Origin: Mesorhizobium sp. 113-3-3
GTDB taxonomy: Bacteria; Pseudomonadota; Alphaproteobacteria; Rhizobiales; Rhizobiaceae
DNA: 64,000 nt
Assembly: GCF_016756495.1 (NCBI RefSeq)
Contig: NZ_AP023243.1
Location: 3,910,501-3,974,500, forward strand
Direction of reading: 5' to 3'
A program made the translations under genes and the position numbers. Below, piece by piece: positions 1-64,000 of the stretch. The notes beneath the pieces are model-generated. The model was not told where the DNA came from and did not search any database. It worked only from the letters and a program-made list of their open reading frames with translations. Within the stretch, counting starts at the first letter, position 1. Each line of letters opens with the position of its first letter.

Positions 1-470
1 CCTATTCCTATCTCGGCGGCAAGCTGTCGCCATTCGAGGCCTGGCTGCTGCTGCGCGGCCTGCGCACGCTGCCGCTGCGCCTGCCGCACCACATGAAGAG
101 CGGGCTCACCATCGCCGAACGGCTGAAGGCGCATGCCCATGTCGAGCGCGTCAACCATCCCGCCTATTCGAACCATCCCGGCAAGGCGTCGCTGGGCGGC
201 TATGCCGGCCTGTTCTCGTTCGAGGTGACGGACGATATCGACATCCCGGTCTTCGTCGACGCGCTGAAATATTTTCGCATCGGCGTCAGCTGGGGCGGGC
301 ATGAAAGCCTGGTCGTGCCGGCCAAGGCGTCGCTGGAGCAGACGCCGGGACTGAATTCGATGGCGCGCTTCGGCGTCAGCCCCCGAACCATCCGCTTCAA
401 TGTCGGATTGGAAAGTGTCGAAGATCTCTGGGCCGACGTCGCCCAGGCCTTCGAAAAAGCCAGAAAATAA
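1..470 (+). CDS. PLP-dependent Cys/Met metabolism enzyme, C-terminal part (5' end outside window)
   Basis: This is the C-terminal third of a trans-sulfuration type enzyme (cystathionine gamma-synthase / beta-lyase family). The reading frame is open from base 3. The conserved LSPFEAWLLLRGLRTLPLR block of this family is present near the left edge, followed by the A-E-L-hydrophobic helix and the C-terminal SxGxxESLV-type segment (SWGGHESLVVPA) that binds the substrate carboxylate. The PLP lysine lies upstream, outside the window. The stop is only 29 bases before the start of a sugar-binding protein gene, so it is probably part of the same transcript. The exact substrate cannot be told from this fragment. 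An in-frame ATG at 93 is internal to the conserved domain and is not the real start. Confidence 0.85.
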   Translation, partial: YSYLGGKLSPFEAWLLLRGLRTLPLRLPHHMKSGLTIAERLKAHAHVERVNHPAYSNHPGKASLGGYAGLFSFEVTDDIDIPVFVDALKYFRIGVSWGGHESLVVPAKASLEQTPGLNSMARFGVSPRTIRFNVGLESVEDLWADVAQAFEKARK

Positions 471-499
471 CAAGCGGGTTCAAAATGGGAGTCTTGAAC

Positions 500-1777
500 A
501 TGAAAAAACTGACCATCATGCTTGCCACCGTCGCGGGGCTGGCGATTTCCGCCGGCAGCGCGCTGGCCGATTCGACCCTGAAGATGGTCGAAGTCATCAC
601 CAGCCCGCCGCGCACCGAATTCCTGAAAAAGCAGATCGCCGAGTTCGAGGCCGCCAATCCCGGCGTCAAGGTCGAGCTGATCTCGCTGCCCTGGGGCCAG
701 GCCTTCGAAAAATTCCTGACCATGGTGCAGGCCGGCGACACGCCCGACGTGGTCGAGATGCCGGAACGCTGGATGGGCCTCTACGCCAACAATGCCCAGC
801 TCGAGGACCTTGGCCCCTACATGGCCAAATGGGATGACGCCAAGACGCTCGGCGAGCGCGCCAAGCAGTTCGGCTCGACGGTCAACAACACCCAGTTCAT
901 GATCCCCTACGGCTACTATGTGAACGCGCTGTTCTGGAACAAGAAACTGTTCAAGCAGGCCGGCCTCGACGGGCCGCCGGCGACGCTCGACGAATTCATC
1001 GCCGACTCCAAGAAGATCTCCGCCATTCCCGGCAAATACGGCTACTGCCTGCGCGGCGGACCCGGCGCCTTCAACGGCATGCACATGTTCATGAACATCG
1101 CCCAGGGCAAGGGCGGTTACTTCAACGAGGACGGCACCTCGACCATCAACGAGGAGGGCTCGGTCAAGGGCCTGCAGATGCTGGCCGACATGTACAAGGA
1201 CGGACTGGCGCCGAAGGATGCAGTGAGCTGGGGCTTCAACGAAACCGTGACCGGCTTCTATTCCGGCACTTGCGCCATGCTCAACCAGGACCCGGACGCG
1301 CTGCTCGGCATCGCCGACAAGATGAGCGCCGACGATTTCGCCGTGGCGCCGCTGCCGGTTGGTCCGAGCGGCAAATCCTACCCCACGCTCGGCTATGCCG
1401 GCTGGGCGATGTTCGCCAACTCGCAGCACAAGGACGATGCCTGGAAGCTGATGGCGACGCTTCTGTCGCCAAAGGACAATCTGGAATGGGCCAAGGAAGT
1501 CGGCGTCGTGCCGATCCACAACGGCGCCGACCAGGATCCGCATTTCAAGACCGAGCAGTTCAAGGGCTGGTTCACCGAGCTCAGCGACACCTCCAAATAT
1601 GAAATGGTGACGCCGCCGACGCATCTGGAAAACCTCGGCAATTTCGTCGACCAGGTGGCGATCAAGAACTTCCAGGAAGTGCTGCTTGGCCAAAAGACCG
1701 CCAAGGACGTGGCCGACCAATGGGCTCAATTCCTGACCAAGGAACAGCAGGACTGGCTGGCGAAGAACAAGAAGTAA
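500..1777 (+). CDS. Extracellular solute-binding protein of a carbohydrate ABC importer (family 1)
   Basis: Periplasmic sugar-binding protein of about 425 residues. It starts with a classic signal peptide (MKKLTIMLATVAGLAISAG, cleavage after the ALA near residue 23). The mature part has the family 1 pattern: an EFxxxNPGVKVE strand, a DVVEM segment, and a WNKKLFKQAGLD hinge block. I chose the ATG at 500 rather than the in-frame ATG at 485, because the GGGAG ribosome site (488-492) lies between them at good spacing for 500. It is the first gene of a binding protein, permease, permease, ATPase set. The ligand is not identifiable; a di- or oligosaccharide or polyol is usual for this family. Confidence 0.92.
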   Translation: MKKLTIMLATVAGLAISAGSALADSTLKMVEVITSPPRTEFLKKQIAEFEAANPGVKVELISLPWGQAFEKFLTMVQAGDTPDVVEMPERWMGLYANNAQLEDLGPYMAKWDDAKTLGERAKQFGSTVNNTQFMIPYGYYVNALFWNKKLFKQAGLDGPPATLDEFIADSKKISAIPGKYGYCLRGGPGAFNGMHMFMNIAQGKGGYFNEDGTSTINEEGSVKGLQMLADMYKDGLAPKDAVSWGFNETVTGFYSGTCAMLNQDPDALLGIADKMSADDFAVAPLPVGPSGKSYPTLGYAGWAMFANSQHKDDAWKLMATLLSPKDNLEWAKEVGVVPIHNGADQDPHFKTEQFKGWFTELSDTSKYEMVTPPTHLENLGNFVDQVAIKNFQEVLLGQKTAKDVADQWAQFLTKEQQDWLAKNKK

Positions 1778-1792
1778 GCGCAGCGCCTCTTT

Positions 1793-1920
1793 CCTTCTCC
1801 CCGTTTCACGGGGAGAAGGTGGCCCGAAGGGCCGGATGAGGGGCGGCGCGAAGTTTTGAGAAGCTAGCGCCGCCCCTCATCTGCCTGCCGGCATCTTCTC
1901 CCCGTTGAACGGGGAGAAGG
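1793..1920. repeat. Palindromic intergenic repeat (RIME-like) inside the sugar ABC operon
   Basis: A 128-base imperfect inverted repeat. The outer arms are CCTTCTCCCCGTTTCACGGG and its counterpart CCCGTTGAACGGGGAGAAGG, each itself a small hairpin. The inner arms GAGGGGCGGCGC and GCGCCGCCCCTC pair with each other. The architecture matches the mosaic intergenic palindromes common in rhizobia. It sits between the stop of the binding protein (1777) and the first permease start (1969), inside one presumed transcript, so it would form a large stem-loop in the mRNA. Confidence 0.85.
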
Positions 1921-1968
1921 ACGCTGTTTTGCCTTCCCGCACCCATCCTCCACCGTAGAGCCAAATCG

Positions 1969-2892
1969 ATGACCTACGCCGTGTCCGAAATCCGATCCGC
2001 CGGCAAGCCGCGACGAAAGCGGCTGTCGCACGCCGCCATCGAGCCCTGGCTCTATCTCAGCCCGGCGATCATCCTGCTGGTCGTGGTGCTTTTGGTGCCG
2101 CTGGTCATTGGCATCAGCTACTCCTTCCGCAAATTCTCGGCCTTCAAGTCCGAATATGTCGGGCTCGGCCAGTATCAGGCCATGCTGTCGGACCAGGTGC
2201 TGGGGCAGGCGCTGGTCAACACGCTGTGGTGGACGGTCTCCAGCCTGTTCTTCCAGTTCTTCCTCGGCCTTGGCCTGGCGCTGCTGCTCGACAAGCCGTT
2301 CCGGGGCCGCAAGCTGGTGCAGGCGCTGGTGTTCCTGCCCTGGGCGGTGCCGTCCTTCCTGTCTGGCCTGACCTGGGCCTGGCTGTTCAATCCGATCGTC
2401 GGGCCGCTGCCGCATTGGCTGTTTGCCTTGGGGCTGAAGGCAGAGCCGACCAATGTGCTCTCCGATCCGGCAACGGCGATGTGGGGGCCGATCATTGCCA
2501 ATGTCTGGTTCGGCATTCCGTTCTTCGCCATCACGCTGCTGGCGGCGCTGAAGTCCATTCCGTCGGAACTGCATGAGGCGGCGGCGATCGACGGCGCTTC
2601 GCCCTGGCAGCGCTTCACCAAGGTGACGCTGCCGTTCCTGGCGCCGACCATCGCCATCACCGTGATGCTGCGCACCATCTGGATCGCGACCTTCGCCGAC
2701 CTGATCTTCGTCATGACCGAGGGCGGACCGGCCGGCTCGACCAACACGGTGCCGGTCTACATCTATGTCAGCGCCTTCAAGTCGCTGGACAAGGGCTATG
2801 CCTCGGCGGTGGCCGTGCTGCTGCTCGTCCTGCTGATTGCCTATGCCATCGCTTTGATCGCCATCCGCCGCTCCCTGGTGAGGCACGTCTGA
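1969..2892 (+). CDS. Sugar ABC transporter permease, MalF type
   Basis: Inner-membrane permease of about 307 residues with six predicted membrane segments; the first is around residues 26-48 (a run of I/L/V after WLYLSPAI). The EAA loop that docks the ATPase is present as ELHEAAAIDGASPWQRF near residue 205. The N-terminus is basic and cytoplasmic, as usual for MalF/UgpA-like proteins. The ATG at 1969 follows the palindromic repeat. Its TGA overlaps the ATG of the next permease by one base (TGATG), which points to translational coupling. Confidence 0.92.
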   Translation: MTYAVSEIRSAGKPRRKRLSHAAIEPWLYLSPAIILLVVVLLVPLVIGISYSFRKFSAFKSEYVGLGQYQAMLSDQVLGQALVNTLWWTVSSLFFQFFLGLGLALLLDKPFRGRKLVQALVFLPWAVPSFLSGLTWAWLFNPIVGPLPHWLFALGLKAEPTNVLSDPATAMWGPIIANVWFGIPFFAITLLAALKSIPSELHEAAAIDGASPWQRFTKVTLPFLAPTIAITVMLRTIWIATFADLIFVMTEGGPAGSTNTVPVYIYVSAFKSLDKGYASAVAVLLLVLLIAYAIALIAIRRSLVRHV

Positions 2893-3740
2893 TGATCGCG
2901 GGACGCTCAACCTCACAACGGTTCTTCGGCGGTGTCGGCCTCTACGCGGCGATCGCTGCCTATGTGGTCTTCGCCCTGTTCCCGATCTACTGGACGCTGA
3001 AGATTTCGGTGACGCCGGAACGGCTGCTCTATTCGGAAGGCATCACCTTCTGGCCGTCGCACATGACGCTGCAGAATTTCGTTACCGTGCTCGAGGCCAC
3101 CGATTTCCCGCGCTATTTCCTCAACAGCGTCATCGTCTCGGTGTCGACGGCGGCCCTGGTGACGATCATCGCCACGCTCGCCGGCTACGCCATGTCGCGC
3201 TTCACCTTTCGCGGCAAGGCGGCGCTGGCGCTGATGCTGCTTTTGACCCAGACCTTCCCGCTGGTGATGGTCATCCCGCCGATCTACCGGGTGATGGGGC
3301 AGATCGGCCTGATCAACAGCCTGACCGGGCTGATCATCATCTACACCGCCTTCAACACCGCCTTCGCCACCTTCCTGATGCAGTCCTTCTTCGACGGCAT
3401 CCCGAAGGATCTGGAGGAAGCGGCGATGATCGACGGCTGCACGCGTGCGCAGGCGATGCGCAAGGTGATCGTGCCGCTGACGCTGCCTGGCATGGGCGCA
3501 ACACTCGGCTTCGTCTTCACCGCCGCCTGGAGCGAGCTTCTGTTCGCGCTGATGTTGATTTCCAGCGACGACCAGAAGACTTTCGCCGTTGGCCTGCTCA
3601 CCTTCATCGGCAAGTTCGCCGTCGACTGGGGGCAGATGATGGCGGCGTCCATCCTGGCGCTGATCCCGGTCTGCGTCTTCTTCGCTTTCCTGCAACGCTA
3701 TCTCGTCACCGGCCTGACCGCCGGCGCCGTCAAAGGATAG
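2892..3740 (+). CDS. Sugar ABC transporter permease, MalG type
   Basis: Second permease subunit, 282 residues, six membrane segments. The family EAA loop is DLEEAAMIDGCTRAQAM near residue 178. The N-terminal hydrophobic segment (around residues 15-35) is followed by a periplasmic stretch and then the SxxxALVTIIATLAGYAMSR region typical of the binding-protein-dependent permease domain. It pairs with the upstream MalF-type subunit; the genes overlap by one base. The ATPase gene follows four bases after its stop. Confidence 0.92.
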   Translation: MIAGRSTSQRFFGGVGLYAAIAAYVVFALFPIYWTLKISVTPERLLYSEGITFWPSHMTLQNFVTVLEATDFPRYFLNSVIVSVSTAALVTIIATLAGYAMSRFTFRGKAALALMLLLTQTFPLVMVIPPIYRVMGQIGLINSLTGLIIIYTAFNTAFATFLMQSFFDGIPKDLEEAAMIDGCTRAQAMRKVIVPLTLPGMGATLGFVFTAAWSELLFALMLISSDDQKTFAVGLLTFIGKFAVDWGQMMAASILALIPVCVFFAFLQRYLVTGLTAGAVKG

Positions 3741-3744
3741 ATCT

Positions 3745-4806
3745 ATGGCTTCTGTTACACTCGACAAGGTCCGCAAGGACTATGGCGCCGTCCGCGTCCT
3801 GCACGCGGTCGACCTTGAAATCGCCGATGGCGAGTTTGTTGTCCTGGTCGGCCCGTCCGGCTGTGGCAAGTCCACGCTTTTGCGCATGATCGCCGGGCTG
3901 GAGGAGGCTTCCGGCGGTGAGATCCGCATCGGCGAGCGGCTCGTCAATGATGTGGCGCCCAAGGACCGCGACATCGCCATGGTGTTCCAGTCCTACGCGC
4001 TTTATCCGCATATGGATGTGTCGAAGAACATCAGCCTGCTTTTGAAGAAGGCGCAGAAGTCCACGATCGATGCCAGGGTGGATGGCGCCGCCAAACGGCT
4101 CGGGCTCGACACGTTCCTGGAACGCCTGCCGAGGCAATTGTCGGGCGGCCAGCGCCAGCGCGTCGCCATGGGCCGCGCCATCGTGCGTGACCCCAAGGTC
4201 TTTCTGTTCGACGAGCCGCTGTCCAATCTCGACGCCAAGCTGCGCGTGCATATGCGCGCCGAGATCAAGGCGCTGCACCAGCAGTTGAACACGACTTCCG
4301 TCTACGTCACGCACGACCAGATCGAGGCCATGACCATGGCCGACCGGATCGTCGTCATGCATGACGGGCTGATCCAGCAGGTCGGTGCGCCGCTTGACCT
4401 CTATGATCGGCCGGCCAACATGTTCGTCGCCGGCTTCATCGGCTCACCAGGTATGAACTTTTTGCCGGCGACGGTGGCGAAGGGTGGAAAAGTGGACGCG
4501 GTGCTTGCCGATGGCCAGAAGCTGCGGCTGCCGGATGGCCTGCCGCTTGGTGATGGCGACGCGATCACCATCGGCCTGCGGCCCGAACATATAAGGCTGG
4601 CCGATGACGGCGCGCTGCGGGGCGAGGTGGTGGTGGTGGAGCCGCTCGGCCTGTCGACGCAGTTCTACGTCAAACTGGCCAATCAGCAGCTCTGCGTCTT
4701 CGCCATGGGGCGCGCCGGCGTGAAGCCCGGCGACACCGTGCGGCTGGCGGCCGATCCGGCGGCGCTGCATCTGTTCGATCCGAAAAGCGGCGATCGCATC
4801 GGCTGA
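3745..4806 (+). CDS. Sugar ABC transporter ATP-binding protein, MalK/UgpC type
   Basis: ATPase of 353 residues that energises the importer. Walker A is GPSGCGKST (residues about 36-44), the Q-loop lies in MVFQSYALYPHM, the signature is LSGGQRQRVAMGRA, Walker B is VFLFDEPLSNLD, and the H-loop is TSVYVTHDQ. The C-terminal third is the regulatory TOBE/OB domain (contains LRPEHIRLADDG). It is the last gene of the importer operon. A strong hairpin terminator starts about 40 bases after the stop. Confidence 0.94.
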   Translation: MASVTLDKVRKDYGAVRVLHAVDLEIADGEFVVLVGPSGCGKSTLLRMIAGLEEASGGEIRIGERLVNDVAPKDRDIAMVFQSYALYPHMDVSKNISLLLKKAQKSTIDARVDGAAKRLGLDTFLERLPRQLSGGQRQRVAMGRAIVRDPKVFLFDEPLSNLDAKLRVHMRAEIKALHQQLNTTSVYVTHDQIEAMTMADRIVVMHDGLIQQVGAPLDLYDRPANMFVAGFIGSPGMNFLPATVAKGGKVDAVLADGQKLRLPDGLPLGDGDAITIGLRPEHIRLADDGALRGEVVVVEPLGLSTQFYVKLANQQLCVFAMGRAGVKPGDTVRLAADPAALHLFDPKSGDRIG

Positions 4807-4846
4807 AGGAAATTCAGCCGGGCCGGGGGGAGCCGGGCCTCTGGCT

Positions 4847-4889
4847 TGCAAACAAAAACGCCGCCCGATGGGCGGCGTTTTTGTTTGCA
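4847..4889. terminator. Bidirectional factor-independent terminator between the ABC operon and rpmG
   Basis: A perfect 20-base-pair inverted repeat (left arm 4847-4866, right arm 4870-4889, loop GAT). The GC core GCCGCCC/GGGCGGC is flanked by A5 on one side and T5 on the other, so it can stop transcription from both directions: the importer from the left and rpmG from the right. Confidence 0.93.
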
Positions 4890-4904
4890 GAGGGAAAACC
4901 CAGA

Positions 4905-5072
4905 TTACTTGATCTTGGTTTCCTTGAATTCGACGTGCTTCTTGGCGACCGGGTCGTACTTGCGGAACGACAGCTTGTCGGTCTTGGTACGGCTGTTCTT
5001 GCTGGTCACGTAGAAGAAACCGGTGTCGGCGGTCGACAGAAGCTTGATCTTGATGTTTGCGGCTTTGGCCAT
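4905..5072 (-). CDS. rpmG: 50S ribosomal protein L33
   Basis: A 55-residue basic protein that begins [18 protein letters not shown] and ends with [10 protein letters not shown], which matches bacterial L33 throughout. It lacks the CxxC pairs of the zinc-binding L33 type. It is too short for most ORF listings but has a clean start, a typical core motif ([20 protein letters not shown]) and a strong shared terminator just downstream. It is read from its own promoter in the 5.15 kb region. Confidence 0.96.
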
Positions 5073-5150
5073 GATCTCAGTCCGTTATGTTCGTGGGGTT
5101 TTGGCCGCTGGAGCACGGGAAAACACCCGGACGCGGGAAACTTGGCGCGA

Positions 5151-5178
5151 CACATAAAGAACGTGCCTGGAAAGTCAA
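5151..5178 (-). promoter_or_regulatory. Probable housekeeping promoter of rpmG
   Basis: On the minus strand TTGACT (complement of 5173-5178) is followed after 16 bases by TATGTG (complement of 5151-5156). The -35 box matches the sigma70 consensus at five of six positions; the -10 box is weak, as is common in alphaproteobacteria. It lies about 80 bases upstream of the rpmG start. Confidence 0.45.
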
Positions 5179-5226
5179 GCCCGGCGGAGCTTCTCGGCCC
5201 TACCGGAACTGCGCTATAGCCCCAAA

Positions 5227-5685
5227 TCATGCGGTTTCTGTCTCCGGCGCCGCAATCTTTTTCCAGTCCCCGGTGGTGTTCCACCAGCGATTCGGATTGG
5301 CACGGTCGTCCAGTCCCTTGGACCGGCTGGCGAGGATCGGCTGGATGCGGATCACCGGCTCCTGATAGGAATGGGCCTGGAAGATCGCTTCGACAACGCG
5401 GGCAGCCAGCGCCTGGTCGTCAGGCAGTTCGAAGGACACCTCGACCGTGCCCGGGCGGCGGCGCAATTCGGTTTCGGCGCCCGCCGCTGCCCCTTCAAGC
5501 GGCCTGTAGCGCTCGATGCCGTGCGCCGACTGATAGGCGTTGCGGTCATACTTGCCCATCGCCAGCGGGGCGATCGCAACCACCGCGTCCATGATGCGGT
5601 CGACATCCGCCGCCGGGGCCTGGAAGGTCACCAGCAGCAGGAGCGTCATGCGCAGGGATGTGGTTTCAAAGCCGCTGTCGATCAT
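5227..5685 (-). CDS. YqfO/NIF3-insert-like (PII-fold) domain protein
   Basis: A 152-residue soluble protein. The middle resembles the insert domain of NIF3/YqfO proteins: a GKYDRNAYQSAHGIERYRPL block, then a VSFELPDDQALAARVVEAI helix and the AHSYQEPVIRIQPI end, which parallels the HPYEEP motif of that family. That domain has a PII/CutA-like fold. The function is unknown. The start could also be the internal ATG at residue 13 (MTLLLLVTF). It stands between rpmG and an MFS gene on the same strand. Assignment to the fold is by remembered motif only. Confidence 0.65.
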   Translation of the reverse strand: MIDSGFETTSLRMTLLLLVTFQAPAADVDRIMDAVVAIAPLAMGKYDRNAYQSAHGIERYRPLEGAAAGAETELRRRPGTVEVSFELPDDQALAARVVEAIFQAHSYQEPVIRIQPILASRSKGLDDRANPNRWWNTTGDWKKIAAPETETA

Positions 5686-5797
5686 GGGAGTGTCCTCAAC
5701 TTCCGATGTTTTTGGGACGCTCTTTTACCGCGTGGCTCCTGACACGGTTCTGTCAGCAGCCTGCCGCGGGCGTGAACAGAGCCGCCTCCCAGACACC

Positions 5798-6976
5798 CTA
5801 TAAGAGGATCTTGCGCACCAGCCTGAAGCAGACCAGGGCAATGTAGGCGCCGAAGAACAAGCCGAGCGACCAGCCGAAGCCGGAAGGCCCGAAACTGTCC
5901 ATGCCGATGCCGATCGCCTGTGGGCCAAGCACCATGCCGACGCCGTAGCAAAGCACGAAGGCCGCGTTGGCCGATGCCAGTTCGTGGCCGGAAAGCTGCG
6001 AACCGAGATGGGCGAGGCCGATCGTGTACATGGCCGCGACGACACCGCCCCAGACGAACAGAAGCGCCGCCATCAAGTGCCAGTCGGCGGCAAAGAAGGG
6101 CATGAACAGCGTGCCGGCAAGGCCAACCGTGGCGCAGGCGAGCAGCAGGTAGCGGCGGTCCGAAACGCGGTCGCTGATCATGCCGATCGGGATCTGCAAG
6201 AGCACATTGCCAAGGCCGATCATGGTCAGCAGCAATGCGGCGTCGGCTTCGGAATAGCCGATGCGGTTGCCATAGACCGGGAACAGCGCAAAGCCGCCTG
6301 TCTCGACCGCGCCAAACACCAGAACGGCAAAAGTCGCGGTCGGCACCAGCCAGATGTAGCGCAGAAAATTGCTGGTTTCGCCATCGGCGACGATGGTGGG
6401 GCTTTCGTTGCGCGCGGCCAGCACCGGTATCGCGGCCAGCGTGACCAGTGCGATGATGACGCCGAACGGCCTGAAGCCGGAGCTGCCGAGATGGGCAAAC
6501 AGCCACGGCCCGGCGGCAAAACCGAGCGATAGGACGGTGGCGTAGATGCCTAGGACAAGGCCGCGCCGATGGGGTGGTGCCGACGTGCTGATCCAGAATT
6601 CCGACAGGATGAACAGCACCGTCAACGCGATATGCAGCACGATGCGCAGCGGGAACCACATCCAGAAGTCAGGCGCGAAATGGAAGCCGACGAAGGCCAG
6701 CGCGCCGGTGGCAATCATGACGACCATGGTCCAGGCGACGCCAAAGCGCATGGCGAGCGGTGTCGCCAGCGGCGCACCGGCGATCGAGGCCAGGCCGGCG
6801 ACGGCGGTGTTGAGGCCGATCATCGAGGCCGAGTGGCCGCGCGTTTCCAGGATGACGCTGAGAAGCGGCATGCCGAGACCAATGGCGATGCCGACGACGC
6901 TGATCGACGAGATCGCCGCCACCATCGGCAGCCAGTGTACGCGTTCGTCGCCCTGTGGTTGGGTATCGACCGTCAT
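5798..6976 (-). CDS. MFS transporter
   Basis: About 392 residues with 12 hydrophobic segments. The first (after DERVHWLPMVAAISSISVVG) and the SAAPHRRG-like cytoplasmic loop (STSAPPHRRGLVLG) fit the major facilitator family; the second half has an ISDRVSDRRYLL loop. I use the ATG at 6976. A longer frame opens with GTG at 7036, but that codon lies inside the 44-base interspersed repeat, so the extension is unlikely to be protein. The substrate is unknown; the closest general type is the sugar/drug MFS_1 group. Confidence 0.85.
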   Translation of the reverse strand: MTVDTQPQGDERVHWLPMVAAISSISVVGIAIGLGMPLLSVILETRGHSASMIGLNTAVAGLASIAGAPLATPLAMRFGVAWTMVVMIATGALAFVGFHFAPDFWMWFPLRIVLHIALTVLFILSEFWISTSAPPHRRGLVLGIYATVLSLGFAAGPWLFAHLGSSGFRPFGVIIALVTLAAIPVLAARNESPTIVADGETSNFLRYIWLVPTATFAVLVFGAVETGGFALFPVYGNRIGYSEADAALLLTMIGLGNVLLQIPIGMISDRVSDRRYLLLACATVGLAGTLFMPFFAADWHLMAALLFVWGGVVAAMYTIGLAHLGSQLSGHELASANAAFVLCYGVGMVLGPQAIGIGMDSFGPSGFGWSLGLFFGAYIALVCFRLVRKILL

Positions 6977-7009
6977 GGGATGCTGAATACTCTGTCTCGT
7001 TGATCTTAC

Positions 7010-7053
7010 GCAATTCCGGACGGAAAGCCGCGTCACACTCTTCCTGGAATTGC
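7010..7053. repeat. 44-base interspersed palindromic repeat, copy 1
   Basis: Bounded by GCAATTCC and GGAATTGC. Its reverse complement matches the copy at 21946-21989 in about 36 of 44 positions, including the AGTGYGAMGCGG core. It lies between the Nudix gene and the MFS gene on the minus strand. It is a recurrent intergenic element of rhizobial genomes, not part of a gene. Confidence 0.85.
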
Positions 7054-7059
7054 TTTGCT

Positions 7060-7800
7060 CTACAGAAGGTCGCGGGTGAAGCGGTTGCGGACAAGCCGGT
7101 AGAAGGGCACGGGGCCACCCGGACGCAGCAGCGGATCATGGGCGAGGCGCTTTTCCAGCTCGTCAAGGATCATTCGGGTGATGTCGGGTATGTCGGCTTC
7201 GCGGGCTTTCGCAAGGGGCAGCCAGACCAGTTCCTCGAGTTCGTTGGTCGGACCGCCGTCCGGCAGTTCGACGGCCACATCGCTGCGCCAGGTGCTGAAG
7301 AAACGCGTGTCGAAGCGGCGCACCCGGTTGGGCGGAGTGATGGCGCGCGCGATGAAGCGTAGCGTTTCGAGCGAAGGTTTCACGCCATGTTCGACAAAAC
7401 CTTGCCAGTCACGCTTGTCGGTGACAAAGGCGGCCTTCTGGCCGATCAGCAGCCCGGCTTCCTCATAGGTCTCGCGGATTGCGGACAAGGCCACGGCTCG
7501 GGCTCGCGCGGCACTGGTGCGGCCGGGACCGGCGAGCAGCTTCGCTTCCTCGTCGCGATGCAATGCGGTGGCCGTCGTCACGCGGCTGTCGGCCGGATCG
7601 GTACGGCCGCCGGGAAACACGAATTTTCCGGGCATGAAGGCGTGGCCGGCGTGACGGCGCCCCATCAGCACCAGCACCTCATCGCCCTTGCGGTCGAGCA
7701 GGATCAACGTCGCGGCGTCACGCGGACGCAGGGGCCGGCCGCCATGTGCGGCAAGACCCTTGTCGAGCTTGTCGACATCCGCCTTGGTCATTGCTTCCAT
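7060..7800 (-). CDS. Nudix hydrolase
   Basis: A 246-residue Nudix-fold pyrophosphohydrolase. The catalytic helix is clear (AIRETYEEAGLLIG, residues 107-120, with the metal-binding REXXEE). The glycine pair that usually opens the Nudix box (FVFPGG, residues 60-65) is separated from it by about 40 residues, so the box carries an insertion, a known variant seen in NUDT8/NUDT19-like and acyl-CoA-active members. The probable substrate is a nucleotide or CoA diphosphate. The start may be residue 1 or the Met at residue 4. It follows the DUF983 gene by 73 bases on the same strand. Confidence 0.87.
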   Translation of the reverse strand: MEAMTKADVDKLDKGLAAHGGRPLRPRDAATLILLDRKGDEVLVLMGRRHAGHAFMPGKFVFPGGRTDPADSRVTTATALHRDEEAKLLAGPGRTSAARARAVALSAIRETYEEAGLLIGQKAAFVTDKRDWQGFVEHGVKPSLETLRFIARAITPPNRVRRFDTRFFSTWRSDVAVELPDGGPTNELEELVWLPLAKAREADIPDITRMILDELEKRLAHDPLLRPGGPVPFYRLVRNRFTRDLL

Positions 7801-7873
7801 GCGCTGGACCTAGCGGAAACTTCTTGCAAACGAAAGTGGCCTTTCACGGTCGGTATGTTGCGCCAGTAGCGCT

Positions 7874-8329
7874 TTAGGCGCCGTGGTGGGAGCCCGTCCC
7901 ATCCTTTTCACCACCGAATCCGTGCATATAGAACGCCCATTGCAGTCCGATGACGGCGCCTTTGACGGGCTGGAGCAGGGCAACCGACAAGATGATGGTC
8001 AGCGGCACCCAGATGAGGATGTGCTGCCAGGTGGAGAGCGTCGACGTCGCTTCGACGCCCATGAAGGCGCCGAGAACGATGTGGCCGACGATGACGATGA
8101 CCAGATAGGCCGGCAGGTCGTCGGCGCGATGGTGATGGATTTCCTCACCACAGACGCTGCAGGTCTCGACGGTCTTGGTGAAGCCGCGAAACAGCTTGCC
8201 TTCGCCGCAGTTCGGGCAGCGGCCCAGGAGGCCGCGCTTCATCGCCGTCCATAGCGGGCGGGCAACCCGGCCCGTGTGATGTTCGCCGCCGAAAACCTGT
8301 TCCTGTATCCCTAATTCTTTTGGCATCAT
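7874..8329 (-). CDS. DUF983 membrane protein with zinc ribbon
   Basis: A 151-residue protein with a CPNCGEGKLF...CSVCGEE zinc ribbon (CxxC pairs near residues 38-41 and 57-60), then a conserved ADDLPAYLVIVIVGH segment that enters the first of two membrane helices (about residues 72-92 and 101-121). This layout is diagnostic of DUF983. The role is unknown. Its start overlaps the rnr stop (ATGATGA), so it is probably translated with rnr. The order rnr-DUF983-Nudix recurs in Rhizobiales, to my knowledge. Confidence 0.9.
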   Translation of the reverse strand: MMPKELGIQEQVFGGEHHTGRVARPLWTAMKRGLLGRCPNCGEGKLFRGFTKTVETCSVCGEEIHHHRADDLPAYLVIVIVGHIVLGAFMGVEATSTLSTWQHILIWVPLTIILSVALLQPVKGAVIGLQWAFYMHGFGGEKDGTGSHHGA

Positions 8330-10632
8330 CGTCTCCTGCCGCGCGAACCCGGTCGCGATTGCGACGCACGGGCGCGGCCCTTAGCCTTGTGAAACGACCT
8401 GGTGGAGCCTGGCAGGGGCTTCGGGTCGGTCAACATCTCGAAGCGCATCGCGCCGGCCATCGGCGCCACCTCGACGAGCCGGACCTCGACATGGTCCGCG
8501 AGCTGGTAGCCTTTGCCCGTGCGTTCTCCGAACAGGGAGCGAGCTGTTTCGTCGTATATATAGTAATCGCCGCCCAGAGTTGACACGGGGATGAAGCCAT
8601 CGGCGCCATATTGCGGCAACTGGACAAATAGTCCTGATTTGGTGACGCCGGAGATGCGGGCGTCGAACCGGTCGTCGATACGCTCGGCGAGATAGGCCGC
8701 GATCAGCCGGTCGACCGTGTCGCGCTCGGCCGCCATGGCGCGGCGTTCGGTGCCGGAGATCAGTATCGCAACGTCTTCGAGCCGAGCTGCCTCGTCCTGC
8801 GTCAGTCCTCCCGGACCGAGGCCGAGTGCGGCAATAAGCCCGCGATGCACGATCAAATCGGCATAGCGGCGGATCGGCGAGGTGAAATGCGCGTAGCGCC
8901 TGAGGTTGAGGCCGAAATGGCCGATATTCCCGGGCGAATATTCGGCCTGGCTCTGCGAGCGCAGCACCACCTCGTTGACCAGCGCCTCATTGTCGGCGCC
9001 GCGCACGCGCTCGAGAATACCGTTGAACTGGCTCGGCCGCATCTGCGCGCCGCGCGCCAGCGACAGGCCGAGCGTCTGCAGGAATTCGCGCAGCGATTCC
9101 TGTTTGGCGAGCGAGGGCGCGTCGTGCACGCGGTAGACCAGCGCCTGCTTCTTCGCCTCCAGCGTCTCGGCGGCGGCGACATTGGCCTGGATCATGAATT
9201 CTTCGATGAGCTTGTGGGCATCGAGCCGTTCCGGCACGACGACGCGGTCGACCGTGCCATCCGGCTTGAGCATGATCTTGCGCTCCGGCAGGTCGAGTTC
9301 GAGCGGCTGGCGGCCGGCGCGACCGCGCTTGAGGATCGCATAGGCATCCCATAGCGGCTTCAGCACCGTGTCGAGGATCGGGCCGGTCTTGTCGTCCGGC
9401 GCGCCGTCGATGGCTGCCTGCGCCTGCGGGTAGGCGAGCTTCGCGGCGGATTTCATCATCACGCGGTGGAAGGAGTGCCTGATCTTGTGGCCATCGGCGG
9501 CGAAGGTCATGCGCACGGCGAGCGCCGGGCGATCCTGGCCCTCGCGCAGCGAACAGAGATCGTTGGAGATGCGCTCGGGCAGCATCGGCACGACGCGGTC
9601 CGGGAAATAGACCGAATTGCCGCGCTTCAAGGCTTCGCGATCCAGCGCCGTGCCGTAGCGGACATAGGCGGCGACATCGGCGATCGCCACGGTGGCGATC
9701 ACGCCGCCCGGGTTCTTTTCGTCGAGATCGGGCGTCGCAAAGACGGCGTCGTCATGGTCCTTGGCGTCGGCCGGATCGATGGTGACCAGCGGCAGGTCGC
9801 GCCAGTCCTCGCGGTGATCAAGCGTCGCCGGCTTGACGGCTTCGGATTCGGCGATGACGTCGGCCGGGAAGATGTGCGGGATGTCGTGGGCGTGGATGGC
9901 GATCATCGAGACCGCCTTTTCGCTGGTCAGCGAACCCAGCACGTTGAGCACCTTGGCGCGCGGCAGCCCATAGCGGGAAGCCCGCGCCGGCTCGACCTCG
10001 ACCAGGTCGCCGTTGTTGGCGCCGTTCTGGAATTCCTTGTCGACGATCAACTCGGGCTGGCGCCGTTCCACCGGCTCGATGCGGAAGGTGCCGTCCTTCA
10101 GCACACGGAAGACGCCGAGGACGGCATCGGTGCGCTTCTCGAAGATCTTCATCACCCGTCCGGTATAGGCGGGGCCGGACGGATCGTCGGTCGGGAAAGT
10201 CTTGGCCAAGACGCGGTCGCCAATGCCCGGCGCCGGACCGTTGCCGCCGCGCGAGACGCGGATCGAGACCACGGGCGGCTCGCCTGTGCCGACGGCCTCA
10301 GCCGGATGCGCCAGCAAGATGCCGTCGCCGTCACGGCCGAAAATGTCGAGCACGACGACATGGGGCAGGGCGCCGACGCGGGCCAGCCGCTTGCGCTCCT
10401 TGGTGAGCACGCCTTCATCCTGCAGGTCGCGCAGGATGTCTTTCAGCCAGATGCGGTCGTCGCCTCGCAGCGCGAAGGCCTTGGCGATGTCGCGCTTTCC
10501 GGCACGGTCGGGATTTTCGGCGATATAGCGCAGGATTTCATCGCGCGAGGGCCGGTAGTCGTCCTTGACCTTGGCCCTCGTGTCGGCGGTGCGTGGATCG
10601 CCGTGGCTTCGTCCGGTGATCCTGCGCGCCAC
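8326..10632 (-). CDS. rnr: Ribonuclease R
   Basis: A 768-residue 3'-5' exoribonuclease of the RNB family, which degrades structured RNA. An N-terminal winged-helix region (residues about 20-85) precedes cold-shock/OB folds. The RNB domain has its metal-binding aspartates in IDPADAKDHDDAV (near residue 290) and the PERISNDLCSL motif. An S1 domain (RISGVTKSGLFVQL) lies near residue 660. The end is a basic tail (KAKGRARASQSR) suited to RNA. It starts six bases after the topA stop and overlaps the DUF983 start by four bases, so topA-rnr-DUF983 looks like one operon. Confidence 0.95.
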   Translation of the reverse strand: MARRITGRSHGDPRTADTRAKVKDDYRPSRDEILRYIAENPDRAGKRDIAKAFALRGDDRIWLKDILRDLQDEGVLTKERKRLARVGALPHVVVLDIFGRDGDGILLAHPAEAVGTGEPPVVSIRVSRGGNGPAPGIGDRVLAKTFPTDDPSGPAYTGRVMKIFEKRTDAVLGVFRVLKDGTFRIEPVERRQPELIVDKEFQNGANNGDLVEVEPARASRYGLPRAKVLNVLGSLTSEKAVSMIAIHAHDIPHIFPADVIAESEAVKPATLDHREDWRDLPLVTIDPADAKDHDDAVFATPDLDEKNPGGVIATVAIADVAAYVRYGTALDREALKRGNSVYFPDRVVPMLPERISNDLCSLREGQDRPALAVRMTFAADGHKIRHSFHRVMMKSAAKLAYPQAQAAIDGAPDDKTGPILDTVLKPLWDAYAILKRGRAGRQPLELDLPERKIMLKPDGTVDRVVVPERLDAHKLIEEFMIQANVAAAETLEAKKQALVYRVHDAPSLAKQESLREFLQTLGLSLARGAQMRPSQFNGILERVRGADNEALVNEVVLRSQSQAEYSPGNIGHFGLNLRRYAHFTSPIRRYADLIVHRGLIAALGLGPGGLTQDEAARLEDVAILISGTERRAMAAERDTVDRLIAAYLAERIDDRFDARISGVTKSGLFVQLPQYGADGFIPVSTLGGDYYIYDETARSLFGERTGKGYQLADHVEVRLVEVAPMAGAMRFEMLTDPKPLPGSTRSFHKAKGRARASQSRPGSRGRRR

Positions 10633-10638
10633 GCCGTC

Positions 10639-13260
10639 CTACCCTTTTTTCTTCGCGGCCGGCTTCTTGGCCGCTGTTTTCTTGGCGGCAGGCGCCTTGG
10701 CGGCCGCTGCCTTGCGGAACGGCTTCTTGCCGCCGCCGCCCTTGGCTTCCTTCTCGGCAATCAGCGCCAACGCATCCTCGATGGTCACCGATTGCGGATC
10801 CTTGCCCTTGGGCAGCGTGGCATTGACCTTGCCGAAATTGACATAGGGTCCGTATTTGCCGTCGCGCACGACGATCTTGCCGCCACCGTCAGGATGGTCG
10901 CCGAGCTCCTTGAGCGCAGCGGCAGTGCCGCCATTGCGGCCGCCCTTGCCCTTCGACTGCTTCTCGGCAATCACCGTGACGGCCCGGTTGAGGCCGATCG
11001 AGAACACGTCCTCGATGCTGTCGAGATTGGCATAGGTGCCGTCATGCAGCACGAATGGGCCGTAGCGGCCGAGCCCGGCCGAGATCATCTTGGACGTTTC
11101 AGGATGTTTGCCGATATCGCGCGGCAGCGCCAGCAACGCCAGTGCTTTCTCGTGGTCGATGGATTCCGGCGTCCAGCCCTTGGGCAGGCTCGAGCGCTTG
11201 GCTTCCTTGCCATCGCCGCGCTGCAGGTAGGGACCGAAGCGACCCGAGCGCAGGGTGATTTCCTCCGCCGTGTAGGGATCCTTGCCGAGCACCTTGGTGC
11301 CGTCATCGCCGCCGCCATTCTCGCCATTCGGATTGGCGGCGTCGCCGAGCTGGCGGGTGAAGGAGCATTCGGGATAGTTCGAGCAGCCGACGAAGGCGCC
11401 GAACTTGCCGAGCTTCAGCGACAGGTTGCCGGTGCCGCATTTCGGGCAGATACGCGGGTTGGAGCCGTCTTCCCGCGTCGGGAACACCAGCGGCGCCAGT
11501 TCCTCGTTCAGCGCATCGAGCACGTCGGTGACGCGCAGCTCCTTGATGTCGGCGACGGCCCCCGAAAAATCCTTCCAGAAATCGCGCAGCACGTCCTTCC
11601 AGGCGAGCTTGCCGTCGGAGATCTCGTCGAGCTTTTCCTCGAGCGAGGCGGTGAAGTCGTATTCGACATAGCGCTCGAAGAAGCTTTCGAGGAAGGCGGA
11701 CAACAGGCGGCCCTTGGCTTGCGGCACCAGCCGGCGCTTGTCGATCGTGACATAGTCGCGGTCTTCCAGCGTCTTCAGGATTGCCGTGTAGGTCGAAGGC
11801 CGGCCGATGCCGAGTTCTTCCAGCTTCTTGATCAGCGACGCCTCGGAATAGCGCGGCGGCGGCTCGGTCGTGTGCTGGGTGGCGTTGATCGCCTGGCGGG
11901 CAAGCTGCTCGCCGGCGCGAATTTCCGGCAGACGGCGGTTTTCCTCGTCTTCGGCGTCGTCGTCCTTCTGGTCGGTGTAGGCGGCGATGAAGCCGTCGAA
12001 GCGAACGACCGAACCGACAGCGCGAAGCTCGGCGGTGCGGGCGCCGTTGACCGCCTCGATCTCGACGGTGGTGCGCTCGATCTCGGCCGGCTGCATCTGG
12101 CTGGCGATGGCGCGCTTCCAGATCAGCTCATAGAGCCGCATCTGGTCGGAATCGAGATATTGCCGGACCGAGGCCGGCGTGCGCATGAAATCCGTCGGAC
12201 GGATCGCCTCGTGCGCTTCCTGGGCATTCTTGGCCTTGGTCGTGTAGAAACGCGGCTTTTCCGGCAGGTATTTCGGGCCGAATTCCTTGGCGATGGCGTC
12301 GCGGGCGGCGTCGATCGCCTCCGGCGCCATCTGCACGCCGTCGGTTCGCATATAGGTGATGAGGCCGGTGGTCTCGCCGCCGATCTCCATGCCTTCATAG
12401 AGCCGCTGCGCCACCTGCATGGTGCGGGTGGCGGAGAAACCGAGGCCCGAAGAGGCGGCCTGCTGCAACGTCGAGGTGGTGAAGGGCGGGCCGGGGTTGC
12501 GCTTGGTGGGCTTGGCTTCCACCGACAGCGCCTTGAAGGTCGCGCCCTCGAGCATCGCCTTGATGTCGTCGGCCTGAGCCTTGTTGGCAATGTCGAGCTT
12601 TTGCAGCTTCTTGCGCTCGAAGGCGGTCAGCCGCGCTTCGAAATTCTCGTTGCGCGGCGTGCCGAGGATGGCGGCAATCTGCCAATATTCCTCGCGGATG
12701 AAGCGTTCGATTTCGGATTCGCGGTCGCAGACGAGGCGCAGCGCCACGGACTGGACGCGGCCGGCCGAACGGGCGCCGGGCAATTTGCGCCACAGCACCG
12801 GCGACAGCGTGAAGCCGACGAGATAGTCCAGCGCCCGGCGAGCGAGATAGGCATCGACCAGCGGCGCATCGATCTGGCGCGGATTGGCCATGGCTTCCAG
12901 CACCGAGGACTTGGTGATGGCATTGAAGACGACGCGGCTGACCGGCTTGTCCTTCAGTGCGCGCTTCTGCTTCAGCACTTCCAGCACATGCCAGGAAATG
13001 GCCTCGCCCTCGCGATCCGGGTCGGTGGCGAGGATCAGGCCGTCGGCATCCTTGACCGCCTTGGCGATGTCGGCGAGCCGCTTGCCCGAGGCGGTGTCGA
13101 CCGCCCAGGACATGGCGAAGTCTTCATCCGGGCGCACCGAACCGTCCTTGGCCGGCAAATCGCGGACATGGCCGAACGAGGCCAGAACCTTATAGTTCTT
13201 GCCGAGGTATTTGTTGATTGTCTTCGCCTTGGCCGGCGATTCGACGACGACGACGTCCAT
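10639..13260 (-). CDS. topA: DNA topoisomerase I
   Basis: An 873-residue type IA topoisomerase that relaxes negative supercoils. TOPRIM residues occur in VVVESPAKAKTI (start) and ATDPDREGEAISWH (near 80). The catalytic tyrosine is Y303 in GLITYMRTDG. The C-terminus has one four-cysteine zinc finger (CPKCG...CSNYPEC) and three glycine/aromatic repeats (GRFGPYLQRG, GRYGPFVLHD, GKYGPYVNFG), then a lysine-alanine tail. This is the usual alphaproteobacterial arrangement. It is the first gene of the minus-strand topA-rnr run. Confidence 0.96.
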   Translation of the reverse strand: MDVVVVESPAKAKTINKYLGKNYKVLASFGHVRDLPAKDGSVRPDEDFAMSWAVDTASGKRLADIAKAVKDADGLILATDPDREGEAISWHVLEVLKQKRALKDKPVSRVVFNAITKSSVLEAMANPRQIDAPLVDAYLARRALDYLVGFTLSPVLWRKLPGARSAGRVQSVALRLVCDRESEIERFIREEYWQIAAILGTPRNENFEARLTAFERKKLQKLDIANKAQADDIKAMLEGATFKALSVEAKPTKRNPGPPFTTSTLQQAASSGLGFSATRTMQVAQRLYEGMEIGGETTGLITYMRTDGVQMAPEAIDAARDAIAKEFGPKYLPEKPRFYTTKAKNAQEAHEAIRPTDFMRTPASVRQYLDSDQMRLYELIWKRAIASQMQPAEIERTTVEIEAVNGARTAELRAVGSVVRFDGFIAAYTDQKDDDAEDEENRRLPEIRAGEQLARQAINATQHTTEPPPRYSEASLIKKLEELGIGRPSTYTAILKTLEDRDYVTIDKRRLVPQAKGRLLSAFLESFFERYVEYDFTASLEEKLDEISDGKLAWKDVLRDFWKDFSGAVADIKELRVTDVLDALNEELAPLVFPTREDGSNPRICPKCGTGNLSLKLGKFGAFVGCSNYPECSFTRQLGDAANPNGENGGGDDGTKVLGKDPYTAEEITLRSGRFGPYLQRGDGKEAKRSSLPKGWTPESIDHEKALALLALPRDIGKHPETSKMISAGLGRYGPFVLHDGTYANLDSIEDVFSIGLNRAVTVIAEKQSKGKGGRNGGTAAALKELGDHPDGGGKIVVRDGKYGPYVNFGKVNATLPKGKDPQSVTIEDALALIAEKEAKGGGGKKPFRKAAAAKAPAAKKTAAKKPAAKKKG

Positions 13261-13627
13261 GAGGTCTCATATCAGCTGTGATGCGCCAGAAGAATTCCGC
13301 TGCGCGCGACGAAATCTCGTTCTATTTGCCGCTCACATGGCCGCGCTTTTGCATCCGGTCAAGGGGAAGCGCCCAAATTGCGGAGCTGTTGGCAGCAATA
13401 CACTCTTAGAGTGTATGGAGAAAATCACAGATTTTGGCCTGGAGAGATGACGCACTTCGCTCGGCGCGAACGGCCCGATTCATTTTTCCGCCGAGTCGGG
13501 GAGAATGCGGCCGCGTACGACGGAGTGACGACGAAGAGAAAGGCCGTTGGGGCTGGCCGCCTGCTGCATGGAGGGATGCCTGGCGACCAGCTCTGTCCCG
13601 CCGGCAGGCGGGTGAAGGTATCGAGGA
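13261..13627. other. Intergenic region upstream of topA
   Basis: A 367-base stretch between the topA start and the end of the secreted repeat-protein gene. Short frames run through it on both strands, but none has a convincing ribosome site plus coding character. It should hold the topA promoter. The only clear structure is the perfect palindrome at 13398-13416. Confidence 0.6.
13398..13416. promoter_or_regulatory. Perfect 8+8 palindrome, possible operator
   Basis: ATACACTC-TTA-GAGTGTAT: two perfect 8-base arms with a 3-base centre, 138 bases upstream of the topA start. The dyad length suits a dimeric regulator. The right arm runs into an ATG that opens an 11-codon frame ending at 13450, which I do not call as a gene. 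I do not recognise the site. Confidence 0.35.
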
Positions 13628-14005
13628 TCAATCGGCTTTGGCGATGTGCCAGACGCCCGCGACGCCATCGCCAGCCACATCGCCGGCCTTCTTGTCCTTG
13701 ATGAAGGTGTAGAGCGGCTTGCCGTCATAGGCCCACATCTTGGTGCCGTCGGTACGGTCGACGATCGTCCAGCCTTCGGAGGTCTTCGCGCCGGCGTCGG
13801 CCTTCAGCGGCGGCCAGTTGGCGGCGCATTTGTCGTAGCAGTTCGATTTGCCCTTCTCGTCCTTGTCATAGGTATAGAGGGTCATGCCCTTGGCGTCCGT
13901 GTAGATCTTGGTGCCGTTGACCTCGGCTTCCTTCCACGCCTCGGCGGCAAAGGATGCGGCGGTGCTGAGAAGCAGTGCGGCCAGCCCTATGGTTATGGTT
14001 TTCAT
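13628..14005 (-). CDS. Secreted repeat protein of the COG4315 type
   Basis: A 125-residue exported protein. The signal peptide is MKTITIGLAALLLSTAASF with cleavage after AAEA or nearby. Two tandem repeats of about 45 residues follow, each with the family signature of an aromatic pair and aspartate (KGMTLYTYDKD and GKPLYTFIKDK). A CYDKCAANWPP segment in the first repeat fits a haem- or metal-related role often suggested for this family. The function is not established. It is divergent from ccdA, a thiol redox gene for cytochrome c maturation, which is compatible with a periplasmic redox role (inference). Confidence 0.85.
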   Translation of the reverse strand: MKTITIGLAALLLSTAASFAAEAWKEAEVNGTKIYTDAKGMTLYTYDKDEKGKSNCYDKCAANWPPLKADAGAKTSEGWTIVDRTDGTKMWAYDGKPLYTFIKDKKAGDVAGDGVAGVWHIAKAD

Positions 14006-14182
14006 GGAAATCTCCCTGGCTGATATCGAGACGCGCGGGAAATCGCGGTCTCTTTGACATCAACGTCCCATGCCGCCGCTTTCGTCCCTAATGTCCGTAT
14101 GCGGCTGACTTTCCACACAATGGTGATTGGCAGACAGGCCTGGCCGTCGCTATATCCGCCCGGGAGCAGTCGGAGTTTTGGA

Positions 14183-14929
14183 ATGGCACTGGATATCGGC
14201 TATGTCAGCGCCGTCGGGGCAGGGGCCATCTCGTTCCTGTCGCCTTGCGTGCTGCCGCTGGTGCCGCCTTATCTCTGCTACATGGCAGGTGTGTCGGTCG
14301 ACGATTTTCGCGGCGATGCGGGCGTCACAGCACGCGAAGGCACGCGCGGCGCACTGCTTTATTCCTCGATCGCCTTTGTGCTCGGCTTCTCGACCGTGTT
14401 TGTCGCGCTTGGCGCCGGTGCCTCGACCATCGGCAGGCTGCTGCGGGTCTGGCAGGAGCAGCTGGCGATGGGCGCCGGCGTGCTGATAATCCTGATGGGC
14501 CTGAATTTCCTCGGCATATTGCGCATTCCGCTGTTGTCGCGCGAGGCGCGCTTCCAGTCGCAGGGCAAGCCGGCCAGCGCCATCGCCGCCTATGTTATGG
14601 GGCTCGCCTTCGCCTTCGGCTGGACGCCCTGCATCGGCCCGGTGCTGGGGCCGATCCTGACGCTGGCCGGCGGACGCGAAACCGTGGGCGAGGGCGCGCT
14701 ATTGCTCGCCGCCTATTCGCTCGGACTTGGCATCCCCTTCCTGATCGCCGCCCTGTTTTCCGGCGCCTTCATGCGCTTCCTCGGCAAATTCCGCCTCCAT
14801 CTCGGCCGCGTCGAAAAGGCCATCGGCGCGCTGCTGGTGGTCGCCGGCGTGTTTTTCCTCACCGGCGGCGTGCAGACGGTGTCCTACTGGCTTCTGGAGA
14901 ATTTTCCGGTGCTGGGACGGTTGGGGTAA
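14183..14929 (+). CDS. ccdA: Cytochrome c biogenesis protein CcdA (DsbD family)
   Basis: A 248-residue inner-membrane thiol reductase with six membrane helices, which carries electrons from cytoplasmic thioredoxin to periplasmic thiol proteins. The two redox cysteines lie in the mirrored motifs SFLSPCVLPLVPPYL (helix 1) and FGWTPCIGPVLGPIL (helix 4). I chose ATG 14183 because CGGAG (14171-14175) precedes it at good spacing and the product starts MALDIGYVSAVGAG, typical for the family. A longer frame from 14054 has no such support. Confidence 0.93.
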   Translation: MALDIGYVSAVGAGAISFLSPCVLPLVPPYLCYMAGVSVDDFRGDAGVTAREGTRGALLYSSIAFVLGFSTVFVALGAGASTIGRLLRVWQEQLAMGAGVLIILMGLNFLGILRIPLLSREARFQSQGKPASAIAAYVMGLAFAFGWTPCIGPVLGPILTLAGGRETVGEGALLLAAYSLGLGIPFLIAALFSGAFMRFLGKFRLHLGRVEKAIGALLVVAGVFFLTGGVQTVSYWLLENFPVLGRLG

Positions 14930-14935
14930 AAGGAT

Positions 14936-15130
14936 GACCTGCAGCCATGTCTCGGTGACATCGTGGCCAAGGTGCAATGGTCGGGCGACTACGAACGGAA
15001 GGATGGGAGCGCCTTACCCATCGATTTCAAGGTCGACTACCTCATCGAAAGACGCGACGGTCGGCTAAAGGTATTTGGCTGGATTTCCGGCGATGAACAG
15101 GCTGAATTCAGGAAGCACGGCTTGATATAG
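14936..15130 (+). pseudogene. 5'-truncated NTF2-like (SnoaL/DUF4440-type) remnant
   Basis: Directly after the ccdA stop, and in the same frame, 65 codons read as a coherent protein end: GDIVAKVQWSGDYERKDGS, then LPIDFKVDYLIERRDGRLKV, then FGWISGDEQAEFRKHGLI and a stop. The alternating strands and GDEXXXXXKHGL end look like the last half of an NTF2-like fold protein. There is no ATG and no ribosome site; only an internal GTG near 14963 could start it. Most likely the tail of a gene whose 5' part has been deleted. Family assignment is by pattern. Confidence 0.6.
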
Positions 15131-15254
15131 ATGCAAATCCGCTGACTAAGAGTCAGCTTCTCCCACATCTCACCGGAATTTAACCGCATTGGTGCAACAT
15201 GGCGCCGCTGCTAGCATGATTTGATTCCCAACCCTTTTCACACGGTTGCCTTCC

Positions 15255-16631
15255 ATGAGCCAGAGATCCTGCCTGTCCGTCATCCTCGCCGCCGGCGAAG
15301 GCACGCGCATGAAGAGCGCGCTGCCGAAGGTGCTGCACCAGATCGCGGGCCTGCCGATGGTCGCCCATGTGGTGAAGGCGGCCGATGCCGCCGGTGCCAC
15401 CAGCGATGCCATCGTCATCGGCCATGGCGCGGAAGAGATGCGCAAGGCGGTGGCGAAATTCGCACCCAAGGCCGAGACCTTCGTGCAGGAAAAACGCCTG
15501 GGTACGGCGCATGCGGTTCTTGCCGCACGTGAAGCGATATCAAGGGGTTATGACGACATCCTGGTGATGTTCGGCGATACGCCGCTGATCGACGCGGAAG
15601 CGCTGAACCTGGCTCGGCTGAAACTCGCCGAAGGTGCGGCCGTCGCCGTGATCGGCTTCCGCCCACCTCTTCCAAACGGCTATGGCCGGCTGGTCGAAAA
15701 AGGCGGCAAGCTGATTGCCATCCGCGAGGAAAAAGACTGTTCCGAGGCGGAAAAGAAGATCGGCTTCTGCAATGCCGGCATGATGGCGGTCGCCGGCGCC
15801 CACGCGCTGAAGCTGCTCGACGCGGTCGGCAACAAGAACGCCAAGGGCGAGTACTATCTGACCGACATCGTCGAGATCGCCAGCGCGCAAGGTCTCGATG
15901 TCGTCGCCACCGAGGCCAGTTTCGAGAATGCGCTCGGCATCAACAACCGCGCCGAGCTGGCGCAGGCCGAAGGCATCTGGCAGGCACGCCGCCGCCAGGA
16001 GGCGATGCTGTCGGGCGTGACGCTGCTCGCGCCGGAGACCGTGTATTTCTCGCACGACACCGAGATCGGCGCCGACACCATCGTCGAGCCGAATGTCTGG
16101 TTCGGTCCAGGCGTGAAGATCGCCGGCGGCGCCAAGATCCATGCCTTCAGCCATGTCGAAGGGGCCACCATTGCATCGAATTGCGATGTCGGGCCGTTCG
16201 CACGGTTGCGGCCGGGCGCCGATCTTCGCAACAAGGCGAAGGTCGGCAATTTCTGCGAGGTCAAGCAGGCTGTTGTCGAGGAGGGCGCCAAGGTCAATCA
16301 TTTGACCTATATCGGCGATGCCCGCGTCGGCGCGGGCGCCAATATCGGCGCCGGCACCATCACCTGCAATTATGACGGCTATTCGAAATTTTTCACCGAT
16401 ATCGGCGAGGGGGCTTTTGTCGGCTCGAATTCCTCGCTGGTGGCGCCGGTGTCGATCGGCAAGGGCGGCTACATCGCCTCCGGCAGCGTCATCACCGAAA
16501 GCGTGCCCGACGATGCGCTGGCCTTCGGCCGCGCCCGCCAGAAGACGATCCCCGGCAAAGGCAAGGAGTTGCGCGAGCGATTTGCCTCGGCCGCGGCGGC
16601 GAAGAAGAAGGCAGCCGGCGCAGACCACTGA
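15255..16631 (+). CDS. glmU: Bifunctional GlmU: GlcN-1-P acetyltransferase / GlcNAc-1-P uridyltransferase
   Basis: A 458-residue enzyme that makes UDP-GlcNAc for peptidoglycan and lipid A. The N-terminal nucleotidyltransferase has [19 protein letters not shown] and the [11 protein letters not shown] block. The C-terminal left-handed beta helix begins near residue 255 and contains the hexapeptide pattern and the [14 protein letters not shown] acceptor/acetyl-CoA site. ATG 15255 gives [14 protein letters not shown]; a frame that opens at TTG 15246 adds only three residues. It is followed 200 bases later by glmS, so two steps of the same pathway are neighbours. Confidence 0.96.
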
Positions 16632-16831
16632 CGGTCAGCCGGCGCGCTTTCCTCCGCCAAAGCAATCGAAAAAACCGAGCAATTGCAGTAACCGGATTGC
16701 AAGAGCGGTCCGGCATGATGCATGCGTTGAAAAACGTCCTTTACACCGGACGAAATGCAATGTGACTTTCGCGGCAGGCCGGCCATCCCTAAGTATCGCT
16801 GGTTTTCCGTGGGGAATCGGGGGCTATCTGC

Positions 16832-18655
16832 ATGTGCGGTATCGTTGGAATCGTCGGCCACTCGCAGGTTGCGCCGCTCATTGTCGATGCGCTGAAGCGG
16901 CTCGAATATCGTGGCTATGACTCGGCTGGCGTCGCCACAATCGAGCGCGGTCAGCTCGCCCGCCGCCGCGCCGAGGGCAAGCTGATCAACCTCGAACGCC
17001 GGCTCAAGGAGGAGCCGCTCGACGGCACGATCGGCATCGGCCACACGCGCTGGGCCACGCACGGCGTGCCCAATGAGACGAATGCGCATCCGCATTTTTC
17101 CGATGGCGTCGCCATCGTCCACAACGGCATTATCGAGAACTTTGCCGAACTGCGCGACGAGCTGGTCCGTGACGGCTATTCCTTCTCCTCGCAGACCGAC
17201 ACCGAGGTCGTGGCGCATCTGGTGGCGCGCGAGTTGGCCAAGGGGCTGAAGCCGGTCGAAGCCGCGCACCAGGCGCTGAAGCGGCTGCAAGGCGCCTTTG
17301 CGTTGGCCATCATGTTCAAGGGCGACGAAGACCTGATCGTCGGCGCCCGCAACGGCCCGCCGCTGGCCGTCGGCCATGGCGACGGCGAGATGTTCTTGGG
17401 TTCCGACGCCATCGCGCTGGCCCCGTTCACCAATTCGATCACTTATCTTGAAGACGGCGACTGGGCGGTGGTCCGCCACGACGGCGTCACGATCTTCGAC
17501 ATCGACGGCAAGGAGGTCGAGCGCAAGCGTCAGCAGTCGCTGTCGACCTCCTTCATGGTCGACAAGGGCAACCGCCGCCATTTCATGGAAAAGGAAATCC
17601 ATGAGCAGCCCGAGGTGATCTCCCACACGCTCGCCCATTACGTCGATTTCGTCTCCGGCGTCTCCAAGCCGCTCGACCTGCCGTTCGATTTCGCCAAGAT
17701 CGGCCGGCTGGCGATTTCCGCCTGCGGCACCGCCTATCTCGCCGGGCTGATCGGCAAATACTGGTTCGAGCGCTATGCGCGGCTGCCGGTCGACATCGAT
17801 GTCGCCTCGGAGTTCCGCTACCGCGAGATGCCGCTGTCGGCCAATGATGCCGCCTTCTTCATCTCGCAATCGGGCGAGACCGCCGACACGCTGGCCTCGC
17901 TGCGCTACTGCCGCAAGGCCGGCATGAAGATCGGCGCCGTCGTCAATGTGCGGGAATCGACGATGGCGCGCGAATCCGACGTGGTGCTGCCGACATTGGC
18001 CGGGCCTGAGATCGGCGTCGCCTCGACCAAGGCTTTCACTTGCCAGCTCTCGGTGCTGGCCTCGCTTGCGGTGCGCGCCGGCGTGGCGCGCGGCACGATT
18101 TCGAAGGAGCAGGAGAAGACCTTGGTGCGCGCGCTTTCGGAAGCGCCGCGCTATGCCAACCAGGTGCTCAAGCTCGAAGAGCAGATCGAGCGCATCGCGC
18201 GCGAGCTGTCGCGCTACAAGGACGTGCTCTATCTCGGCCGCGACACCAATTTCCCGCTGGCCATGGAAGGCGCGCTAAAGCTCAAGGAAATCTCCTATAT
18301 CCACGCCGAGGGCTATGCGGCGGGCGAATTGAAGCACGGGCCGATCGCGCTGATCGACGAGAACATGCCGGTCATCGTCATTGCGCCGCATGACCGGATT
18401 TTCGAGAAGACCGTGTCGAACATGCAGGAAGTGGCCGCGCGCGGCGGCAAGATCATCCTGATCACCGACGCCAAGGGCGCAGCGCACTCGAGCGTGAAGA
18501 CGATGGAGACGATCATCCTGCCGGACGTGCCGGAAATCATTTCGCCGATCATCTATGCACTGCCGATCCAGATGCTGGCCTATTTCGCCGCCGTGTTCAT
18601 GGGCACCGACGTCGACCAGCCGCGCAACCTGGCGAAATCGGTCACGGTGGAGTAG
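16832..18655 (+). CDS. glmS: Glutamine-fructose-6-phosphate aminotransferase
   Basis: A 607-residue enzyme for the first step of hexosamine synthesis (fructose-6-P + Gln to GlcN-6-P). It starts MCGIVGIVGH, so Cys2 becomes the N-terminal nucleophile of the glutaminase domain. Two SIS domains follow (first around residue 285 with ISACGTAYLAGL and SQSGETADT; second around 460 with LYLGRDTNFPLAMEGALKLKE). The C-terminus DQPRNLAKSVTVE is the conserved phosphosugar-channel tail. No glmS ribozyme is expected in this clade, and I saw none in the 200-base leader. Confidence 0.96.
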   Translation: MCGIVGIVGHSQVAPLIVDALKRLEYRGYDSAGVATIERGQLARRRAEGKLINLERRLKEEPLDGTIGIGHTRWATHGVPNETNAHPHFSDGVAIVHNGIIENFAELRDELVRDGYSFSSQTDTEVVAHLVARELAKGLKPVEAAHQALKRLQGAFALAIMFKGDEDLIVGARNGPPLAVGHGDGEMFLGSDAIALAPFTNSITYLEDGDWAVVRHDGVTIFDIDGKEVERKRQQSLSTSFMVDKGNRRHFMEKEIHEQPEVISHTLAHYVDFVSGVSKPLDLPFDFAKIGRLAISACGTAYLAGLIGKYWFERYARLPVDIDVASEFRYREMPLSANDAAFFISQSGETADTLASLRYCRKAGMKIGAVVNVRESTMARESDVVLPTLAGPEIGVASTKAFTCQLSVLASLAVRAGVARGTISKEQEKTLVRALSEAPRYANQVLKLEEQIERIARELSRYKDVLYLGRDTNFPLAMEGALKLKEISYIHAEGYAAGELKHGPIALIDENMPVIVIAPHDRIFEKTVSNMQEVAARGGKIILITDAKGAAHSSVKTMETIILPDVPEIISPIIYALPIQMLAYFAAVFMGTDVDQPRNLAKSVTVE

Positions 18656-18746
18656 GCCCCAAACAGCCGCTCTTTAAAAACTTCGCAGTTCCAAACGGCG
18701 TTCCGGTTCACTAATGTTGCGCTGCAACCCGCGCCCCCGGTGAACC

Positions 18747-19499
18747 ATGTCCGATGCTCCCAAGACCTCCGGCATGACCCGGCTGAGGAACTATTTCCTC
18801 ACGGGCTTCGTCGTCTGCGCGCCACTGGCGATCACAGCCTATATCGCCTGGTCGTTCATCGGCTGGGTCGATTCCTGGGTGAAGCCCTATATTCCGGCGC
18901 GTTACAACCCCGACACCTACCTGCCGTTTCCGGTTCCGGGCTTCGGGCTGATCGTCGCGCTGATCCTGATCACGTTGATCGGTTTCCTCACCGCAAACAT
19001 TGTCGGCCGCGCCATTGTCGGTTTCGGCGAACGCCTGCTTGGCCGCATGCCGCTGGTGCGCGGCATCTACGGCTCGCTGAAGCAGATTTTCGAGACTGTG
19101 CTGTCGAACAAGGGCGACATGTTCCGCCAGGTAGGGCTGGTCGAATATCCGCGCAAGGGCGTGTGGTCGCTGGTTTTCGTCGCCAGCGAGAAAGAAACCG
19201 AGATCAATGAGAAGCTCGACCAGGAAGGTGATCCGCTGATCGCCGTGTTCATGCCATGCACGCCGAACCCGACGACCGGGTTCCTGATGTATGTGCTGAA
19301 GTCGGACATCGTGCTGCTCGACATGACGATCGAGGACGGCGCCAAGCTGATCGTCTCGGCCGGGCTGGTGGCGCCGGAAGTGAAAAGCAAGATGGTGACG
19401 CTGAATGGCGAACCGATCAACGGAACGGTCGCCAATCCGCCGCTAGGGCCTCATCCGGCGCGCAGGAGCCGCACGGCCTCGTCGCGACCGAACAAATAA
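18747..19499 (+). CDS. DUF502 membrane protein
   Basis: A 250-residue protein with two membrane helices (about residues 17-39 and 66-90) linked by a short periplasmic loop. The conserved DUF502 blocks follow: GERLLGRMPLVRGIYGSLKQ, the KGVWSLVFVAS segment and PCTPNPTTGFLMYV. The function is unknown; plant and bacterial members are linked to membrane traffic or envelope roles only loosely. The last 49 bases overlap the end of recG on the opposite strand, so the C-terminal tail (rich in P/R/S) is read through the recG tail. Confidence 0.88.
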   Translation: MSDAPKTSGMTRLRNYFLTGFVVCAPLAITAYIAWSFIGWVDSWVKPYIPARYNPDTYLPFPVPGFGLIVALILITLIGFLTANIVGRAIVGFGERLLGRMPLVRGIYGSLKQIFETVLSNKGDMFRQVGLVEYPRKGVWSLVFVASEKETEINEKLDQEGDPLIAVFMPCTPNPTTGFLMYVLKSDIVLLDMTIEDGAKLIVSAGLVAPEVKSKMVTLNGEPINGTVANPPLGPHPARRSRTASSRPNK

Positions 19500-21559
19500 A
19501 GCAGCAGGCGCAGCGCCTCGCCGCGGTCGGATTGCAGTTCCGGGTCGTGTGACAGGATCAGCCTGGCATCGTCGCGGGCAGCCTCCAGGAGATCGGCATG
19601 CGCCTCGATGCGCGCTACCTGGAAGCCCGGCGTGCCGGACTGGCGGGTGCCGAGAAGCTCGCCTTCGCCGCGCAGTTTGAGGTCTTCCTCGGCGATCAAA
19701 AAGCCGTCTTCGGTCTCGCGCATCACCGACAGCCGGCGCTTTGCCGTCTCGCCGAGCGGATCCTTGTAGAGCAGCACGCAGGAGGAGGGCTTGTCGCCGC
19801 GCCCGACGCGGCCGCGCAACTGGTGCAGTTGTGCGAGGCCGAAGCGCTCGGCATGCTCGATGACCATGACTGTGGCATCGGGAACATCGACGCCGACCTC
19901 GATGACCGTGGTTGCGATCAGGATACGGGTCTCGCCCTCCTTGAAGGCGCGCATCGCCTCGTCCTTCTCCGCACCTTTCATACGGCCGTGGACGAGGCCG
20001 ATGCGGTCGCCAAACAGCGGCTTCAGCGAAGCAAAGCGATCCTCGGCCGACATCAGCTTGATCTCTTCGGATTCCTCGACCAGCGGGCAGATCCAGTAGA
20101 TTTTCTGGCCGCCGGCGACGGCATCCTCCATGCGGCCAACCAGTTCGTCGAGACGCTCCAGCGGCAGCGTGACGGTGCGGATCGGCTGGCGGCCGGCGGG
20201 CTTTTCCGTCAGCTTGGAGACATCCATGTCGCCGAAGGCGGTCAGAACCAGCGTGCGCGGGATGGGAGTGGCCGTCATCACCAGCATGTCGGGCGCGTCA
20301 CCCTTGGCGGTGATGGCGAGCCGCTGGTGGACGCCGAAGCGATGCTGCTCGTCGATGATTGCCAGCACCAGATCGTGGAAGGTCACCGCCTCCTGGAACA
20401 GGGCGTGGGTGCCGACGACGATGTCGATCTCGCCGCTGGCCAGGCCGGCCAGTGTTTCGGTGCGTTCGCGGCCTTTTTCGCGGCCGGTGAGGATGGCGGT
20501 GCGCAGCCCGACCTTGGCGGCCAGAGGCGTGATCGTTGCCAGGTGCTGGCGCGCCAGGATTTCGGTCGGCGCCATCAGCGCCGCCTGGCCGCCGGCCTCG
20601 ACGGCGCGCGCCATGGCAAGCAGCGCGACCACCGTCTTGCCCGAGCCGACATCGCCCTGCAGCAGCCGCAGCATGCGCTCGGGGTCGGCAAGGTCGGCAT
20701 TGATTTCGGCCAGCGCGAATTCCTGACTTGCGGTCAGCGAATAGGGAAGGGCCGCACGCAGATCATCGACGATGCGGCCGTCGCCGACCAGGGGACGGCC
20801 GGACAGGCGGCGGATCTTTGCCCGCACCAGCGCCAGCGAGACCTGGCCCGCCAGCAACTCATCATAGGCAAGACGCCGCCACGCGGCGCCGTCGACGGAA
20901 ACATCGATCGGGTCGGCCGGATTGTGGATGCGCGTAAGGGCGTCGGCAAAGGTGGGAAAGGTGTGCCGGCGCATGAAGGCGCCGTCCTGCCATTCCGGCA
21001 ATTCGGGCAGACGCGCCAGCGCCTGGCCGATCGCCCGGCGCAACACCTTGCCCGAGAGGCCCGCGGTGAGCGGATAGACCGGTTCGACCAGCGGCAGGTT
21101 CTCCGCCTCGCTGGCCAGCGCGATATGGTCGGGGTGGACCATGGTCGGGCGGCCGTTGAACCATTCCATGCGGCCCGAGACCACGACATGCTCGCCCACG
21201 GGCATTGCCTTTTCGAGATAGGCGGCGTGCGCATGGAAGAAGGTCAGGCCGATTTCGCCGGTATCGTCATGGGCATAGACCCTGTAGGGCACGGATCTGT
21301 TGCCGCGCGGCGGCGGCTGGTGGCGGTCAATGCGCACGTCGAGCGTAACGATCTGGCCTTCCGCGGACCCTGCGATGCCCGGCCGGCTGCGACGGTCGAT
21401 GACTGTATGCGGCAGCACGAACAGAAGGTCGCCCGCGCGGGCCGCGCGATCACCAAGATCGGCCGTAACGACCTTCTCGATCAGCGTGCCGACCTTCGGC
21501 CCGACGCCGGCAAGCGAAGTGATCGGAACGAACAGCGGATCGAGGATGGAAGGACGCAT
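19451..21559 (-). CDS. recG: ATP-dependent DNA helicase RecG
   Basis: A 702-residue branched-DNA helicase for fork rescue and recombination. The N-terminal wedge/OB domain (residues about 1-160) precedes the helicase core: Walker A GDVGSGKTVVALLAM, the DEQHRFGVHQR motif II, the SATPIPRTL motif III, and the second RecA-like domain with TTVIEVGVDVP and the QLHQLRGRVGRG motif VI. The end is convergent with, and overlaps, the DUF502 gene by 49 bases. It is divergent from sdhE. Confidence 0.96.
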   Translation of the reverse strand: MRPSILDPLFVPITSLAGVGPKVGTLIEKVVTADLGDRAARAGDLLFVLPHTVIDRRSRPGIAGSAEGQIVTLDVRIDRHQPPPRGNRSVPYRVYAHDDTGEIGLTFFHAHAAYLEKAMPVGEHVVVSGRMEWFNGRPTMVHPDHIALASEAENLPLVEPVYPLTAGLSGKVLRRAIGQALARLPELPEWQDGAFMRRHTFPTFADALTRIHNPADPIDVSVDGAAWRRLAYDELLAGQVSLALVRAKIRRLSGRPLVGDGRIVDDLRAALPYSLTASQEFALAEINADLADPERMLRLLQGDVGSGKTVVALLAMARAVEAGGQAALMAPTEILARQHLATITPLAAKVGLRTAILTGREKGRERTETLAGLASGEIDIVVGTHALFQEAVTFHDLVLAIIDEQHRFGVHQRLAITAKGDAPDMLVMTATPIPRTLVLTAFGDMDVSKLTEKPAGRQPIRTVTLPLERLDELVGRMEDAVAGGQKIYWICPLVEESEEIKLMSAEDRFASLKPLFGDRIGLVHGRMKGAEKDEAMRAFKEGETRILIATTVIEVGVDVPDATVMVIEHAERFGLAQLHQLRGRVGRGDKPSSCVLLYKDPLGETAKRRLSVMRETEDGFLIAEEDLKLRGEGELLGTRQSGTPGFQVARIEAHADLLEAARDDARLILSHDPELQSDRGEALRLLLYLFGRDEAVRLLRAG

Positions 21560-21651
21560 GATGTCAGCTTATGTCGCGACGGCCTCAGCGCAAGGCTGAC
21601 AGCCCCTTCTATCCACGCTATATGCGCCGCAGCAAGTGAGGATGCGCCACA

Positions 21652-21939
21652 ATGACCGGAACGAAACGATCAAGCGAGGGGCTGGACGCTCACCGCCGCA
21701 AGCTGTTGTTCCGCTCCTGGCATCGCGGCATGCGCGAGATGGATCTCATCCTCGGCACCTTCGCCGACGCCGAGATCGGCGCCTTGACGGCTGAGGAAAT
21801 CGACCAATATGAGAGGCTCCTCGACATTTCCGACACCGAATTCCTGCCGCTGATCACCGGTGAGCGTCCGATTCCGGCGGATATCGATTGTCCTGTCCTG
21901 CAAAAGATCCTGGCGTCCCGCCGGACCATGACTTTCTGA
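21652..21939 (+). CDS. sdhE: FAD assembly factor SdhE
   Basis: A 95-residue protein that promotes covalent flavin attachment to the succinate dehydrogenase SdhA subunit. It has the conserved RGxxE (HRGMREMDLILG, residues about 25-36) and the LDISDTEFLPLITG helix. The ATG 21652 follows GTGAGGATG. It lies between recG (divergent) and mfd; the neighbour order recG-sdhE-mfd is common in Rhizobiales as far as I recall. Confidence 0.92.
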   Translation: MTGTKRSSEGLDAHRRKLLFRSWHRGMREMDLILGTFADAEIGALTAEEIDQYERLLDISDTEFLPLITGERPIPADIDCPVLQKILASRRTMTF

Positions 21940-21945
21940 CCAACA

Positions 21946-21989
21946 GCAATTCCAGGAAAAGTGCGAAGCGGTTTTCCCACAGGAATTGC
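21946..21989. repeat. 44-base interspersed palindromic repeat, copy 2
   Basis: GCAATTCC...GGAATTGC element in the opposite orientation to the copy at 7010-7053. It fills most of the 72-base gap between sdhE and mfd. A GTG at 21961 that would extend mfd lies inside it, which argues against that start. Confidence 0.85.
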
Positions 21990-22011
21990 GGCAAACAAAG
22001 ACCGTGATTTG

Positions 22012-25000
22012 ATGAGCCTAATTCCCACCATTGGTCTGCCGAAAGGCCGCGCCGGCCAGTTCATCGTCGACGGTGTCGCCGATGGCTACGAGGCCTTTGC
22101 GCTGGTGCAGGCCGCGCTCGAGATCGCGCCCGACAAGCCGGTGCTGTTCGTGGCGCGCGACGGCCAGCGTCTGCCTGTTATCATCGAGGCACTGGCCTTT
22201 GCCGCGCCCGGCCTGCCGGTGCTGGAACTGCCGGCCTGGGACTGTCTGCCCTACGACCGCGTCTCGCCCGGCTCGGACGCCGCCGCCAAGCGGCTCGACG
22301 CACTGACCGCCATGATCGCGCTGGCGAAGAAGCCGCATCGTGCCGTCATCCTCACCACCGCCAATGCCCTGCTGCAGCGCATTCCGCCGGCCGACCTGGT
22401 CGAGGCGCAGACCTTTCATGCCAGGCCCGGCAACCAGATCGACATGAATGCGCTGATCGCGCGGCTGGAAACATCCGGCTTCGAGCGCGTGCCGACGGTG
22501 CGCGGCATCGGCGAATTCGCGGTGCGCGGCGGCATTCTCGACCTTTTCGCGCCAGGCTGGACCGAGGCGCTGCGGCTCGACTTCTTCGGCGATACGCTGG
22601 AATCGATCCGCGTCTTCGACGCCGCCACTCAGCGCACGACAGGCCAGCGCAAGTCGATGGCGCTGCAGGCGATGAGCGAAGTGGCGCTGACGCCGGAAAC
22701 CATCAGCCGCTTCCGCCGCTCCTATATCGAAACCTTCGGCGCGCCGCAGCGCGACGACGGGCTCTATGCGGCGGTCAGCGAAGGCCGGCGCTTCGCCGGC
22801 ATGGAGCACTGGCTGCCGTTCTTCTATGAGCGGCTGGAGACGGTGTTCGACTATCTGCCGGACACGCCCGTCATCTTCGACCATCTGGCGCATGAGGCTC
22901 TGGCCGAGCGCCACACGCTGATCCTCGACCATTACGAGGCGCGAAAAAAGCAGGCCGACGCTGCGCTGAAAGATGCCGTGCCCTACAAGCCGGTGGCGCC
23001 GGATCTGCTTTACCTGTCGCCGGAAAACCTGATCGCCTCGCTCGGGCCGCGTGAAGCGATCGACTTCACGCCCTTCGACGCGCCCGATGCCGGCGCGAAA
23101 AAGGTCTACCACGCCGGCTCGCGCCATGGCCGCAGCTTCGTCGAGGAGCGCGCCGATCCGAACGTCAACGTCTTCGATGTCGTCGTCAGGCATATCGCCG
23201 ACGAGCGCGCGGCGCGCCGCCGCATCGTCATCGCCGGTTGGACGGAAGGCTCGCTCGACCGGCTCGGCCAGATTCTCACCGAGCATCATCTCGGCAATCT
23301 CAAGCAGGTCGAGACGCTGGCCGAAGCCGAACAACTCGAGCCGGGGCAGGCGGCATTGGCCGTCCTGCCGCTCGAATCCGGCTTCGAGACCGAAAGACTG
23401 GTCGTCGTTGCCGAACAGGACATTCTGGGCGACCGGCTGATCCGGCGTTCCAAGCGCAAGAAGCGCGCCTCCGACTTTATTGCGGAGGCCTCTGCGCTTT
23501 CAGCCGGCGATATCGTCGTCCACACCGACCATGGCATTGGCCGCTTCATCGGCCTGCGCACCATCGAGGCGGTCGGCGCGCCGCATGACTGCCTGGAAAT
23601 CCATTATGCCGGCGACGACCGGCTGTTCCTGCCGGTCGAGAACATCGAGCTCCTGTCGCGCTACGGCTCGGATAGCGCCGAGGCGACGCTGGACAAGCTT
23701 GGCGGCGGCGCCTGGCAGTCGCGCAAGGCCAAACTCAAGCGGCGCCTGCTCGACATGGCCGGGCAATTGATCCGCATCGCCGCCGAACGGCAGATGCGCG
23801 CGGCGCCGGCACTGGTGCCGGCCGAGGGCCTCTATGACGAGTTTGCCGCCCGTTTCCCCTATGAGGAGACCGATGACCAGCAGACGGCGATCGACTCGGT
23901 GCGCGACGATCTCGGCGCCGGCAAGCCGATGGACAGGCTGATCTGCGGCGATGTCGGCTTCGGCAAGACCGAAGTGGCACTGCGCGCCGCCTTCATCGCG
24001 GCGATGGAAGGGTTCCAGGTCGCGGTTGTGGTGCCGACGACGCTGTTGTCGCGCCAGCACTTCAAGACCTTTTCGCAGCGTTTTTCCGGCCTGCCGATCC
24101 GCGTCGCCCAGGCCTCGCGGCTGGTCGGCGCCAAGGAATTGGCCGAGACGAAGAAGGCGCTGGCCGAGGGGCAGGTCGACATCGTCGTCGGCACCCATGC
24201 GCTGCTCGGTTCGTCGATCTCGTTCAAGAATCTCGGCCTGCTGATCATCGACGAAGAGCAGCACTTTGGCGTCAAGCACAAGGAGCGGCTGAAGGATCTG
24301 AAGACCGATGTCCACGTGCTGACGCTGTCGGCGACGCCGATCCCGCGCACGCTGCAGCTGGCGCTGACCGGGGTGCGCGAACTTTCGCTGATCGCCACGC
24401 CGCCGGTCGACCGCATGGCGGTGCGCACCTTCATCTCGCCCTTCGATCCGCTGGTCATTCGCGAGACGCTGCTGCGCGAGCGCTACCGTGGGGGCCACTC
24501 CTTCTATGTGGTTCCGCGCATCAGCGATCTCGCCGAAATCCATGATTTTCTGAAGGAATCCGTCCCGGAGTTAAAGGTAGCGGTTGCCCATGGCCAGATG
24601 CCGCCCGGCGAACTCGACGACATCATGAATGCCTTCTATGACGGCCAGTATGATGTGCTTTTGTCGACCACCATCGTCGAATCCGGCCTGGACATTCCGA
24701 CCGCCAACACGCTGATCATCCATCGCGCCGACATGTTCGGCCTGTCGCAGCTCTACCAGCTGCGCGGCCGCGTCGGCCGCTCCAAGGTGCGCGCCTATGC
24801 GCTGTTCACGCTGCCGGCCAACCGCAAGCTCACCGACACCGCCGAGCGGCGGCTGAAGGTGCTGCAATCGCTCGACACGCTGGGCGCGGGCTTCCAGCTC
24901 GCCAGCCATGATCTCGACATCCGTGGCGCCGGCAATCTCCTGGGCGAAGAGCAGTCCGGCCATATCAAGGAGGTCGGCTTCGAGCTCTACCAGCAGATGC

Positions 25001-25509
25001 TGGAGGAGGCGGTGGCCGAAGTGAAGGATTCCGGCGAGGTCCAGGATGGCGGCTGGTCGCCGCAGATCGCCGTCGGCACGGCGGTAATGATCCCGGAAAG
25101 CTATGTGCCGGACCTGCAGCTCCGGCTGGCGCTCTACCGCCGCCTCGGCGACCTCGAGAACACCGAGGAGATCGACGCTTTCGGCGCCGAGCTGATCGAC
25201 CGTTTCGGCCCGCTGCCGGACGAGGTCAAGCATCTCCTGAAGATCGTCTTCATCAAGGCGCTCTGCCGCAAGGCCAATGTCGAGAAGCTCGACGCCGGGC
25301 CGAAAGGCGTCGTCATCCATTTCCGCAAGCGCGAATTCTCCAACCCGGTCGGCCTGGTCAAGTTCATCGGCGAACAGGGCTCGCTGGCCAAGATCCGGCC
25401 GGATCACAGCGTCGTCTTCACTCGCGACTGGCCGACAGCCGAGAAACGGCTGGCTGGCTCGGCCGTGGTCATGACGCAGCTCGCGCGGCTGGTGGAGAAG
25501 GCGGCGTAG
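22012..25509 (+). CDS. mfd: Transcription-repair coupling factor
   Basis: An 1165-residue translocase that removes RNA polymerase stalled at lesions and recruits UvrA. N-terminal UvrB-like region (contains GIGEFAVRGGILDLFAPG near residue 160), then the RNAP-interaction domain with DIVVHTDHGIGRF (near 500), a RecG-like helicase core with GDVGFGKTEVALRAA, DEEQHFGVKHKE and TTIVESGLDIP, and the TRCF C-terminal domain. ATG 22012 gives MSLIPTIGLPKG; a frame open from 21961 begins in a repeat. It is more than 1.1 kb longer than any neighbour up to the DAHP synthase gene. Confidence 0.96.
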   Translation: MSLIPTIGLPKGRAGQFIVDGVADGYEAFALVQAALEIAPDKPVLFVARDGQRLPVIIEALAFAAPGLPVLELPAWDCLPYDRVSPGSDAAAKRLDALTAMIALAKKPHRAVILTTANALLQRIPPADLVEAQTFHARPGNQIDMNALIARLETSGFERVPTVRGIGEFAVRGGILDLFAPGWTEALRLDFFGDTLESIRVFDAATQRTTGQRKSMALQAMSEVALTPETISRFRRSYIETFGAPQRDDGLYAAVSEGRRFAGMEHWLPFFYERLETVFDYLPDTPVIFDHLAHEALAERHTLILDHYEARKKQADAALKDAVPYKPVAPDLLYLSPENLIASLGPREAIDFTPFDAPDAGAKKVYHAGSRHGRSFVEERADPNVNVFDVVVRHIADERAARRRIVIAGWTEGSLDRLGQILTEHHLGNLKQVETLAEAEQLEPGQAALAVLPLESGFETERLVVVAEQDILGDRLIRRSKRKKRASDFIAEASALSAGDIVVHTDHGIGRFIGLRTIEAVGAPHDCLEIHYAGDDRLFLPVENIELLSRYGSDSAEATLDKLGGGAWQSRKAKLKRRLLDMAGQLIRIAAERQMRAAPALVPAEGLYDEFAARFPYEETDDQQTAIDSVRDDLGAGKPMDRLICGDVGFGKTEVALRAAFIAAMEGFQVAVVVPTTLLSRQHFKTFSQRFSGLPIRVAQASRLVGAKELAETKKALAEGQVDIVVGTHALLGSSISFKNLGLLIIDEEQHFGVKHKERLKDLKTDVHVLTLSATPIPRTLQLALTGVRELSLIATPPVDRMAVRTFISPFDPLVIRETLLRERYRGGHSFYVVPRISDLAEIHDFLKESVPELKVAVAHGQMPPGELDDIMNAFYDGQYDVLLSTTIVESGLDIPTANTLIIHRADMFGLSQLYQLRGRVGRSKVRAYALFTLPANRKLTDTAERRLKVLQSLDTLGAGFQLASHDLDIRGAGNLLGEEQSGHIKEVGFELYQQMLEEAVAEVKDSGEVQDGGWSPQIAVGTAVMIPESYVPDLQLRLALYRRLGDLENTEEIDAFGAELIDRFGPLPDEVKHLLKIVFIKALCRKANVEKLDAGPKGVVIHFRKREFSNPVGLVKFIGEQGSLAKIRPDHSVVFTRDWPTAEKRLAGSAVVMTQLARLVEKAA

Positions 25510-25644
25510 CCCACCCGACCCATTCGCCAGCGCTGAAATTCCAGTCTAGAATAGGAAATCGGCTTCGTGTATGGAGCCGCCAACCCATATAGGGGCGGAA
25601 ATGGCGGGCGAGGGTGCTCGCCGGAAAGAGTGTTGGGTGCAGCG

Positions 25645-27018
25645 ATGACGAAATGGTCGCCGAATTCGTGGAGAGCAAAGCCGATAAAGCAGGTTCCTGC
25701 CTATCCGGACCTTGCCGCGCTGAAGAACACCGAAGCCCAACTCGCCACCTATCCGCCGCTGGTCTTTGCCGGCGAAGCGCGCAAGCTGAAGAAGCAGCTC
25801 GCGGCGGTCGCAAACGGCGACGCTTTCCTGCTCCAGGGCGGCGACTGCGCCGAAAGCTTTGCCGAACATGGCGCCGACAACATCCGCGACTTCTTCCGCG
25901 TCTTCCTGCAGATGTCGGTCGTGCTGACCTTCGCCGGCGCACAGCCGGTGGTGAAGGTTGGCCGCGTTGCCGGCCAGTTCGCCAAGCCGCGCTCGTCCGA
26001 CAACGAGACCAAGGGTGATGTGACGCTGCCGAGCTATCGCGGCGACATCATCAACGGCATCGAGTTCGACCAGAAGTCGCGCATTCCTGATCCCGCCCGC
26101 CAGGAAATGGCCTACCGCCAGTCGGCGGCGACGCTCAATCTTCTGCGCGCCTTCGCGCAGGGCGGCTATGCCAGCCTGGAGAATGTGCATCGCTGGATGC
26201 TCGGCTTCGTCTCCGACAGCCCGCAGGGCGAAAAGTACGAGTCGCTCGCCAACCGCATCACCGAGACGATGGACTTCATGAAGGCTGTCGGCATCACCTC
26301 GGAGACCAATTACGCGCTGCGCGAGACCGATTTCTACACCAGCCACGAGGCGCTGCTGCTCGGCTACGAGGAAGCGCTGACCCGCGTCGATTCGACCTCG
26401 GGCGACTGGTATGCCACGTCAGGCCACATGATCTGGATCGGCGACCGAACGCGCCAGCCCGACCATGCCCATGTCGAATATTGCCGCGGCATCAAGAACC
26501 CGCTCGGCCTGAAATGCGGCCCGTCGCTGACTGCTGACGGCTTGCTGGAACTGATCGACCTGCTCAACCCCGAGAACGAGCCCGGCCGGCTGACGCTGAT
26601 CGCCCGCTTTGGCTCCGACAAGGTCGCCGACCATCTGCCGAAGCTGGTGCGCGCGGTGCAGAAGGAAGGCCGCAGCGTCGTCTGGTCGTCGGACCCGATG
26701 CATGGCAACACGATCGAGGCCGCCGGCTACAAGACACGGCCGTTCGACCGCATCCTGAAGGAGGTGCAGACCTTCTTCGAGGTGCACCGCGCCGAAGGCA
26801 CGCATCCGGGCGGCATCCATGTCGAGATGACCGGCAAGAACGTCACCGAATGCACGGGCGGCGCCCGCGCCATCACGGCGGAGGAATTGCAGGATCGCTA
26901 CCACACGCATTGCGACCCGCGCCTCAATGCCGACCAGGCGATCGAACTGGCCTTCCTGGTGTCGGATCTGCTGAAGAAAAGCCACCCCGTGCCGCACAAG
27001 CAGGTCGCCAACGGCTGA
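25645..27018 (+). CDS. Class II (plant-type) 3-deoxy-7-phosphoheptulonate synthase
   Basis: A 457-residue enzyme for the first step of the shikimate pathway (PEP + erythrose-4-P). Class II signatures are clear: [15 protein letters not shown] near residue 73, [14 protein letters not shown] near 110, the [16 protein letters not shown] region and the C-terminal [16 protein letters not shown] place the start at ATG 25645 ([10 protein letters not shown]), which is the family N-terminus; the frame is open to 25567. A GC hairpin with a T run follows the stop. Confidence 0.94.
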
Positions 27019-27048
27019 ACCTGCCGCTCCCAAATCGACCAGCATGCG

Positions 27049-27078
27049 AAGGCGCCCGAGAAATCCGGCGCCTTTTCT
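27049..27078 (+). terminator. Factor-independent terminator after DAHP synthase
   Basis: AAGGCGCC (27049-27056), a 10-base loop, then GGCGCCTT (27067-27074) running into TTTTCTT. Eight perfect pairs followed by a short T-rich stretch, 31 bases after the stop. Confidence 0.8.
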
Positions 27079-27214
27079 TGTTCCAGCAGGATGTTGTCCA
27101 GACGGTCGTCACGTCAAACCTTACGAAAATTTATGCTGACGCGACCTCTGCAAAACCAAGATTGAGGTGAAGGTTCGCGGCCGAACCCAATCATCGCGGG
27201 CCAGGATTCGACGA

Positions 27215-27784
27215 ATGGCAATGGAAGACGCTACCCAGGAGCACCTCGAGAACGCCGAGCATGCCGAACATGCCGCGCATGAGGGAAATCCCTTTCTGAT
27301 CACTGTCTCCGTCACCATAGCTGTGCTGGCGGTTCTCGCCGCGACGGTCGGCAGCTTCGAGTCGCTCGAAACCGCGGAGGCGATCAACGACAAGAGCGAG
27401 GCGGCCTATCTCCAGAACAAGGCCAGCGATCAGTGGAGTTTCTTCGAGGCAAAGAGCATCAAGAAGAACAGCTATGAGATCGCGGCGGCGATGGGTGGCC
27501 ACGGAACCGACCAATTCCAGGCAGCCGCGAAGCGCAATGAGGCCGATGGCGCGGACATCCAGGCCAAGGCGACCGAATTTGAAAAGCAGGTCGATGAAAA
27601 GCTGCGCGATAGCGACGTGCGCGAACACCGTCACCATGCCCTTACGTTTGCGGTGACGCTCTTGCACATCTCGATCGCCGTCGCGACGCTCTCCATCATC
27701 ACCCGTGGCAGGCGCTGGCCGTGGATCGGCTCGCTGGCGCTAGGCGCCGTGGGCGTGATCGCGGCCGGCTTCGCCTATGTCTGA
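27215..27784 (+). CDS. DUF4337 membrane protein
   Basis: A 189-residue protein with the DUF4337 layout: an acidic N-terminus rich in E/H/A, a first helix (FLITVSVTIAVLAVLAATVG, near residue 30), a soluble middle of charged helices (NKASDQWSFFEAKSIKKNSY), and two C-terminal helices (HALTFAVTLLHISIAVATL and WIGSLALGAVGVIAAGF). ATG 27215 was preferred over the frame opening at 27167 because of AGGA eight bases upstream. The function is unknown. Confidence 0.85.
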   Translation: MAMEDATQEHLENAEHAEHAAHEGNPFLITVSVTIAVLAVLAATVGSFESLETAEAINDKSEAAYLQNKASDQWSFFEAKSIKKNSYEIAAAMGGHGTDQFQAAAKRNEADGADIQAKATEFEKQVDEKLRDSDVREHRHHALTFAVTLLHISIAVATLSIITRGRRWPWIGSLALGAVGVIAAGFAYV

Positions 27785-27880
27785 TTAGGCCCGTGTCAAT
27801 ATCTGATCGAGACGGCACCCAGTCGGGCATTGCCATCCAATTGGAAATTGGCTTGCATTGCCGGTGAACGGCGACCAGCG

Positions 27881-28951
27881 TCAGTCCTTCTTGTAGAGCA
27901 GCCAGCTCTTGCCGGCGCGGCCGGCCATCGTCGAATGCTTGGTGACGCGGTTGCGGCCACTCACTTTCGAACGGTAGAGCGCTCGGTCGGCCTTGGTGTA
28001 GAGATCCTCAGGGCCTTCGGCCTCGGATGCCATGCAGATGCCCATCGAGACGGTCACGGTGCCGTAATTCATGCCGGTCTGGCTGCTGGTGAACGGCGTC
28101 TGCTCGATCAGGGCGCGAATGCGCTCGGCGACATCGTAGGTGGCGTCTTCGCTGGCGCCTTCGATGATCAGCGCGAATTCCTCGCCGCCGGTGCGGGCGA
28201 CGAACATGTCGCCGCGAATGCTGGTCTGGAAAATCTCGGCGATGATCTGGATGATCTTGTCGCCGACAGGATGGCCGTAGCGATCGTTGATATCCTTGAA
28301 CCGGTCGATGTCGGCAAGGATCAAGGCATTGAACAGGATACCCTTGTTGCTGTTATAGATCCGGGTGATTTCCTTGTCGAAGGCGCGGCGGTTCCAGATC
28401 TGAGTCAACGGATCCGTATCGGCCAGCCGCTTGTATTCCTCGAGCTTCGACTTGACGCTTTCGAGCTCGGCCGTCTTGTCGCTGAGCGTCGAGGCGATCT
28501 GCTTGCCGTGATCGATCGTGGAATTGGTGGCAACGGCCATGGCGTTGGCGATTTTCTGCAGAAGATCCTGGGAGAGCAGGCTGCGGCCGCTCAGGCCGTT
28601 CGATGTCTCGTCGAGAATCCTGCCGTATTTTTCGATGTGGCTGCGTTCGCTCCGCAACAGCGCCGCGACCTCCTCGAGTTCCCTGGCAATGACGTCCCTG
28701 GCATGCTCGACGATGCCCGGGCCGTGGTTCTGCGCAAAGAAGGCGCGCCCGATCTTATCCAGCTCATCCTGCGTCGGCCGGCTGCTAAGCGACACGACGG
28801 CGAGACTGAGCTCGCGATTGGTGCCGCTCAATGCCTCGTAGAAGATCTCGTAGTTGCGCGGCAGGCCGAGGACGCCAAGCTGGCGCATGGTCGTGACAAC
28901 CGTGGCTGCGATGTCGGTGCTTCGTTCGGTTGTGGCTACTGCCGGCTGCAT
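27881..28951 (-). CDS. Diguanylate cyclase (GGDEF domain)
   Basis: A 356-residue cytoplasmic protein. The N-terminal ~180 residues are a helical sensor-like region with no membrane segment (LGLPRNYEIFYEALSG and a coiled coil before DTDPLT). The C-terminal GGDEF domain has ADTDPLTQIWNRRAF, ADIDRFKDINDRYGH and RTGGEEFAL, so the cyclase site looks intact. The RxxD product-inhibition site is not canonical: the arginine is at the expected place but the aspartate is shifted by one (IRGDMFVARTGGEEF). ATG 28951 gives MQPAVATTERS; the frame is open farther upstream to 29068. Confidence 0.9.
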   Translation of the reverse strand: MQPAVATTERSTDIAATVVTTMRQLGVLGLPRNYEIFYEALSGTNRELSLAVVSLSSRPTQDELDKIGRAFFAQNHGPGIVEHARDVIARELEEVAALLRSERSHIEKYGRILDETSNGLSGRSLLSQDLLQKIANAMAVATNSTIDHGKQIASTLSDKTAELESVKSKLEEYKRLADTDPLTQIWNRRAFDKEITRIYNSNKGILFNALILADIDRFKDINDRYGHPVGDKIIQIIAEIFQTSIRGDMFVARTGGEEFALIIEGASEDATYDVAERIRALIEQTPFTSSQTGMNYGTVTVSMGICMASEAEGPEDLYTKADRALYRSKVSGRNRVTKHSTMAGRAGKSWLLYKKD

Positions 28952-29134
28952 CTCTGATCCACTCTTCCCCTCGGATCCCGGCGCGGAATTTTCGCGGGTT
29001 CCATTGATCGCCGAGCTGGGGAGCGCGACCGATAGTCCAGAACATCTTGCGACGAGACGCGTCCCCACCCGCGACCTTCGCTTGATGGGACCATAAATGC
29101 GGTGGCGCTAAAGTTTCCTTAATTCGTACGACTT

Positions 29135-29158
29135 CCACAGGTCTTTCTCTACCTGTGG
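29135..29158. promoter_or_regulatory. Inverted repeat CCACAGGT-N8-ACCTGTGG
   Basis: Two perfect 8-base arms (29135-29142 and 29151-29158) with an 8-base pyrimidine-rich spacer. Spacing suits either a dimeric repressor on DNA or an RNA hairpin. It is 184 bases upstream of the cyclase start. Confidence 0.4.
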
Positions 29159-29196
29159 CTGTAGTGGCGTAATTTTTGTACCACCCTTGCGGGATA

Positions 29197-29208
29197 AAAC
29201 CCGGGTTT
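29197..29208. promoter_or_regulatory. Perfect 12-base palindrome AAACCCGGGTTT
   Basis: A self-complementary site in the divergent region, 161 bases upstream of the GFA gene. The binding protein, if any, is not recognised. Confidence 0.3.
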
Positions 29209-29368
29209 GCCGAATTTGACTTCCAAATCCGCGTGTTGTGCTGATGGAAATGAGACTGAATTTGGAATTTTGTCACGCCAATCGATGTCGCATTTGCTTG
29301 CGCGCAACCACCGCAAAGCTGGAATCCTGGCAACGATGCTGGACGAGGTTTCTCCAAGGAGCGCCGAA

Positions 29369-29785
29369 ATGAGCGATAATCACCAGGGATCATGCCTGTG
29401 CGGAGCGGTCCGCTTCCGGACAAGGGGAGCGCTGCGCGGCGTCGTATACTGTCATTGCTCGCAATGCAGGAAGCAAAGCGGGCATTTCTATGCCGCGACC
29501 AATGTCGCCGACGCCGACATCGTGGTCGAAGGCGCGGAAAGCATCACCTGGTATGAAGCGTCGGCTTTCGCCAGGCGCGGTTTCTGCAAGGCATGCGGGT
29601 CCGTGCTTTTCTGGAAGCCAAGGGCGCAAGACTATATTTCGGTCATGGCGGGAGCGTTCGACAAGCCGACGGGCCTCAAGGGCGACTGTCATATCTTCGT
29701 CGGCGACAAGGGCGACTATTATTCGATCGACGACGGGCTGCCGCAGTTTGAGAAGTCGACGCCCTCGATAGCGGTCGCTGAATGA
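29369..29785 (+). CDS. GFA-family (glutathione-dependent formaldehyde-activating enzyme fold) protein
   Basis: A 138-residue zinc protein. The Mss4-like zinc sites are visible: GSCLCGAVRF near the start, YCHCSQCRKQSGHFY near residue 30 and GFCKACGSVLFW near 70. The family includes S-(hydroxymethyl)glutathione synthase, but most members have no proven activity. ATG 29369 is supported by AAGGA at 29356-29360; the frame is open from 29207. Confidence 0.88.
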   Translation: MSDNHQGSCLCGAVRFRTRGALRGVVYCHCSQCRKQSGHFYAATNVADADIVVEGAESITWYEASAFARRGFCKACGSVLFWKPRAQDYISVMAGAFDKPTGLKGDCHIFVGDKGDYYSIDDGLPQFEKSTPSIAVAE

Positions 29786-29863
29786 ATTTTGGACGAGACA
29801 CCTTATTCCCTTGATCGGGCCGTTGCTTTATCTCGTGCCGGTAATCCGGAAAGAGGTTTGGGC

Positions 29864-30223
29864 ATGCAGCGGCTGATCGACGCTTTTTTCAATTCGGTGC
29901 GGGCGTTCCGAAAGCTGGCCGCCAGCGAGAAGGCTTTCCAGCAAGAACTGATGCTGCTGGTGCTCGCTCTGCCCGCGGCGTGGTTCGTTTCGGTGTCCTG
30001 GCGTGGTTATGCCTTGCTGATCGGGGCGGTGCTGCTGCTGATCATGGTCGAGGTACTGAACACCGGCATCGAGGCGGCTTGCGATGCCTTCAGCCGCGAG
30101 TTCAATGTCGACATCCAGTTGGCCAAGGACTGCGGCTCGCTGGCGGTGCTGATCTCGGTTGTCATCGTCGCCGGCGTCTGGGGCATCGCGCTCATCGAGC
30201 GGATCACCGGCTTTCCGATCTGA
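29864..30223 (+). CDS. dgkA: Diacylglycerol kinase
   Basis: A 119-residue inner-membrane kinase with three helices that recycles diacylglycerol (from glucan or LPS modification) to phosphatidate. The family motif EVLNTGIEAACDAFS (near residue 65) and the KDCGSLAVLISV segment are both present. ATG 29864 was chosen for AAGAGG at 29851-29856; the frame is open from 29789. In rhizobia cyclic glucan modification releases diacylglycerol, which is the likely need for it (established for related species, not shown here). Confidence 0.9.
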   Translation: MQRLIDAFFNSVRAFRKLAASEKAFQQELMLLVLALPAAWFVSVSWRGYALLIGAVLLLIMVEVLNTGIEAACDAFSREFNVDIQLAKDCGSLAVLISVVIVAGVWGIALIERITGFPI

Positions 30224-30252
30224 CCTCCTGAACGACCAGGACACCGACTGCA

Positions 30253-30840
30253 TCACTGCTCCCGACGACGCTCCCGCTTGGCGACGTGGCGGGCGACAAA
30301 CCAGGCAAGCACGGCCACGGTGAGGCCGATGCCGAGCCCGATGAACAGCCGCTCGTGGCGCATCAGCGCCTGGCCGACGAAATGCTCGGCGCCCAGTCCG
30401 AAGACATAACCGATCGTGCTGAACAGCACCGCCCAGATCACCGATGAGATGGCGTTGAGAATGACGAACCGGGGCGCTGCTATGGTCGACAGGCCTGCGG
30501 CGATGCCGCCGACAAGGCGCATGCCGTAGACATAGCGGTTCGACAGCACGAAGATGTTGGGATGGGTATTGAGCAGACGGTAGGCGCGGCCGAATCCTGG
30601 GCGCCTGCGCAGCCTGACGACATGGCGGTTGTCGGCGAAACTTCTGCCCAGGATGAAGAAGCAGGTGTCGCCGAGGAAGGCGCCGAGCGCCGCCGCCACA
30701 ATCGCATGCCACAGCACGAAAACATTCTGGTGGGCGAAGAATCCGCCGAGGATGGCGGCACTTTCGCCTTCGGCGACACAGCCGAGAAAGACGGCAAGCA
30801 ACCCATATTGTTCGATGAAATGATGGATCGCGTCGGTCAT
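30253..30840 (-). CDS. DedA family membrane protein
   Basis: A 195-residue DedA/SNARE-associated-domain protein, a family that includes lipid scramblases and undecaprenyl-phosphate flippases. Typical features are the re-entrant start (LLAVFLGCVAEGESAAILGGFFA), GAFLGDTCFFILGR near residue 55 and the amphipathic RYVYGMRLVGGIAAG segment (the FxRF/GxxxG region, here RYVYGMRL). About four membrane helices. The start overlaps the DUF1003 gene stop by four bases, so they are likely co-translated. Confidence 0.85.
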   Translation of the reverse strand: MTDAIHHFIEQYGLLAVFLGCVAEGESAAILGGFFAHQNVFVLWHAIVAAALGAFLGDTCFFILGRSFADNRHVVRLRRRPGFGRAYRLLNTHPNIFVLSNRYVYGMRLVGGIAAGLSTIAAPRFVILNAISSVIWAVLFSTIGYVFGLGAEHFVGQALMRHERLFIGLGIGLTVAVLAWFVARHVAKRERRREQ

Positions 30841-31400
30841 GAGGCCGACTGCTGCTGCGCCAGCCTCTCGTCGATGCGTTTGACCACTTCCGCCAGCCGC
30901 ATGATCTCTTCGCGCATGCCGATGATCTGGCTGTGGCGCAGCTCATCGAGTTTTTCGTGCAGCGCCATGATCTCGATCTCGGCCTTCAGATTGACCTCGT
31001 AATCGTGGGCGGCGTCGATGCGGTCGCGTTCGGTCTGGCGGTTCTGCGCCATCATGATCACCGGCGCCTGCAAGGCGGCGACCATAGAGAGCACGAGGTT
31101 GAGGAAGATGAACGGGTAGGGGTCGAAGGCATCGCGCGTCAAAAGCCAGACATTGCCGGCGGTCCAGACGATCAGGAAAGCGATGAAGCCTAGGATGAAG
31201 GACCAGGAGCCGCCGATGCGGGCGATCGTATCGGCAAGCCGGTCGCCAAAGGTCTGGTGGAAGGCGACCGCCTTGTTGGTGTCGCGAGAGATCGTGGTGC
31301 GTTCGAGCGCCGATTGCAGCACCCGGCTTTCCAACTGGCTGAGGCCGTCCGGCCGTCGCTTGAGCCAGCGGTTCGCCATATCGTCGATTGTCTTGTACAT
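30837..31400 (-). CDS. DUF1003 membrane protein
   Basis: A 187-residue protein with the DUF1003 core: FGDRLADTIARIGGSWSF, a helix (ILGFIAFLIVWTAGNVWLL), a PYPFIFLNLVLSMVAALQAP helix, and a cytoplasmic coiled tail that starts MMAQNRQTERDR. ATG 31400 gives MYKTIDDMANRWL; the frame is open upstream but crosses the promoter area of the divergent glycosylase gene. The function is unknown. Confidence 0.88.
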   Translation of the reverse strand: MYKTIDDMANRWLKRRPDGLSQLESRVLQSALERTTISRDTNKAVAFHQTFGDRLADTIARIGGSWSFILGFIAFLIVWTAGNVWLLTRDAFDPYPFIFLNLVLSMVAALQAPVIMMAQNRQTERDRIDAAHDYEVNLKAEIEIMALHEKLDELRHSQIIGMREEIMRLAEVVKRIDERLAQQQSAS

Positions 31401-31486
31401 GGCCGTCTCCGTCGTCAGTGGAGATAGACGTAGAGGCTGCCGGCTCTCGCGGGAAGTGTTACATTCACGCCAATAGCGAGGGAGCC

Positions 31487-32203
31487 ATGGCCGATTTCCA
31501 GAAAATTCGCCTGCGCGCGGCAAAACGCAAGGGCGGCGAAGGGGAGCTTGCAACGCTGCTCGGGCCCGTGCCCGACAATGCCGCGGTCGCCGACATTCCG
31601 GACGATCGCATTCTCTCGACCATGGCCGAGCGGGTCTTTGCCGCCGGTTTCGTCTGGCGCGTCATCGAACAGAAATGGCCGGGTTTCGAGGAGGCATTTC
31701 TACGCTTCGAGCCGAAGCGGCTGTTGTTCCAGCCTGACGATTTCTGGCACGATCTGGCTTCCGATCAGCGCATTGTGCGCAACCCGCAGAAAATCAAATC
31801 CGTGCGCGACAACGCCGCTTTCGTCGAACGGGTGTCGAAGGAGCACGGCGGCTTCGGTGAATTCCTCGCCAACTGGCCTGCCGACGACCAGGTCGGGCTG
31901 ATGGCCTATCTCGGCAAGCATGGCAGCCGGCTGGGCGGCAATACAGGCCAGTATTTCCTGCGCTGGCTGGGCTGGGATGCCTTCGTCATTTCGGGCGACA
32001 TGGCGGCGGCATTGCGGGACGCCGGTCTCGACATTGCCGAAAGCCCGACTTCGAAGAAGGATCTCGACAAGATGCAGACCCAGATCAATCAATGGGTGGC
32101 GGACACGAGGCTGCCGCGCCGGCACATTTCGCGCATCCTGGCCATGTCGATCGGCGAGAACCATTCTCCGCAGTCGCTGCGCGAATATATGGGCGACGAC
32201 TAA
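31487..32203 (+). CDS. DNA-3-methyladenine glycosylase I-like protein (HhH-GPD superfamily)
   Basis: A 238-residue protein similar to Tag in its core: FVWRVIEQKWPGFEEAF, FDP/FEPKRL, and DQRIVRNPQKIKSVRDNA. The Cys/His zinc snap of classical Tag (an N-terminal RCxW and a C-terminal HxxC) is absent; the protein instead starts MADFQKIRLRAAKRKGG and ends NHSPQSLREYMGDD. So it is a Tag-like repair enzyme of a divergent branch, and its substrate is uncertain. ATG 31487 follows GAGGGAG at ideal spacing. Confidence 0.8.
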   Translation: MADFQKIRLRAAKRKGGEGELATLLGPVPDNAAVADIPDDRILSTMAERVFAAGFVWRVIEQKWPGFEEAFLRFEPKRLLFQPDDFWHDLASDQRIVRNPQKIKSVRDNAAFVERVSKEHGGFGEFLANWPADDQVGLMAYLGKHGSRLGGNTGQYFLRWLGWDAFVISGDMAAALRDAGLDIAESPTSKKDLDKMQTQINQWVADTRLPRRHISRILAMSIGENHSPQSLREYMGDD

Positions 32204-32204
32204 G

Positions 32205-32258
32205 CGATCCGACACGACTGACCGTGTCAATCGGTCCGACACGATTGATTGTATCAAT
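32205..32258. repeat. Two tandem 27-base imperfect repeats with internal hairpins
   Basis: Copy A 32205-32231 and copy B 32232-32258 match at 22 of 27 positions; all five differences are transitions. Each unit contains a dyad (copy A GACACG-N6-CGTGTC; copy B CGATTGA-N3-TCAATCG at its end). It starts directly after the glycosylase stop and could fold as a terminator-like hairpin pair before nadE. Confidence 0.7.
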
Positions 32259-32323
32259 CGGTCAGGGGTTGGTCCAAGCGAACGCCATTGCGAGGCGAAT
32301 TTTGCCGCGCTAAGTCAGCGGGC

Positions 32324-34000
32324 ATGACCAAGAAGCCCGACATACTGCGCATCGCGATCGCCCAACTCAACCCGACCGTCGGCGATGTCGCCGGCAACCT
32401 CGCCAAAGCCCGTGAGGCGAGGGCGGATGCCGCGCGCCAGGGCGCCGATCTCGTGCTCTACACCGAGCTCTTCCTTGCCGGTTACCCGCCGGAAGATCTG
32501 GTGCTGAAACCGGCCTTCCTGAAGGCCTGCGAAAAGGCGGCGCAGGAGTTTGCCGCCGATACATCGGATGGCGGCCCCGGCTTCATCATCGGCACGCCGC
32601 TGAAGCGCAAGAGCGGCACGCACAATTCGATCATCGTTGCCGATGGCGGCAAGATCATCGCCGAGCGCTACAAGCTCGACCTGCCGAACTATGGCGAGTT
32701 TGACGAGAAGCGCGTCTTCCAGGCTGGACCCGAGATCCAGGGACCTGTCAATTTCCGTGGCGTGCGCATCGGCATTCCGATTTGCGAGGATATCTGGGGC
32801 GATGTCGGCATTTGCGAATCGCTGGCGGAAAGCGGGGCGGAAATCCTGCTGGTGCCCAACGGCTCGCCATATTATCGCGCCAAGATCGATGTCCGCCACC
32901 AGGTCGTCATTCGCCAGGTCATCGAATGCGGCCTGCCGATCACCTATGCCAACCAGCTCGGCGGCCAGGATGAACTGATCTTCGACGGCGCATCCTTTGC
33001 CATCGGCGCCGACAAGACATTGGCTTTCCAGATGAGCCAGTTCGAGGAAGCGGTCGACGTCATCACATGGAAGCGCGGGGAGGACGGCTGGGTCTGCTCT
33101 GAAGGGCCGATGTCGAAGATCCCCGAGCGGGAGGAGGCCGACTACCGCGCCTGCATGCTGGGCCTGCGCGACTACGTCAACAAGAACGGCTTCAAGAATG
33201 TCGTGCTCGGCCTGTCGGGCGGCATCGATTCGGCGATCTGTGCCGCCCTTGCCGTCGACGCGCTCGGCGAAGAGCGGCTGCGCGCCGTGATGATGCCTTA
33301 CCGCTATACGTCGAAGGATTCGCTGAAGGACGCCGAGGATTGCGCCCGCGCGCTCGGCTGCCGCTATGACATCGTGCCGATCTTCGAGCCGGTCGAAGGT
33401 TTCCTGCATGCACTGACGCAGCTCTTCGAAGGCACCAAGGAAGGCATCACCGAGGAAAACCTGCAGAGCCGGGCACGCGGCACCATCCTGATGGCGATCT
33501 CCAACAAGTTCGGCTCGATGGTGGTCACGACCGGCAACAAGAGCGAGATGTCGGTCGGCTATGCGACGCTCTATGGCGACATGAATGGCGGCTTCAACCC
33601 GATCAAGGACCTCTACAAGATGCAGGTCTATGCGTTGTCGCGCTGGCGCAACAGCCATGTGCCGCCGGGCGCGCTCGGGCCGTCGGGCGAGGTCATCCCG
33701 AAGAACATCATCGACAAGGCGCCGTCGGCGGAGTTGCGCGAGAACCAGACGGACCAGGATTCGCTGCCGCCCTATCCGGTGCTGGACGATATCCTCGAAT
33801 GCCTGGTCGAGAACGAGATGGGCGTCGACGACATCGTTGCGCGCGGCCATGACCGGGCGACGGTGACGCGCGTCGAGCATCTGCTCTACATCGCCGAATA
33901 CAAGCGCCGGCAGGCGGCACCGGGGGTGAAGATCACCCGCAAGAATTTCGGCCGCGACCGCCGCTATCCCATCACCAACCGCTTCAGGGATCGTGGATAA
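32324..34000 (+). CDS. nadE: Glutamine-dependent NAD+ synthetase
   Basis: A 558-residue two-domain enzyme for the last step of NAD synthesis. The N-terminal nitrilase-type glutaminase has the triad E48 (LYTELFLAGYPPEDL), K117 (YKLDLPNYGEFDEKR) and C154 (GIPICEDIWGD). The C-terminal synthetase has the PP-loop LGLSGGIDSA near residue 303 and the conserved TTGNKSEMSVGYATLYGDM block. ATG 32324 gives MTKKPDILRIAIAQ; the longer frame from 32249 runs through the tandem repeat. Confidence 0.95.
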   Translation: MTKKPDILRIAIAQLNPTVGDVAGNLAKAREARADAARQGADLVLYTELFLAGYPPEDLVLKPAFLKACEKAAQEFAADTSDGGPGFIIGTPLKRKSGTHNSIIVADGGKIIAERYKLDLPNYGEFDEKRVFQAGPEIQGPVNFRGVRIGIPICEDIWGDVGICESLAESGAEILLVPNGSPYYRAKIDVRHQVVIRQVIECGLPITYANQLGGQDELIFDGASFAIGADKTLAFQMSQFEEAVDVITWKRGEDGWVCSEGPMSKIPEREEADYRACMLGLRDYVNKNGFKNVVLGLSGGIDSAICAALAVDALGEERLRAVMMPYRYTSKDSLKDAEDCARALGCRYDIVPIFEPVEGFLHALTQLFEGTKEGITEENLQSRARGTILMAISNKFGSMVVTTGNKSEMSVGYATLYGDMNGGFNPIKDLYKMQVYALSRWRNSHVPPGALGPSGEVIPKNIIDKAPSAELRENQTDQDSLPPYPVLDDILECLVENEMGVDDIVARGHDRATVTRVEHLLYIAEYKRRQAAPGVKITRKNFGRDRRYPITNRFRDRG

Positions 34001-34050
34001 GCGTTCGTCCGTTGGCGCAAACACGCGAAAACACGGGGTGGGGATACAGC

Positions 34051-34461
34051 ATGCCGGACTGCGAGATCAGCTTCGACCTCGCGCGGATCGATTTTCGCGC
34101 GACCTCAGACCTTTTGATGGCGAGCTATTGGGGCGCTGGGCGCAGCGATGCGTTTCATCGCCGGGCCTTTGCCAATTCGTTCTGCGCCGCCGCCTATATG
34201 GATGGCAAACAGGTTGGTTTCGGCAGGGCGATCACCGACCGCGCGGTCTTTGCCTATCTCGCCGACATCATCATCTGGCCTGAGTACCGCGGGCAGGGCA
34301 TTGGCCAGCGGCTGGTGCAGGCACTCATCGATCATCCCGAGCTCGGCACGGTCTCGCATTGGAGCCTGTCGACCGGTGATGCGCATGGGGTCTACGAAAA
34401 GCTGGGCTTCAAGGCATCGACGGACGGCCGATACATGCGCCTGGACCGCACGCCACAGTGA
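34051..34461 (+). CDS. GNAT family N-acetyltransferase
   Basis: A 136-residue acetyltransferase of the GNAT fold. The acetyl-CoA site is in IIIWPEYRGQGIGQRLVQALI (residues about 76-96), followed by the VYEKLGFK segment. The start is taken at ATG 34051 (MPDCEISFD) after a G-rich ribosome site; the frame is open to 34012. The substrate is unknown. It is 50 bases after nadE and probably co-transcribed. Confidence 0.87.
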   Translation: MPDCEISFDLARIDFRATSDLLMASYWGAGRSDAFHRRAFANSFCAAAYMDGKQVGFGRAITDRAVFAYLADIIIWPEYRGQGIGQRLVQALIDHPELGTVSHWSLSTGDAHGVYEKLGFKASTDGRYMRLDRTPQ

Positions 34462-34546
34462 CTGGGACGCGGCGGAAGCCGTCATCGCCGTTGTTGCAAA
34501 ATCATCGCACTGGTTGGACCAGATACGCTTTTGGGCAAGGCTTGTC

Positions 34547-34574
34547 TTGGCGATGCATCGGAGCGTCTCTATAA
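34547..34574 (+). promoter_or_regulatory. Probable promoter of the ABC exporter leader
   Basis: TTGGCG (34547-34552) and CTATAA (34569-34574) with a 16-base spacer. The -10 box matches the alphaproteobacterial CTATAW pattern. Transcription would start close to the first conserved hairpin at 34575. Confidence 0.5.
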
Positions 34575-34744
34575 GGACCGCTCCGCGATTCATTTGCGGG
34601 AGGTCCGAATGGCAGTATTTGAAATGGTAATGCGAGGCCGCGAAGCCTAGGTCTCTACCGGCGCTCCGCGAAGGTTCGTCCTTTGCGCCGGAGCCGGATT
34701 GAGCACAGGCTTATGCCGATGCCGGTCGCCGCCCGACTACGGGC
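34575..34744 (+). ncRNA. Structured leader RNA upstream of the ABC exporter (possible speF-type leader)
   Basis: Three hairpins in 170 bases. Hairpin 1: GGACC (34575-34579) pairs with GGTCC (34602-34606), plus TCC with GGA, and so buries the GGGAGG ribosome site of the small ORF. Hairpin 2: CCGGC/GCCGG (34658-34662 with 34687-34691) plus GCGAAGG/CCTTTGC, loop TTCGT. Hairpin 3: GCCCG/CGGGC (34731-34735 with 34740-34744). From memory the conserved blocks resemble the alphaproteobacterial speF leader family, but I could not check this, and the downstream gene here is an exporter rather than a decarboxylase. Confidence 0.5.
34609..34650 (+). CDS. Candidate 13-residue leader peptide
   Basis: ATG 34609 opens MAVFEMVMRGREA and a TAG stop. 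A strong GGGAGG (34598-34603) lies five bases upstream, which is a better ribosome site than most genes here have, and it is sequestered in hairpin 1 of the leader. The stop is eight bases before hairpin 2. The arrangement (short ORF between two hairpins, 200 bases before a transporter) is that of a translated regulatory leader. There is no proof of expression. Confidence 0.45.
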   Translation: MAVFEMVMRGREA

Positions 34745-34853
34745 GTGACGCCAAAATATGCCATTCCGCTTCTGGGCACTCATTGGCCCCTTGCGCGGCT
34801 TCTTCAATTTTCGACCTTACTGGGATCGGGCTCGTTTGCGCCCGAATGACATC

Positions 34854-36659
34854 ATGGCTCGTTTCAAGATCGTTTTGCGCGCGAGCGCCTTTCGCAGCGT
34901 TCTTGGTTTCACGCTCACCCATTGGCGGCGCCAGCCCTGGCGGCTTTCGCTGATCATGGGTGGTTTCCTGCTGTCGACACTGGCCGACGTTCTGACGCCG
35001 CTCTATTCAGGCCGGCTGGTCGACGCCGTCGCCAGCAGCGCCGGTGCGGACGCCATTGCCTGGAATGCCGCGATGACGGCGTTCTTCATCCTCATGGCGC
35101 TTGCCCTGACCGGCGTGGTGCTGCGCAACCTGGCGTTCATGGGCATTGTCGAACTGACGCTGAAGATGATGGCCGACATCGCCGCCGATGCCTTCCATCG
35201 CGTCCAACGCTTTTCCACCGACTGGCACGCCAATTCGTTTGCCGGCTCTACCGTGCGCAAGGTGACGCGCGGGATGTGGGCGCTCGACCTGCTCAACGAC
35301 ACCATCCTGATCGCGCTGCTGCCTTCGGTCGTGATGCTCGTCGGCTCGACGCTGCTGCTCGGCTGGTTCTGGCCGCTGATGGGCGTGGTCGTCGCCGCGG
35401 GCTCGGTACTGTTCATCATGGTGACGGCGCTGCTGTCGCTTGGCTATGTCGCGCCGGCGGCAAGGCTCGCCAACACCTGGGACACGCGGCTTGGCGGCTC
35501 GCTCGCCGACGCGGTGAGCTGCAACGCCGTGGTCAAGGGCTTCGGCGCCGAGGAGCGTGAAGAGCGCCGCCTCGCCAGGGTGGTCGCCAAATGGCGGGCG
35601 CGCACGCGGCGCACCTGGGTGCGCGGCACCATCAACGGCACCACGCAAGGGGTGCTGCTGCTGGTTATGCGCGCCGCCGTCATCGGCCTGTCGCTGCTCT
35701 TGTGGTCATGGGGGCAGGCGAGCGCCGGCGATGTCGCCTTCGTGCTCACCTCGTTCTTCGTGCTGCAGGGCTATCTCAGGGATATCGGCACGCATATCCG
35801 CAATTTGCAGCGTTCGATCAACGACATGGAGGAGTTGGTCGATTTCCAGTCCGAACCGCTCGGCATCGAGGACCGGCCCGGCGCCAGGCCGATCCGGATC
35901 ACGCAAGGGGCGATCAGCTTCGACAAGGTCACCTTCCACTACGGCAATCACCGGTCGCCGCTCTATCGCGACTTTTCGGTCGATATCGCGCCGGGTGAAC
36001 GCGTCGGGCTCGTCGGTCACTCCGGCTCGGGCAAGACGACCTTCGTCAAGCTCATCCAGCGGCTCTATGACGTCAATGCGGGCAAGATCCTGATCGACGG
36101 CCAGAACATTTCGCAGGTGGCGCAAGCGTCGCTGCGCGGGCAGATCGCGATCGTCCAGCAAGAGCCGATCCTGTTCCATCGCTCGCTGGCCGAAAACATC
36201 GCCTATGCCAGGCCGAACGCGACGCAGGAGGAGATCGAGCATGCCGCCAGGCTGGCGAGTGCGCACGACTTCATCACCAGCCTGCCGAAGGGTTACGGCA
36301 CGCTGGTCGGCGAGCGCGGCGTCAAACTGTCGGGCGGCGAACGCCAGCGTGTGGCGATCGCGCGCGCCTTCCTGGCCGATGCGCGCATCCTGATCCTGGA
36401 CGAGGCGACATCGAGCCTCGATTCGGAATCGGAAGTGCTGATCCAGCAGGCGATGGAGCGGCTGATGGTCGGCCGCACCACACTGGTCATCGCCCACCGG
36501 CTGTCGACGGTGCGGGCGCTCGACAGACTGCTGGTCTTCGACCGCGGCAACATTGTCGAGGAAGGCTCGCATGACGAACTGATCCGGCTGAAGGGCGGTA
36601 TCTACCGCCGCCTGTTCGAGCGTCAGGCACTCGAACTAACCAAGGGACTGGTCATCTGA
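34854..36659 (+). CDS. ABC exporter, fused membrane and ATPase domains (MsbA-like)
   Basis: A 601-residue half-transporter. Six membrane helices span residues about 30-320; the ATPase domain follows with Walker A VGHSGSGKTTFVKL, signature LSGGERQRVAIARA, Walker B ILILDEATSSLD and the switch histidine IAHRLSTVRAL. The group exports lipids, drugs or peptides; the substrate is not visible. The start is uncertain: ATG 34854 (MARFKIVLRAS) fits the family length, while an in-frame ATG at 34758 adds 32 residues; neither has a strong ribosome site, and both are after the structured leader. Confidence 0.9.
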   Translation: MARFKIVLRASAFRSVLGFTLTHWRRQPWRLSLIMGGFLLSTLADVLTPLYSGRLVDAVASSAGADAIAWNAAMTAFFILMALALTGVVLRNLAFMGIVELTLKMMADIAADAFHRVQRFSTDWHANSFAGSTVRKVTRGMWALDLLNDTILIALLPSVVMLVGSTLLLGWFWPLMGVVVAAGSVLFIMVTALLSLGYVAPAARLANTWDTRLGGSLADAVSCNAVVKGFGAEEREERRLARVVAKWRARTRRTWVRGTINGTTQGVLLLVMRAAVIGLSLLLWSWGQASAGDVAFVLTSFFVLQGYLRDIGTHIRNLQRSINDMEELVDFQSEPLGIEDRPGARPIRITQGAISFDKVTFHYGNHRSPLYRDFSVDIAPGERVGLVGHSGSGKTTFVKLIQRLYDVNAGKILIDGQNISQVAQASLRGQIAIVQQEPILFHRSLAENIAYARPNATQEEIEHAARLASAHDFITSLPKGYGTLVGERGVKLSGGERQRVAIARAFLADARILILDEATSSLDSESEVLIQQAMERLMVGRTTLVIAHRLSTVRALDRLLVFDRGNIVEEGSHDELIRLKGGIYRRLFERQALELTKGLVI

Positions 36660-36664
36660 CCTGA

Positions 36665-36694
36665 GATGGCCTCCAGCTTAGGCCGGAGGCCGTC
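36665..36694 (+). terminator. Hairpin after the ABC exporter
   Basis: GATGGCCTCC (36665-36674) pairs with GGAGGCCGTC (36685-36694) in ten pairs (one G-U) around a 10-base loop, six bases after the stop. There is no T run, so it may be a 3' stabiliser rather than a factor-independent stop. Confidence 0.45.
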
Positions 36695-36890
36695 TCCACC
36701 CGGTGCTATCAGCTGGAGTGACTTGCGCGGCATGCTCCTGGCATCCCGGCAGTTTAGACGTTGTTTATGATGCCCGGGCACAACACGTCTTTTCTACCGC
36801 TGGTTGCCGCATATTTACGCAAAAGCAACCCAGGCGGCGTAAGCCCATATCCTGCGATCAGATTGGTCAGCGCTGGATTTCCGCTTCACG

Positions 36891-38072
36891 ATGCATCTTG
36901 CTTCCGAAGATACCGGTGTGGAAAGGGTGGCTGCGCCGTCGGTGCAGGCGGCGCACCACGGCACGGTTCGGCCACTCGCAGCCGACGATCTCGAGCGCGT
37001 CGCAGCACTCTTCCTGACGAAGTTTCGCCGGCGGCGGCGCCGCCTTCACGATCGCGCCATCGTGGAGGTGGCCGAGTATATGAGGAAGATCTATCTCGAC
37101 CCTGCCGGCCAGCCCGGCGCCAGCAACGCTCTTGTCCAGATCAACCCGCAGGGCGATCTGGGCGGGTTCCTCGGTGTCCTGAAAGCCCGCTACGAGCTCA
37201 ACGGAGCGGTTCTGAATGCGGCGATCATCGGTCCGCTGATGGCCGACACTGGCACCGATCACGGCTCGGCCGGACCGCAATTGCTGCGTGCCGTGCATCA
37301 GGGCGAATTCGATCTGCACCTGACCGATTCGGCCAACCGGGTATCCCTGGCCTTCGCACGCCCGATGAAATACCAGCTCCTGCCGGTGCATTGTCTGGGA
37401 TGGACCCGCATTTTCCGCCCGGCCGCGGTGGCTTCCGCCGCGATGCGCGCCAGATGGCCGGGCCTGCCTCGTTTCGCACTCGATCCTTGCGCCAGGGCAT
37501 TCGACGCCTTTGCGAGAAAAAGGTTCGAGCCGCCCGTCGAGCATTCCTCGTCACACCGGATCCATCGCCAACCGATGGATGCCGCGCAGTTTGCGGAGCG
37601 GCTGCCGACCCTCCTGTCCGATTACGCCCTTCGGCCGCGCTGGCAGGATGGTGAACTGCCACGGCTGCTCGCGCTGGCGGCCGAGAAGCGGGCCGACGGC
37701 CCTCTTCATTTCGGCGGGACTTTCGACGAAGCTGGTAAAATGCTCGGTTGCTACGCTTTCTACGGTCAAGCCGGCGGCATCGCCAACCTGCTGCAGATCC
37801 AGTCTTCCGGACCTCACTGGGGTGCGACGCTGGATGGCTTGATCGCGGACGCGTGGACTATGGGCTGCGCAGGCATCATCGGGCAGACGCAAAGCAGGTT
37901 CATGCCGCAGCTCTTCAGTTACAAGAATGTTTTCTTCCGCTATGCCGGGGGAACGATGGTGCGCTCGCGCATCCCAGAGGTCGCGCAAGCGGTCCGTTCC
38001 GGCGACATCTTCATCGGTGGATTGGTGGGCGACCGCTGGACCCGCCTCAGCTCCGACGATTTCGGCCGCTGA
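36891..38072 (+). CDS. GNAT-like N-acetyltransferase, two-part protein
   Basis: A 393-residue protein of uncertain role. The N-terminal part reads like a GNAT start (TVRPLAADDLERVAALF) with the LLRAVHQGEFDLHLTDSAN block where a GNAT core has its CoA loop. The second half (from about residue 240) repeats the theme with a FDEAGKMLGCYAFYGQAGG strand pair and an IIGQTQSRFMPQLF end. It may be two degenerate GNAT domains in tandem. ATG 36891 (MHLASEDTG) has no strong ribosome site, so the start is tentative. The neighbours do not suggest a pathway. Confidence 0.65.
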   Translation: MHLASEDTGVERVAAPSVQAAHHGTVRPLAADDLERVAALFLTKFRRRRRRLHDRAIVEVAEYMRKIYLDPAGQPGASNALVQINPQGDLGGFLGVLKARYELNGAVLNAAIIGPLMADTGTDHGSAGPQLLRAVHQGEFDLHLTDSANRVSLAFARPMKYQLLPVHCLGWTRIFRPAAVASAAMRARWPGLPRFALDPCARAFDAFARKRFEPPVEHSSSHRIHRQPMDAAQFAERLPTLLSDYALRPRWQDGELPRLLALAAEKRADGPLHFGGTFDEAGKMLGCYAFYGQAGGIANLLQIQSSGPHWGATLDGLIADAWTMGCAGIIGQTQSRFMPQLFSYKNVFFRYAGGTMVRSRIPEVAQAVRSGDIFIGGLVGDRWTRLSSDDFGR

Positions 38073-38219
38073 TGGCTTTCAACCAGCTGTTCTGAACGGA
38101 CAAGGACCATACGCCTCGCATGGCCTTAGTCTTTTCATCGCGCGCATCATGTTCTATGTGTGCCGGCCAGTGCGGGGGCGCATCTTGTCAATCACAAAGG
38201 CATCCGGTACGCCCCGCTC

Positions 38220-39593
38220 ATGACAGTTACCGTTCGTTTCGCCCCGTCACCGACCGGCCGCATCCATATCGGCAATGCGCGCACCGCTCTGTTCAACTGG
38301 CTGTTTGCGCTCAACAACAAGGGCCGCTTCATCCAGCGCTTCGACGATACCGACATCGGCCGCTCGAAGCAGGAATTCGCCGACGCCATCCTCTACGACC
38401 TGCATTGGCTGGGCATTTTCCCGGATGCCACCGAATATCAGTCGCGGCGCTTCGAGGTCTATGACGCCGCGGTCGAGCGGCTGAAGTCGGCGGGCGTTCT
38501 CTACGCCTGCTACGAAACGCCGGAGGAACTCGATCTGCGACGCAAGGTGCGGCGCACGCGCGGCCTGCCGCCGGTCTATGGCCGCGAGGCCCTGGCACTG
38601 ACCCATGAGCAGGTGGCCGAATACCAGGCCGATGGCCGCCGGCCGCACTGGCGCTTCCTGCTGCCCAATTTCACTGGGGATCCGCTGCAGCCGGAGCGCA
38701 CCGAGGTCCACTGGAGCGATCTGGTGCGCGGCGAGGAGACGGTCGATCTCGCGTCGCTCTCGGATCCAGTGCTGGTGCGCGAGGACGGCACCTATCTCTA
38801 TACGCTGCCATCCGTCGTGGACGACATCGAGATGGGCGTCAGCCATGTCATCCGCGGCGACGACCATGTCACCAACACCGGCGTGCAGATCGCGCTGTTC
38901 AAGGCGCTGGGCGCCGAGCCGCCTGTCTTCGGCCACCACAATCTCCTGACCACCGTTTCGGGCGAGGGGCTGTCGAAGCGCACCGGCGCACTCTCCATCG
39001 AAAGCCTGCGCGAGGATGGTATCGAGCCGATGGCCGTCGCGTCGCTCGCCGTCCTGGTCGGCACCTCGGAGAATGTCGCGGCCGCGCATGACCTCGCCGA
39101 ACTCGCCGGCCATTTCGACCCGGCAGCGACCTCGAAATCATCGGCCAAGTTCGACCCGGACGAACTGTTCGTGCTCAACCGCGTGCTGATGCACCATATG
39201 CCGTTCGACGAGGCGCGCGACAGGCTGATGGTGCTGGGCATCTCGGGCGAACAGGCCGAGCCGTTCTGGCTGGCGGTGCGCGGCAATCTCGACCGGCTTG
39301 CCGACGCGGTGGGCTGGTGGCGCATCCTGCGCGAGGGGCCGCAGGACAGGCCGGAGTTCTCCGAGGATGACCGTGACTTCCTCGGACAGGCCTTCGAAGT
39401 CCTGCCCGAAGAGCCCTGGAACGGCACGGTCTGGAAGGAATGGACCGGCAAGATCAGGGAAGCGACAGGGCGCAAGGGCAAGGGGCTGTTCATGCCGCTG
39501 AGGCTTGCCCTTACCGGACTGCCTTCGGGGCCGGAGCTTGCAGATCTATTGCCGCTGATGGGTCGGGAAGGAACGTTGGCCCGACGACCCTGA
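38220..39593 (+). CDS. gltX: Glutamyl-tRNA synthetase
   Basis: A 457-residue class I synthetase. The HIGH motif reads HIGN ([15 protein letters not shown], residues about 16-30) and the KMSKS loop reads [13 protein letters not shown] near residue 253. Length and the C-terminal anticodon-binding helix domain fit a bacterial GluRS. Alphaproteobacteria often have two gltX genes, one of them specialised; which one this is cannot be told here. ATG 38220 gives [14 protein letters not shown]. Its last 83 bases overlap the DUF2865 gene on the other strand. Confidence 0.94.
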
Positions 39594-40734
39594 CTTTGCG
39601 CTGCTCCGGCGGCAGTGCGGATACGGGCGACGTCACCGGCTTGGCGGAAAGCCGCTTGACGGCCTCGCGGTCGAGCCCGCCGTCCCTGTTGGCCAGGGTT
39701 TCCGGGTCGGCGCCCGGATCGGGCTTGGAGGCCGGCATTGGAACGACCGGTGCCGCGTCCGTCTCCGGCTGCGACTGCTGCGGAGGGGGCGGGTTGCCGC
39801 CAATGATCTGGAAGTTCTGCGCGGCATTGCAGCCACAGGCCGGCGGCCGCGACATGTTGGACTGCTTGTAGAGATAGGCGGTCGGCAGTTCGCTGTAGGG
39901 CCTGCCGGTGACCGATGACGTCATCGAGGCCGAATCGTCGTCCATGCCGCGCGAATAGAAGACCTGCATTTCGGTGCCGGGGCAGCTCGATTCGCAATTC
40001 TTCTGGTCACGCTCGAAATCGCCGGCCGTGGCGGCATTCGACATCGGGAAGAAATAGCCGTCGCAGGTGCGCACGCAGGTGGTGTGGAACTCGCCGCCCG
40101 TGCCCGCAAAGTCCGGAATGCCGGGCAGGTTCAGGACGCGGCTGACATTGCGTTCCTCGCCGGTATCGTCCGGCTGGTCAAGCGTGTCGCTCGGCTGGCC
40201 GCCTCCACCGAAAAGCTGGTCGAACAGGTTGGCGTTGCCGTCTTCTTCTCCACGGTCGGCTTCCTGCAGCGGCGCGCGGCGCGGCGCAACCGCGTCGTCC
40301 CGGCAGCCATTGGCGTCGAGCGCGGCCTGGATGCGGCCGCGGTCGCGACGCGAGCCGCCGCCGCCGCCGCCGGCGAGTTGGGCGCGCTTGGCCTGGAGAT
40401 TGTCGAGATTGGCGCTCATGCGGTCGATGGTGGCGTTGAGCCCGGCGCATCGATTGATGTTGCGGGAAAACAGCGAAAACCCGCAACCGGCATTGTCCGC
40501 TTGGCTGCGGGCCTTGGAGATCTGTTCGCGCTGCCGGTCGATCGCGGCATCGTATTTGCGGATCATGGCCGGACCACCGCCGCCCCCACGCGACGCCGCG
40601 GCGAGATCGGCCTCCAACTGACGGCAGACCCGCGAGGCGGCCTGCGGCTCGGTGATGGTGGCGCCGGACAGCAGCAGGCCAAGCAGCATGGCAGCATGCG
40701 CCCGCTTCAACCCTCCGCTTGTCATCCGCCTCAA
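39511..40734 (-). CDS. DUF2865 exported protein
   Basis: A 407-residue secreted or periplasmic protein of a Rhizobiales-restricted family. It has a signal peptide ([20 protein letters not shown]), a helical segment with cysteines ([33 protein letters not shown]), glycine-rich linkers (six Gly in a row), and a conserved central domain [19 protein letters not shown] with many Cys, then a proline-rich tail. The function is unknown; the conserved cysteines suggest disulphides. Overlaps gltX tail to tail. The Met at residue 4 is an alternative start. Confidence 0.85.
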
Positions 40735-40880
40735 TCCCGCTGGCCTGTGTCCGCCAAGCTACCCCGTTGCCGGTTAATCGTCTATTTCGGATGCGATCCG
40801 GCGGCTGGCCGAAAGCCCTTTGGTCGCGGCAGCGAGCACCTTCAATCGGCCGAAGAGCGACGGGACCGCTCCACCGACTG

Positions 40881-41561
40881 TCAGAACTTGTAATTCATGC
40901 CGATCTTGACCGCGTTGAACGTGTTGTCGAACGTGGTGTTGGAGTTCGGGGCATAGTCGATGGTCTGGTCTCGCAGATCGACATATTGATATTCGAACTT
41001 TGCCGACCAATGGTCCGTGATCGCTTGCTCCAGTCCGCCGCCAATGGTCCAGCCGACCTTGGCGTTCTTCTCGGAAAAGCTGTTCAAGGGGCCGCCGAGA
41101 TATTGGTTTTCGACGCTTCCGAACGCCAGGCCGCCGGTGCCGTAGATCAGGGTGCGATCGAACGCATAGCCCGCCCTGGCGCGAAGCGTTCCAAACCAGT
41201 CCACCTTGGTGTCGTAGACATCGCCTCCGCCGACATTGATTTCGTCGGAGTGCCCCTTGATGTCGGCCCCGGAAAAATCGGCCTCGACGCCCACAACAGC
41301 GGAGTTGACCTGGTAGTTGTAGCCGATCTGCACGCCACCCAGGAAACCATCGGTATCGTAGTTCTGCGAGCCTCGGATCGTTGGGGTGTTCGGCAAATTG
41401 TAAGTTGCGTCGGTCCTGCCAAAACCATAGCCAATCTGCCCGCCGACATAGACGCCGGACCAGTCATGGACGGTTGCGGGCTCGGCACTGATGGCGTCCG
41501 CAGCCAGAGCTTGTCCGCCGATCAGCGACAGCAATGCGGATGCGAGCAGCAGGCCCTTCAT
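40881..41561 (-). CDS. Outer-membrane beta-barrel protein, Omp25/Omp31 type
   Basis: A 226-residue barrel protein. The signal peptide is MKGLLLASALLSLIGGQALA. The mature start WSGVYVGGQIGYGFG and the spaced strands (LGGVQIGYNYQ, GTLRARAGYAFDRTLIYGTGG) and the final AVKIGMNYKF, with C-terminal phenylalanine for BAM recognition, are the standard eight-strand pattern. Such proteins are abundant surface antigens in Brucella and common in rhizobia. GAGGAC precedes the ATG. It is separately transcribed from DUF2865 (146-base gap). Confidence 0.92.
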   Translation of the reverse strand: MKGLLLASALLSLIGGQALAADAISAEPATVHDWSGVYVGGQIGYGFGRTDATYNLPNTPTIRGSQNYDTDGFLGGVQIGYNYQVNSAVVGVEADFSGADIKGHSDEINVGGGDVYDTKVDWFGTLRARAGYAFDRTLIYGTGGLAFGSVENQYLGGPLNSFSEKNAKVGWTIGGGLEQAITDHWSAKFEYQYVDLRDQTIDYAPNSNTTFDNTFNAVKIGMNYKF

Positions 41562-41740
41562 GACGTCCTCGCCGTCAAATCAGATACGCAACCATATCAG
41601 GTCGGCTTTCCCCGCGAAATCCGCTTCCGGCCAAGGCCGAATTTACGCAATCGCAAGTTGCTGGACGGCAACACCCCGGTTTGCAAGGGGTTGTTGCCGT
41701 CAGATGAGGGCGCTGCTTCCTGCAAGACCAAGCCGACCCT

Positions 41741-41758
41741 GCTGAAGCCGGCTTCAGC
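41741..41758. repeat. 18-base perfect palindrome at the end of the malic enzyme gene
   Basis: GCTGAAGCCGGCTTCAGC, directly next to the stop codon of the malic enzyme (41759). No T run follows on the minus strand, so it may be an mRNA 3' end structure rather than a terminator. Confidence 0.5.
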
Positions 41759-44083
41759 CTAGTCCAGATTGGGGATGGCCTGCGCCTTGTGCGCGGCCTC
41801 GACCACGGCGAGCGCCGTCATGTTGACGACGCCGCGCGACGTCACCGAGGGCGTGAGGATGTGCGCCGGCTTGTCGGTGCCGAGCAGGATCGGCCCGACA
41901 TGCAGCGCATCCATCATGGCGCGCAGCGCTGTGAGCGTGATGTTGGCCGAATCGAGATTCGGGAACACCAGTAGATTGGCTTCGCCCTTCAGCCGCGAAT
42001 GCGGATAGACGCGCTGGCGCAGATGCTCCGACAAAGCGGAATCGGCATGCATTTCGCCGTCGCACTGCAGCTCCGGCGCGATGCGCGCCAGGATCGCCGC
42101 CGCCTGCCGCATTTTCAGCGCGCTTGGCGAATCGCGCGAGCCGAAATCCGAATGCGAAAGCAACGCCGCCTTCGGCTCGATGCCGAAGCGCTGGATTTCC
42201 TCGGCCGCCAGCACGGTCATCTCGGCGATCTCCTCGGCCGTCGGGTCGACGGAGACGTGCGTGTCGGTGAGGAAGATGATGCCGCGCTGCGAAATCAGCA
42301 TGGACAGCGTCGACAGGTCATGGTCCTTGATGCCAGCGCGTGGGCCAATGATAAGGGTGACGTTGCGCAGGTGCCGTTCGAAGCGTCCTTCGAGGCCGCA
42401 GACCATGGCGTCGGCGTCGCCGCGCTTCAGCGCCAGTGCCGCGATCACCGTGTTGTCGGTGCGCACCATGGTGCGCGCGGCCTCCGTGGTGACGCCGCGC
42501 CGGCCGGCAAGCTCGATCAGCAGGTCGACATAATGGCGGTAGCGCGGATCATCCTCAGGGTTGATCAGGCCGAAATCGACACCCGGTTTGATGCGCAGGC
42601 CGTAGCGTTTCAGCCTGACTTCGATGACGTGCGGACGGCCGATCAGGATCGGCTCGGCGATGCCTTCCTCGAGCACCACCTGTGCGGCGCGCAGCACGCG
42701 CTCATCCTCGCCGTCGGCATAGATGACGCGCTTGGCGCTCGATGCCTTGGCGGATGAGAAGACCGGCTTCATCACCAGGCCGGAGCGGAAGACGAAACGG
42801 TTGAGCTTGTCGATATAGGCGGCGAAGTCGGTGATCGGCCGCGTCGCCACACCGGTGTCGCAGGCCGCCTTGGCGACGGCCGGCGCGATGCGCAGGATCA
42901 GCCTGGGATCGAAGGGCGAGGGGATCAGGAATTCGGGCCCGAAGATCGGTGTCTCGCCCGAATAGGCGCGCGCCGCGACGTCCGAAGGCTCTTCGCGGGC
43001 AAGGGCGGCGATGGCCCGCACGGCGGCCATCTTCATCTCTTCATTGATGGCGCTGGCGCCGCAATCAAGGGCGCCGCGGAAGATGTAGGGGAAGCACAGG
43101 ACGTTGTTGACCTGATTGGGAAAATCGGAGCGGCCAGTGCAGATCATGGCATCGGGACGCGCCGCGCGCGCCTCTTCCGGCATGATCTCCGGATTGGGGT
43201 TGGCCAGCGCCAGGATCAGCGGCTTTGGCGCCATGTGCTGCAGAAGTTCCGGCTTCAGCACGCCCGCGGCCGAAAGGCCAAGGAAGACATCGGCGCCCGG
43301 AATGACATCGGCCAGCGTGCGTGCCTCGGTGTCCTTCACATAGGGGTCTTTCCAGCGGTCCATCTCTTCGGTGCGGCCCTTGTAGGCGACGCCAAAACGA
43401 TCGGTGACCCAGATGTTTTCGATACGCACGCCAAGCGAGACCAGAAGGTTCAGGCAGGCAAGGGCGGCAGCACCGGCGCCGGAGGTGACGACCTTGATGT
43501 CCGAGATCGTCTTGCCGGCGAATTCCAGCCCGTTGAGCACGGCGGCGGCAACGATGATCGCGGTGCCGTGCTGGTCGTCGTGGAACACTGGTATGCTCAT
43601 GCGAGCCTTCAGCCGTTCCTCGACCTCAAAACACTCCGGCGCCTTGATGTCCTCGAGGTTGATGCCACCGAAAGTCGGTTCCAGCGCGGCGACGGTCTCC
43701 ACCATGCGCTCGATCTCGGGCGCGTCGATCTCGATGTCAAAGACATCGATGCCGGCAAACTTCTTGAACAGGACCGCCTTGCCTTCCATGACCGGCTTGG
43801 AGGCCAGCGGGCCGATATTGCCAAGGCCGAGCACGGCCGAACCGTTGGAGACGACACCGACGAGGTTGGCGCGCGCGGTGTAATCGGCTGCGGTGGCGGG
43901 ATTGTCGCGGATCTCCAGGCAAGGCGCCGCCACGCCAGGCGAATAGGCAAGCGCAAGGTCGCGCTGGTTGCCGAGCGGCTTGGTTGCCTGGATTTCGAGC
44001 TTTCCCGGCGTCGGGTGCTTGTGGAAGTAAAGGGCGGCTTCGTCGAGGTCCGAACGTGCCGTTTTCTTGTTCTCGCCTTCCAT
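41759..44083 (-). CDS. Malic enzyme with phosphotransacetylase-like C-terminal domain
   Basis: A 774-residue enzyme that decarboxylates malate to pyruvate. The N-terminal malic domain has [31 protein letters not shown] and the NAD(P) fold around [14 protein letters not shown]. From about residue 440 the sequence is a phosphotransacetylase-like domain ([20 protein letters not shown], and [15 protein letters not shown]). This fusion is the rhizobial DME/TME type, where the PTA part has a structural or regulatory role and no acetyl transfer. DME (NAD, needed for N2 fixation) or TME (NADP) cannot be decided by eye. Confidence 0.93.
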
Positions 44084-44335
44084 GCGGCCGCTCCCTCGAA
44101 ACCTGTGTCGGGAGTCCTTTTAGCATGGGGCCGAGATTTTTCGCGACGCTAATTGACGCGCCGGCAGCTTTAAGTGTCGAGGTATCGGAAAGAGTTTTAT
44201 ATCAAATGCTTATGCGGGTTTCATGCAAGAATAATTCCGCCCTGGGGGCTTGATTGAACTCTTGAAAAGGCTGGATTTTACGGCAGCCCGCCATAAGCGG
44301 CGGTGATGAGGCAACAGGCTTTGTAAGCGTGCTTA

Positions 44336-44845
44336 TTACCTATGGATCGTGACGTTGAAGCCTTCTTCAGGCGCCGGTGCCACAAAGTGGCTGGTGATAA
44401 GATCAAACTCCGCGTCGGTCGCCGCGAACTCATGGCTCCCGCTTGCATTTCGCGCCCGAAGACGCGCCTTGCAGACCGCATCGGGCACATCAAAATAATG
44501 GAGCTGATGGGCGGCGCCCGCCGCATCGAATATCGTTCGCATCCACATTCGATTTGCCGTGGTGTTCGCTGGGAAGTCGAGGACGACCGAGACGCCTGAT
44601 TTCAGCAAATCCACCAGATGCGGTCCCATCGCGTTTCTCAGGTGAGCAGAACGGCGGACGTAATCGGCAACCGACACAATCTCTCCTGGATAGAGCCGGG
44701 AAAGCCAATGATCTTCGCTGATAATGACGGTGTCGGGCTGGGCGCCAAGTCGGGCCGCAAGCGTCGACTTGCCGGAAGCAATCTTGCCGCAAAGGAGATG
44801 CAGTGTCGGTTGGCTCAATGACATCTGAATAGGTTCGTGTTGCAT
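44336..44845 (-). CDS. P-loop kinase-like protein (AAA_33 / zeta-like)
   Basis: A 169-residue P-loop protein. Walker A is LLCGKIASGKSTLAAR (near residue 16), followed by IISEDHWLSRLYPGE, where the SED aspartate/glutamate pair resembles the catalytic region of polynucleotide or zeta-type kinases, and by VVLDFPANTTANR. No domain beyond the core. It may phosphorylate a small molecule or nucleotide. The start may be residue 1 or Met8 (MSLSQPTLHLLCG). It lies 60 bases after the SDR gene on the same strand. Confidence 0.8.
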   Translation of the reverse strand: MQHEPIQMSLSQPTLHLLCGKIASGKSTLAARLGAQPDTVIISEDHWLSRLYPGEIVSVADYVRRSAHLRNAMGPHLVDLLKSGVSVVLDFPANTTANRMWMRTIFDAAGAAHQLHYFDVPDAVCKARLRARNASGSHEFAATDAEFDLITSHFVAPAPEEGFNVTIHR

Positions 44846-44905
44846 CCTCGTGGTCGGAAAGCCAGAAGCGGGACACTGCCGACGGCTGCGTCCCGCTGCG
44901 CGTGA

Positions 44906-45685
44906 TCAGAAGGCGCTGACGTAGAGACCGCCGTCGACCGGTATGTTCTGGCCGGTGAGATAGCCAGCATGGACCGAGCAGAGGAAGGCGCAGATCTGGC
45001 CGAACTCCTCCGGCGTGCCGAGGCGCTTTGCCGGCACATCGGCGCTGATGCGCGTCTTGCGCGCGGCGGCTGCGGCCGGGTCCTCGACGGTGCCGGCCTC
45101 ATGCGGGCCGCGCAGCCGGTCGGTGTCAAGCTTGCCGGGCAGAAGACTGTTGATGGTGACGTTGCGGTCGATCACGGTTCGCGCCACGCCGGCAAGGAAG
45201 GAGGTCAGGCCGGCGCGCGCGCCAGACGACAGGTCGAGGCCGGGAATAGGGACGTAGACCGACAGCGAGGTGATGTTGACGATGCGGCCGAAGCCGCGCT
45301 TTGCCATGCCGTCGAGGACGGCCTGCACCAGCTCGATCGGCGTCACCATGTTCTGGGTGACGCCTTCGAGGATTTTGGCGCGATCGAGCTCGCGGAAATC
45401 GCGCAGCGGCGGGCCGCCATTGTTGTTGACGAGGATGTCGGGTTCCGGGCAGGCGGCGAGCAGCGCTTTCTGCACCTCGGGTTTCGAAACGTCGCCGACG
45501 ACTTCCGTCACCGTTACGCCGTAGCGATCGCGCAGCTCCGCGGCGGTCTTGGCCACCAGTTCGGCATTGCGACCGTTGACGACGATATCGCACCCGGCCT
45601 CGGCCAGCGCCATGGCGCAGCCTTTTCCAAGACCCTTGCTCGAAGCGCAGACGATGGCCTTCTTTCCGCGGATACCAAGATCCAT
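44906..45685 (-). CDS. SDR-fold oxidoreductase with altered catalytic site
   Basis: A 259-residue Rossmann protein of the short-chain dehydrogenase family. The nucleotide motif is degenerate at its start (AIVCASSKGLGKG instead of TGxxxGIG), and the NAG motif reads NNNGGPP. The serine (ITSLS) is kept, but where YxxxK should be the sequence reads GLDLSSGARAGL, so the Tyr is Ser and the Lys is Arg. I recall the same swap in a recognised SDR branch, so it is probably a clade trait rather than damage. The activity is unclear. The C-terminal GQNIPVDGGL is normal. Confidence 0.85.
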   Translation of the reverse strand: MDLGIRGKKAIVCASSKGLGKGCAMALAEAGCDIVVNGRNAELVAKTAAELRDRYGVTVTEVVGDVSKPEVQKALLAACPEPDILVNNNGGPPLRDFRELDRAKILEGVTQNMVTPIELVQAVLDGMAKRGFGRIVNITSLSVYVPIPGLDLSSGARAGLTSFLAGVARTVIDRNVTINSLLPGKLDTDRLRGPHEAGTVEDPAAAAARKTRISADVPAKRLGTPEEFGQICAFLCSVHAGYLTGQNIPVDGGLYVSAF

Positions 45686-45804
45686 GACGATTTCTCCTGT
45701 GATTTGGCCGGCAAGCTAGTCCTTAGGCTGGACCAATCGCAACCGTCATACGGTTGTTGCATGAATCGGGGCATAGGCTGCGCGAAAGCAAGGGTGAAAT
45801 CGCG

Positions 45805-46620
45805 ATGTCAGGCCAAGAGCCCCGCACTTTCCGCAGCATGTTCATTTCCGATGTCCACCTCGGCTCGAAGGCGGCGAAGGCCGAGTTCCTGATCGATTTC
45901 CTGCGCTACCATGATGCCGACATCATCTATCTGGTCGGTGACATCGTGGACGGCTGGCGGCTGCGGCGCAGCTGGCACTGGCCGCAAAGCCACAATGACG
46001 TCGTGCAGAAATTGCTGCGCAAGGCGCGCAAGGGCGCCTCGATCACCTATATCGCCGGCAATCACGACGAATTCGCCCGCCAGTTCCAGGGCGTGCATTT
46101 CGGCGGCATCGTCGTCGCCGACCGCGCCATCCACGAGACCGCCGATGGCAAGCGCCTGCTGGTGATCCATGGCGACCAGTTCGACACCGTCGTCCACAAT
46201 CAGCGCTGGCTCGCCTATCTCGGCGATCATGCCTATGACGCGGCGATGATCGTCAACCGGGTGGTGACGCGGCTGCGCCAATTGCTCGGCCTGCCTTACT
46301 GGTCGTTCTCGTCCTGGGCCAAGGTCAAGGTCAAGAAGGCGGTCAACTTCATCGGCTCGTTCCAGACCGTGCTGACCGAGGAAGCCCGCCGCTCGCATGT
46401 CGACGGCGTCATCTGCGGCCATATCCACCATGCGGCGATCGAGAATTTCGACGACGTGCGCTACATCAACACCGGCGACTGGGTGGAAAGCTGCACGGCC
46501 GTGGTCGAGCACTTCGATGGCCGGATGGAAATCCTGACCTGGGCGCAGGTGCTGCCGGAGTCGTTCGACGAACCTTTCATCCCGATGCTCATCGAGGATC
46601 GGGTCGGGCAGGCGGCCTGA
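45805..46620 (+). CDS. LpxH-like metallophosphoesterase (UDP-2,3-diacylglucosamine diphosphatase family)
   Basis: A 271-residue two-metal phosphoesterase. All five calcineurin-type motifs are present: DVHLGSK, GDIVDGW, GNHDE, HGDQFD and GHIHHA. The family includes LpxH, which makes lipid X in lipid A synthesis, and close paralogues of unknown substrate. In many alphaproteobacteria the LpxI enzyme does that step, so this may not be the main lipid A enzyme (inference). ATG 45805 gives MSGQEPRTFRS. Confidence 0.85.
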   Translation: MSGQEPRTFRSMFISDVHLGSKAAKAEFLIDFLRYHDADIIYLVGDIVDGWRLRRSWHWPQSHNDVVQKLLRKARKGASITYIAGNHDEFARQFQGVHFGGIVVADRAIHETADGKRLLVIHGDQFDTVVHNQRWLAYLGDHAYDAAMIVNRVVTRLRQLLGLPYWSFSSWAKVKVKKAVNFIGSFQTVLTEEARRSHVDGVICGHIHHAAIENFDDVRYINTGDWVESCTAVVEHFDGRMEILTWAQVLPESFDEPFIPMLIEDRVGQAA

Positions 46621-46745
46621 TGCGAGGGCCGCGACGACTTTTAAGCGTCAATCGATTGGTCCAGCCGGTTTCGCCTGGTTTTCCGCCATGTTAAGGGATC
46701 GATCACGTCGCCAGCCGATCGAGCGCGGCGTAATTGGATCGATTC

Positions 46746-48011
46746 ATGTCCCTGCCGCCGCTTTCGCCAGAACAGCTCGTCAAGCCGCGCCATTTCGAAC
46801 TGCGCATGAGCCTGATCTTCGCGACTTTGTTCGTGTCGCAAGGCACGCATCTGCCCTATTTTCCGCTCTGGCTGCAGGCGAAAGGTTTCGGCGCTGAACA
46901 GATCGCCGTGATCCTTGCCGCTCCGATGTTCCTGCGCGTAGTGACGACGCCGATGCTGACGGCGCTCGCCGACCGGGCGAAGGACCGCGCCAACGTCTAT
47001 ATCGTGCTGGTCGCGGCAACGATGATGATTTCGGCCGGCTATTTCCTGCCGGCGACCTACGCGATCGTGCTGGTCGTATCGCTGCTTTTGACGATCGTCT
47101 GGACGCCGCATTCGCCCATGGCCGATTCGCTGGCCTTGTCCGGAGTGCGCCGTTTCGGCTCGAACTACACCGCCATGCGCAAATGGGGCTCGATTTCCTA
47201 TCTCTGCGCCAATGTCGTGGGCGGCTTCATCCTGGCGGGGGCCGGAGCCAAAGCCGTGCCGGTGATCATATTCGTGGCGCTCGCCGCAGCGCTTGCCGCT
47301 GCCCTGTTCGCGCCGCGCATGGGGCGCCCGCGCAAGGCCTCGCCGCTTTCGGCCGCGGAAATCCAGCACGCGGCGCCGAGCCTGTTCAATGCCTATTTCC
47401 TCTACTTCACCTTTGGCGTCGGCATCATCACCGCCAGCCACGCTTTCCTCTACGGCTTCGTTTCCATCTACTGGAAATCGATCGGCATCAGCGATTCCGT
47501 CGTCGGCCTGCTGTGGGCCTGGGGCGTGGTATCCGAAGTCTGCATGTTCCTGTTTTTCAACCGCATTTTCGCCTCGGTGTCGGTCGTCAAGGTGATGGTG
47601 ATCGCCGGCATCGGTTCGATCGTGCGCTGGATCATCTTTCCACTGGTATGGCCGCTCGGCCTCGGCATCGCCGGCTTCTTCGCCGTGCAATCGTTGCATT
47701 CGGTGTCTGTCGCCATGGTGCTGATCGGCCTGCAGAGAATGATCGCCGAGACCGTCTCCGAAGAGCGCACGGGGGCCGCGCAAGGCATCGCCTATTTCTT
47801 CAACGGCTTCTTCATGGCCGCCGTTACGCTGGCTTCCGGCCCGCTCTATGACCGCCTCGGCGTTGACGGGTTCCTGGTGATGATCCCGATCGCGATCGCC
47901 GGGCTGGTGCTTATCGGGCTCGCCGCGCGCTCAGCCCCAAAGCGCCCGATCGGGAGGGGCGACGAGCGAACCGTGGTAGACGAGACCCGGCACGCGGTCG
48001 CGGGCAAGTAG
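46746..48011 (+). CDS. MFS transporter
   Basis: A 421-residue carrier with 12 membrane segments, of the nucleoside/phenylpropionate-permease-like MFS group: it starts with MSLIFATLFVSQGTHLPYFP followed by WLQAKGFGAEQIAVIL and ALADRAKDR in loop 2-3. The second half includes ISDSVVGLLWAWGVVSEV. The substrate is unknown. ATG 46746 was chosen over the in-frame TTG at 46734. Its last 81 bases overlap the epimerase gene on the other strand. Confidence 0.86.
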   Translation: MSLPPLSPEQLVKPRHFELRMSLIFATLFVSQGTHLPYFPLWLQAKGFGAEQIAVILAAPMFLRVVTTPMLTALADRAKDRANVYIVLVAATMMISAGYFLPATYAIVLVVSLLLTIVWTPHSPMADSLALSGVRRFGSNYTAMRKWGSISYLCANVVGGFILAGAGAKAVPVIIFVALAAALAAALFAPRMGRPRKASPLSAAEIQHAAPSLFNAYFLYFTFGVGIITASHAFLYGFVSIYWKSIGISDSVVGLLWAWGVVSEVCMFLFFNRIFASVSVVKVMVIAGIGSIVRWIIFPLVWPLGLGIAGFFAVQSLHSVSVAMVLIGLQRMIAETVSEERTGAAQGIAYFFNGFFMAAVTLASGPLYDRLGVDGFLVMIPIAIAGLVLIGLAARSAPKRPIGRGDERTVVDETRHAVAGK

Positions 48012-48914
48012 CAGCGGACCGTCGAGGTCGACGAAATCGGCATCCTGGGCGAGCAGCACCGCGGGCGCCATGGCCAGCGACGTACCGACCATGCAGCCGA
48101 CCATGATGCCAAAACCCAACTCGCGGGCGCGGTCGCGCAGCACGAGTGCCGCCGTCAGTCCGCCGGACTTGTCGAGTTTGATGTTGACGGCGTCGTAGAG
48201 ACCGACCAGCGTTTCCAGGTTCTTCGCCTCATGCACGCTTTCGTCGGCGCAGATCGGCACCGGATGGGCGATGTGGCGCAGGATTTCGTCCTGGCCCGCG
48301 GGCAGGGGCTGTTCGACGAGCGCGATGCCTTGCTCCGCGGCAAAAGCCAGGTTCGCGACGACGTTGTCGTCGGTCCAGCCCTCATTGGCATCGAGGATGA
48401 TCCGGCTTTGCGGCGCGGCCTGCCTCACTGCCTGGATCCGGGCGATGTCGTTGTCGCCGCCGATCTTGACCTTCAGCAGCGGCCGCCCGGCGTTGGCGCG
48501 CGCCTGTGCCGCCATCGCCTCGGGTTCGCCAAGCGACAGCGTGTAGGCGGTTTCGAGCGGACGCAGCGGCGCCGGCCAGAGTGTGTCAGCCACCGGCTTG
48601 CCGCTGATCTTGGCTTCAAGGTCCCATAGGGCGCAGTCGACGGCGTTGCGGGCGGCTCCCGCCGGCATTGCGTCGAGCAAGTCGGTCCGGTCGATGCCAC
48701 CGGCGATCCGCTCGCGCATGGCCTCTATCGCGGCGTGCACGCCGTCCATGGTTTCGCCGTAGCGCTTGTAGGGGACGCATTCGCCGCGACCGCTATGACC
48801 ATCCTGGCCGATCGTGCATGTGATGACCTCGGCCTCGGTCTTGGAGCCGCGCGAAATGGTGAAGGTGCCGGCGATCGGAAAACGTTCGGCCTCAACCGAA
48901 ATGACACGCGCCAT
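47931..48914 (-). CDS. Dipeptide epimerase (L-Ala-D/L-Glu epimerase type, enolase superfamily)
   Basis: A 327-residue muconate-lactonising-type barrel enzyme. The catalytic residues can be read: KxK as K148 and K150 in LLKVKIGG, metal ligands D175 (ILDANEGW), E201 (VEQPLP) and D224 (ICADES), and the second-side lysine at 247/249 in NIKLDKSGG. This set and spacing suit the Ala-Glu dipeptide epimerases used to recycle murein peptides. The substrate is not proven by sequence. Convergent with the MFS gene and overlapping it by 81 bases. Confidence 0.87.
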   Translation of the reverse strand: MARVISVEAERFPIAGTFTISRGSKTEAEVITCTIGQDGHSGRGECVPYKRYGETMDGVHAAIEAMRERIAGGIDRTDLLDAMPAGAARNAVDCALWDLEAKISGKPVADTLWPAPLRPLETAYTLSLGEPEAMAAQARANAGRPLLKVKIGGDNDIARIQAVRQAAPQSRIILDANEGWTDDNVVANLAFAAEQGIALVEQPLPAGQDEILRHIAHPVPICADESVHEAKNLETLVGLYDAVNIKLDKSGGLTAALVLRDRARELGFGIMVGCMVGTSLAMAPAVLLAQDADFVDLDGPLLLARDRVPGLVYHGSLVAPPDRALWG

Positions 48915-48991
48915 ATTTTTCTGCTCCGGCTATGCGAGAAGGGGTGTCGGCAAATCGACAACGTCGGACCCGTCAGGCTAAACAGGACGCC

Positions 48992-50179
48992 ATGTTGACC
49001 ATCGGCAAGCGCGACGCAAGCGGCAGGACCGCCTCGGAGGCTGACCACCAACCACGCGTGGCGGTCGGCGAGGAAAGTGGCGTGCTCGGCTGCGCGTTTT
49101 CCGGAATCTGGACGACGCGGACCGTTGCGCTGATCGACGCCGACATGCGTAAGATCGAGAAACGAAGCGGTTTCAAGACCTTGGCGTTGGATCTTTCGAA
49201 AATCGAGAAGATCGATACCGCTGGCGCCTGGTTGATCGACCGGCTGGTCAGCGCCTTCGAGAAGAAGAACGTCGAGGTCCAGCTGCAAGGCCAAAGCGAG
49301 ATCGCCGCCATCCTGCTCGACGCGGTCGGCGAGGCTGTCCGGCGCGAACCCGAATCCCGCCCGGCGCGGCCGCCCAACATCGTCATTCGCGCGCTTGAGG
49401 CGGTTGGCCGGCGCGTCTACGAGATGCGTGACGATTTCCTCGCCTCGATGAACATTCTGGGCGCCACCATCCGCGGCGCGCAGATGAAGCTCGGCCGTGG
49501 GCACGCCGTCAACCCGGCGGCAATCTTCAACCAGATCGACCGCATGGGCGTCGGCGCCATTCCGGTGGTGGTGCTGATGTCGGCCATCGTCGGCGCCATC
49601 GTCGCCCAGCAAGGCGCCTACCAGCTCAGCTATTTCGGCGCCGACATCTTCGTCGTCGACCTCGTCGGCGTGCTGATCCTGCGCGAACTCGGCGTGCTGA
49701 TGACGGCAATCATGATCGCCGGCCGCTCCGGCAGCGCGATCACCGCCGAGATCGGCTCGATGAAGATGCGCGAGGAGGTCGACGCGCTGAAGGTCATCGG
49801 GCTCAATCCGATCGGCGTCCTGGTCTTTCCGCGCCTGGTGGCGCTGGTGATCGCCTTGCCTTGCCTGACGATCATCGCCAATTTCGCCGCACTCGGCGGC
49901 GGTATTCTCGCGGCCTGGCTCTATTCCGATATCCCGCCCGCCGCATTCATCGACCGATTGCGCGTCGCCATCGATCTCAGCACGATTTTCGCCGGGCTGA
50001 TCAAGGCGCCGTTCATGGCCATGATCATCGGCACGATCGCTTCGGTCGAAGGCATGAAGGTCGGCGGCAGCGCCGAATCGCTCGGCCAGCACGTGACCGC
50101 TTCGGTGGTGAAGTCGATCTTCGTCGTCATTATCCTCGACGGGCTTTTCGCCATGTTCTACGCAGCGATCGCGTTCTGA
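48992..50179 (+). CDS. mlaE: MlaE-family phospholipid ABC permease with N-terminal STAS domain
   Basis: A 395-residue protein. Residues about 25-110 form a STAS fold (GIWTTRTVALIDADMRKIEK, LALDLSKIEKIDTAGAWLIDRL), and from about 150 onward the MlaE/YrbE permease (IRGAQMKLGRGH, IPVVVLMSAIVGAIVAQQGA, REEVDALKVIGLNPIG). In E. coli the STAS part is the separate MlaB protein; here the two are fused. It is the first gene of a four-gene Mce operon. AGGAC lies seven bases before ATG 48992. Confidence 0.93.
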   Translation: MLTIGKRDASGRTASEADHQPRVAVGEESGVLGCAFSGIWTTRTVALIDADMRKIEKRSGFKTLALDLSKIEKIDTAGAWLIDRLVSAFEKKNVEVQLQGQSEIAAILLDAVGEAVRREPESRPARPPNIVIRALEAVGRRVYEMRDDFLASMNILGATIRGAQMKLGRGHAVNPAAIFNQIDRMGVGAIPVVVLMSAIVGAIVAQQGAYQLSYFGADIFVVDLVGVLILRELGVLMTAIMIAGRSGSAITAEIGSMKMREEVDALKVIGLNPIGVLVFPRLVALVIALPCLTIIANFAALGGGILAAWLYSDIPPAAFIDRLRVAIDLSTIFAGLIKAPFMAMIIGTIASVEGMKVGGSAESLGQHVTASVVKSIFVVIILDGLFAMFYAAIAF

Positions 50180-50182
50180 CAG

Positions 50183-50992
50183 ATGGCGAAGGGCAACGGC
50201 ATCAAGATGGCGGAAAAGGACGAGAACGAGATCGTCCTTTCGGTGCGCGACGTCACAGTTGCCATCGAGGACAAGCTGATCCTCGACAAGCTTTCGCTCG
50301 ACATCAGCCGCGGCGAGATCCTGGGTTTCGTCGGCGCTTCTGGGGCCGGCAAGTCCGTCCTGTTGCGCACCATTCTCGGGTTGATGCCCAAACAGTCGGG
50401 AACGATCAAGCTGTTTGGCGTCGACGTGGACAAGGCAAGCGATATCGAGCGCCTGCGCATCGACATGCGTCTTGGCGTGCTGTTCCAGCATGGTGCGCTG
50501 TTTTCGGCGCTGACCGTGCAGGAGAATGTGCAGGTGCCGATGCGCGAATATCTCGACCTGCCGCGCAAGCTCATGGACGAACTGGCGCTGCTCAAGATCG
50601 AGCTGGTCGGACTGCCGCCGGACGCGGCGCAGAAATTTCCGTCAGAACTTTCCGGCGGCATGATCAAGCGTGCCGCTCTGGCGCGCGCCCTGGCGCTCGA
50701 CCCGGACATCGTCTTTCTCGACGAGCCGACATCTGGCCTCGATCCGATCAGTGCTGCAGAATTCGACGAACTCGTCGTCAAGCTGCGCGACACCATGGAT
50801 CTGACCGTCTATATGGTCACGCACGACCTCGACACGCTGTTTACCGCTTGCGACCACGTGGCGGTGCTTGGCAAGAAGAAAGTATTGGTCGAAGGCACCA
50901 TCGACGACATGCTGAAAAGCGAGGAACCGTGGGTGAAATCCTATTTCCGCGGAAAACGCGCCCGCCAACTTGATCTTACCGCACGTGCTTAG
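50183..50992 (+). CDS. mlaF: Mce/Mla phospholipid transporter ATPase
   Basis: A 269-residue ATPase. Walker A is FVGASGAGKSVLLRTI, the signature is LSGGMIKRAALARA (with the MIKR variant usual in MlaF), Walker B is DIVFLDEPTSGLD, and the H-loop is YMVTHDL. It follows mlaE after three bases and precedes mlaD by 14. The complex moves phospholipid between inner and outer membranes, mostly in the retrograde direction in E. coli. Confidence 0.94.
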   Translation: MAKGNGIKMAEKDENEIVLSVRDVTVAIEDKLILDKLSLDISRGEILGFVGASGAGKSVLLRTILGLMPKQSGTIKLFGVDVDKASDIERLRIDMRLGVLFQHGALFSALTVQENVQVPMREYLDLPRKLMDELALLKIELVGLPPDAAQKFPSELSGGMIKRAALARALALDPDIVFLDEPTSGLDPISAAEFDELVVKLRDTMDLTVYMVTHDLDTLFTACDHVAVLGKKKVLVEGTIDDMLKSEEPWVKSYFRGKRARQLDLTARA

Positions 50993-51006
50993 CCATAAGT
51001 GAAATA

Positions 51007-52380
51007 ATGGAAACCAGAGCCAACTACGTCATTGTCGGCATCTTCACGCTGGTTGCGATCCTGGCGGCGTTCGCCTTCGTCTACTGGACGGCGGCGATCG
51101 GTGACAGGGGCGAGACGACGTTGCTGCGCGTGCGCATCCCGGGTTCGGCGTCCGGCCTCGGTCGCGGCAGCTTCGTGCTGTTCAACGGCGTCAAGGTCGG
51201 CGACGTCAAGCGCGTTTATATCGACGTCGACAATCCGACCGTCGCCATCGCCGACACCGAGATCGACCGGATGACGCCGATCACCAAGTCGACGCAGGCC
51301 GATATCGGCCTTGCCGGCCTCACCGGGCAGGCCAATATCGAACTCAAGGGCGCCGACCCCAAGGAAGTAAAGCTCCTCGATCAGGCCGAGAAGGAAGGCA
51401 AGGTCGCCGAGATCGTCGCCAATCCCTCCGCAGTGACCAATCTGCTGCAGACGGCGCAAAACATCTTCACCCGTGCCGACAAGGTGTTGAGCGAACTCGA
51501 GGGCTTCACCAAGGATGTTCGCGGGCCGCTGACGCAGACCGTGCAGAACGTCCAGACATTCTCCGATGCGCTGGCCAAGAATTCCGACGGCATCGACAAG
51601 TTCCTGTCCAGTGTCAGCGCGCTGTCCGACGAACTGAAGGGCGTGTCAGGCAAGCTCGACGGCACGCTGAAGGCGGCAGAAGGCCTGCTCAATGCCGTCG
51701 ACAGGGACAAGATCAAGAGCATCGTCGCCAATGTCGATACGGTGACCGCGAACCTCAAGCAGACATCGCAACAGCTCGACGGCGTGATCAAGAATGTCGA
51801 TACGGCCGTCGGATCCGTCAATGACTTCGCCAAGCAGACACAGGGAACGCTGGCCAAGGTCGACGGCGTGCTCGACGGCGTCGACCCCGCGCAAGTGCGC
51901 GCGGCGCTGGCCAACATCCAGAAGGCCAGCGAAAACGCCAACAAGGCCGCCGCCGACATCGCAGCCGTGACCGACAAGTTCGCCAACCGCGCCGACGACA
52001 TCGACCAGACGATCAAGGATGCCAAGCAGCTGGCGCAAAGGCTCAATGACGCCTCGGTGCGTGTCGACGGCATCCTCGCCAAGGTCGATAAATTGCTCGG
52101 CTCGGGGCAGGCCGACGGCCTGATGGCCGACGCCAGGGATACGCTGAAGTCGTTCAAGCAGGTTGCCGACACGCTGAATGCGCGGCTTGGCGTCATCACC
52201 GACAATCTGGCGCGCTTCTCCGGCCAGGGCTTGTCGAATGTCGAGGCGCTGGTGCAGGACAGCCGCCGCTCGATCACCCGCATCGAGGAGGCGGTCACGG
52301 ATCTCAGCCGCAATCCGCAGCGCATTCTTTCGGGTGGCGACGGTGAGGTTCGGCAATTCGACGGCAGGGCCCGGCGTTGA
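51007..52380 (+). CDS. mlaD: MlaD-family Mce-domain protein with long helical tail
   Basis: A 457-residue protein anchored by one N-terminal helix (NYVIVGIFTLVAILAAFAFVYW). The single Mce domain follows (residues about 38-125: IPGSASGLGRGSFVLFNGV, GLAGLTGQANIELKG). From about 150 to 440 it is a long alpha-helical region of repeated D/N/A/K pattern, as in Mce proteins that form tunnels or a periplasm-spanning needle. E. coli MlaD has 183 residues, so this is the long type. It ends 79 bases before the chosen start of the lipoprotein gene. Confidence 0.92.
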   Translation: METRANYVIVGIFTLVAILAAFAFVYWTAAIGDRGETTLLRVRIPGSASGLGRGSFVLFNGVKVGDVKRVYIDVDNPTVAIADTEIDRMTPITKSTQADIGLAGLTGQANIELKGADPKEVKLLDQAEKEGKVAEIVANPSAVTNLLQTAQNIFTRADKVLSELEGFTKDVRGPLTQTVQNVQTFSDALAKNSDGIDKFLSSVSALSDELKGVSGKLDGTLKAAEGLLNAVDRDKIKSIVANVDTVTANLKQTSQQLDGVIKNVDTAVGSVNDFAKQTQGTLAKVDGVLDGVDPAQVRAALANIQKASENANKAAADIAAVTDKFANRADDIDQTIKDAKQLAQRLNDASVRVDGILAKVDKLLGSGQADGLMADARDTLKSFKQVADTLNARLGVITDNLARFSGQGLSNVEALVQDSRRSITRIEEAVTDLSRNPQRILSGGDGEVRQFDGRARR

Positions 52381-52459
52381 CTTCGGCATCGGTACGCCTC
52401 AAGAACATGAACTGCGGATGCGGGTTGATCTTACGATCCGGGGACAACGGGGATCGCGC

Positions 52460-53068
52460 GTGAAGTCGGTGTGGGTGAGAACGGGTGGATTGACACCGGC
52501 TGCGGCGCTGCTTGCGCTTTCGCTTGCCGGCTGTGCGGTACTGGGCGGCAAGCCTGCGCCGCTCGACACATTCGAGCTTTCGGCGCCATCGGTTGACGCC
52601 CAAGGCCACAGCCGCAAGCAAATCCTGATCGCACAGCCGTCGGCGCTCAAGGCGCTGGACAGCCAGAACATCGTCATCAAACCCTCCGACCGCTCGATCC
52701 AGTATCTGAAGGGTGCGCAATGGGCCGACCGCCTGCCGCTGATCGTGCAGGCGCGGCTGGCGGAGACCTTCCAGCGCTCCGGCAGCTTTGCCGGCGTCGG
52801 CAAGCCGGGCGAGGGACTGGCGATCGACTACCAGGTGATCGTCGAGATTCGGTCCTTCGAAGTGAGCGTCGACGGCGGCGAGCACGCCGAGGTCGACCTC
52901 TTCGTGCGCCTGCTCAACGATCGCAACGGCGAGGTGCGTGCTTCCAAGAGCTTCACCGCGTCCGCGCCGGTTTCTGGCAGCGGCAATCCTGCGTATGTGA
53001 AAGCGCTCGACAATGCCTTCGGAGATGCCGCCAAGCAGATCGTTCGCTGGACGGATTCGGTGATCTGA
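52460..53068 (+). CDS. Mce-associated outer-membrane lipoprotein (PqiC/ABC auxiliary component type)
   Basis: About 202 residues. The lipobox LSLAGC gives a short signal peptide from GTG 52460 (VKSVWVRTGGLTPAAALLA) with GGGGA at good spacing. An ATG at 52418 adds 14 residues and is less likely. The mature part matches the ABC-type auxiliary lipoprotein family (DUF330/PqiC-like): YLKGAQWADRLPLIVQARLAETF and the SFEVSVDGG strand. It probably links the Mce tunnel to the outer membrane. The last gene of the mla-type operon. Confidence 0.85.
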   Translation: MKSVWVRTGGLTPAAALLALSLAGCAVLGGKPAPLDTFELSAPSVDAQGHSRKQILIAQPSALKALDSQNIVIKPSDRSIQYLKGAQWADRLPLIVQARLAETFQRSGSFAGVGKPGEGLAIDYQVIVEIRSFEVSVDGGEHAEVDLFVRLLNDRNGEVRASKSFTASAPVSGSGNPAYVKALDNAFGDAAKQIVRWTDSVI

Positions 53069-53100
53069 GCGGAACCCGGCCAGACGCCCCGAGCTAAAAG

Positions 53101-53716
53101 CTATAAGCGGTCGAAGACATCCGGCCGCAGCTTTCCGGCCTTCATCAGGTGCTGCAAGGTGTAGGTTACGGAAAGCGCATCGTCGAGTGCGTCGTGGCCC
53201 TGCAATGGCGGGTGTTCGACGCCATAATAGTCCGCAAGCTTGTTGCTCGGCGTCCGCGCCAGATCCTCGATCGGCATGCCGGCCGCGATCAGCAGCTTGA
53301 CGGCATTATCAAACCGGGTGGCCGGGATGGAAGGCTGAATGCCCGCGACATAGCAGCTGATTGCCATCATGTTCAGCTCGTCCTTGCCCCAGGACCAGAA
53401 ACGCGCGCCGTCGGAAAAGCGGTCGACCTCGGCAAGGGCTTCTCCCAGCGCGCGCCCTTCGGTTTCGATGTTTTCCTCAGTGATGCCAGTCAGTCTGGTG
53501 AAGAACGGGTCGAGAGCATATCGCCGGCCAAACCGATCGATCGGTCTGACATAGGCCTTGTGCGTGCCGAGTAGCGGAAAGTCGTCTTCGAGCCCAAGCC
53601 CTGACCGCGCCGATCTGCGCGATGACCGGGTCGGGATCGTGGGCCGCGCACCAGTACCGGCGCTGCGAGCCCTCAAGGCAGAGAAATTCGCAGTCGAAGA
53701 TGATGGCCGTCTTCAC
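53101..53716 (-). pseudogene. 3'-5' exonuclease (DEDD) gene interrupted by a one-base frameshift
   Basis: Read on the minus strand, an exonuclease start (VKTAIIFDCEFLCLEG from GTG 53716, containing the DxE of the DEDD family) runs as far as DPDPVIAQIGAV, and then the homology continues in the next frame (GLGLEDDFPLLGTHKAY, FSWGKDELNMMA-like block and HDALDDALSV near the end). Removing one base from the GGG/CCC run at 53599-53601 joins them as IGAVRLGLEDDF. Either a true pseudogene or a homopolymer sequencing error. The N-terminal frame is also open upstream to an ATG at 53788. Confidence 0.8.
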
Positions 53717-53812
53717 GGTCGGTACCCGGCTCGTAGCGGTGGCGACGATGTTTAGCGCGTGCCGAAGTTCGGAGACAAGCGGGGCCATGGCCCCGCTTGT
53801 TCAATTCTTGGC

Positions 53813-56800
53813 CTAGTGCAGGCGCCCGCTGGCGTGGGCCAGCATGGTGTAGACCTTGCCGGTATCCGACGTCAGGTAGGTCTGCGCCATGATGTTGTCG
53901 CGGTCGTTGCGCGAGACATCCTTGAGCAGCTTCTCGAAGTCGTCGCAGTAACGGTCGACGGCGGCGCGGAATTCGGCCTCGCCCTGATATTTGCGGCGGA
54001 TTTCGTCGAACGTCTGCTGACCCTTGAGCGTGTAGAGCCGGCGCGTGAAGACGTCCCGTTCGCCGCGCCGATAGCGGTTCCACAACTCGATCGAAGCATC
54101 GTGGTCGATGGCCCGTGCGATGTCGACGGACAGCGAGTTCAGCGATTCCACGACATGCAGCGGCGAGCGCTGGGCAGGGGCCGCGCGCGGTGCTTCCGCC
54201 GGCGCCGAGGGTGGTGCTGCCGGCCTGAGATCGGCATCGTTCGATGCCGCGGTCAGCAGGTCGCGCACCCAGCCGCCCTGCGGCGTGCGGGCGCCGGCGT
54301 CAGGACGCTGGCGCGGTGCCGCCTCGGCCGGACGCTCGAGATCGAGCGTGCCGCGCAGCGAGGCGCCGCCCAGCGGCGCCTGAGGCGTACGCAGCTCCGG
54401 CTGCGGAGCCGGCGCGCGGCGCGGCGGCTCGGCAGGACGTGCCGCCGGCGCTTGCGGGGCCGGGCGCAGATTGCGTGGCTCCGAGGTGTCGCCACCGCCG
54501 CGGCCGGACTTGGCGACGATGTCGGAGAGCTCCTTCAGGGCGTTGATCTGCTCGGAAACGGCGCGGCGGATGGCGGAGGTCGATTCCTTGGCCTCTTCCG
54601 GCATCTCGATGACGCCTTTCTTCAGCTCGGCGCGGGTGAGGTCGAGTTCGCTCTTGATAGAACCTGCGGTGCGCCGCATTTCCTCGGTCGCGTCGGCGAA
54701 GCGCTTGGTTGCCGAATCGACCACGTCGGTGATGGCGTTGCGGATCTTGTCGGCCGACTCCATCGTCTTGCCTTCGGCGTTCTGCAGCGTCTGGCCGACG
54801 AGGTTTTCGAACGAGCGCATGACCCTTTCGAGATCTTCCGACTTCTTGACCAGGCCGACGGCGAGATCCTCGAGCGACGACTGTCTTTCCAGCGTGTGCT
54901 CGAGATTGCTCTGGGCCGAGCTCAACAGGTCCGAGGCGCTGGCCAGCAGACGGCTGTGCTCATCGAACTTGGTGGCAATCGAGGCCACTTCGCGCAAGGT
55001 CGACGATGACAGTTCCGTCAGCCTTGTCGTGTTCGAATCGACCAGACGCGCCGAACTGGCGAAGGTCTGCGCCGCCTTTTCGGTGGTGGCCGCGAAGCTC
55101 TGCGTGCTGCCGGTCAGGCGTTCGTCGACCTGGCCGAGATTGACCGCGGCCTGCTCGATCAGCTGACCGAGCTGCGAGCTGGACTTGGTCATGCGGCCGA
55201 TGAGATCGGCAACGCTGTCGGACAGCGACGAGCGGGCGCCTTCGACCGCCGACAAAGTCTCGGCGGTGCGGCTGGCGAGTGCGTTGACCAAGGCGGCATT
55301 TTCGCTGCGCAGCTTCTCGGTGGCGCGCTCGGTGACCTCTTCCATGCTCTTTTGCAGTTCCGAGCCGCCCTGGGCGAAGCGCTCGACCAGAGGCCGCGCG
55401 GTTTCGTCGAGGATTTTCGACATTTCGGCCGACCGCGCCGCAAGCATGGTGTTGAGTTCGCGGGTGTTGGCGCCGATCGTCTTGGCGGCATCGTTGGTGC
55501 TCTGGCCGATATGCTGGCCAACAGCGGTAAAGGTCTCGGCGATCACATTGGCGCGCGAAACGAGCTGCGCCTCGGCGCTCGACACCTGCTCGTTGAGCCT
55601 CTGGCCCATCGTCTCGGTGGTGTAGGCGAGGCGGTTCTCGACGCTGGCGATCTGCTCCTCGACACGGGCGGCCGCGGCCGCCGCGCTCGACGCAAGGCGC
55701 TCGTCGGCGCCGGCAAGTGCCTGCTCGATTTCGCGGGCGTGCACGGCCAGTTCCTGGCCGGTCTGGCGCGCGCGGTCGGCAACCTTCTGCTCGGTAGTGG
55801 CGAAAGCCCCGACGATGGTCTGCGCGTGCTCGCCGATCGTCGACGAGCTGTCGGCGATGCGCGCGACCAGGCGCTGGTCGGCCTCGTCGAAGATGCGGCC
55901 GATTTCCGACGCGCGGTTGGACAGCGCGTCCGAGCCTTCGGCGATGCGCGAGACCAGTTGCTGGTCGGCGGCGTCGAAGATGCGGCCAAGGTCCGAGGCG
56001 CGGGCAGCGAGCGCCTCGGCGGATTCGCCGATGCGCACGCCGAGCCGCTGGTCGGCGCTCTCGAAGTTGCGCAGGATGTCGCCGGCGCGTGCGGCCAGCG
56101 ACTGTGCGGTCTCGATGGCGCGTGCGACCAGTTTCTGGTCGGCCGCGTCGAACGTGCCGGCGATCTCGCCTGCACGAGCCGCCAGATGATCCGCGGTATC
56201 CTGGGCGCGGGCAGCGAGCTGCTCGGCCGTTTCCTGGGCACGGGCGGCGAGCTTCTGGTCCGCCAGCTCGAAGGTGCCGGCGATTTCGCCGGCTCGGGCG
56301 GCCAGCTGATCGGCGGTTTCGTGGGCACGCGCCAGCAGCGAGCTGGAGGTGTCGTCCGCACGGGCGAGCAAAGCGTTGGACGTATCTTCGGCTCGGGCGT
56401 GGAGGCGACGATCGGCTTCCTCGAAGGTGCGGGCAATGTCTTCGGCTCGCGCCAAAAGCGCTGCCGAGGTCTGTTCAGCGCGCTCGGCGATCTTGCGGTC
56501 GGCGTCGCTGAAGGCCGCACCGGCCTGCTCATGCAGCGTGCTGGTGACTTCCAGGACCTTGTCGCGCAAGGCGCCGGCAACGAAGACCGCGCTCTTCTCG
56601 AGCACGCTGCGAACGTTGTCGACGCCGGTCGTGAGCGCGCGCTCCATGGTTCCGGCGCGTTCCTCGATGATGCCGGTCTGACGGCTGAACGCCTGCTCGA
56701 TCTTCTCCACATCGGCGGCGATCGCGGCCGAAATGTCGGTGCTCCTGGCGGCGATCTGGTCGATGTGGCCGGAAAGCGAGCGGTCGACCTCCTTGCGGGT

Positions 56801-59800
56801 CTCGGCGAGCTTGCCGAGATCGTCTTCCAGCGCGCGGCTCAGCATGTTGCGGCCTTCGGCCAGCTTGCCGACATGGCCGGCGATGACGCCGTCGATATCG
56901 CCGCGGCTTTCGCTCAGCATCTGCAGGTCGGCTTCGAGGGCGCGCTTGAGAATGTCGCGGCCTTCGGCCAGCTTCTCGACCTGGCCGGCAACCAGGCCGT
57001 CGATGCTCGAACGGCTCTCGGCCAGCTTGGCGAGATCGGCTTCGAGGGCGCGTTTGAGAACGTCGCGGCCTTCGGCCAGCTTCTCGACCTGGCCGGCGAC
57101 CAGGCCGTCGATGCTCGAACGGCTTTCGGCCAGCTTGGCGAGATCATCCTCCAGCGCCCTCGACAGGGTCGAGCGCTCCTGGACAAGCCTGTCGGCGTGG
57201 CTGCTGACCAGGCCGCTGACGCTCTCGAGATCGGCTTCAAGGGCACGTGCGAACTGGGCGCGGTCATCGACGAGCTTCTGAGACTGGTCGGCAACGGTAC
57301 TCCGGATTGTATTGAGGTCAGTTTCCAAAGCCCGTTTGAGGATATCCCGGCCTTCGGCAAGCTTCTCGACCTGGCCGGAAACCAGCCCGTCGATGCTCGA
57401 CCGGCTCTCGGCGAGTTTGGCCAGATCGTCTTCCAACGCCCTGGACAGCGTCGACCGGTCTTGCACCAGCTTTTCGCCATGGGAATTGACGAGGCTGTTG
57501 ACGCTTTCGAGATCGGCTTCCAGCGCCCGGGCGAATTGGGCGCGGTCGTCGACCAGCTTCTGCGACTGGTCGGCAACGGTGCTCTTAATGGTGTTGAGGT
57601 CGGCTTCGAGGGCGCGCTTGAGAATGTCGCGGCCTTCGGCCAGCTTCTCGACCTGACCGGCAACCAGGCCGTCGATGCTGGAGCGGCTTTCGGCGAGCTT
57701 TGCGAGGTCATCCTCGAGAGCCTTCGACAAGGTCGAACGATCCTGAACCAGCCTGTTCATATGGTCGGCGATGACGCTGTTCACATTCTGCAGGTCGGCT
57801 TCAAGGACCCGCGAAAGCTGTCCGCGATCCTCCGCCAGTCTTTCCGACTGGCTCGATATGACACCCTTGATTGTGTTGAGGTCCGATTCCAGCGCCCGCC
57901 TGAGAATGTCGCGGCCTTCGGCCAGCTTCTCGACCTGACCGGCGACGAGGCCGTCGATGCTCGAGCGGCTTTCGGCCAGCTTGGCAAGGTCGGCCTCGAG
58001 CGTCTGCGACAGCAGGCTGCGGTCGCTGGCAAGCCTTCCCGAGTGATCGTCGAGCAGGCCCCTGATGCCCGAGAGGTCGTCCTCGAGCGAACGACCGAGT
58101 TGGCTGCGGTCTTCCACCAGCTTTGCCGAATGCGCCTCGATCAGGCCCTTGATGCCGGCAATATCGTTTTCCAGGGCCCTGGCGAGCACCGCGCGGCCCT
58201 CGGCGATCTTCTCGACCTGGCCGGCGACCAGCCCGTCAATGCTGGCGCGGCTGTCGGACAATTTGCCGAGGTCGGCTTCCAGGGCGCGCGACAGGATGTT
58301 GCGGCCTTCAGCGAGTTTTCCAACATGGCCGGCGACCATTTCATCAATGATCGTACGGGCTTGCACGAGCTTTCCTGAGTCTTCGTTGAGAGCCAGCGAA
58401 AGCCGGTTGCGGCCTTCTTCCAGCCGTTCGAGATGGCTGCCAAGCGATGCGTCGATGGCGGCGCGCGATTCGTTGACCTTGCGCAGATCCTCTTCGAGGG
58501 CGCGCGCGATCAGGCTGCGGCCTTCGGCCAGCTTCTGCACCTGGTTGGTCACGGCGGCATCGATGCCGGCGCGGCCTTCGGCGAATTTCTCCAGGTCCGC
58601 CTGCATAGCGGCTGCCATGCGCTCGCGGCTTTCGGACAGCTTGCGGCTGTGGTTCTCGACGGCTTCCTCGATGCCGACGCGGGCGTCGGCAAGCCGCTGT
58701 ATGTCGCTGTCGAAGGAACGCGAGACGACATGACGCGCCGCTTCCATGCGGCCGGCAAAGTCGCTGGCGCGGGCCTCCAGCATGCTCGATGTCGAGGTGA
58801 CGATGTCGGCCATGTCGGCGCCGATCTGCGTCTTGCCCTGATCGATCATCGCAGCCAGCGTATCCTTGCTTTCGGCGAAGGTGTGGGCGATTTCGCGGGC
58901 GCGCTCGACCAGCGTCTCGTTGATCTGGCGGGCGCGGGCCTCGAGCGCGGCGTTGAGCTTCTGCGTGCCGGTGTCGAGTGCCTCGGCGCGGGTCTGGAAC
59001 TCGCTGATCAGCGCCTGGCCGCGTTCGGCGAGCGTGCGCTCGATGCCGTTGAGGCTGGCTTCGAATTCCGAATTGAGAGTGCGCGCGGCGCCGCCAAGCA
59101 GCGACACCATGCCGGTCGTGCGATCGTCGAGCAGATCGGTCAGCGACCGGGTCAGACCGTCCGTTGTGTCCGTCAGCTTGGCAATGCGCGTGTCGAGAAG
59201 GCTGGCGAAGGCCTCGCCGGAGGTCGAAAGCCTGTCGGTGATGTTCTCGAGCCGGCCCTCCACCGAATCGAAGATCGACATCGAGCTTTCATTGATGCGA
59301 TCGATGAGCGTGTCGCCGGAATTGGTGATCGTCATCGACAGCTTGGTCGATGCATTGAGGATCGAGTCGCGGATGATGTCGCTGGCGGCGCCGATTTCGT
59401 CCTTGAGCGTCTCATGCGCACCGGCGATCGAGGCGCGGACGCGTTCGGCATGGGTGACGACCGCCTCGCGCTCGCTGCCGAGCCCGTCGACCAGCGAACG
59501 GATGCGGGTTTCGTTTTCCGAATAGGAGCGCTCGATCTGGTTGACTTCGCTGTGGACCAGCGTTTCCAGTTCGACGGCACGGGCCAGCGTGCGTTCGATG
59601 CCTTCGCCCATGGCCGCCACCTCGCGGCGAACGGCCTGGCCGATCATCATGACGCGATCCTGCGCCATGTTTTCAGGCTCGGTCAGGCGGAAAGCCACTT
59701 CCGTCATCGACTGGGCGGCAATGCGCATGTCCTGGGCGCGGCGAATCATGGCCGCGAAGGCCCAGAACAGGATGATCGGCACGATCGCCGCGACGGCGAG

Positions 59801-60337
59801 GCCAATCAGCTCGGGACGGGCAAGGAACTGGTCGAGGGTGCGAATCTTCCAGATGCTCGGTCCGAACAGCAGGTTGGCGAGCCCGCCGGCGCCCGCGATC
59901 CAGGCGAGCGAGACAAAGGCGACGATCCAGTAGACGGTGTTGGAGGCGCGCCGGTTGAGGCTGTGCAGGAGGGTCTTGTAATCCTTCTGGCGATCGTCAT
60001 TGGCCGGCGCAAAGCCCGTGGGCTGCGTGCCATTGCCATTGCGTGTCTCCACAGGGCGCAGTTCGGCCGGCTTGGCCTTCGGCGCGGCATTCGCGGGCTG
60101 ATTGGCAATGGGGGCGGCCTGATTGGCGGCGGGCGCCGGCTTCTGGTTGCGTCCCTCGCGGGCCAGCTCGTCGGCGGCCTGGGATATCTGCGCTTCCAGA
60201 TCTTCCATCGAAGCCGCGATATCGAGATCACCGCTGCCGATATCGCCGCTGAGGTCGAGATCGAGCGCTTTTTCCAGTTCCCTGGCCACGTCGCTGTCGA
60301 GATTTCTCGTCGTCGTCGTCGTTGGTTTCTTTGCCAT
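53813..60337 (-). CDS. gpr: Giant polar-growth coiled-coil protein (GPR / RgsE type)
   Basis: A 2174-residue membrane-anchored protein. Residues 1-60 are acidic, 65-115 are Ala/Pro/Asn rich, and two membrane helices follow (about 134-156 and 177-198). The next 1650 residues are almost pure amphipathic helix in repeated 29- and 36-residue units, and after a Pro/Arg/Ala-rich linker (about 1920-2040) a conserved C-terminal domain ends in ...SDTGKVYTMLAHASGRLH. Size, apolipoprotein-like repeats and membrane anchor match the Growth Pole Ring protein of Agrobacterium and RgsE of Sinorhizobium, needed for polar growth. ATG 60337 (MAKKPTTTTTRN) is supported by GCGAAGG; a longer frame to 60454 is not. 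Confidence 0.88.
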   Translation of the reverse strand: MAKKPTTTTTRNLDSDVARELEKALDLDLSGDIGSGDLDIAASMEDLEAQISQAADELAREGRNQKPAPAANQAAPIANQPANAAPKAKPAELRPVETRNGNGTQPTGFAPANDDRQKDYKTLLHSLNRRASNTVYWIVAFVSLAWIAGAGGLANLLFGPSIWKIRTLDQFLARPELIGLAVAAIVPIILFWAFAAMIRRAQDMRIAAQSMTEVAFRLTEPENMAQDRVMMIGQAVRREVAAMGEGIERTLARAVELETLVHSEVNQIERSYSENETRIRSLVDGLGSEREAVVTHAERVRASIAGAHETLKDEIGAASDIIRDSILNASTKLSMTITNSGDTLIDRINESSMSIFDSVEGRLENITDRLSTSGEAFASLLDTRIAKLTDTTDGLTRSLTDLLDDRTTGMVSLLGGAARTLNSEFEASLNGIERTLAERGQALISEFQTRAEALDTGTQKLNAALEARARQINETLVERAREIAHTFAESKDTLAAMIDQGKTQIGADMADIVTSTSSMLEARASDFAGRMEAARHVVSRSFDSDIQRLADARVGIEEAVENHSRKLSESRERMAAAMQADLEKFAEGRAGIDAAVTNQVQKLAEGRSLIARALEEDLRKVNESRAAIDASLGSHLERLEEGRNRLSLALNEDSGKLVQARTIIDEMVAGHVGKLAEGRNILSRALEADLGKLSDSRASIDGLVAGQVEKIAEGRAVLARALENDIAGIKGLIEAHSAKLVEDRSQLGRSLEDDLSGIRGLLDDHSGRLASDRSLLSQTLEADLAKLAESRSSIDGLVAGQVEKLAEGRDILRRALESDLNTIKGVISSQSERLAEDRGQLSRVLEADLQNVNSVIADHMNRLVQDRSTLSKALEDDLAKLAESRSSIDGLVAGQVEKLAEGRDILKRALEADLNTIKSTVADQSQKLVDDRAQFARALEADLESVNSLVNSHGEKLVQDRSTLSRALEDDLAKLAESRSSIDGLVSGQVEKLAEGRDILKRALETDLNTIRSTVADQSQKLVDDRAQFARALEADLESVSGLVSSHADRLVQERSTLSRALEDDLAKLAESRSSIDGLVAGQVEKLAEGRDVLKRALEADLAKLAESRSSIDGLVAGQVEKLAEGRDILKRALEADLQMLSESRGDIDGVIAGHVGKLAEGRNMLSRALEDDLGKLAETRKEVDRSLSGHIDQIAARSTDISAAIAADVEKIEQAFSRQTGIIEERAGTMERALTTGVDNVRSVLEKSAVFVAGALRDKVLEVTSTLHEQAGAAFSDADRKIAERAEQTSAALLARAEDIARTFEEADRRLHARAEDTSNALLARADDTSSSLLARAHETADQLAARAGEIAGTFELADQKLAARAQETAEQLAARAQDTADHLAARAGEIAGTFDAADQKLVARAIETAQSLAARAGDILRNFESADQRLGVRIGESAEALAARASDLGRIFDAADQQLVSRIAEGSDALSNRASEIGRIFDEADQRLVARIADSSSTIGEHAQTIVGAFATTEQKVADRARQTGQELAVHAREIEQALAGADERLASSAAAAAARVEEQIASVENRLAYTTETMGQRLNEQVSSAEAQLVSRANVIAETFTAVGQHIGQSTNDAAKTIGANTRELNTMLAARSAEMSKILDETARPLVERFAQGGSELQKSMEEVTERATEKLRSENAALVNALASRTAETLSAVEGARSSLSDSVADLIGRMTKSSSQLGQLIEQAAVNLGQVDERLTGSTQSFAATTEKAAQTFASSARLVDSNTTRLTELSSSTLREVASIATKFDEHSRLLASASDLLSSAQSNLEHTLERQSSLEDLAVGLVKKSEDLERVMRSFENLVGQTLQNAEGKTMESADKIRNAITDVVDSATKRFADATEEMRRTAGSIKSELDLTRAELKKGVIEMPEEAKESTSAIRRAVSEQINALKELSDIVAKSGRGGGDTSEPRNLRPAPQAPAARPAEPPRRAPAPQPELRTPQAPLGGASLRGTLDLERPAEAAPRQRPDAGARTPQGGWVRDLLTAASNDADLRPAAPPSAPAEAPRAAPAQRSPLHVVESLNSLSVDIARAIDHDASIELWNRYRRGERDVFTRRLYTLKGQQTFDEIRRKYQGEAEFRAAVDRYCDDFEKLLKDVSRNDRDNIMAQTYLTSDTGKVYTMLAHASGRLH
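55838..56305 (-). repeat. 29-residue helical repeats in the GPR-type protein
   Basis: At least five 87-base units that encode LAARAGEIAGTFDAADQKL-type repeats with period 29 residues (units begin at 56305, 56185, 56098, 56011 and 55924 on the minus strand), with an 11-residue insertion between the first two. Conserved positions are the LAARA start and the DQ(K/R)L before the middle. They are degenerate at the DNA level. Confidence 0.8.
56708..58591 (-). repeat. 36-residue repeat array with nested 94-residue units
   Basis: From 58591 to 58268 there are three 108-base units (36 residues each), then four 282-base higher-order units at 58267-57986, 57985-57704, 57703-57422 and 57421-57140, then four more 108-base units down to 56708. 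Each 282-base unit encodes one 36-residue repeat (KLAESRSSIDGLVAGQVEKL type) plus two 29-residue repeats. The CTTCGGCCAG landmark recurs at 57634, 57352 and 57070 with exact 282-base spacing. Confidence 0.88.
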
Positions 60338-60607
60338 GCCTTCGCTACCCTGTACTAGCTGCCGCGGGCTTATAATTGTCTTTGTCGTACCCCGCGCAGG
60401 AGGCTGAAAATGGACCCCTCGTATCGTAATGACACAGGGGGGTAAAGAAAACATGCATTCCGCGGGATACGTAAAACTTTAAATATAAGGTTAACGGAAG
60501 CGTGATTTGGGCGCCGCTTTCGCAACATTTTTCCGGGCCATCCATTAACCCGTTGTCCATTGGATTCGCCTAGTTTTCAGGCGGCCGAAGAAACGGAGTT
60601 CGAGTTC

Positions 60608-60976
60608 ATGCGTGGCGAAAGCGGCATTGCCTTTTCAATGCCCGGAGGCGACGTCTCGGGAACCAGGCAGTCCCGACCGGTCGATTTGGCACACCTTGCC
60701 CGGCAGACGATGGGCGACCGCGCCCTCGAGCAAGAGGTGCTGGCGCTGTTTGTACAGCAGGCGCTGTCGGTACGCGACAAAATAGTCGATGCCGATCTCA
60801 AGGACCGGCTTCTGCTGGCGCATGGGTTGAAGGGGTCGGCTCGCGGCGTCGGTGCCTTTGCCATCGCCGATTGTGCCACCGAGATCGAGCGGCAGCCGGA
60901 TAACGCCCAGACCCTCAAGCGGCTCGGCAAACTGATCGACGAAGTGCGCGATTTCATCGCCGCCATCAATCGCTGA
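60608..60976 (+). CDS. Orphan histidine phosphotransfer (Hpt) protein
   Basis: A 122-residue protein whose C-terminal two thirds is an Hpt helical bundle. The phosphorylatable histidine is H72 in LLLAHGLKGSARGVGAF. No kinase or response regulator gene is next to it, so it is an orphan shuttle. The start is taken as ATG 60608 (MRGESGIAFS); the frame opens at TTG 60560. It is divergent from the GPR-type gene across 270 bases that would hold both promoters. Confidence 0.87.
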   Translation: MRGESGIAFSMPGGDVSGTRQSRPVDLAHLARQTMGDRALEQEVLALFVQQALSVRDKIVDADLKDRLLLAHGLKGSARGVGAFAIADCATEIERQPDNAQTLKRLGKLIDEVRDFIAAINR

Positions 60977-61075
60977 CCCGGTTTGTGGAAAAACGTCACG
61001 GAGCGGCGCTTTCGCGCGGCAGTTGACTTGTCTGCCGGAGTGATTATCTCGGGCGAAACTCCCTTCAGGTGACAA

Positions 61076-61396
61076 ATGACCAAGCTGACCTTCTTTGCCC
61101 ATGACGGCACACAATTCGACGTGGACGCCGAAAACGGCTCGACGGTCATGGAAAACGCCATCCGCAACGCCGTGCCGGGGATCGAGGCGGAGTGCGGCGG
61201 CGCCTGCGCCTGCGCCACCTGCCATGTCTATGTCGACGAGGCCTGGACGGCGGAAGTGGGCGAGCCGGAGGCGATGGAAGAGGACATGCTGGACTTCGCC
61301 TACGACGTCCAACCGAACTCGCGGCTGTCCTGCCAGATCAAGGTGCGCGACGCGCTTGACGGCCTGGTTGTGCGGGTGCCCGAGCGCCAGGGCTAA
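61076..61396 (+). CDS. [2Fe-2S] ferredoxin, adrenodoxin/FdxB type
   Basis: A 106-residue electron carrier. The cluster ligands are the CxxxxxCxxC of [15 protein letters not shown] plus the distal cysteine in LSCQIKV. The [12 protein letters not shown] helix before the fourth ligand is typical of adrenodoxin-type ferredoxins. AGGTGA precedes the ATG. The gene for a ferredoxin-NADP reductase follows 257 bases later on the same strand, with only a palindromic repeat between them, so the two may form one redox chain, perhaps for a P450 or Fe-S assembly. Confidence 0.93.
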
Positions 61397-61563
61397 GGCG
61401 TGTTGATATTCAGGTGATGCCGGCCTGCAAACGGCGGTTTCCTGCGCTTCCCCGTTCTACTGCGTCGCAGTAGAACTGAGCTCACGTACGAAAAGTACGC
61501 TCCGCTCCGGTTCTCGGAACCCACCGTTTTCGGCTCGGCCTGACCTGTATCTCAATACGCCTT
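61395..61563. repeat. Long intergenic palindromic element between ferredoxin and reductase
   Basis: A 169-base imperfect inverted repeat. The outer arms AAGGCGTGTTGATATTCAGG (from 61395, overlapping the ferredoxin stop) and CCTGTATCTCAATACGCCTT (to 61563) match at about 18 of 23 positions. Two smaller hairpins sit in the centre: GTTCTACTGC-GTC-GCAGTAGAAC (61454-61476, perfect) and CGTAC-N5-GTACG (61485-61499). This mosaic form is typical of rhizobial intergenic palindromes. No ORF. Confidence 0.8.
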
Positions 61564-61587
61564 CAGCCTACACTCCATTTCTTTTGA

Positions 61588-62685
<1,098 letters not shown>

Positions 62686-62694
62686 AGAGCGCTT

Positions 62695-64000
62695 CTATTC
62701 CGCGAGGACGGGCGCGGCCGCCTCGTCGCGGCCACGCAGTGGCTTTTCCGGCATCAGTATCATTGCGACAAGCCCCAGCATCAGCGTGATGCCGGCGGTG
62801 ATGAAGATCATCACGAACGGCAACGCCGATGTCAGCTGAATGTGCGTCTGCGAGCCCTCGGCGGAGAGGGGCAGGCCATAACCGAGCGCGACCGCGCCAA
62901 GCAAGGCGACGCCCAGCGCGCCCCCCAGCGTGCGCATGAAGGTCAGCACGCCGGTGGCAACCCCGAGATGGGTTCGATCGACGGCGTTCTGGACAGAGAC
63001 GGTCGCGACCGGGAATGTCGTTCCGCCGCCCAGCCCGATCAAGGTGGTCAGGATCTCGACCTCGAGCAGCGAGGCGTGTCCGGCTATGGCACTGAGCACG
63101 CCGATGCTGACAATGGCCAAGGCGATGCCGATCATGGCGATACGCTTGTAGTGCACGAAGCGGGGGATCAGGCGGCCGCTGGAAGCGGCACCGGCGACCG
63201 TGCCGAGCAAAAGGCCGAGCATGGCCATTCCCGATTCGCTGACGGAAAGCCCGATCACTGTTTGCAGATAGACCGGCAGGTAGACCGAGGCGCCGATATT
63301 GGCCGCCTGCAGCAGGAACATGGACAGCGCACCGGCGAGGACGATCGGGTTGCCCAGCACTTCGAGCGAAATCAACGGTTCGGCGGCCCTCAGCAGCCTC
63401 AATGCGAACAGCACCCAGAACACAGCCGAACCTGCCACCAGGCCGAGGATTTCGCGCGAAACCCAGGGATAGGTGCTGCCGCCCCAGTTGAGCGCCAGAA
63501 GCAGGAGTGCGGTGGCGATGACCAGAAGCACGGCGCCCAACCCGTCGATGCGGTGATGTTTGGCCGCGATCGGCAGTTTCTTCAGCGGCTTGTTGATGAT
63601 CGCCATGGCCAGGAGCCCAAGCGGAATGTTGATCCAGAAGATCAGCGACCAATGCAGATGCTCGGCAAAGGTACCGCCCAGCAGCGGCCCGGCAATGCTG
63701 GCGACGGCCCAGGTGCCCGAGACCCAGGCCGCATAGCGTGCGCGTTCGCGCGGCGGCACGAGGTCGCCGATGACGGTTTGCGCCAGCGCAAACAGGCCGC
63801 CGCCGCCGGCACCCTGGATCGCGCGTCCGATCACCAGCACGAACATGTTGGGGGCCAGGGCACTGACCAGCGATCCGACGAGGAAGATGAGGATCGCCGC
63901 GTAAATGGTCGGTCGGCGGCCATAAACGTCGGAAATCTTGCCATAGAGCGGCGCCACGGCGGTGGCGGTCAGGAGATAGGCGGTGACCATCCAGGGCAGA
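62695..64000 (-). CDS. DHA2-family MFS drug exporter (EmrB/QacA type), N-terminus outside window
   Basis: At least 434 residues of a 14-helix multidrug exporter. It enters at the right edge in the family block LPWMVTAYLLTATAV (helix 2), followed by APLYGKISDVYGRRP in loop 2-3 and the motif C region of helix 5 (SIAGPLLGGTFAEHLHW). The C-terminal half has VSVQNAVDRTHLGVATG. The true start is past base 64000. It is convergent with the reductase gene, with nine bases between the stops. Confidence 0.9.
   Translation of the reverse strand, partial: LPWMVTAYLLTATAVAPLYGKISDVYGRRPTIYAAILIFLVGSLVSALAPNMFVLVIGRAIQGAGGGGLFALAQTVIGDLVPPRERARYAAWVSGTWAVASIAGPLLGGTFAEHLHWSLIFWINIPLGLLAMAIINKPLKKLPIAAKHHRIDGLGAVLLVIATALLLLALNWGGSTYPWVSREILGLVAGSAVFWVLFALRLLRAAEPLISLEVLGNPIVLAGALSMFLLQAANIGASVYLPVYLQTVIGLSVSESGMAMLGLLLGTVAGAASSGRLIPRFVHYKRIAMIGIALAIVSIGVLSAIAGHASLLEVEILTTLIGLGGGTTFPVATVSVQNAVDRTHLGVATGVLTFMRTLGGALGVALLGAVALGYGLPLSAEGSQTHIQLTSALPFVMIFITAGITLMLGLVAMILMPEKPLRGRDEAAAPVLAE

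Follow-up and report, generated by a model that had tools for sequence, protein, structure and literature searches.

The gap ahead of the ABCB-type exporter gene in our window (the 64,000-nucleotide stretch of Mesorhizobium sp. 113-3-3 contig NZ_AP023243.1 that we analyzed) is an old, conserved control region, and positions 34546 to 34853 form the conserved mRNA leader of this exporter. The leader runs from a promoter through a strong Shine-Dalgarno sequence, a 13-codon upstream open reading frame (uORF), a large hairpin, the exporter's own Shine-Dalgarno sequence (SD2), and a further hairpin to the exporter start codon (Table 1). The promoter is conserved, the uORF is under the type of selection that goes with translation, a hairpin (hairpin 5) bridges SD2 and the start codon, and the whole is tightly linked to one exporter lineage. 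That the leader regulates the exporter, what signal it answers to, and a refolding or termination step are the parts that we infer. We favor the reading that the leader is a ribosome-mediated attenuator through which disturbed translation of the uORF induces a drug exporter, and we give this reading a probability of roughly 0.46.

TABLE 1 Features of the leader and the exporter gene, in window positions
Feature	Position	Strand	Evidence or remark
Promoter: CTTGGC 34546-34551, 17-base spacer, CTATAA 34569-34574	34546..34574	+	Recurs in relatives
Hairpin 1: 34582-34588 pairs with 34594-34600, partly over the uORF Shine-Dalgarno	34582..34600	+	Folding
uORF Shine-Dalgarno GGGAGG	34598..34603	+	Read directly
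uORF, 13 codons, MAVFEMVMRGREA-TAG, ATG 34609, TAG 34648-34650	34609..34650	+	In frame in 82/82 aligned relatives
Hairpin 2	34658..34697	+	Mean z -2.6; 56/72 genus leaders individually significant
Conserved block around GCCGATGCCGGTCGCCGCC	34708..34733	+	Few substitutions
Hairpin 3, CGCCCG-ACTA-CGGGCG	34730..34745	+	26/72 genus leaders individually significant
Hairpin 4, then pyrimidine-rich tract	34766..34812	+	Resembles a terminator in much of the genus; the window's clade is an exception
Exporter Shine-Dalgarno GGGA (SD2)	34822..34825	+	Sequence
Hairpin 5, TCGGGC with GCCCGA, between SD2 and start codon	34826..34845	+	Conservation, covariation
ABCB-type exporter, half-size, MsbA/Sav1866/P-gp-like, 601 aa	34854..36659	+	True start ATG 34854

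An earlier note on this DNA had proposed that a structured, translated leader RNA lies upstream of an MsbA-like exporter, and the conservation and coding signature of the uORF support this. Leader DNA had a match in 88 of 99 genus-mates, and folding of the 191 nt from 34580 to 34770 beat all 200 of 200 dinucleotide shuffles (z = -3.0). The promoter-like pair described in the note recurs in the aligned relatives, both boxes with identical spacing; the motif lies directly upstream of a strong Shine-Dalgarno sequence in 79 distinct leaders, and transcription is predicted to start at about 34581. A consensus scanner run over 34400 to 34900 called no promoters and no terminators, the promoter pair falling below its threshold. 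A palindrome of the operator type in the promoter spacer was rejected, as its arm lengths were like those of shuffles (3.78 versus 3.73 and 4.04 versus 3.73). The ATG at 34854 is taken as the true exporter start because it gives a 601-aa protein, as long as 107 of the 120 listed homologues, and the mechanical ORF start at 34758 was discarded. The exporter sequence is related to multidrug exporters, some homologue records being named multidrug, and the exporter lies 187 to 208 nt downstream in 79 of the 82 contigs that have the uORF-end pattern and extend far enough downstream.

In the 82-row alignment, substitutions in the uORF fell 35, 31, and 59 times on codon positions 1, 2, and 3, and the uORF had 3.0 changes per column versus 10.0 in the 60 bases downstream. 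This codon-position bias indicates that selection acts on the uORF peptide. By this evolutionary evidence, the leader ORF is a translated one, as in a bmrB-type leader, and selection on the uORF together with its recurrence among relatives supports the peptide-sensing or attenuator layout that the note had suggested.

A strict search found the uORF in 75 of 76 loci of the genus, 38 of 43 from other genera of the family, 34 of 42 from other families of the order, and 1 of 7 from other orders, but in none of the 14 second copies carried by leader-bearing genomes; the loci compared are part of the exporter matches, and groups for the uORF and hairpin 5 counts were set by taxonomy alone. The single genus miss (L077) is a fragmentary MAG without the first half, its uORF start deleted; the strict rule also missed 5 family members, 8 order members (f28 loci L206, L207, L210, and L217 among them), and 6 of the 7 other-order loci. 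The 82-row alignment omits L077, L020 (leader cut from the exporter), L193 (a near copy), and L238 and L239, which are diverged and yet keep the 13 codons in frame. Applied to the window's genes, the strict detector picked out 1 of 46, namely, the exporter itself. In the exporter tree, which labels L202, L203, L213, and L262 as uORF bearers although they fail the strict rule and leaves four rows unlabelled, second copies without the leader nest among leader-bearing exporters. The genes flanking the exporter loci differ among the loci inspected.

All three hairpins of the earlier note were located (hairpins 1 to 3). Hairpin 1, said in the note to lock GGGAGG, contains the first bases of this site. 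It was individually significant in 28 of 72 genus leaders and in 4 of 37 and 1 of 45 leaders of two other sets, the last of which is mixed (it includes genus loci L238 to L241 and family loci L205, L212, and L215). A hairpin over the uORF Shine-Dalgarno sequence is therefore not the core that the leaders have in common, being above chance mainly in the genus. Hairpin 2 begins 8 bases past the uORF stop, as the note had read. We rejected a stop-codon hairpin, which inspection of a few families had suggested, as a common element: in the genus it did not exceed chance (significant in 1 of 72 leaders), and in the two other sets it was significant in only 8 of 37 and 13 of 45.

The stem of hairpin 4 is nearly invariant (CCGC, 34766 to 34769, with GCGG, 34795 to 34798), and with its U-tract it scored 50.1 versus 31.7 in shuffles across 47 leaders of the genus that do not belong to the window's clade. 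For the 29 leaders that do (the scoring takes in L010 to L038, the window's nearest relatives), the terminator score was 29.1 versus 27.4, with at least 6 of 12 shuffles scoring as high in 18 of the 29 leaders. Outside the genus, scores were 31.4 versus 23.4 (37 leaders) and 22.6 versus 20.5 (37 leaders). These predictions make a terminator plausible only for part of the genus, not for the window's clade. As a general mechanism, an intrinsic terminator is only partly supported, given the empty scan and the clade-limited scores.

Covariation, which the earlier note had named as a check, was found in hairpin 5 but not in column pairs of the whole leader. With a tree-based null, no column pair of the 82-row alignment covaried significantly (E 0.5 was reached by none of the 90 best pairs), and a parsimony recount on the same alignment was equally uninformative; hairpins that vary are broken up by sequence aligners. 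For hairpin 5, scored in an alignment of the SD2 region (A1; 53 of 65 thinned segments), covariation was 0.255 versus 0.181 in shuffles, a value reached by 0 of 500. Its double-change pairs numbered 4, equalled in 154 of 500 shuffles, and its pair types were equalled in 45 of 500, so that neither count stands out; the outermost pair was unpaired in 18 of 53 cells, and RNAalifold over the SD2 region predicted other pairs, hairpin 5 being absent.

Hairpin 5 was present in 56 of 59 leaders of the genus, in 32 of 42 from the family, and in 20 of 38 from the order; L236 and L237 count as misses here because their 60-base upstream stretch was cut at the wrong ATG; a bridge of this type precedes 1 of the 46 window genes. 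In the window, it cuts the gap from SD2 to the start codon from 28 to 8 nt. A hairpin that restores normal spacing between Shine-Dalgarno sequence and AUG is also described for phage T4 genes 38 and 25, in which effective spacing goes from 22 to 5 nt and from 27 to 11 nt (PMC3014915). The T4 bridge was tested by mutation, whereas hairpin 5 was tested by conservation and covariation over several families of the order. A hairpin-bridged Shine-Dalgarno sequence, described there for two phage genes (PMC3014915), appears here to be conserved ahead of a bacterial gene.

If the leader is an attenuator, a ribosome would use the strong site of the 13-codon uORF to translate it, and during normal translation the downstream leader would hold exporter expression low. 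A ribosome might be slowed or arrested in the uORF or at its end, most plausibly by a ribosome-targeting antibiotic together with the nascent peptide, and its footprint at the uORF stop would extend as far as the foot of hairpin 2. The leader might then refold or be shielded from the termination machinery, so that RNA polymerase would proceed into the exporter gene, and the exporter would be translated from SD2, drawn near the start codon by hairpin 5. The lack of a terminator signal in the window's own clade weakens this reading.

Several known leaders resemble such an arrangement. The bmrB-bmrCD system belongs to a different phylum and has an exporter arrangement different from that of the Mesorhizobium leader. 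In Bacillus subtilis, the bmrB leader likewise places a short translated ORF and stem-loops directly upstream of an ABC multidrug exporter; bmrB has been shown to contain an intrinsic terminator, and ribosome-targeting antibiotics to act as inducers (PMC4191407). The msrDL and erm leader peptides, also very short, likewise precede resistance genes; msrDL exerts its effect at the stop codon, and drug-dependent arrest is shown for them in other hosts and genes (PMC10314930). Sinorhizobium meliloti, of the same bacterial order, has a uORF attenuator ahead of a different downstream gene, one of the DUF1127 kind; there uORF-dependent premature termination occurs at several positions, tetracycline relieves it, chloramphenicol also induces, and the authors propose a discontinuous Rho site (PMC12218461). 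It is the RNA that matters there and not the peptide, whereas the Mesorhizobium uORF peptide is under selection. Attenuation of resistance genes by leader ORFs is called a common Gram-positive device (PMC12218461).

We folded leaders with a ribosome placed at the uORF start, at its stop, or across the whole uORF, and the predicted exposure of SD2 barely altered (mean change of 0.019 in 72 leaders and 0.000 in 18). This near indifference argues against plain translational attenuation, and sequestration of SD2 is thus unsupported as a mechanism. The same result, the lack of any alternative structure found, and the window's clade without a terminator signal are what would be expected of a constitutive arrangement, in which the uORF and the bridging hairpin tune or stabilize the mRNA as a landing pad or translational enhancer without any signal. 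We consider this arrangement unlikely, because a mere landing pad predicts neither amino-acid-level selection on the uORF peptide nor that second copies which nest among leader-bearing exporters would lack the leader.

Among the genus peptides, the most conserved residues are C-terminal (RGxEA-stop) and 73 of 75 uORFs stop with UAG; outside the family, 17 of 34 peptides end in arginine. These features would suit a metabolite-sensing nascent peptide in the style of SpeFL or TnaC, with a small molecule and the peptide blocking termination at the uORF stop. We regard this as quite improbable, however, since the C-terminal residue and the stop codon vary by clade: among the family's other genera the stop is TGA in 20 of 38, and arginine is C-terminal in only 4 of 38 there and in 0 of 75 in the genus, counts on which we rejected it as a universal feature of the peptide. 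Peptides outside the family are provisional, as the detector may pick an adjacent start at some loci (e.g., L196, L198, and L199). The differing flanking genes among the loci inspected also speak against this alternative, and no link was found to polyamines, which the earlier note had thought the exporter might move or respond to. The MRGR in the uORF peptide presumably resembles the R-x-R macrolide arrest motif of ErmDL, and we take this as a lead only.

The peptide might instead work in trans, as cargo or as a small regulator that acts on the exporter or on an RNA, for which peTrpL of S. meliloti is the comparison case (PMC10117765). It is under selection and encoded directly upstream of the exporter, but its sequence changes by clade and is almost completely different between families, while uORF position, length, and start site persist. 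Such turnover on a constant layout fits a cis element better, and a trans role is very improbable.

The attenuator reading could be widened to an order-wide alphaproteobacterial ABCB drug-exporter attenuator with an exchangeable sensor peptide, which we hold to be rather doubtful. Clade-specific arrest peptides would sit on a fixed scaffold, possibly made up of the promoter, the strong uORF site, hairpin 2, the pyrimidine-rich tract, and the hairpin-bridged Shine-Dalgarno sequence, and the leader would be shed upon exporter duplication. If true, this would be an unrecognised antibiotic-sensing leader family in Gram-negative soil bacteria. With dozens of natural peptide variants on one scaffold, it could be asked directly which arrest sequences are selected by which drugs or metabolites. 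The uORF leader is tied to one multidrug-type exporter across many rhizobial and kin genera, and the second copies examined lack it; the leader was not found in the Rfam library or in the published literature searched.

That the leader belongs to the speF family or to some other leader family of Rfam, for which the likeness named in the earlier note is all that speaks, has practically no chance: 34400 to 35000 held no RF00518 match even at E up to 10, the leader does not reach that family's gathering score (37 bits), no Rfam match exceeded the gathering score at the leader and 14 related loci, and blastn between this leader and the genome's real speF leader gave chance-level pieces only. The speF element shares with our leader that it is an alphaproteobacterial structured leader, and it differs in sequence and in downstream gene (PMC1273637), a COG0019 decarboxylase there and an ABC exporter here. 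The real speF element lies elsewhere in the genome, at G000:C1:2120316-2120464 (92.3 bits), where it precedes a lysA-type decarboxylase (TIGR01048, 180 bits, short of the model cut-off of 298).

The leader ahead of the exporter is built largely as the earlier note had read it, with a promoter-like pair of boxes, a 13-codon upstream ORF (uORF) behind GGGAGG, and a strong hairpin close past the uORF stop. A consensus scanner reported 0 promoters and 0 terminators at the leader. The stretch from 34580 to 34770 folds better than 200 of 200 dinucleotide shuffles. ORF finders start the exporter at 34758, whereas conservation puts the start at 34854; of the 120 homologues listed, 107 are 601 amino acids long.

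Elements of the leader and exporter, in window coordinates
Feature	Position	Strand	Basis
Promoter boxes CTTGGC-N17-CTATAA	34546-34574, 5'-most element of the leader (34546-34853)	+	Read from sequence
Hairpin 1, extending into GGGAGG	34582-34600, 3' of promoter boxes, ahead of uORF	+	Read from sequence, folding
uORF, 13 codons, MAVFEMVMRGREA, stop TAG	34609-34650, 3' of GGGAGG	+	Read from sequence
Hairpin 2, strong	34658-34697, starting 8 bases past uORF stop	+	Sequence, folding
Hairpin 3	34730-34745	+	
Hairpin 4, with pyrimidine-rich tract	34766-34812	+	
SD2 (exporter Shine-Dalgarno), GGGA	34822-34825	+	
Hairpin 5	34826-34831 paired with 34840-34845	+	Predicted pairing
Exporter, from ATG 34854	34854-36659	+	

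Comparison of 82 aligned leaders (69 from close members of the genus, 4 from diverged ones, and 9 from elsewhere in the family) indicates that the uORF is under protein-level selection. Its length is a multiple of three in all 82, 36-, 39-, and 45-nucleotide versions included, and parsimony changes in codons 2 to 13 number 35, 31, and 59 at codon positions 1, 2, and 3. In the two codons that precede the stop, Glu and Ala, there are 9 and 12 third-position changes versus 0 and 1 at the first two positions. There are 3.0 changes per column in the uORF, 4.5 in the preceding 20 bases, and 10.0 in the following 60 bases, and the most frequent peptides are MPGFDIVMRGREA and MAGFDIVMRGREA. Of the conservation that the earlier note looked for in relatives, the frame and an excess of third-position changes were found; no column pair across the whole leader covaried significantly.

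Leader DNA was matched in 88 of 99 genus-mates. Five of the other 11 (G005, G042, G054, G076, and G086; loci L241, L238, L194, L239, and L240) have the exporter and a diverged uORF in the same layout, and six (G006, G013, G021, G024, G051, and G097) have no exporter match at 1e-150; G084 has the leader and no exporter match at that threshold. A degenerate uORF-end pattern, searched in named species genomes, matched 89 stretches, 7 of them too near a contig end to judge, and the exporter lies 187 to 208 nucleotides past the uORF stop in 79 of the remaining 82. We rejected L115 (a Vibrio contig) and L182 (a contig unrelated by its genes) as chance matches; at L131, the pyrimidine tract is followed by other DNA in place of the exporter. 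At L131 and L020 (M. erdmanii USDA 3471, G050), this tract and the exporter are separated by about 4 kb of other DNA, which detaches the gene from its leader. Five Mesorhizobium loci (L054, L057, L063, L064, and L071) carry palindromic, repeat-like sequence (AGAGCGTACTTTGTGCGTCC ... GGACGCAC) between the -10 box and the uORF Shine-Dalgarno, and in G061 and G064 the match to the promoter half lies about 100 bases farther upstream than expected.

With the exporter as query, we searched its order, family, and class and read the upstream DNA of the fetched hits. At about -150 to -255, most orthologues have a short ORF behind a strong Shine-Dalgarno. The peptides are clade-specific: in the family they often start M-x-x-F (MTPAFIGTLPSGMTRH comes from one distant member), and in other families they are quite different, e.g., MTAIIAFVSSGRSRRR and MASMHMTVVPDFPPELSGR. 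One strict detector, with groups set by taxonomy alone, found the uORF in 75/76 genus leaders, 38/43 from the family's other genera, 34/42 from the order's other families, 1/7 from the class's other orders, and 0/14 second matches in the same genomes, against shuffle averages of 0.03 to 0.67 per group; among 46 window genes, only the exporter itself scored. Long flanking ORFs differed among the seven loci compared, which suggests that the leader moves together with the exporter as a unit. A tree of 48 exporters, with root unknown and uORF labels assigned by the analyst, needs five label changes, four forced by well-supported branches. Because uORF-less Mesorhizobium copies and the second copy of f35 nest within uORF-bearing clades, uORF loss after exporter duplication is the simplest reading. 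This genome has a second, leaderless copy, 72% identical (G000:C1:6834199-6835986, minus strand), and other Mesorhizobium have similar ones.

In the genus, hairpin 2 stands well clear of chance (56/72, mean z of -2.6), and less so elsewhere (13/37, and 13/45 in a group that includes 7 genus or family members). The hairpin that the earlier note placed on the uORF Shine-Dalgarno does reach into GGGAGG in the window, but hairpin 1 is above chance mainly in the genus. The closing stem of hairpin 4, CCGC/GCGG, is nearly invariant and is followed in much of the genus by a U-rich tract (e.g., TTTTTTC); in the window's clade, CTTCTTC often stands there instead. Outside that clade, the 47 genus leaders had a terminator score of 50.1 versus 31.7 for shuffles, and 13 of them beat all 12 shuffles. 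The score was 29.1 versus 27.4 in the clade's 29 leaders (2 beat all), 31.4 versus 23.4 in 37 leaders from the rest of the family (4 beat all), and 22.6 versus 20.5 in 37 further leaders (2 beat all).

SD2 lies 28 nucleotides from the start codon, a distance that would fall to 8 once hairpin 5 forms. Such a bridging hairpin, defined by a fixed rule, was found in 56/59 distinct genus leaders, 32/42 in the family, 20/38 in the order, 1/7 in the class, and 2/10 second copies (shuffle means, 0.06 to 1.24), and in 1/46 window genes (27883-28951). Folding energies pointed the same way: the mean z was -1.15, -2.04, and -1.71 for three groups of leaders (the last of them mixed), against -0.37 for duplicates and -0.16 for 43 genes of the window; individually, only 11/59 genus leaders were significant. 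In a 53-row alignment, hairpin 5 had a covariation score of 0.255 versus 0.181 shuffled (0/500 reached 0.255; slid helix, ≤0.175), with both sides changed in 26 cells versus 10.1. Two other covariation measures were unremarkable, and RNAalifold did not predict the hairpin from this alignment. T4 genes 38 and 25 share the arrangement, and there a hairpin between Shine-Dalgarno and AUG improves translatability (PMC3014915).

The very short ORF is selected, strongly initiated, and tightly linked to the exporter, its peptides are clade-specific, and a strong hairpin starts within the ribosome's reach of the stop; this is the anatomy of ribosome-mediated attenuation, which is probably how the unit works. 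A ribosome arrested at the uORF stop would reach the base of hairpin 2 and could thereby let transcription continue into the exporter. Since predicted SD2 exposure did not respond to ribosome position in folding and intrinsic terminators are patchy, we favor control at transcription, which may rely on intrinsic terminators in some of the genus and perhaps on Rho elsewhere. Antibiotic-type inhibition would be the likeliest signal; a metabolite is possible. The leader shares this anatomy with bmrCD (PMC4191407) and msrD (PMC10314930), for which ribosome-mediated attenuation has been shown. A same-order precedent is a Sinorhizobium meliloti uORF reported to cause premature termination at several positions, relieved by tetracycline, with a discontinuous Rho site proposed by its authors (PMC12218461). 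The single elements are each of a known kind. In the literature searched, mostly without subscription papers and without supplements, we found no description of the combination, its order-wide spread, or its peptide turnover, and no paper joining Mesorhizobium, leader peptide, ABC transporter, and attenuation.

With Pfam domains PF00664 and PF00005, the exporter belongs to the half-size ABCB proteins; none of the 25 NCBIfam models listed reaches its cut-off. The solved structures that match it best are full-length transporters of the ABCB type, including multidrug pumps, most matching over two stretches, followed by Sav1866, ABCB6, Atm1-type exporters, and MsbA; the earlier label "MsbA-like" fits the ABCB type. 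No Pfam family matched the ORF 3' of the exporter (36891-38072) at E 0.001.

The suggested likeness to the speF leader (RF00518) did not survive a covariance search. No Rfam family reached its gathering score in the window, and the three sub-threshold matches near the gap at E up to 10 did not include speF. The genome has a true speF element elsewhere (G000:C1:2120316-2120464, 92.3 bits), blastn of that leader against the exporter leader gave chance-level pieces only, and 14 related leader loci had no Rfam match, the speF control locus alone matching; we therefore rejected this identity. The gene after the true element is a lysA-type decarboxylase (TIGR01048, 180 bits, under that model's cut-off). 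Corbino et al. place speF ahead of COG0019 genes, and in their measurements it did not bind ornithine, lysine, diaminopimelate, putrescine, cadaverine, or spermidine (PMC1273637). At L089 (1345-1649), directly 5' of the genome's speF leader and on the same strand with 9 bases between, is a strong ar45 sRNA match (160.7 bits).
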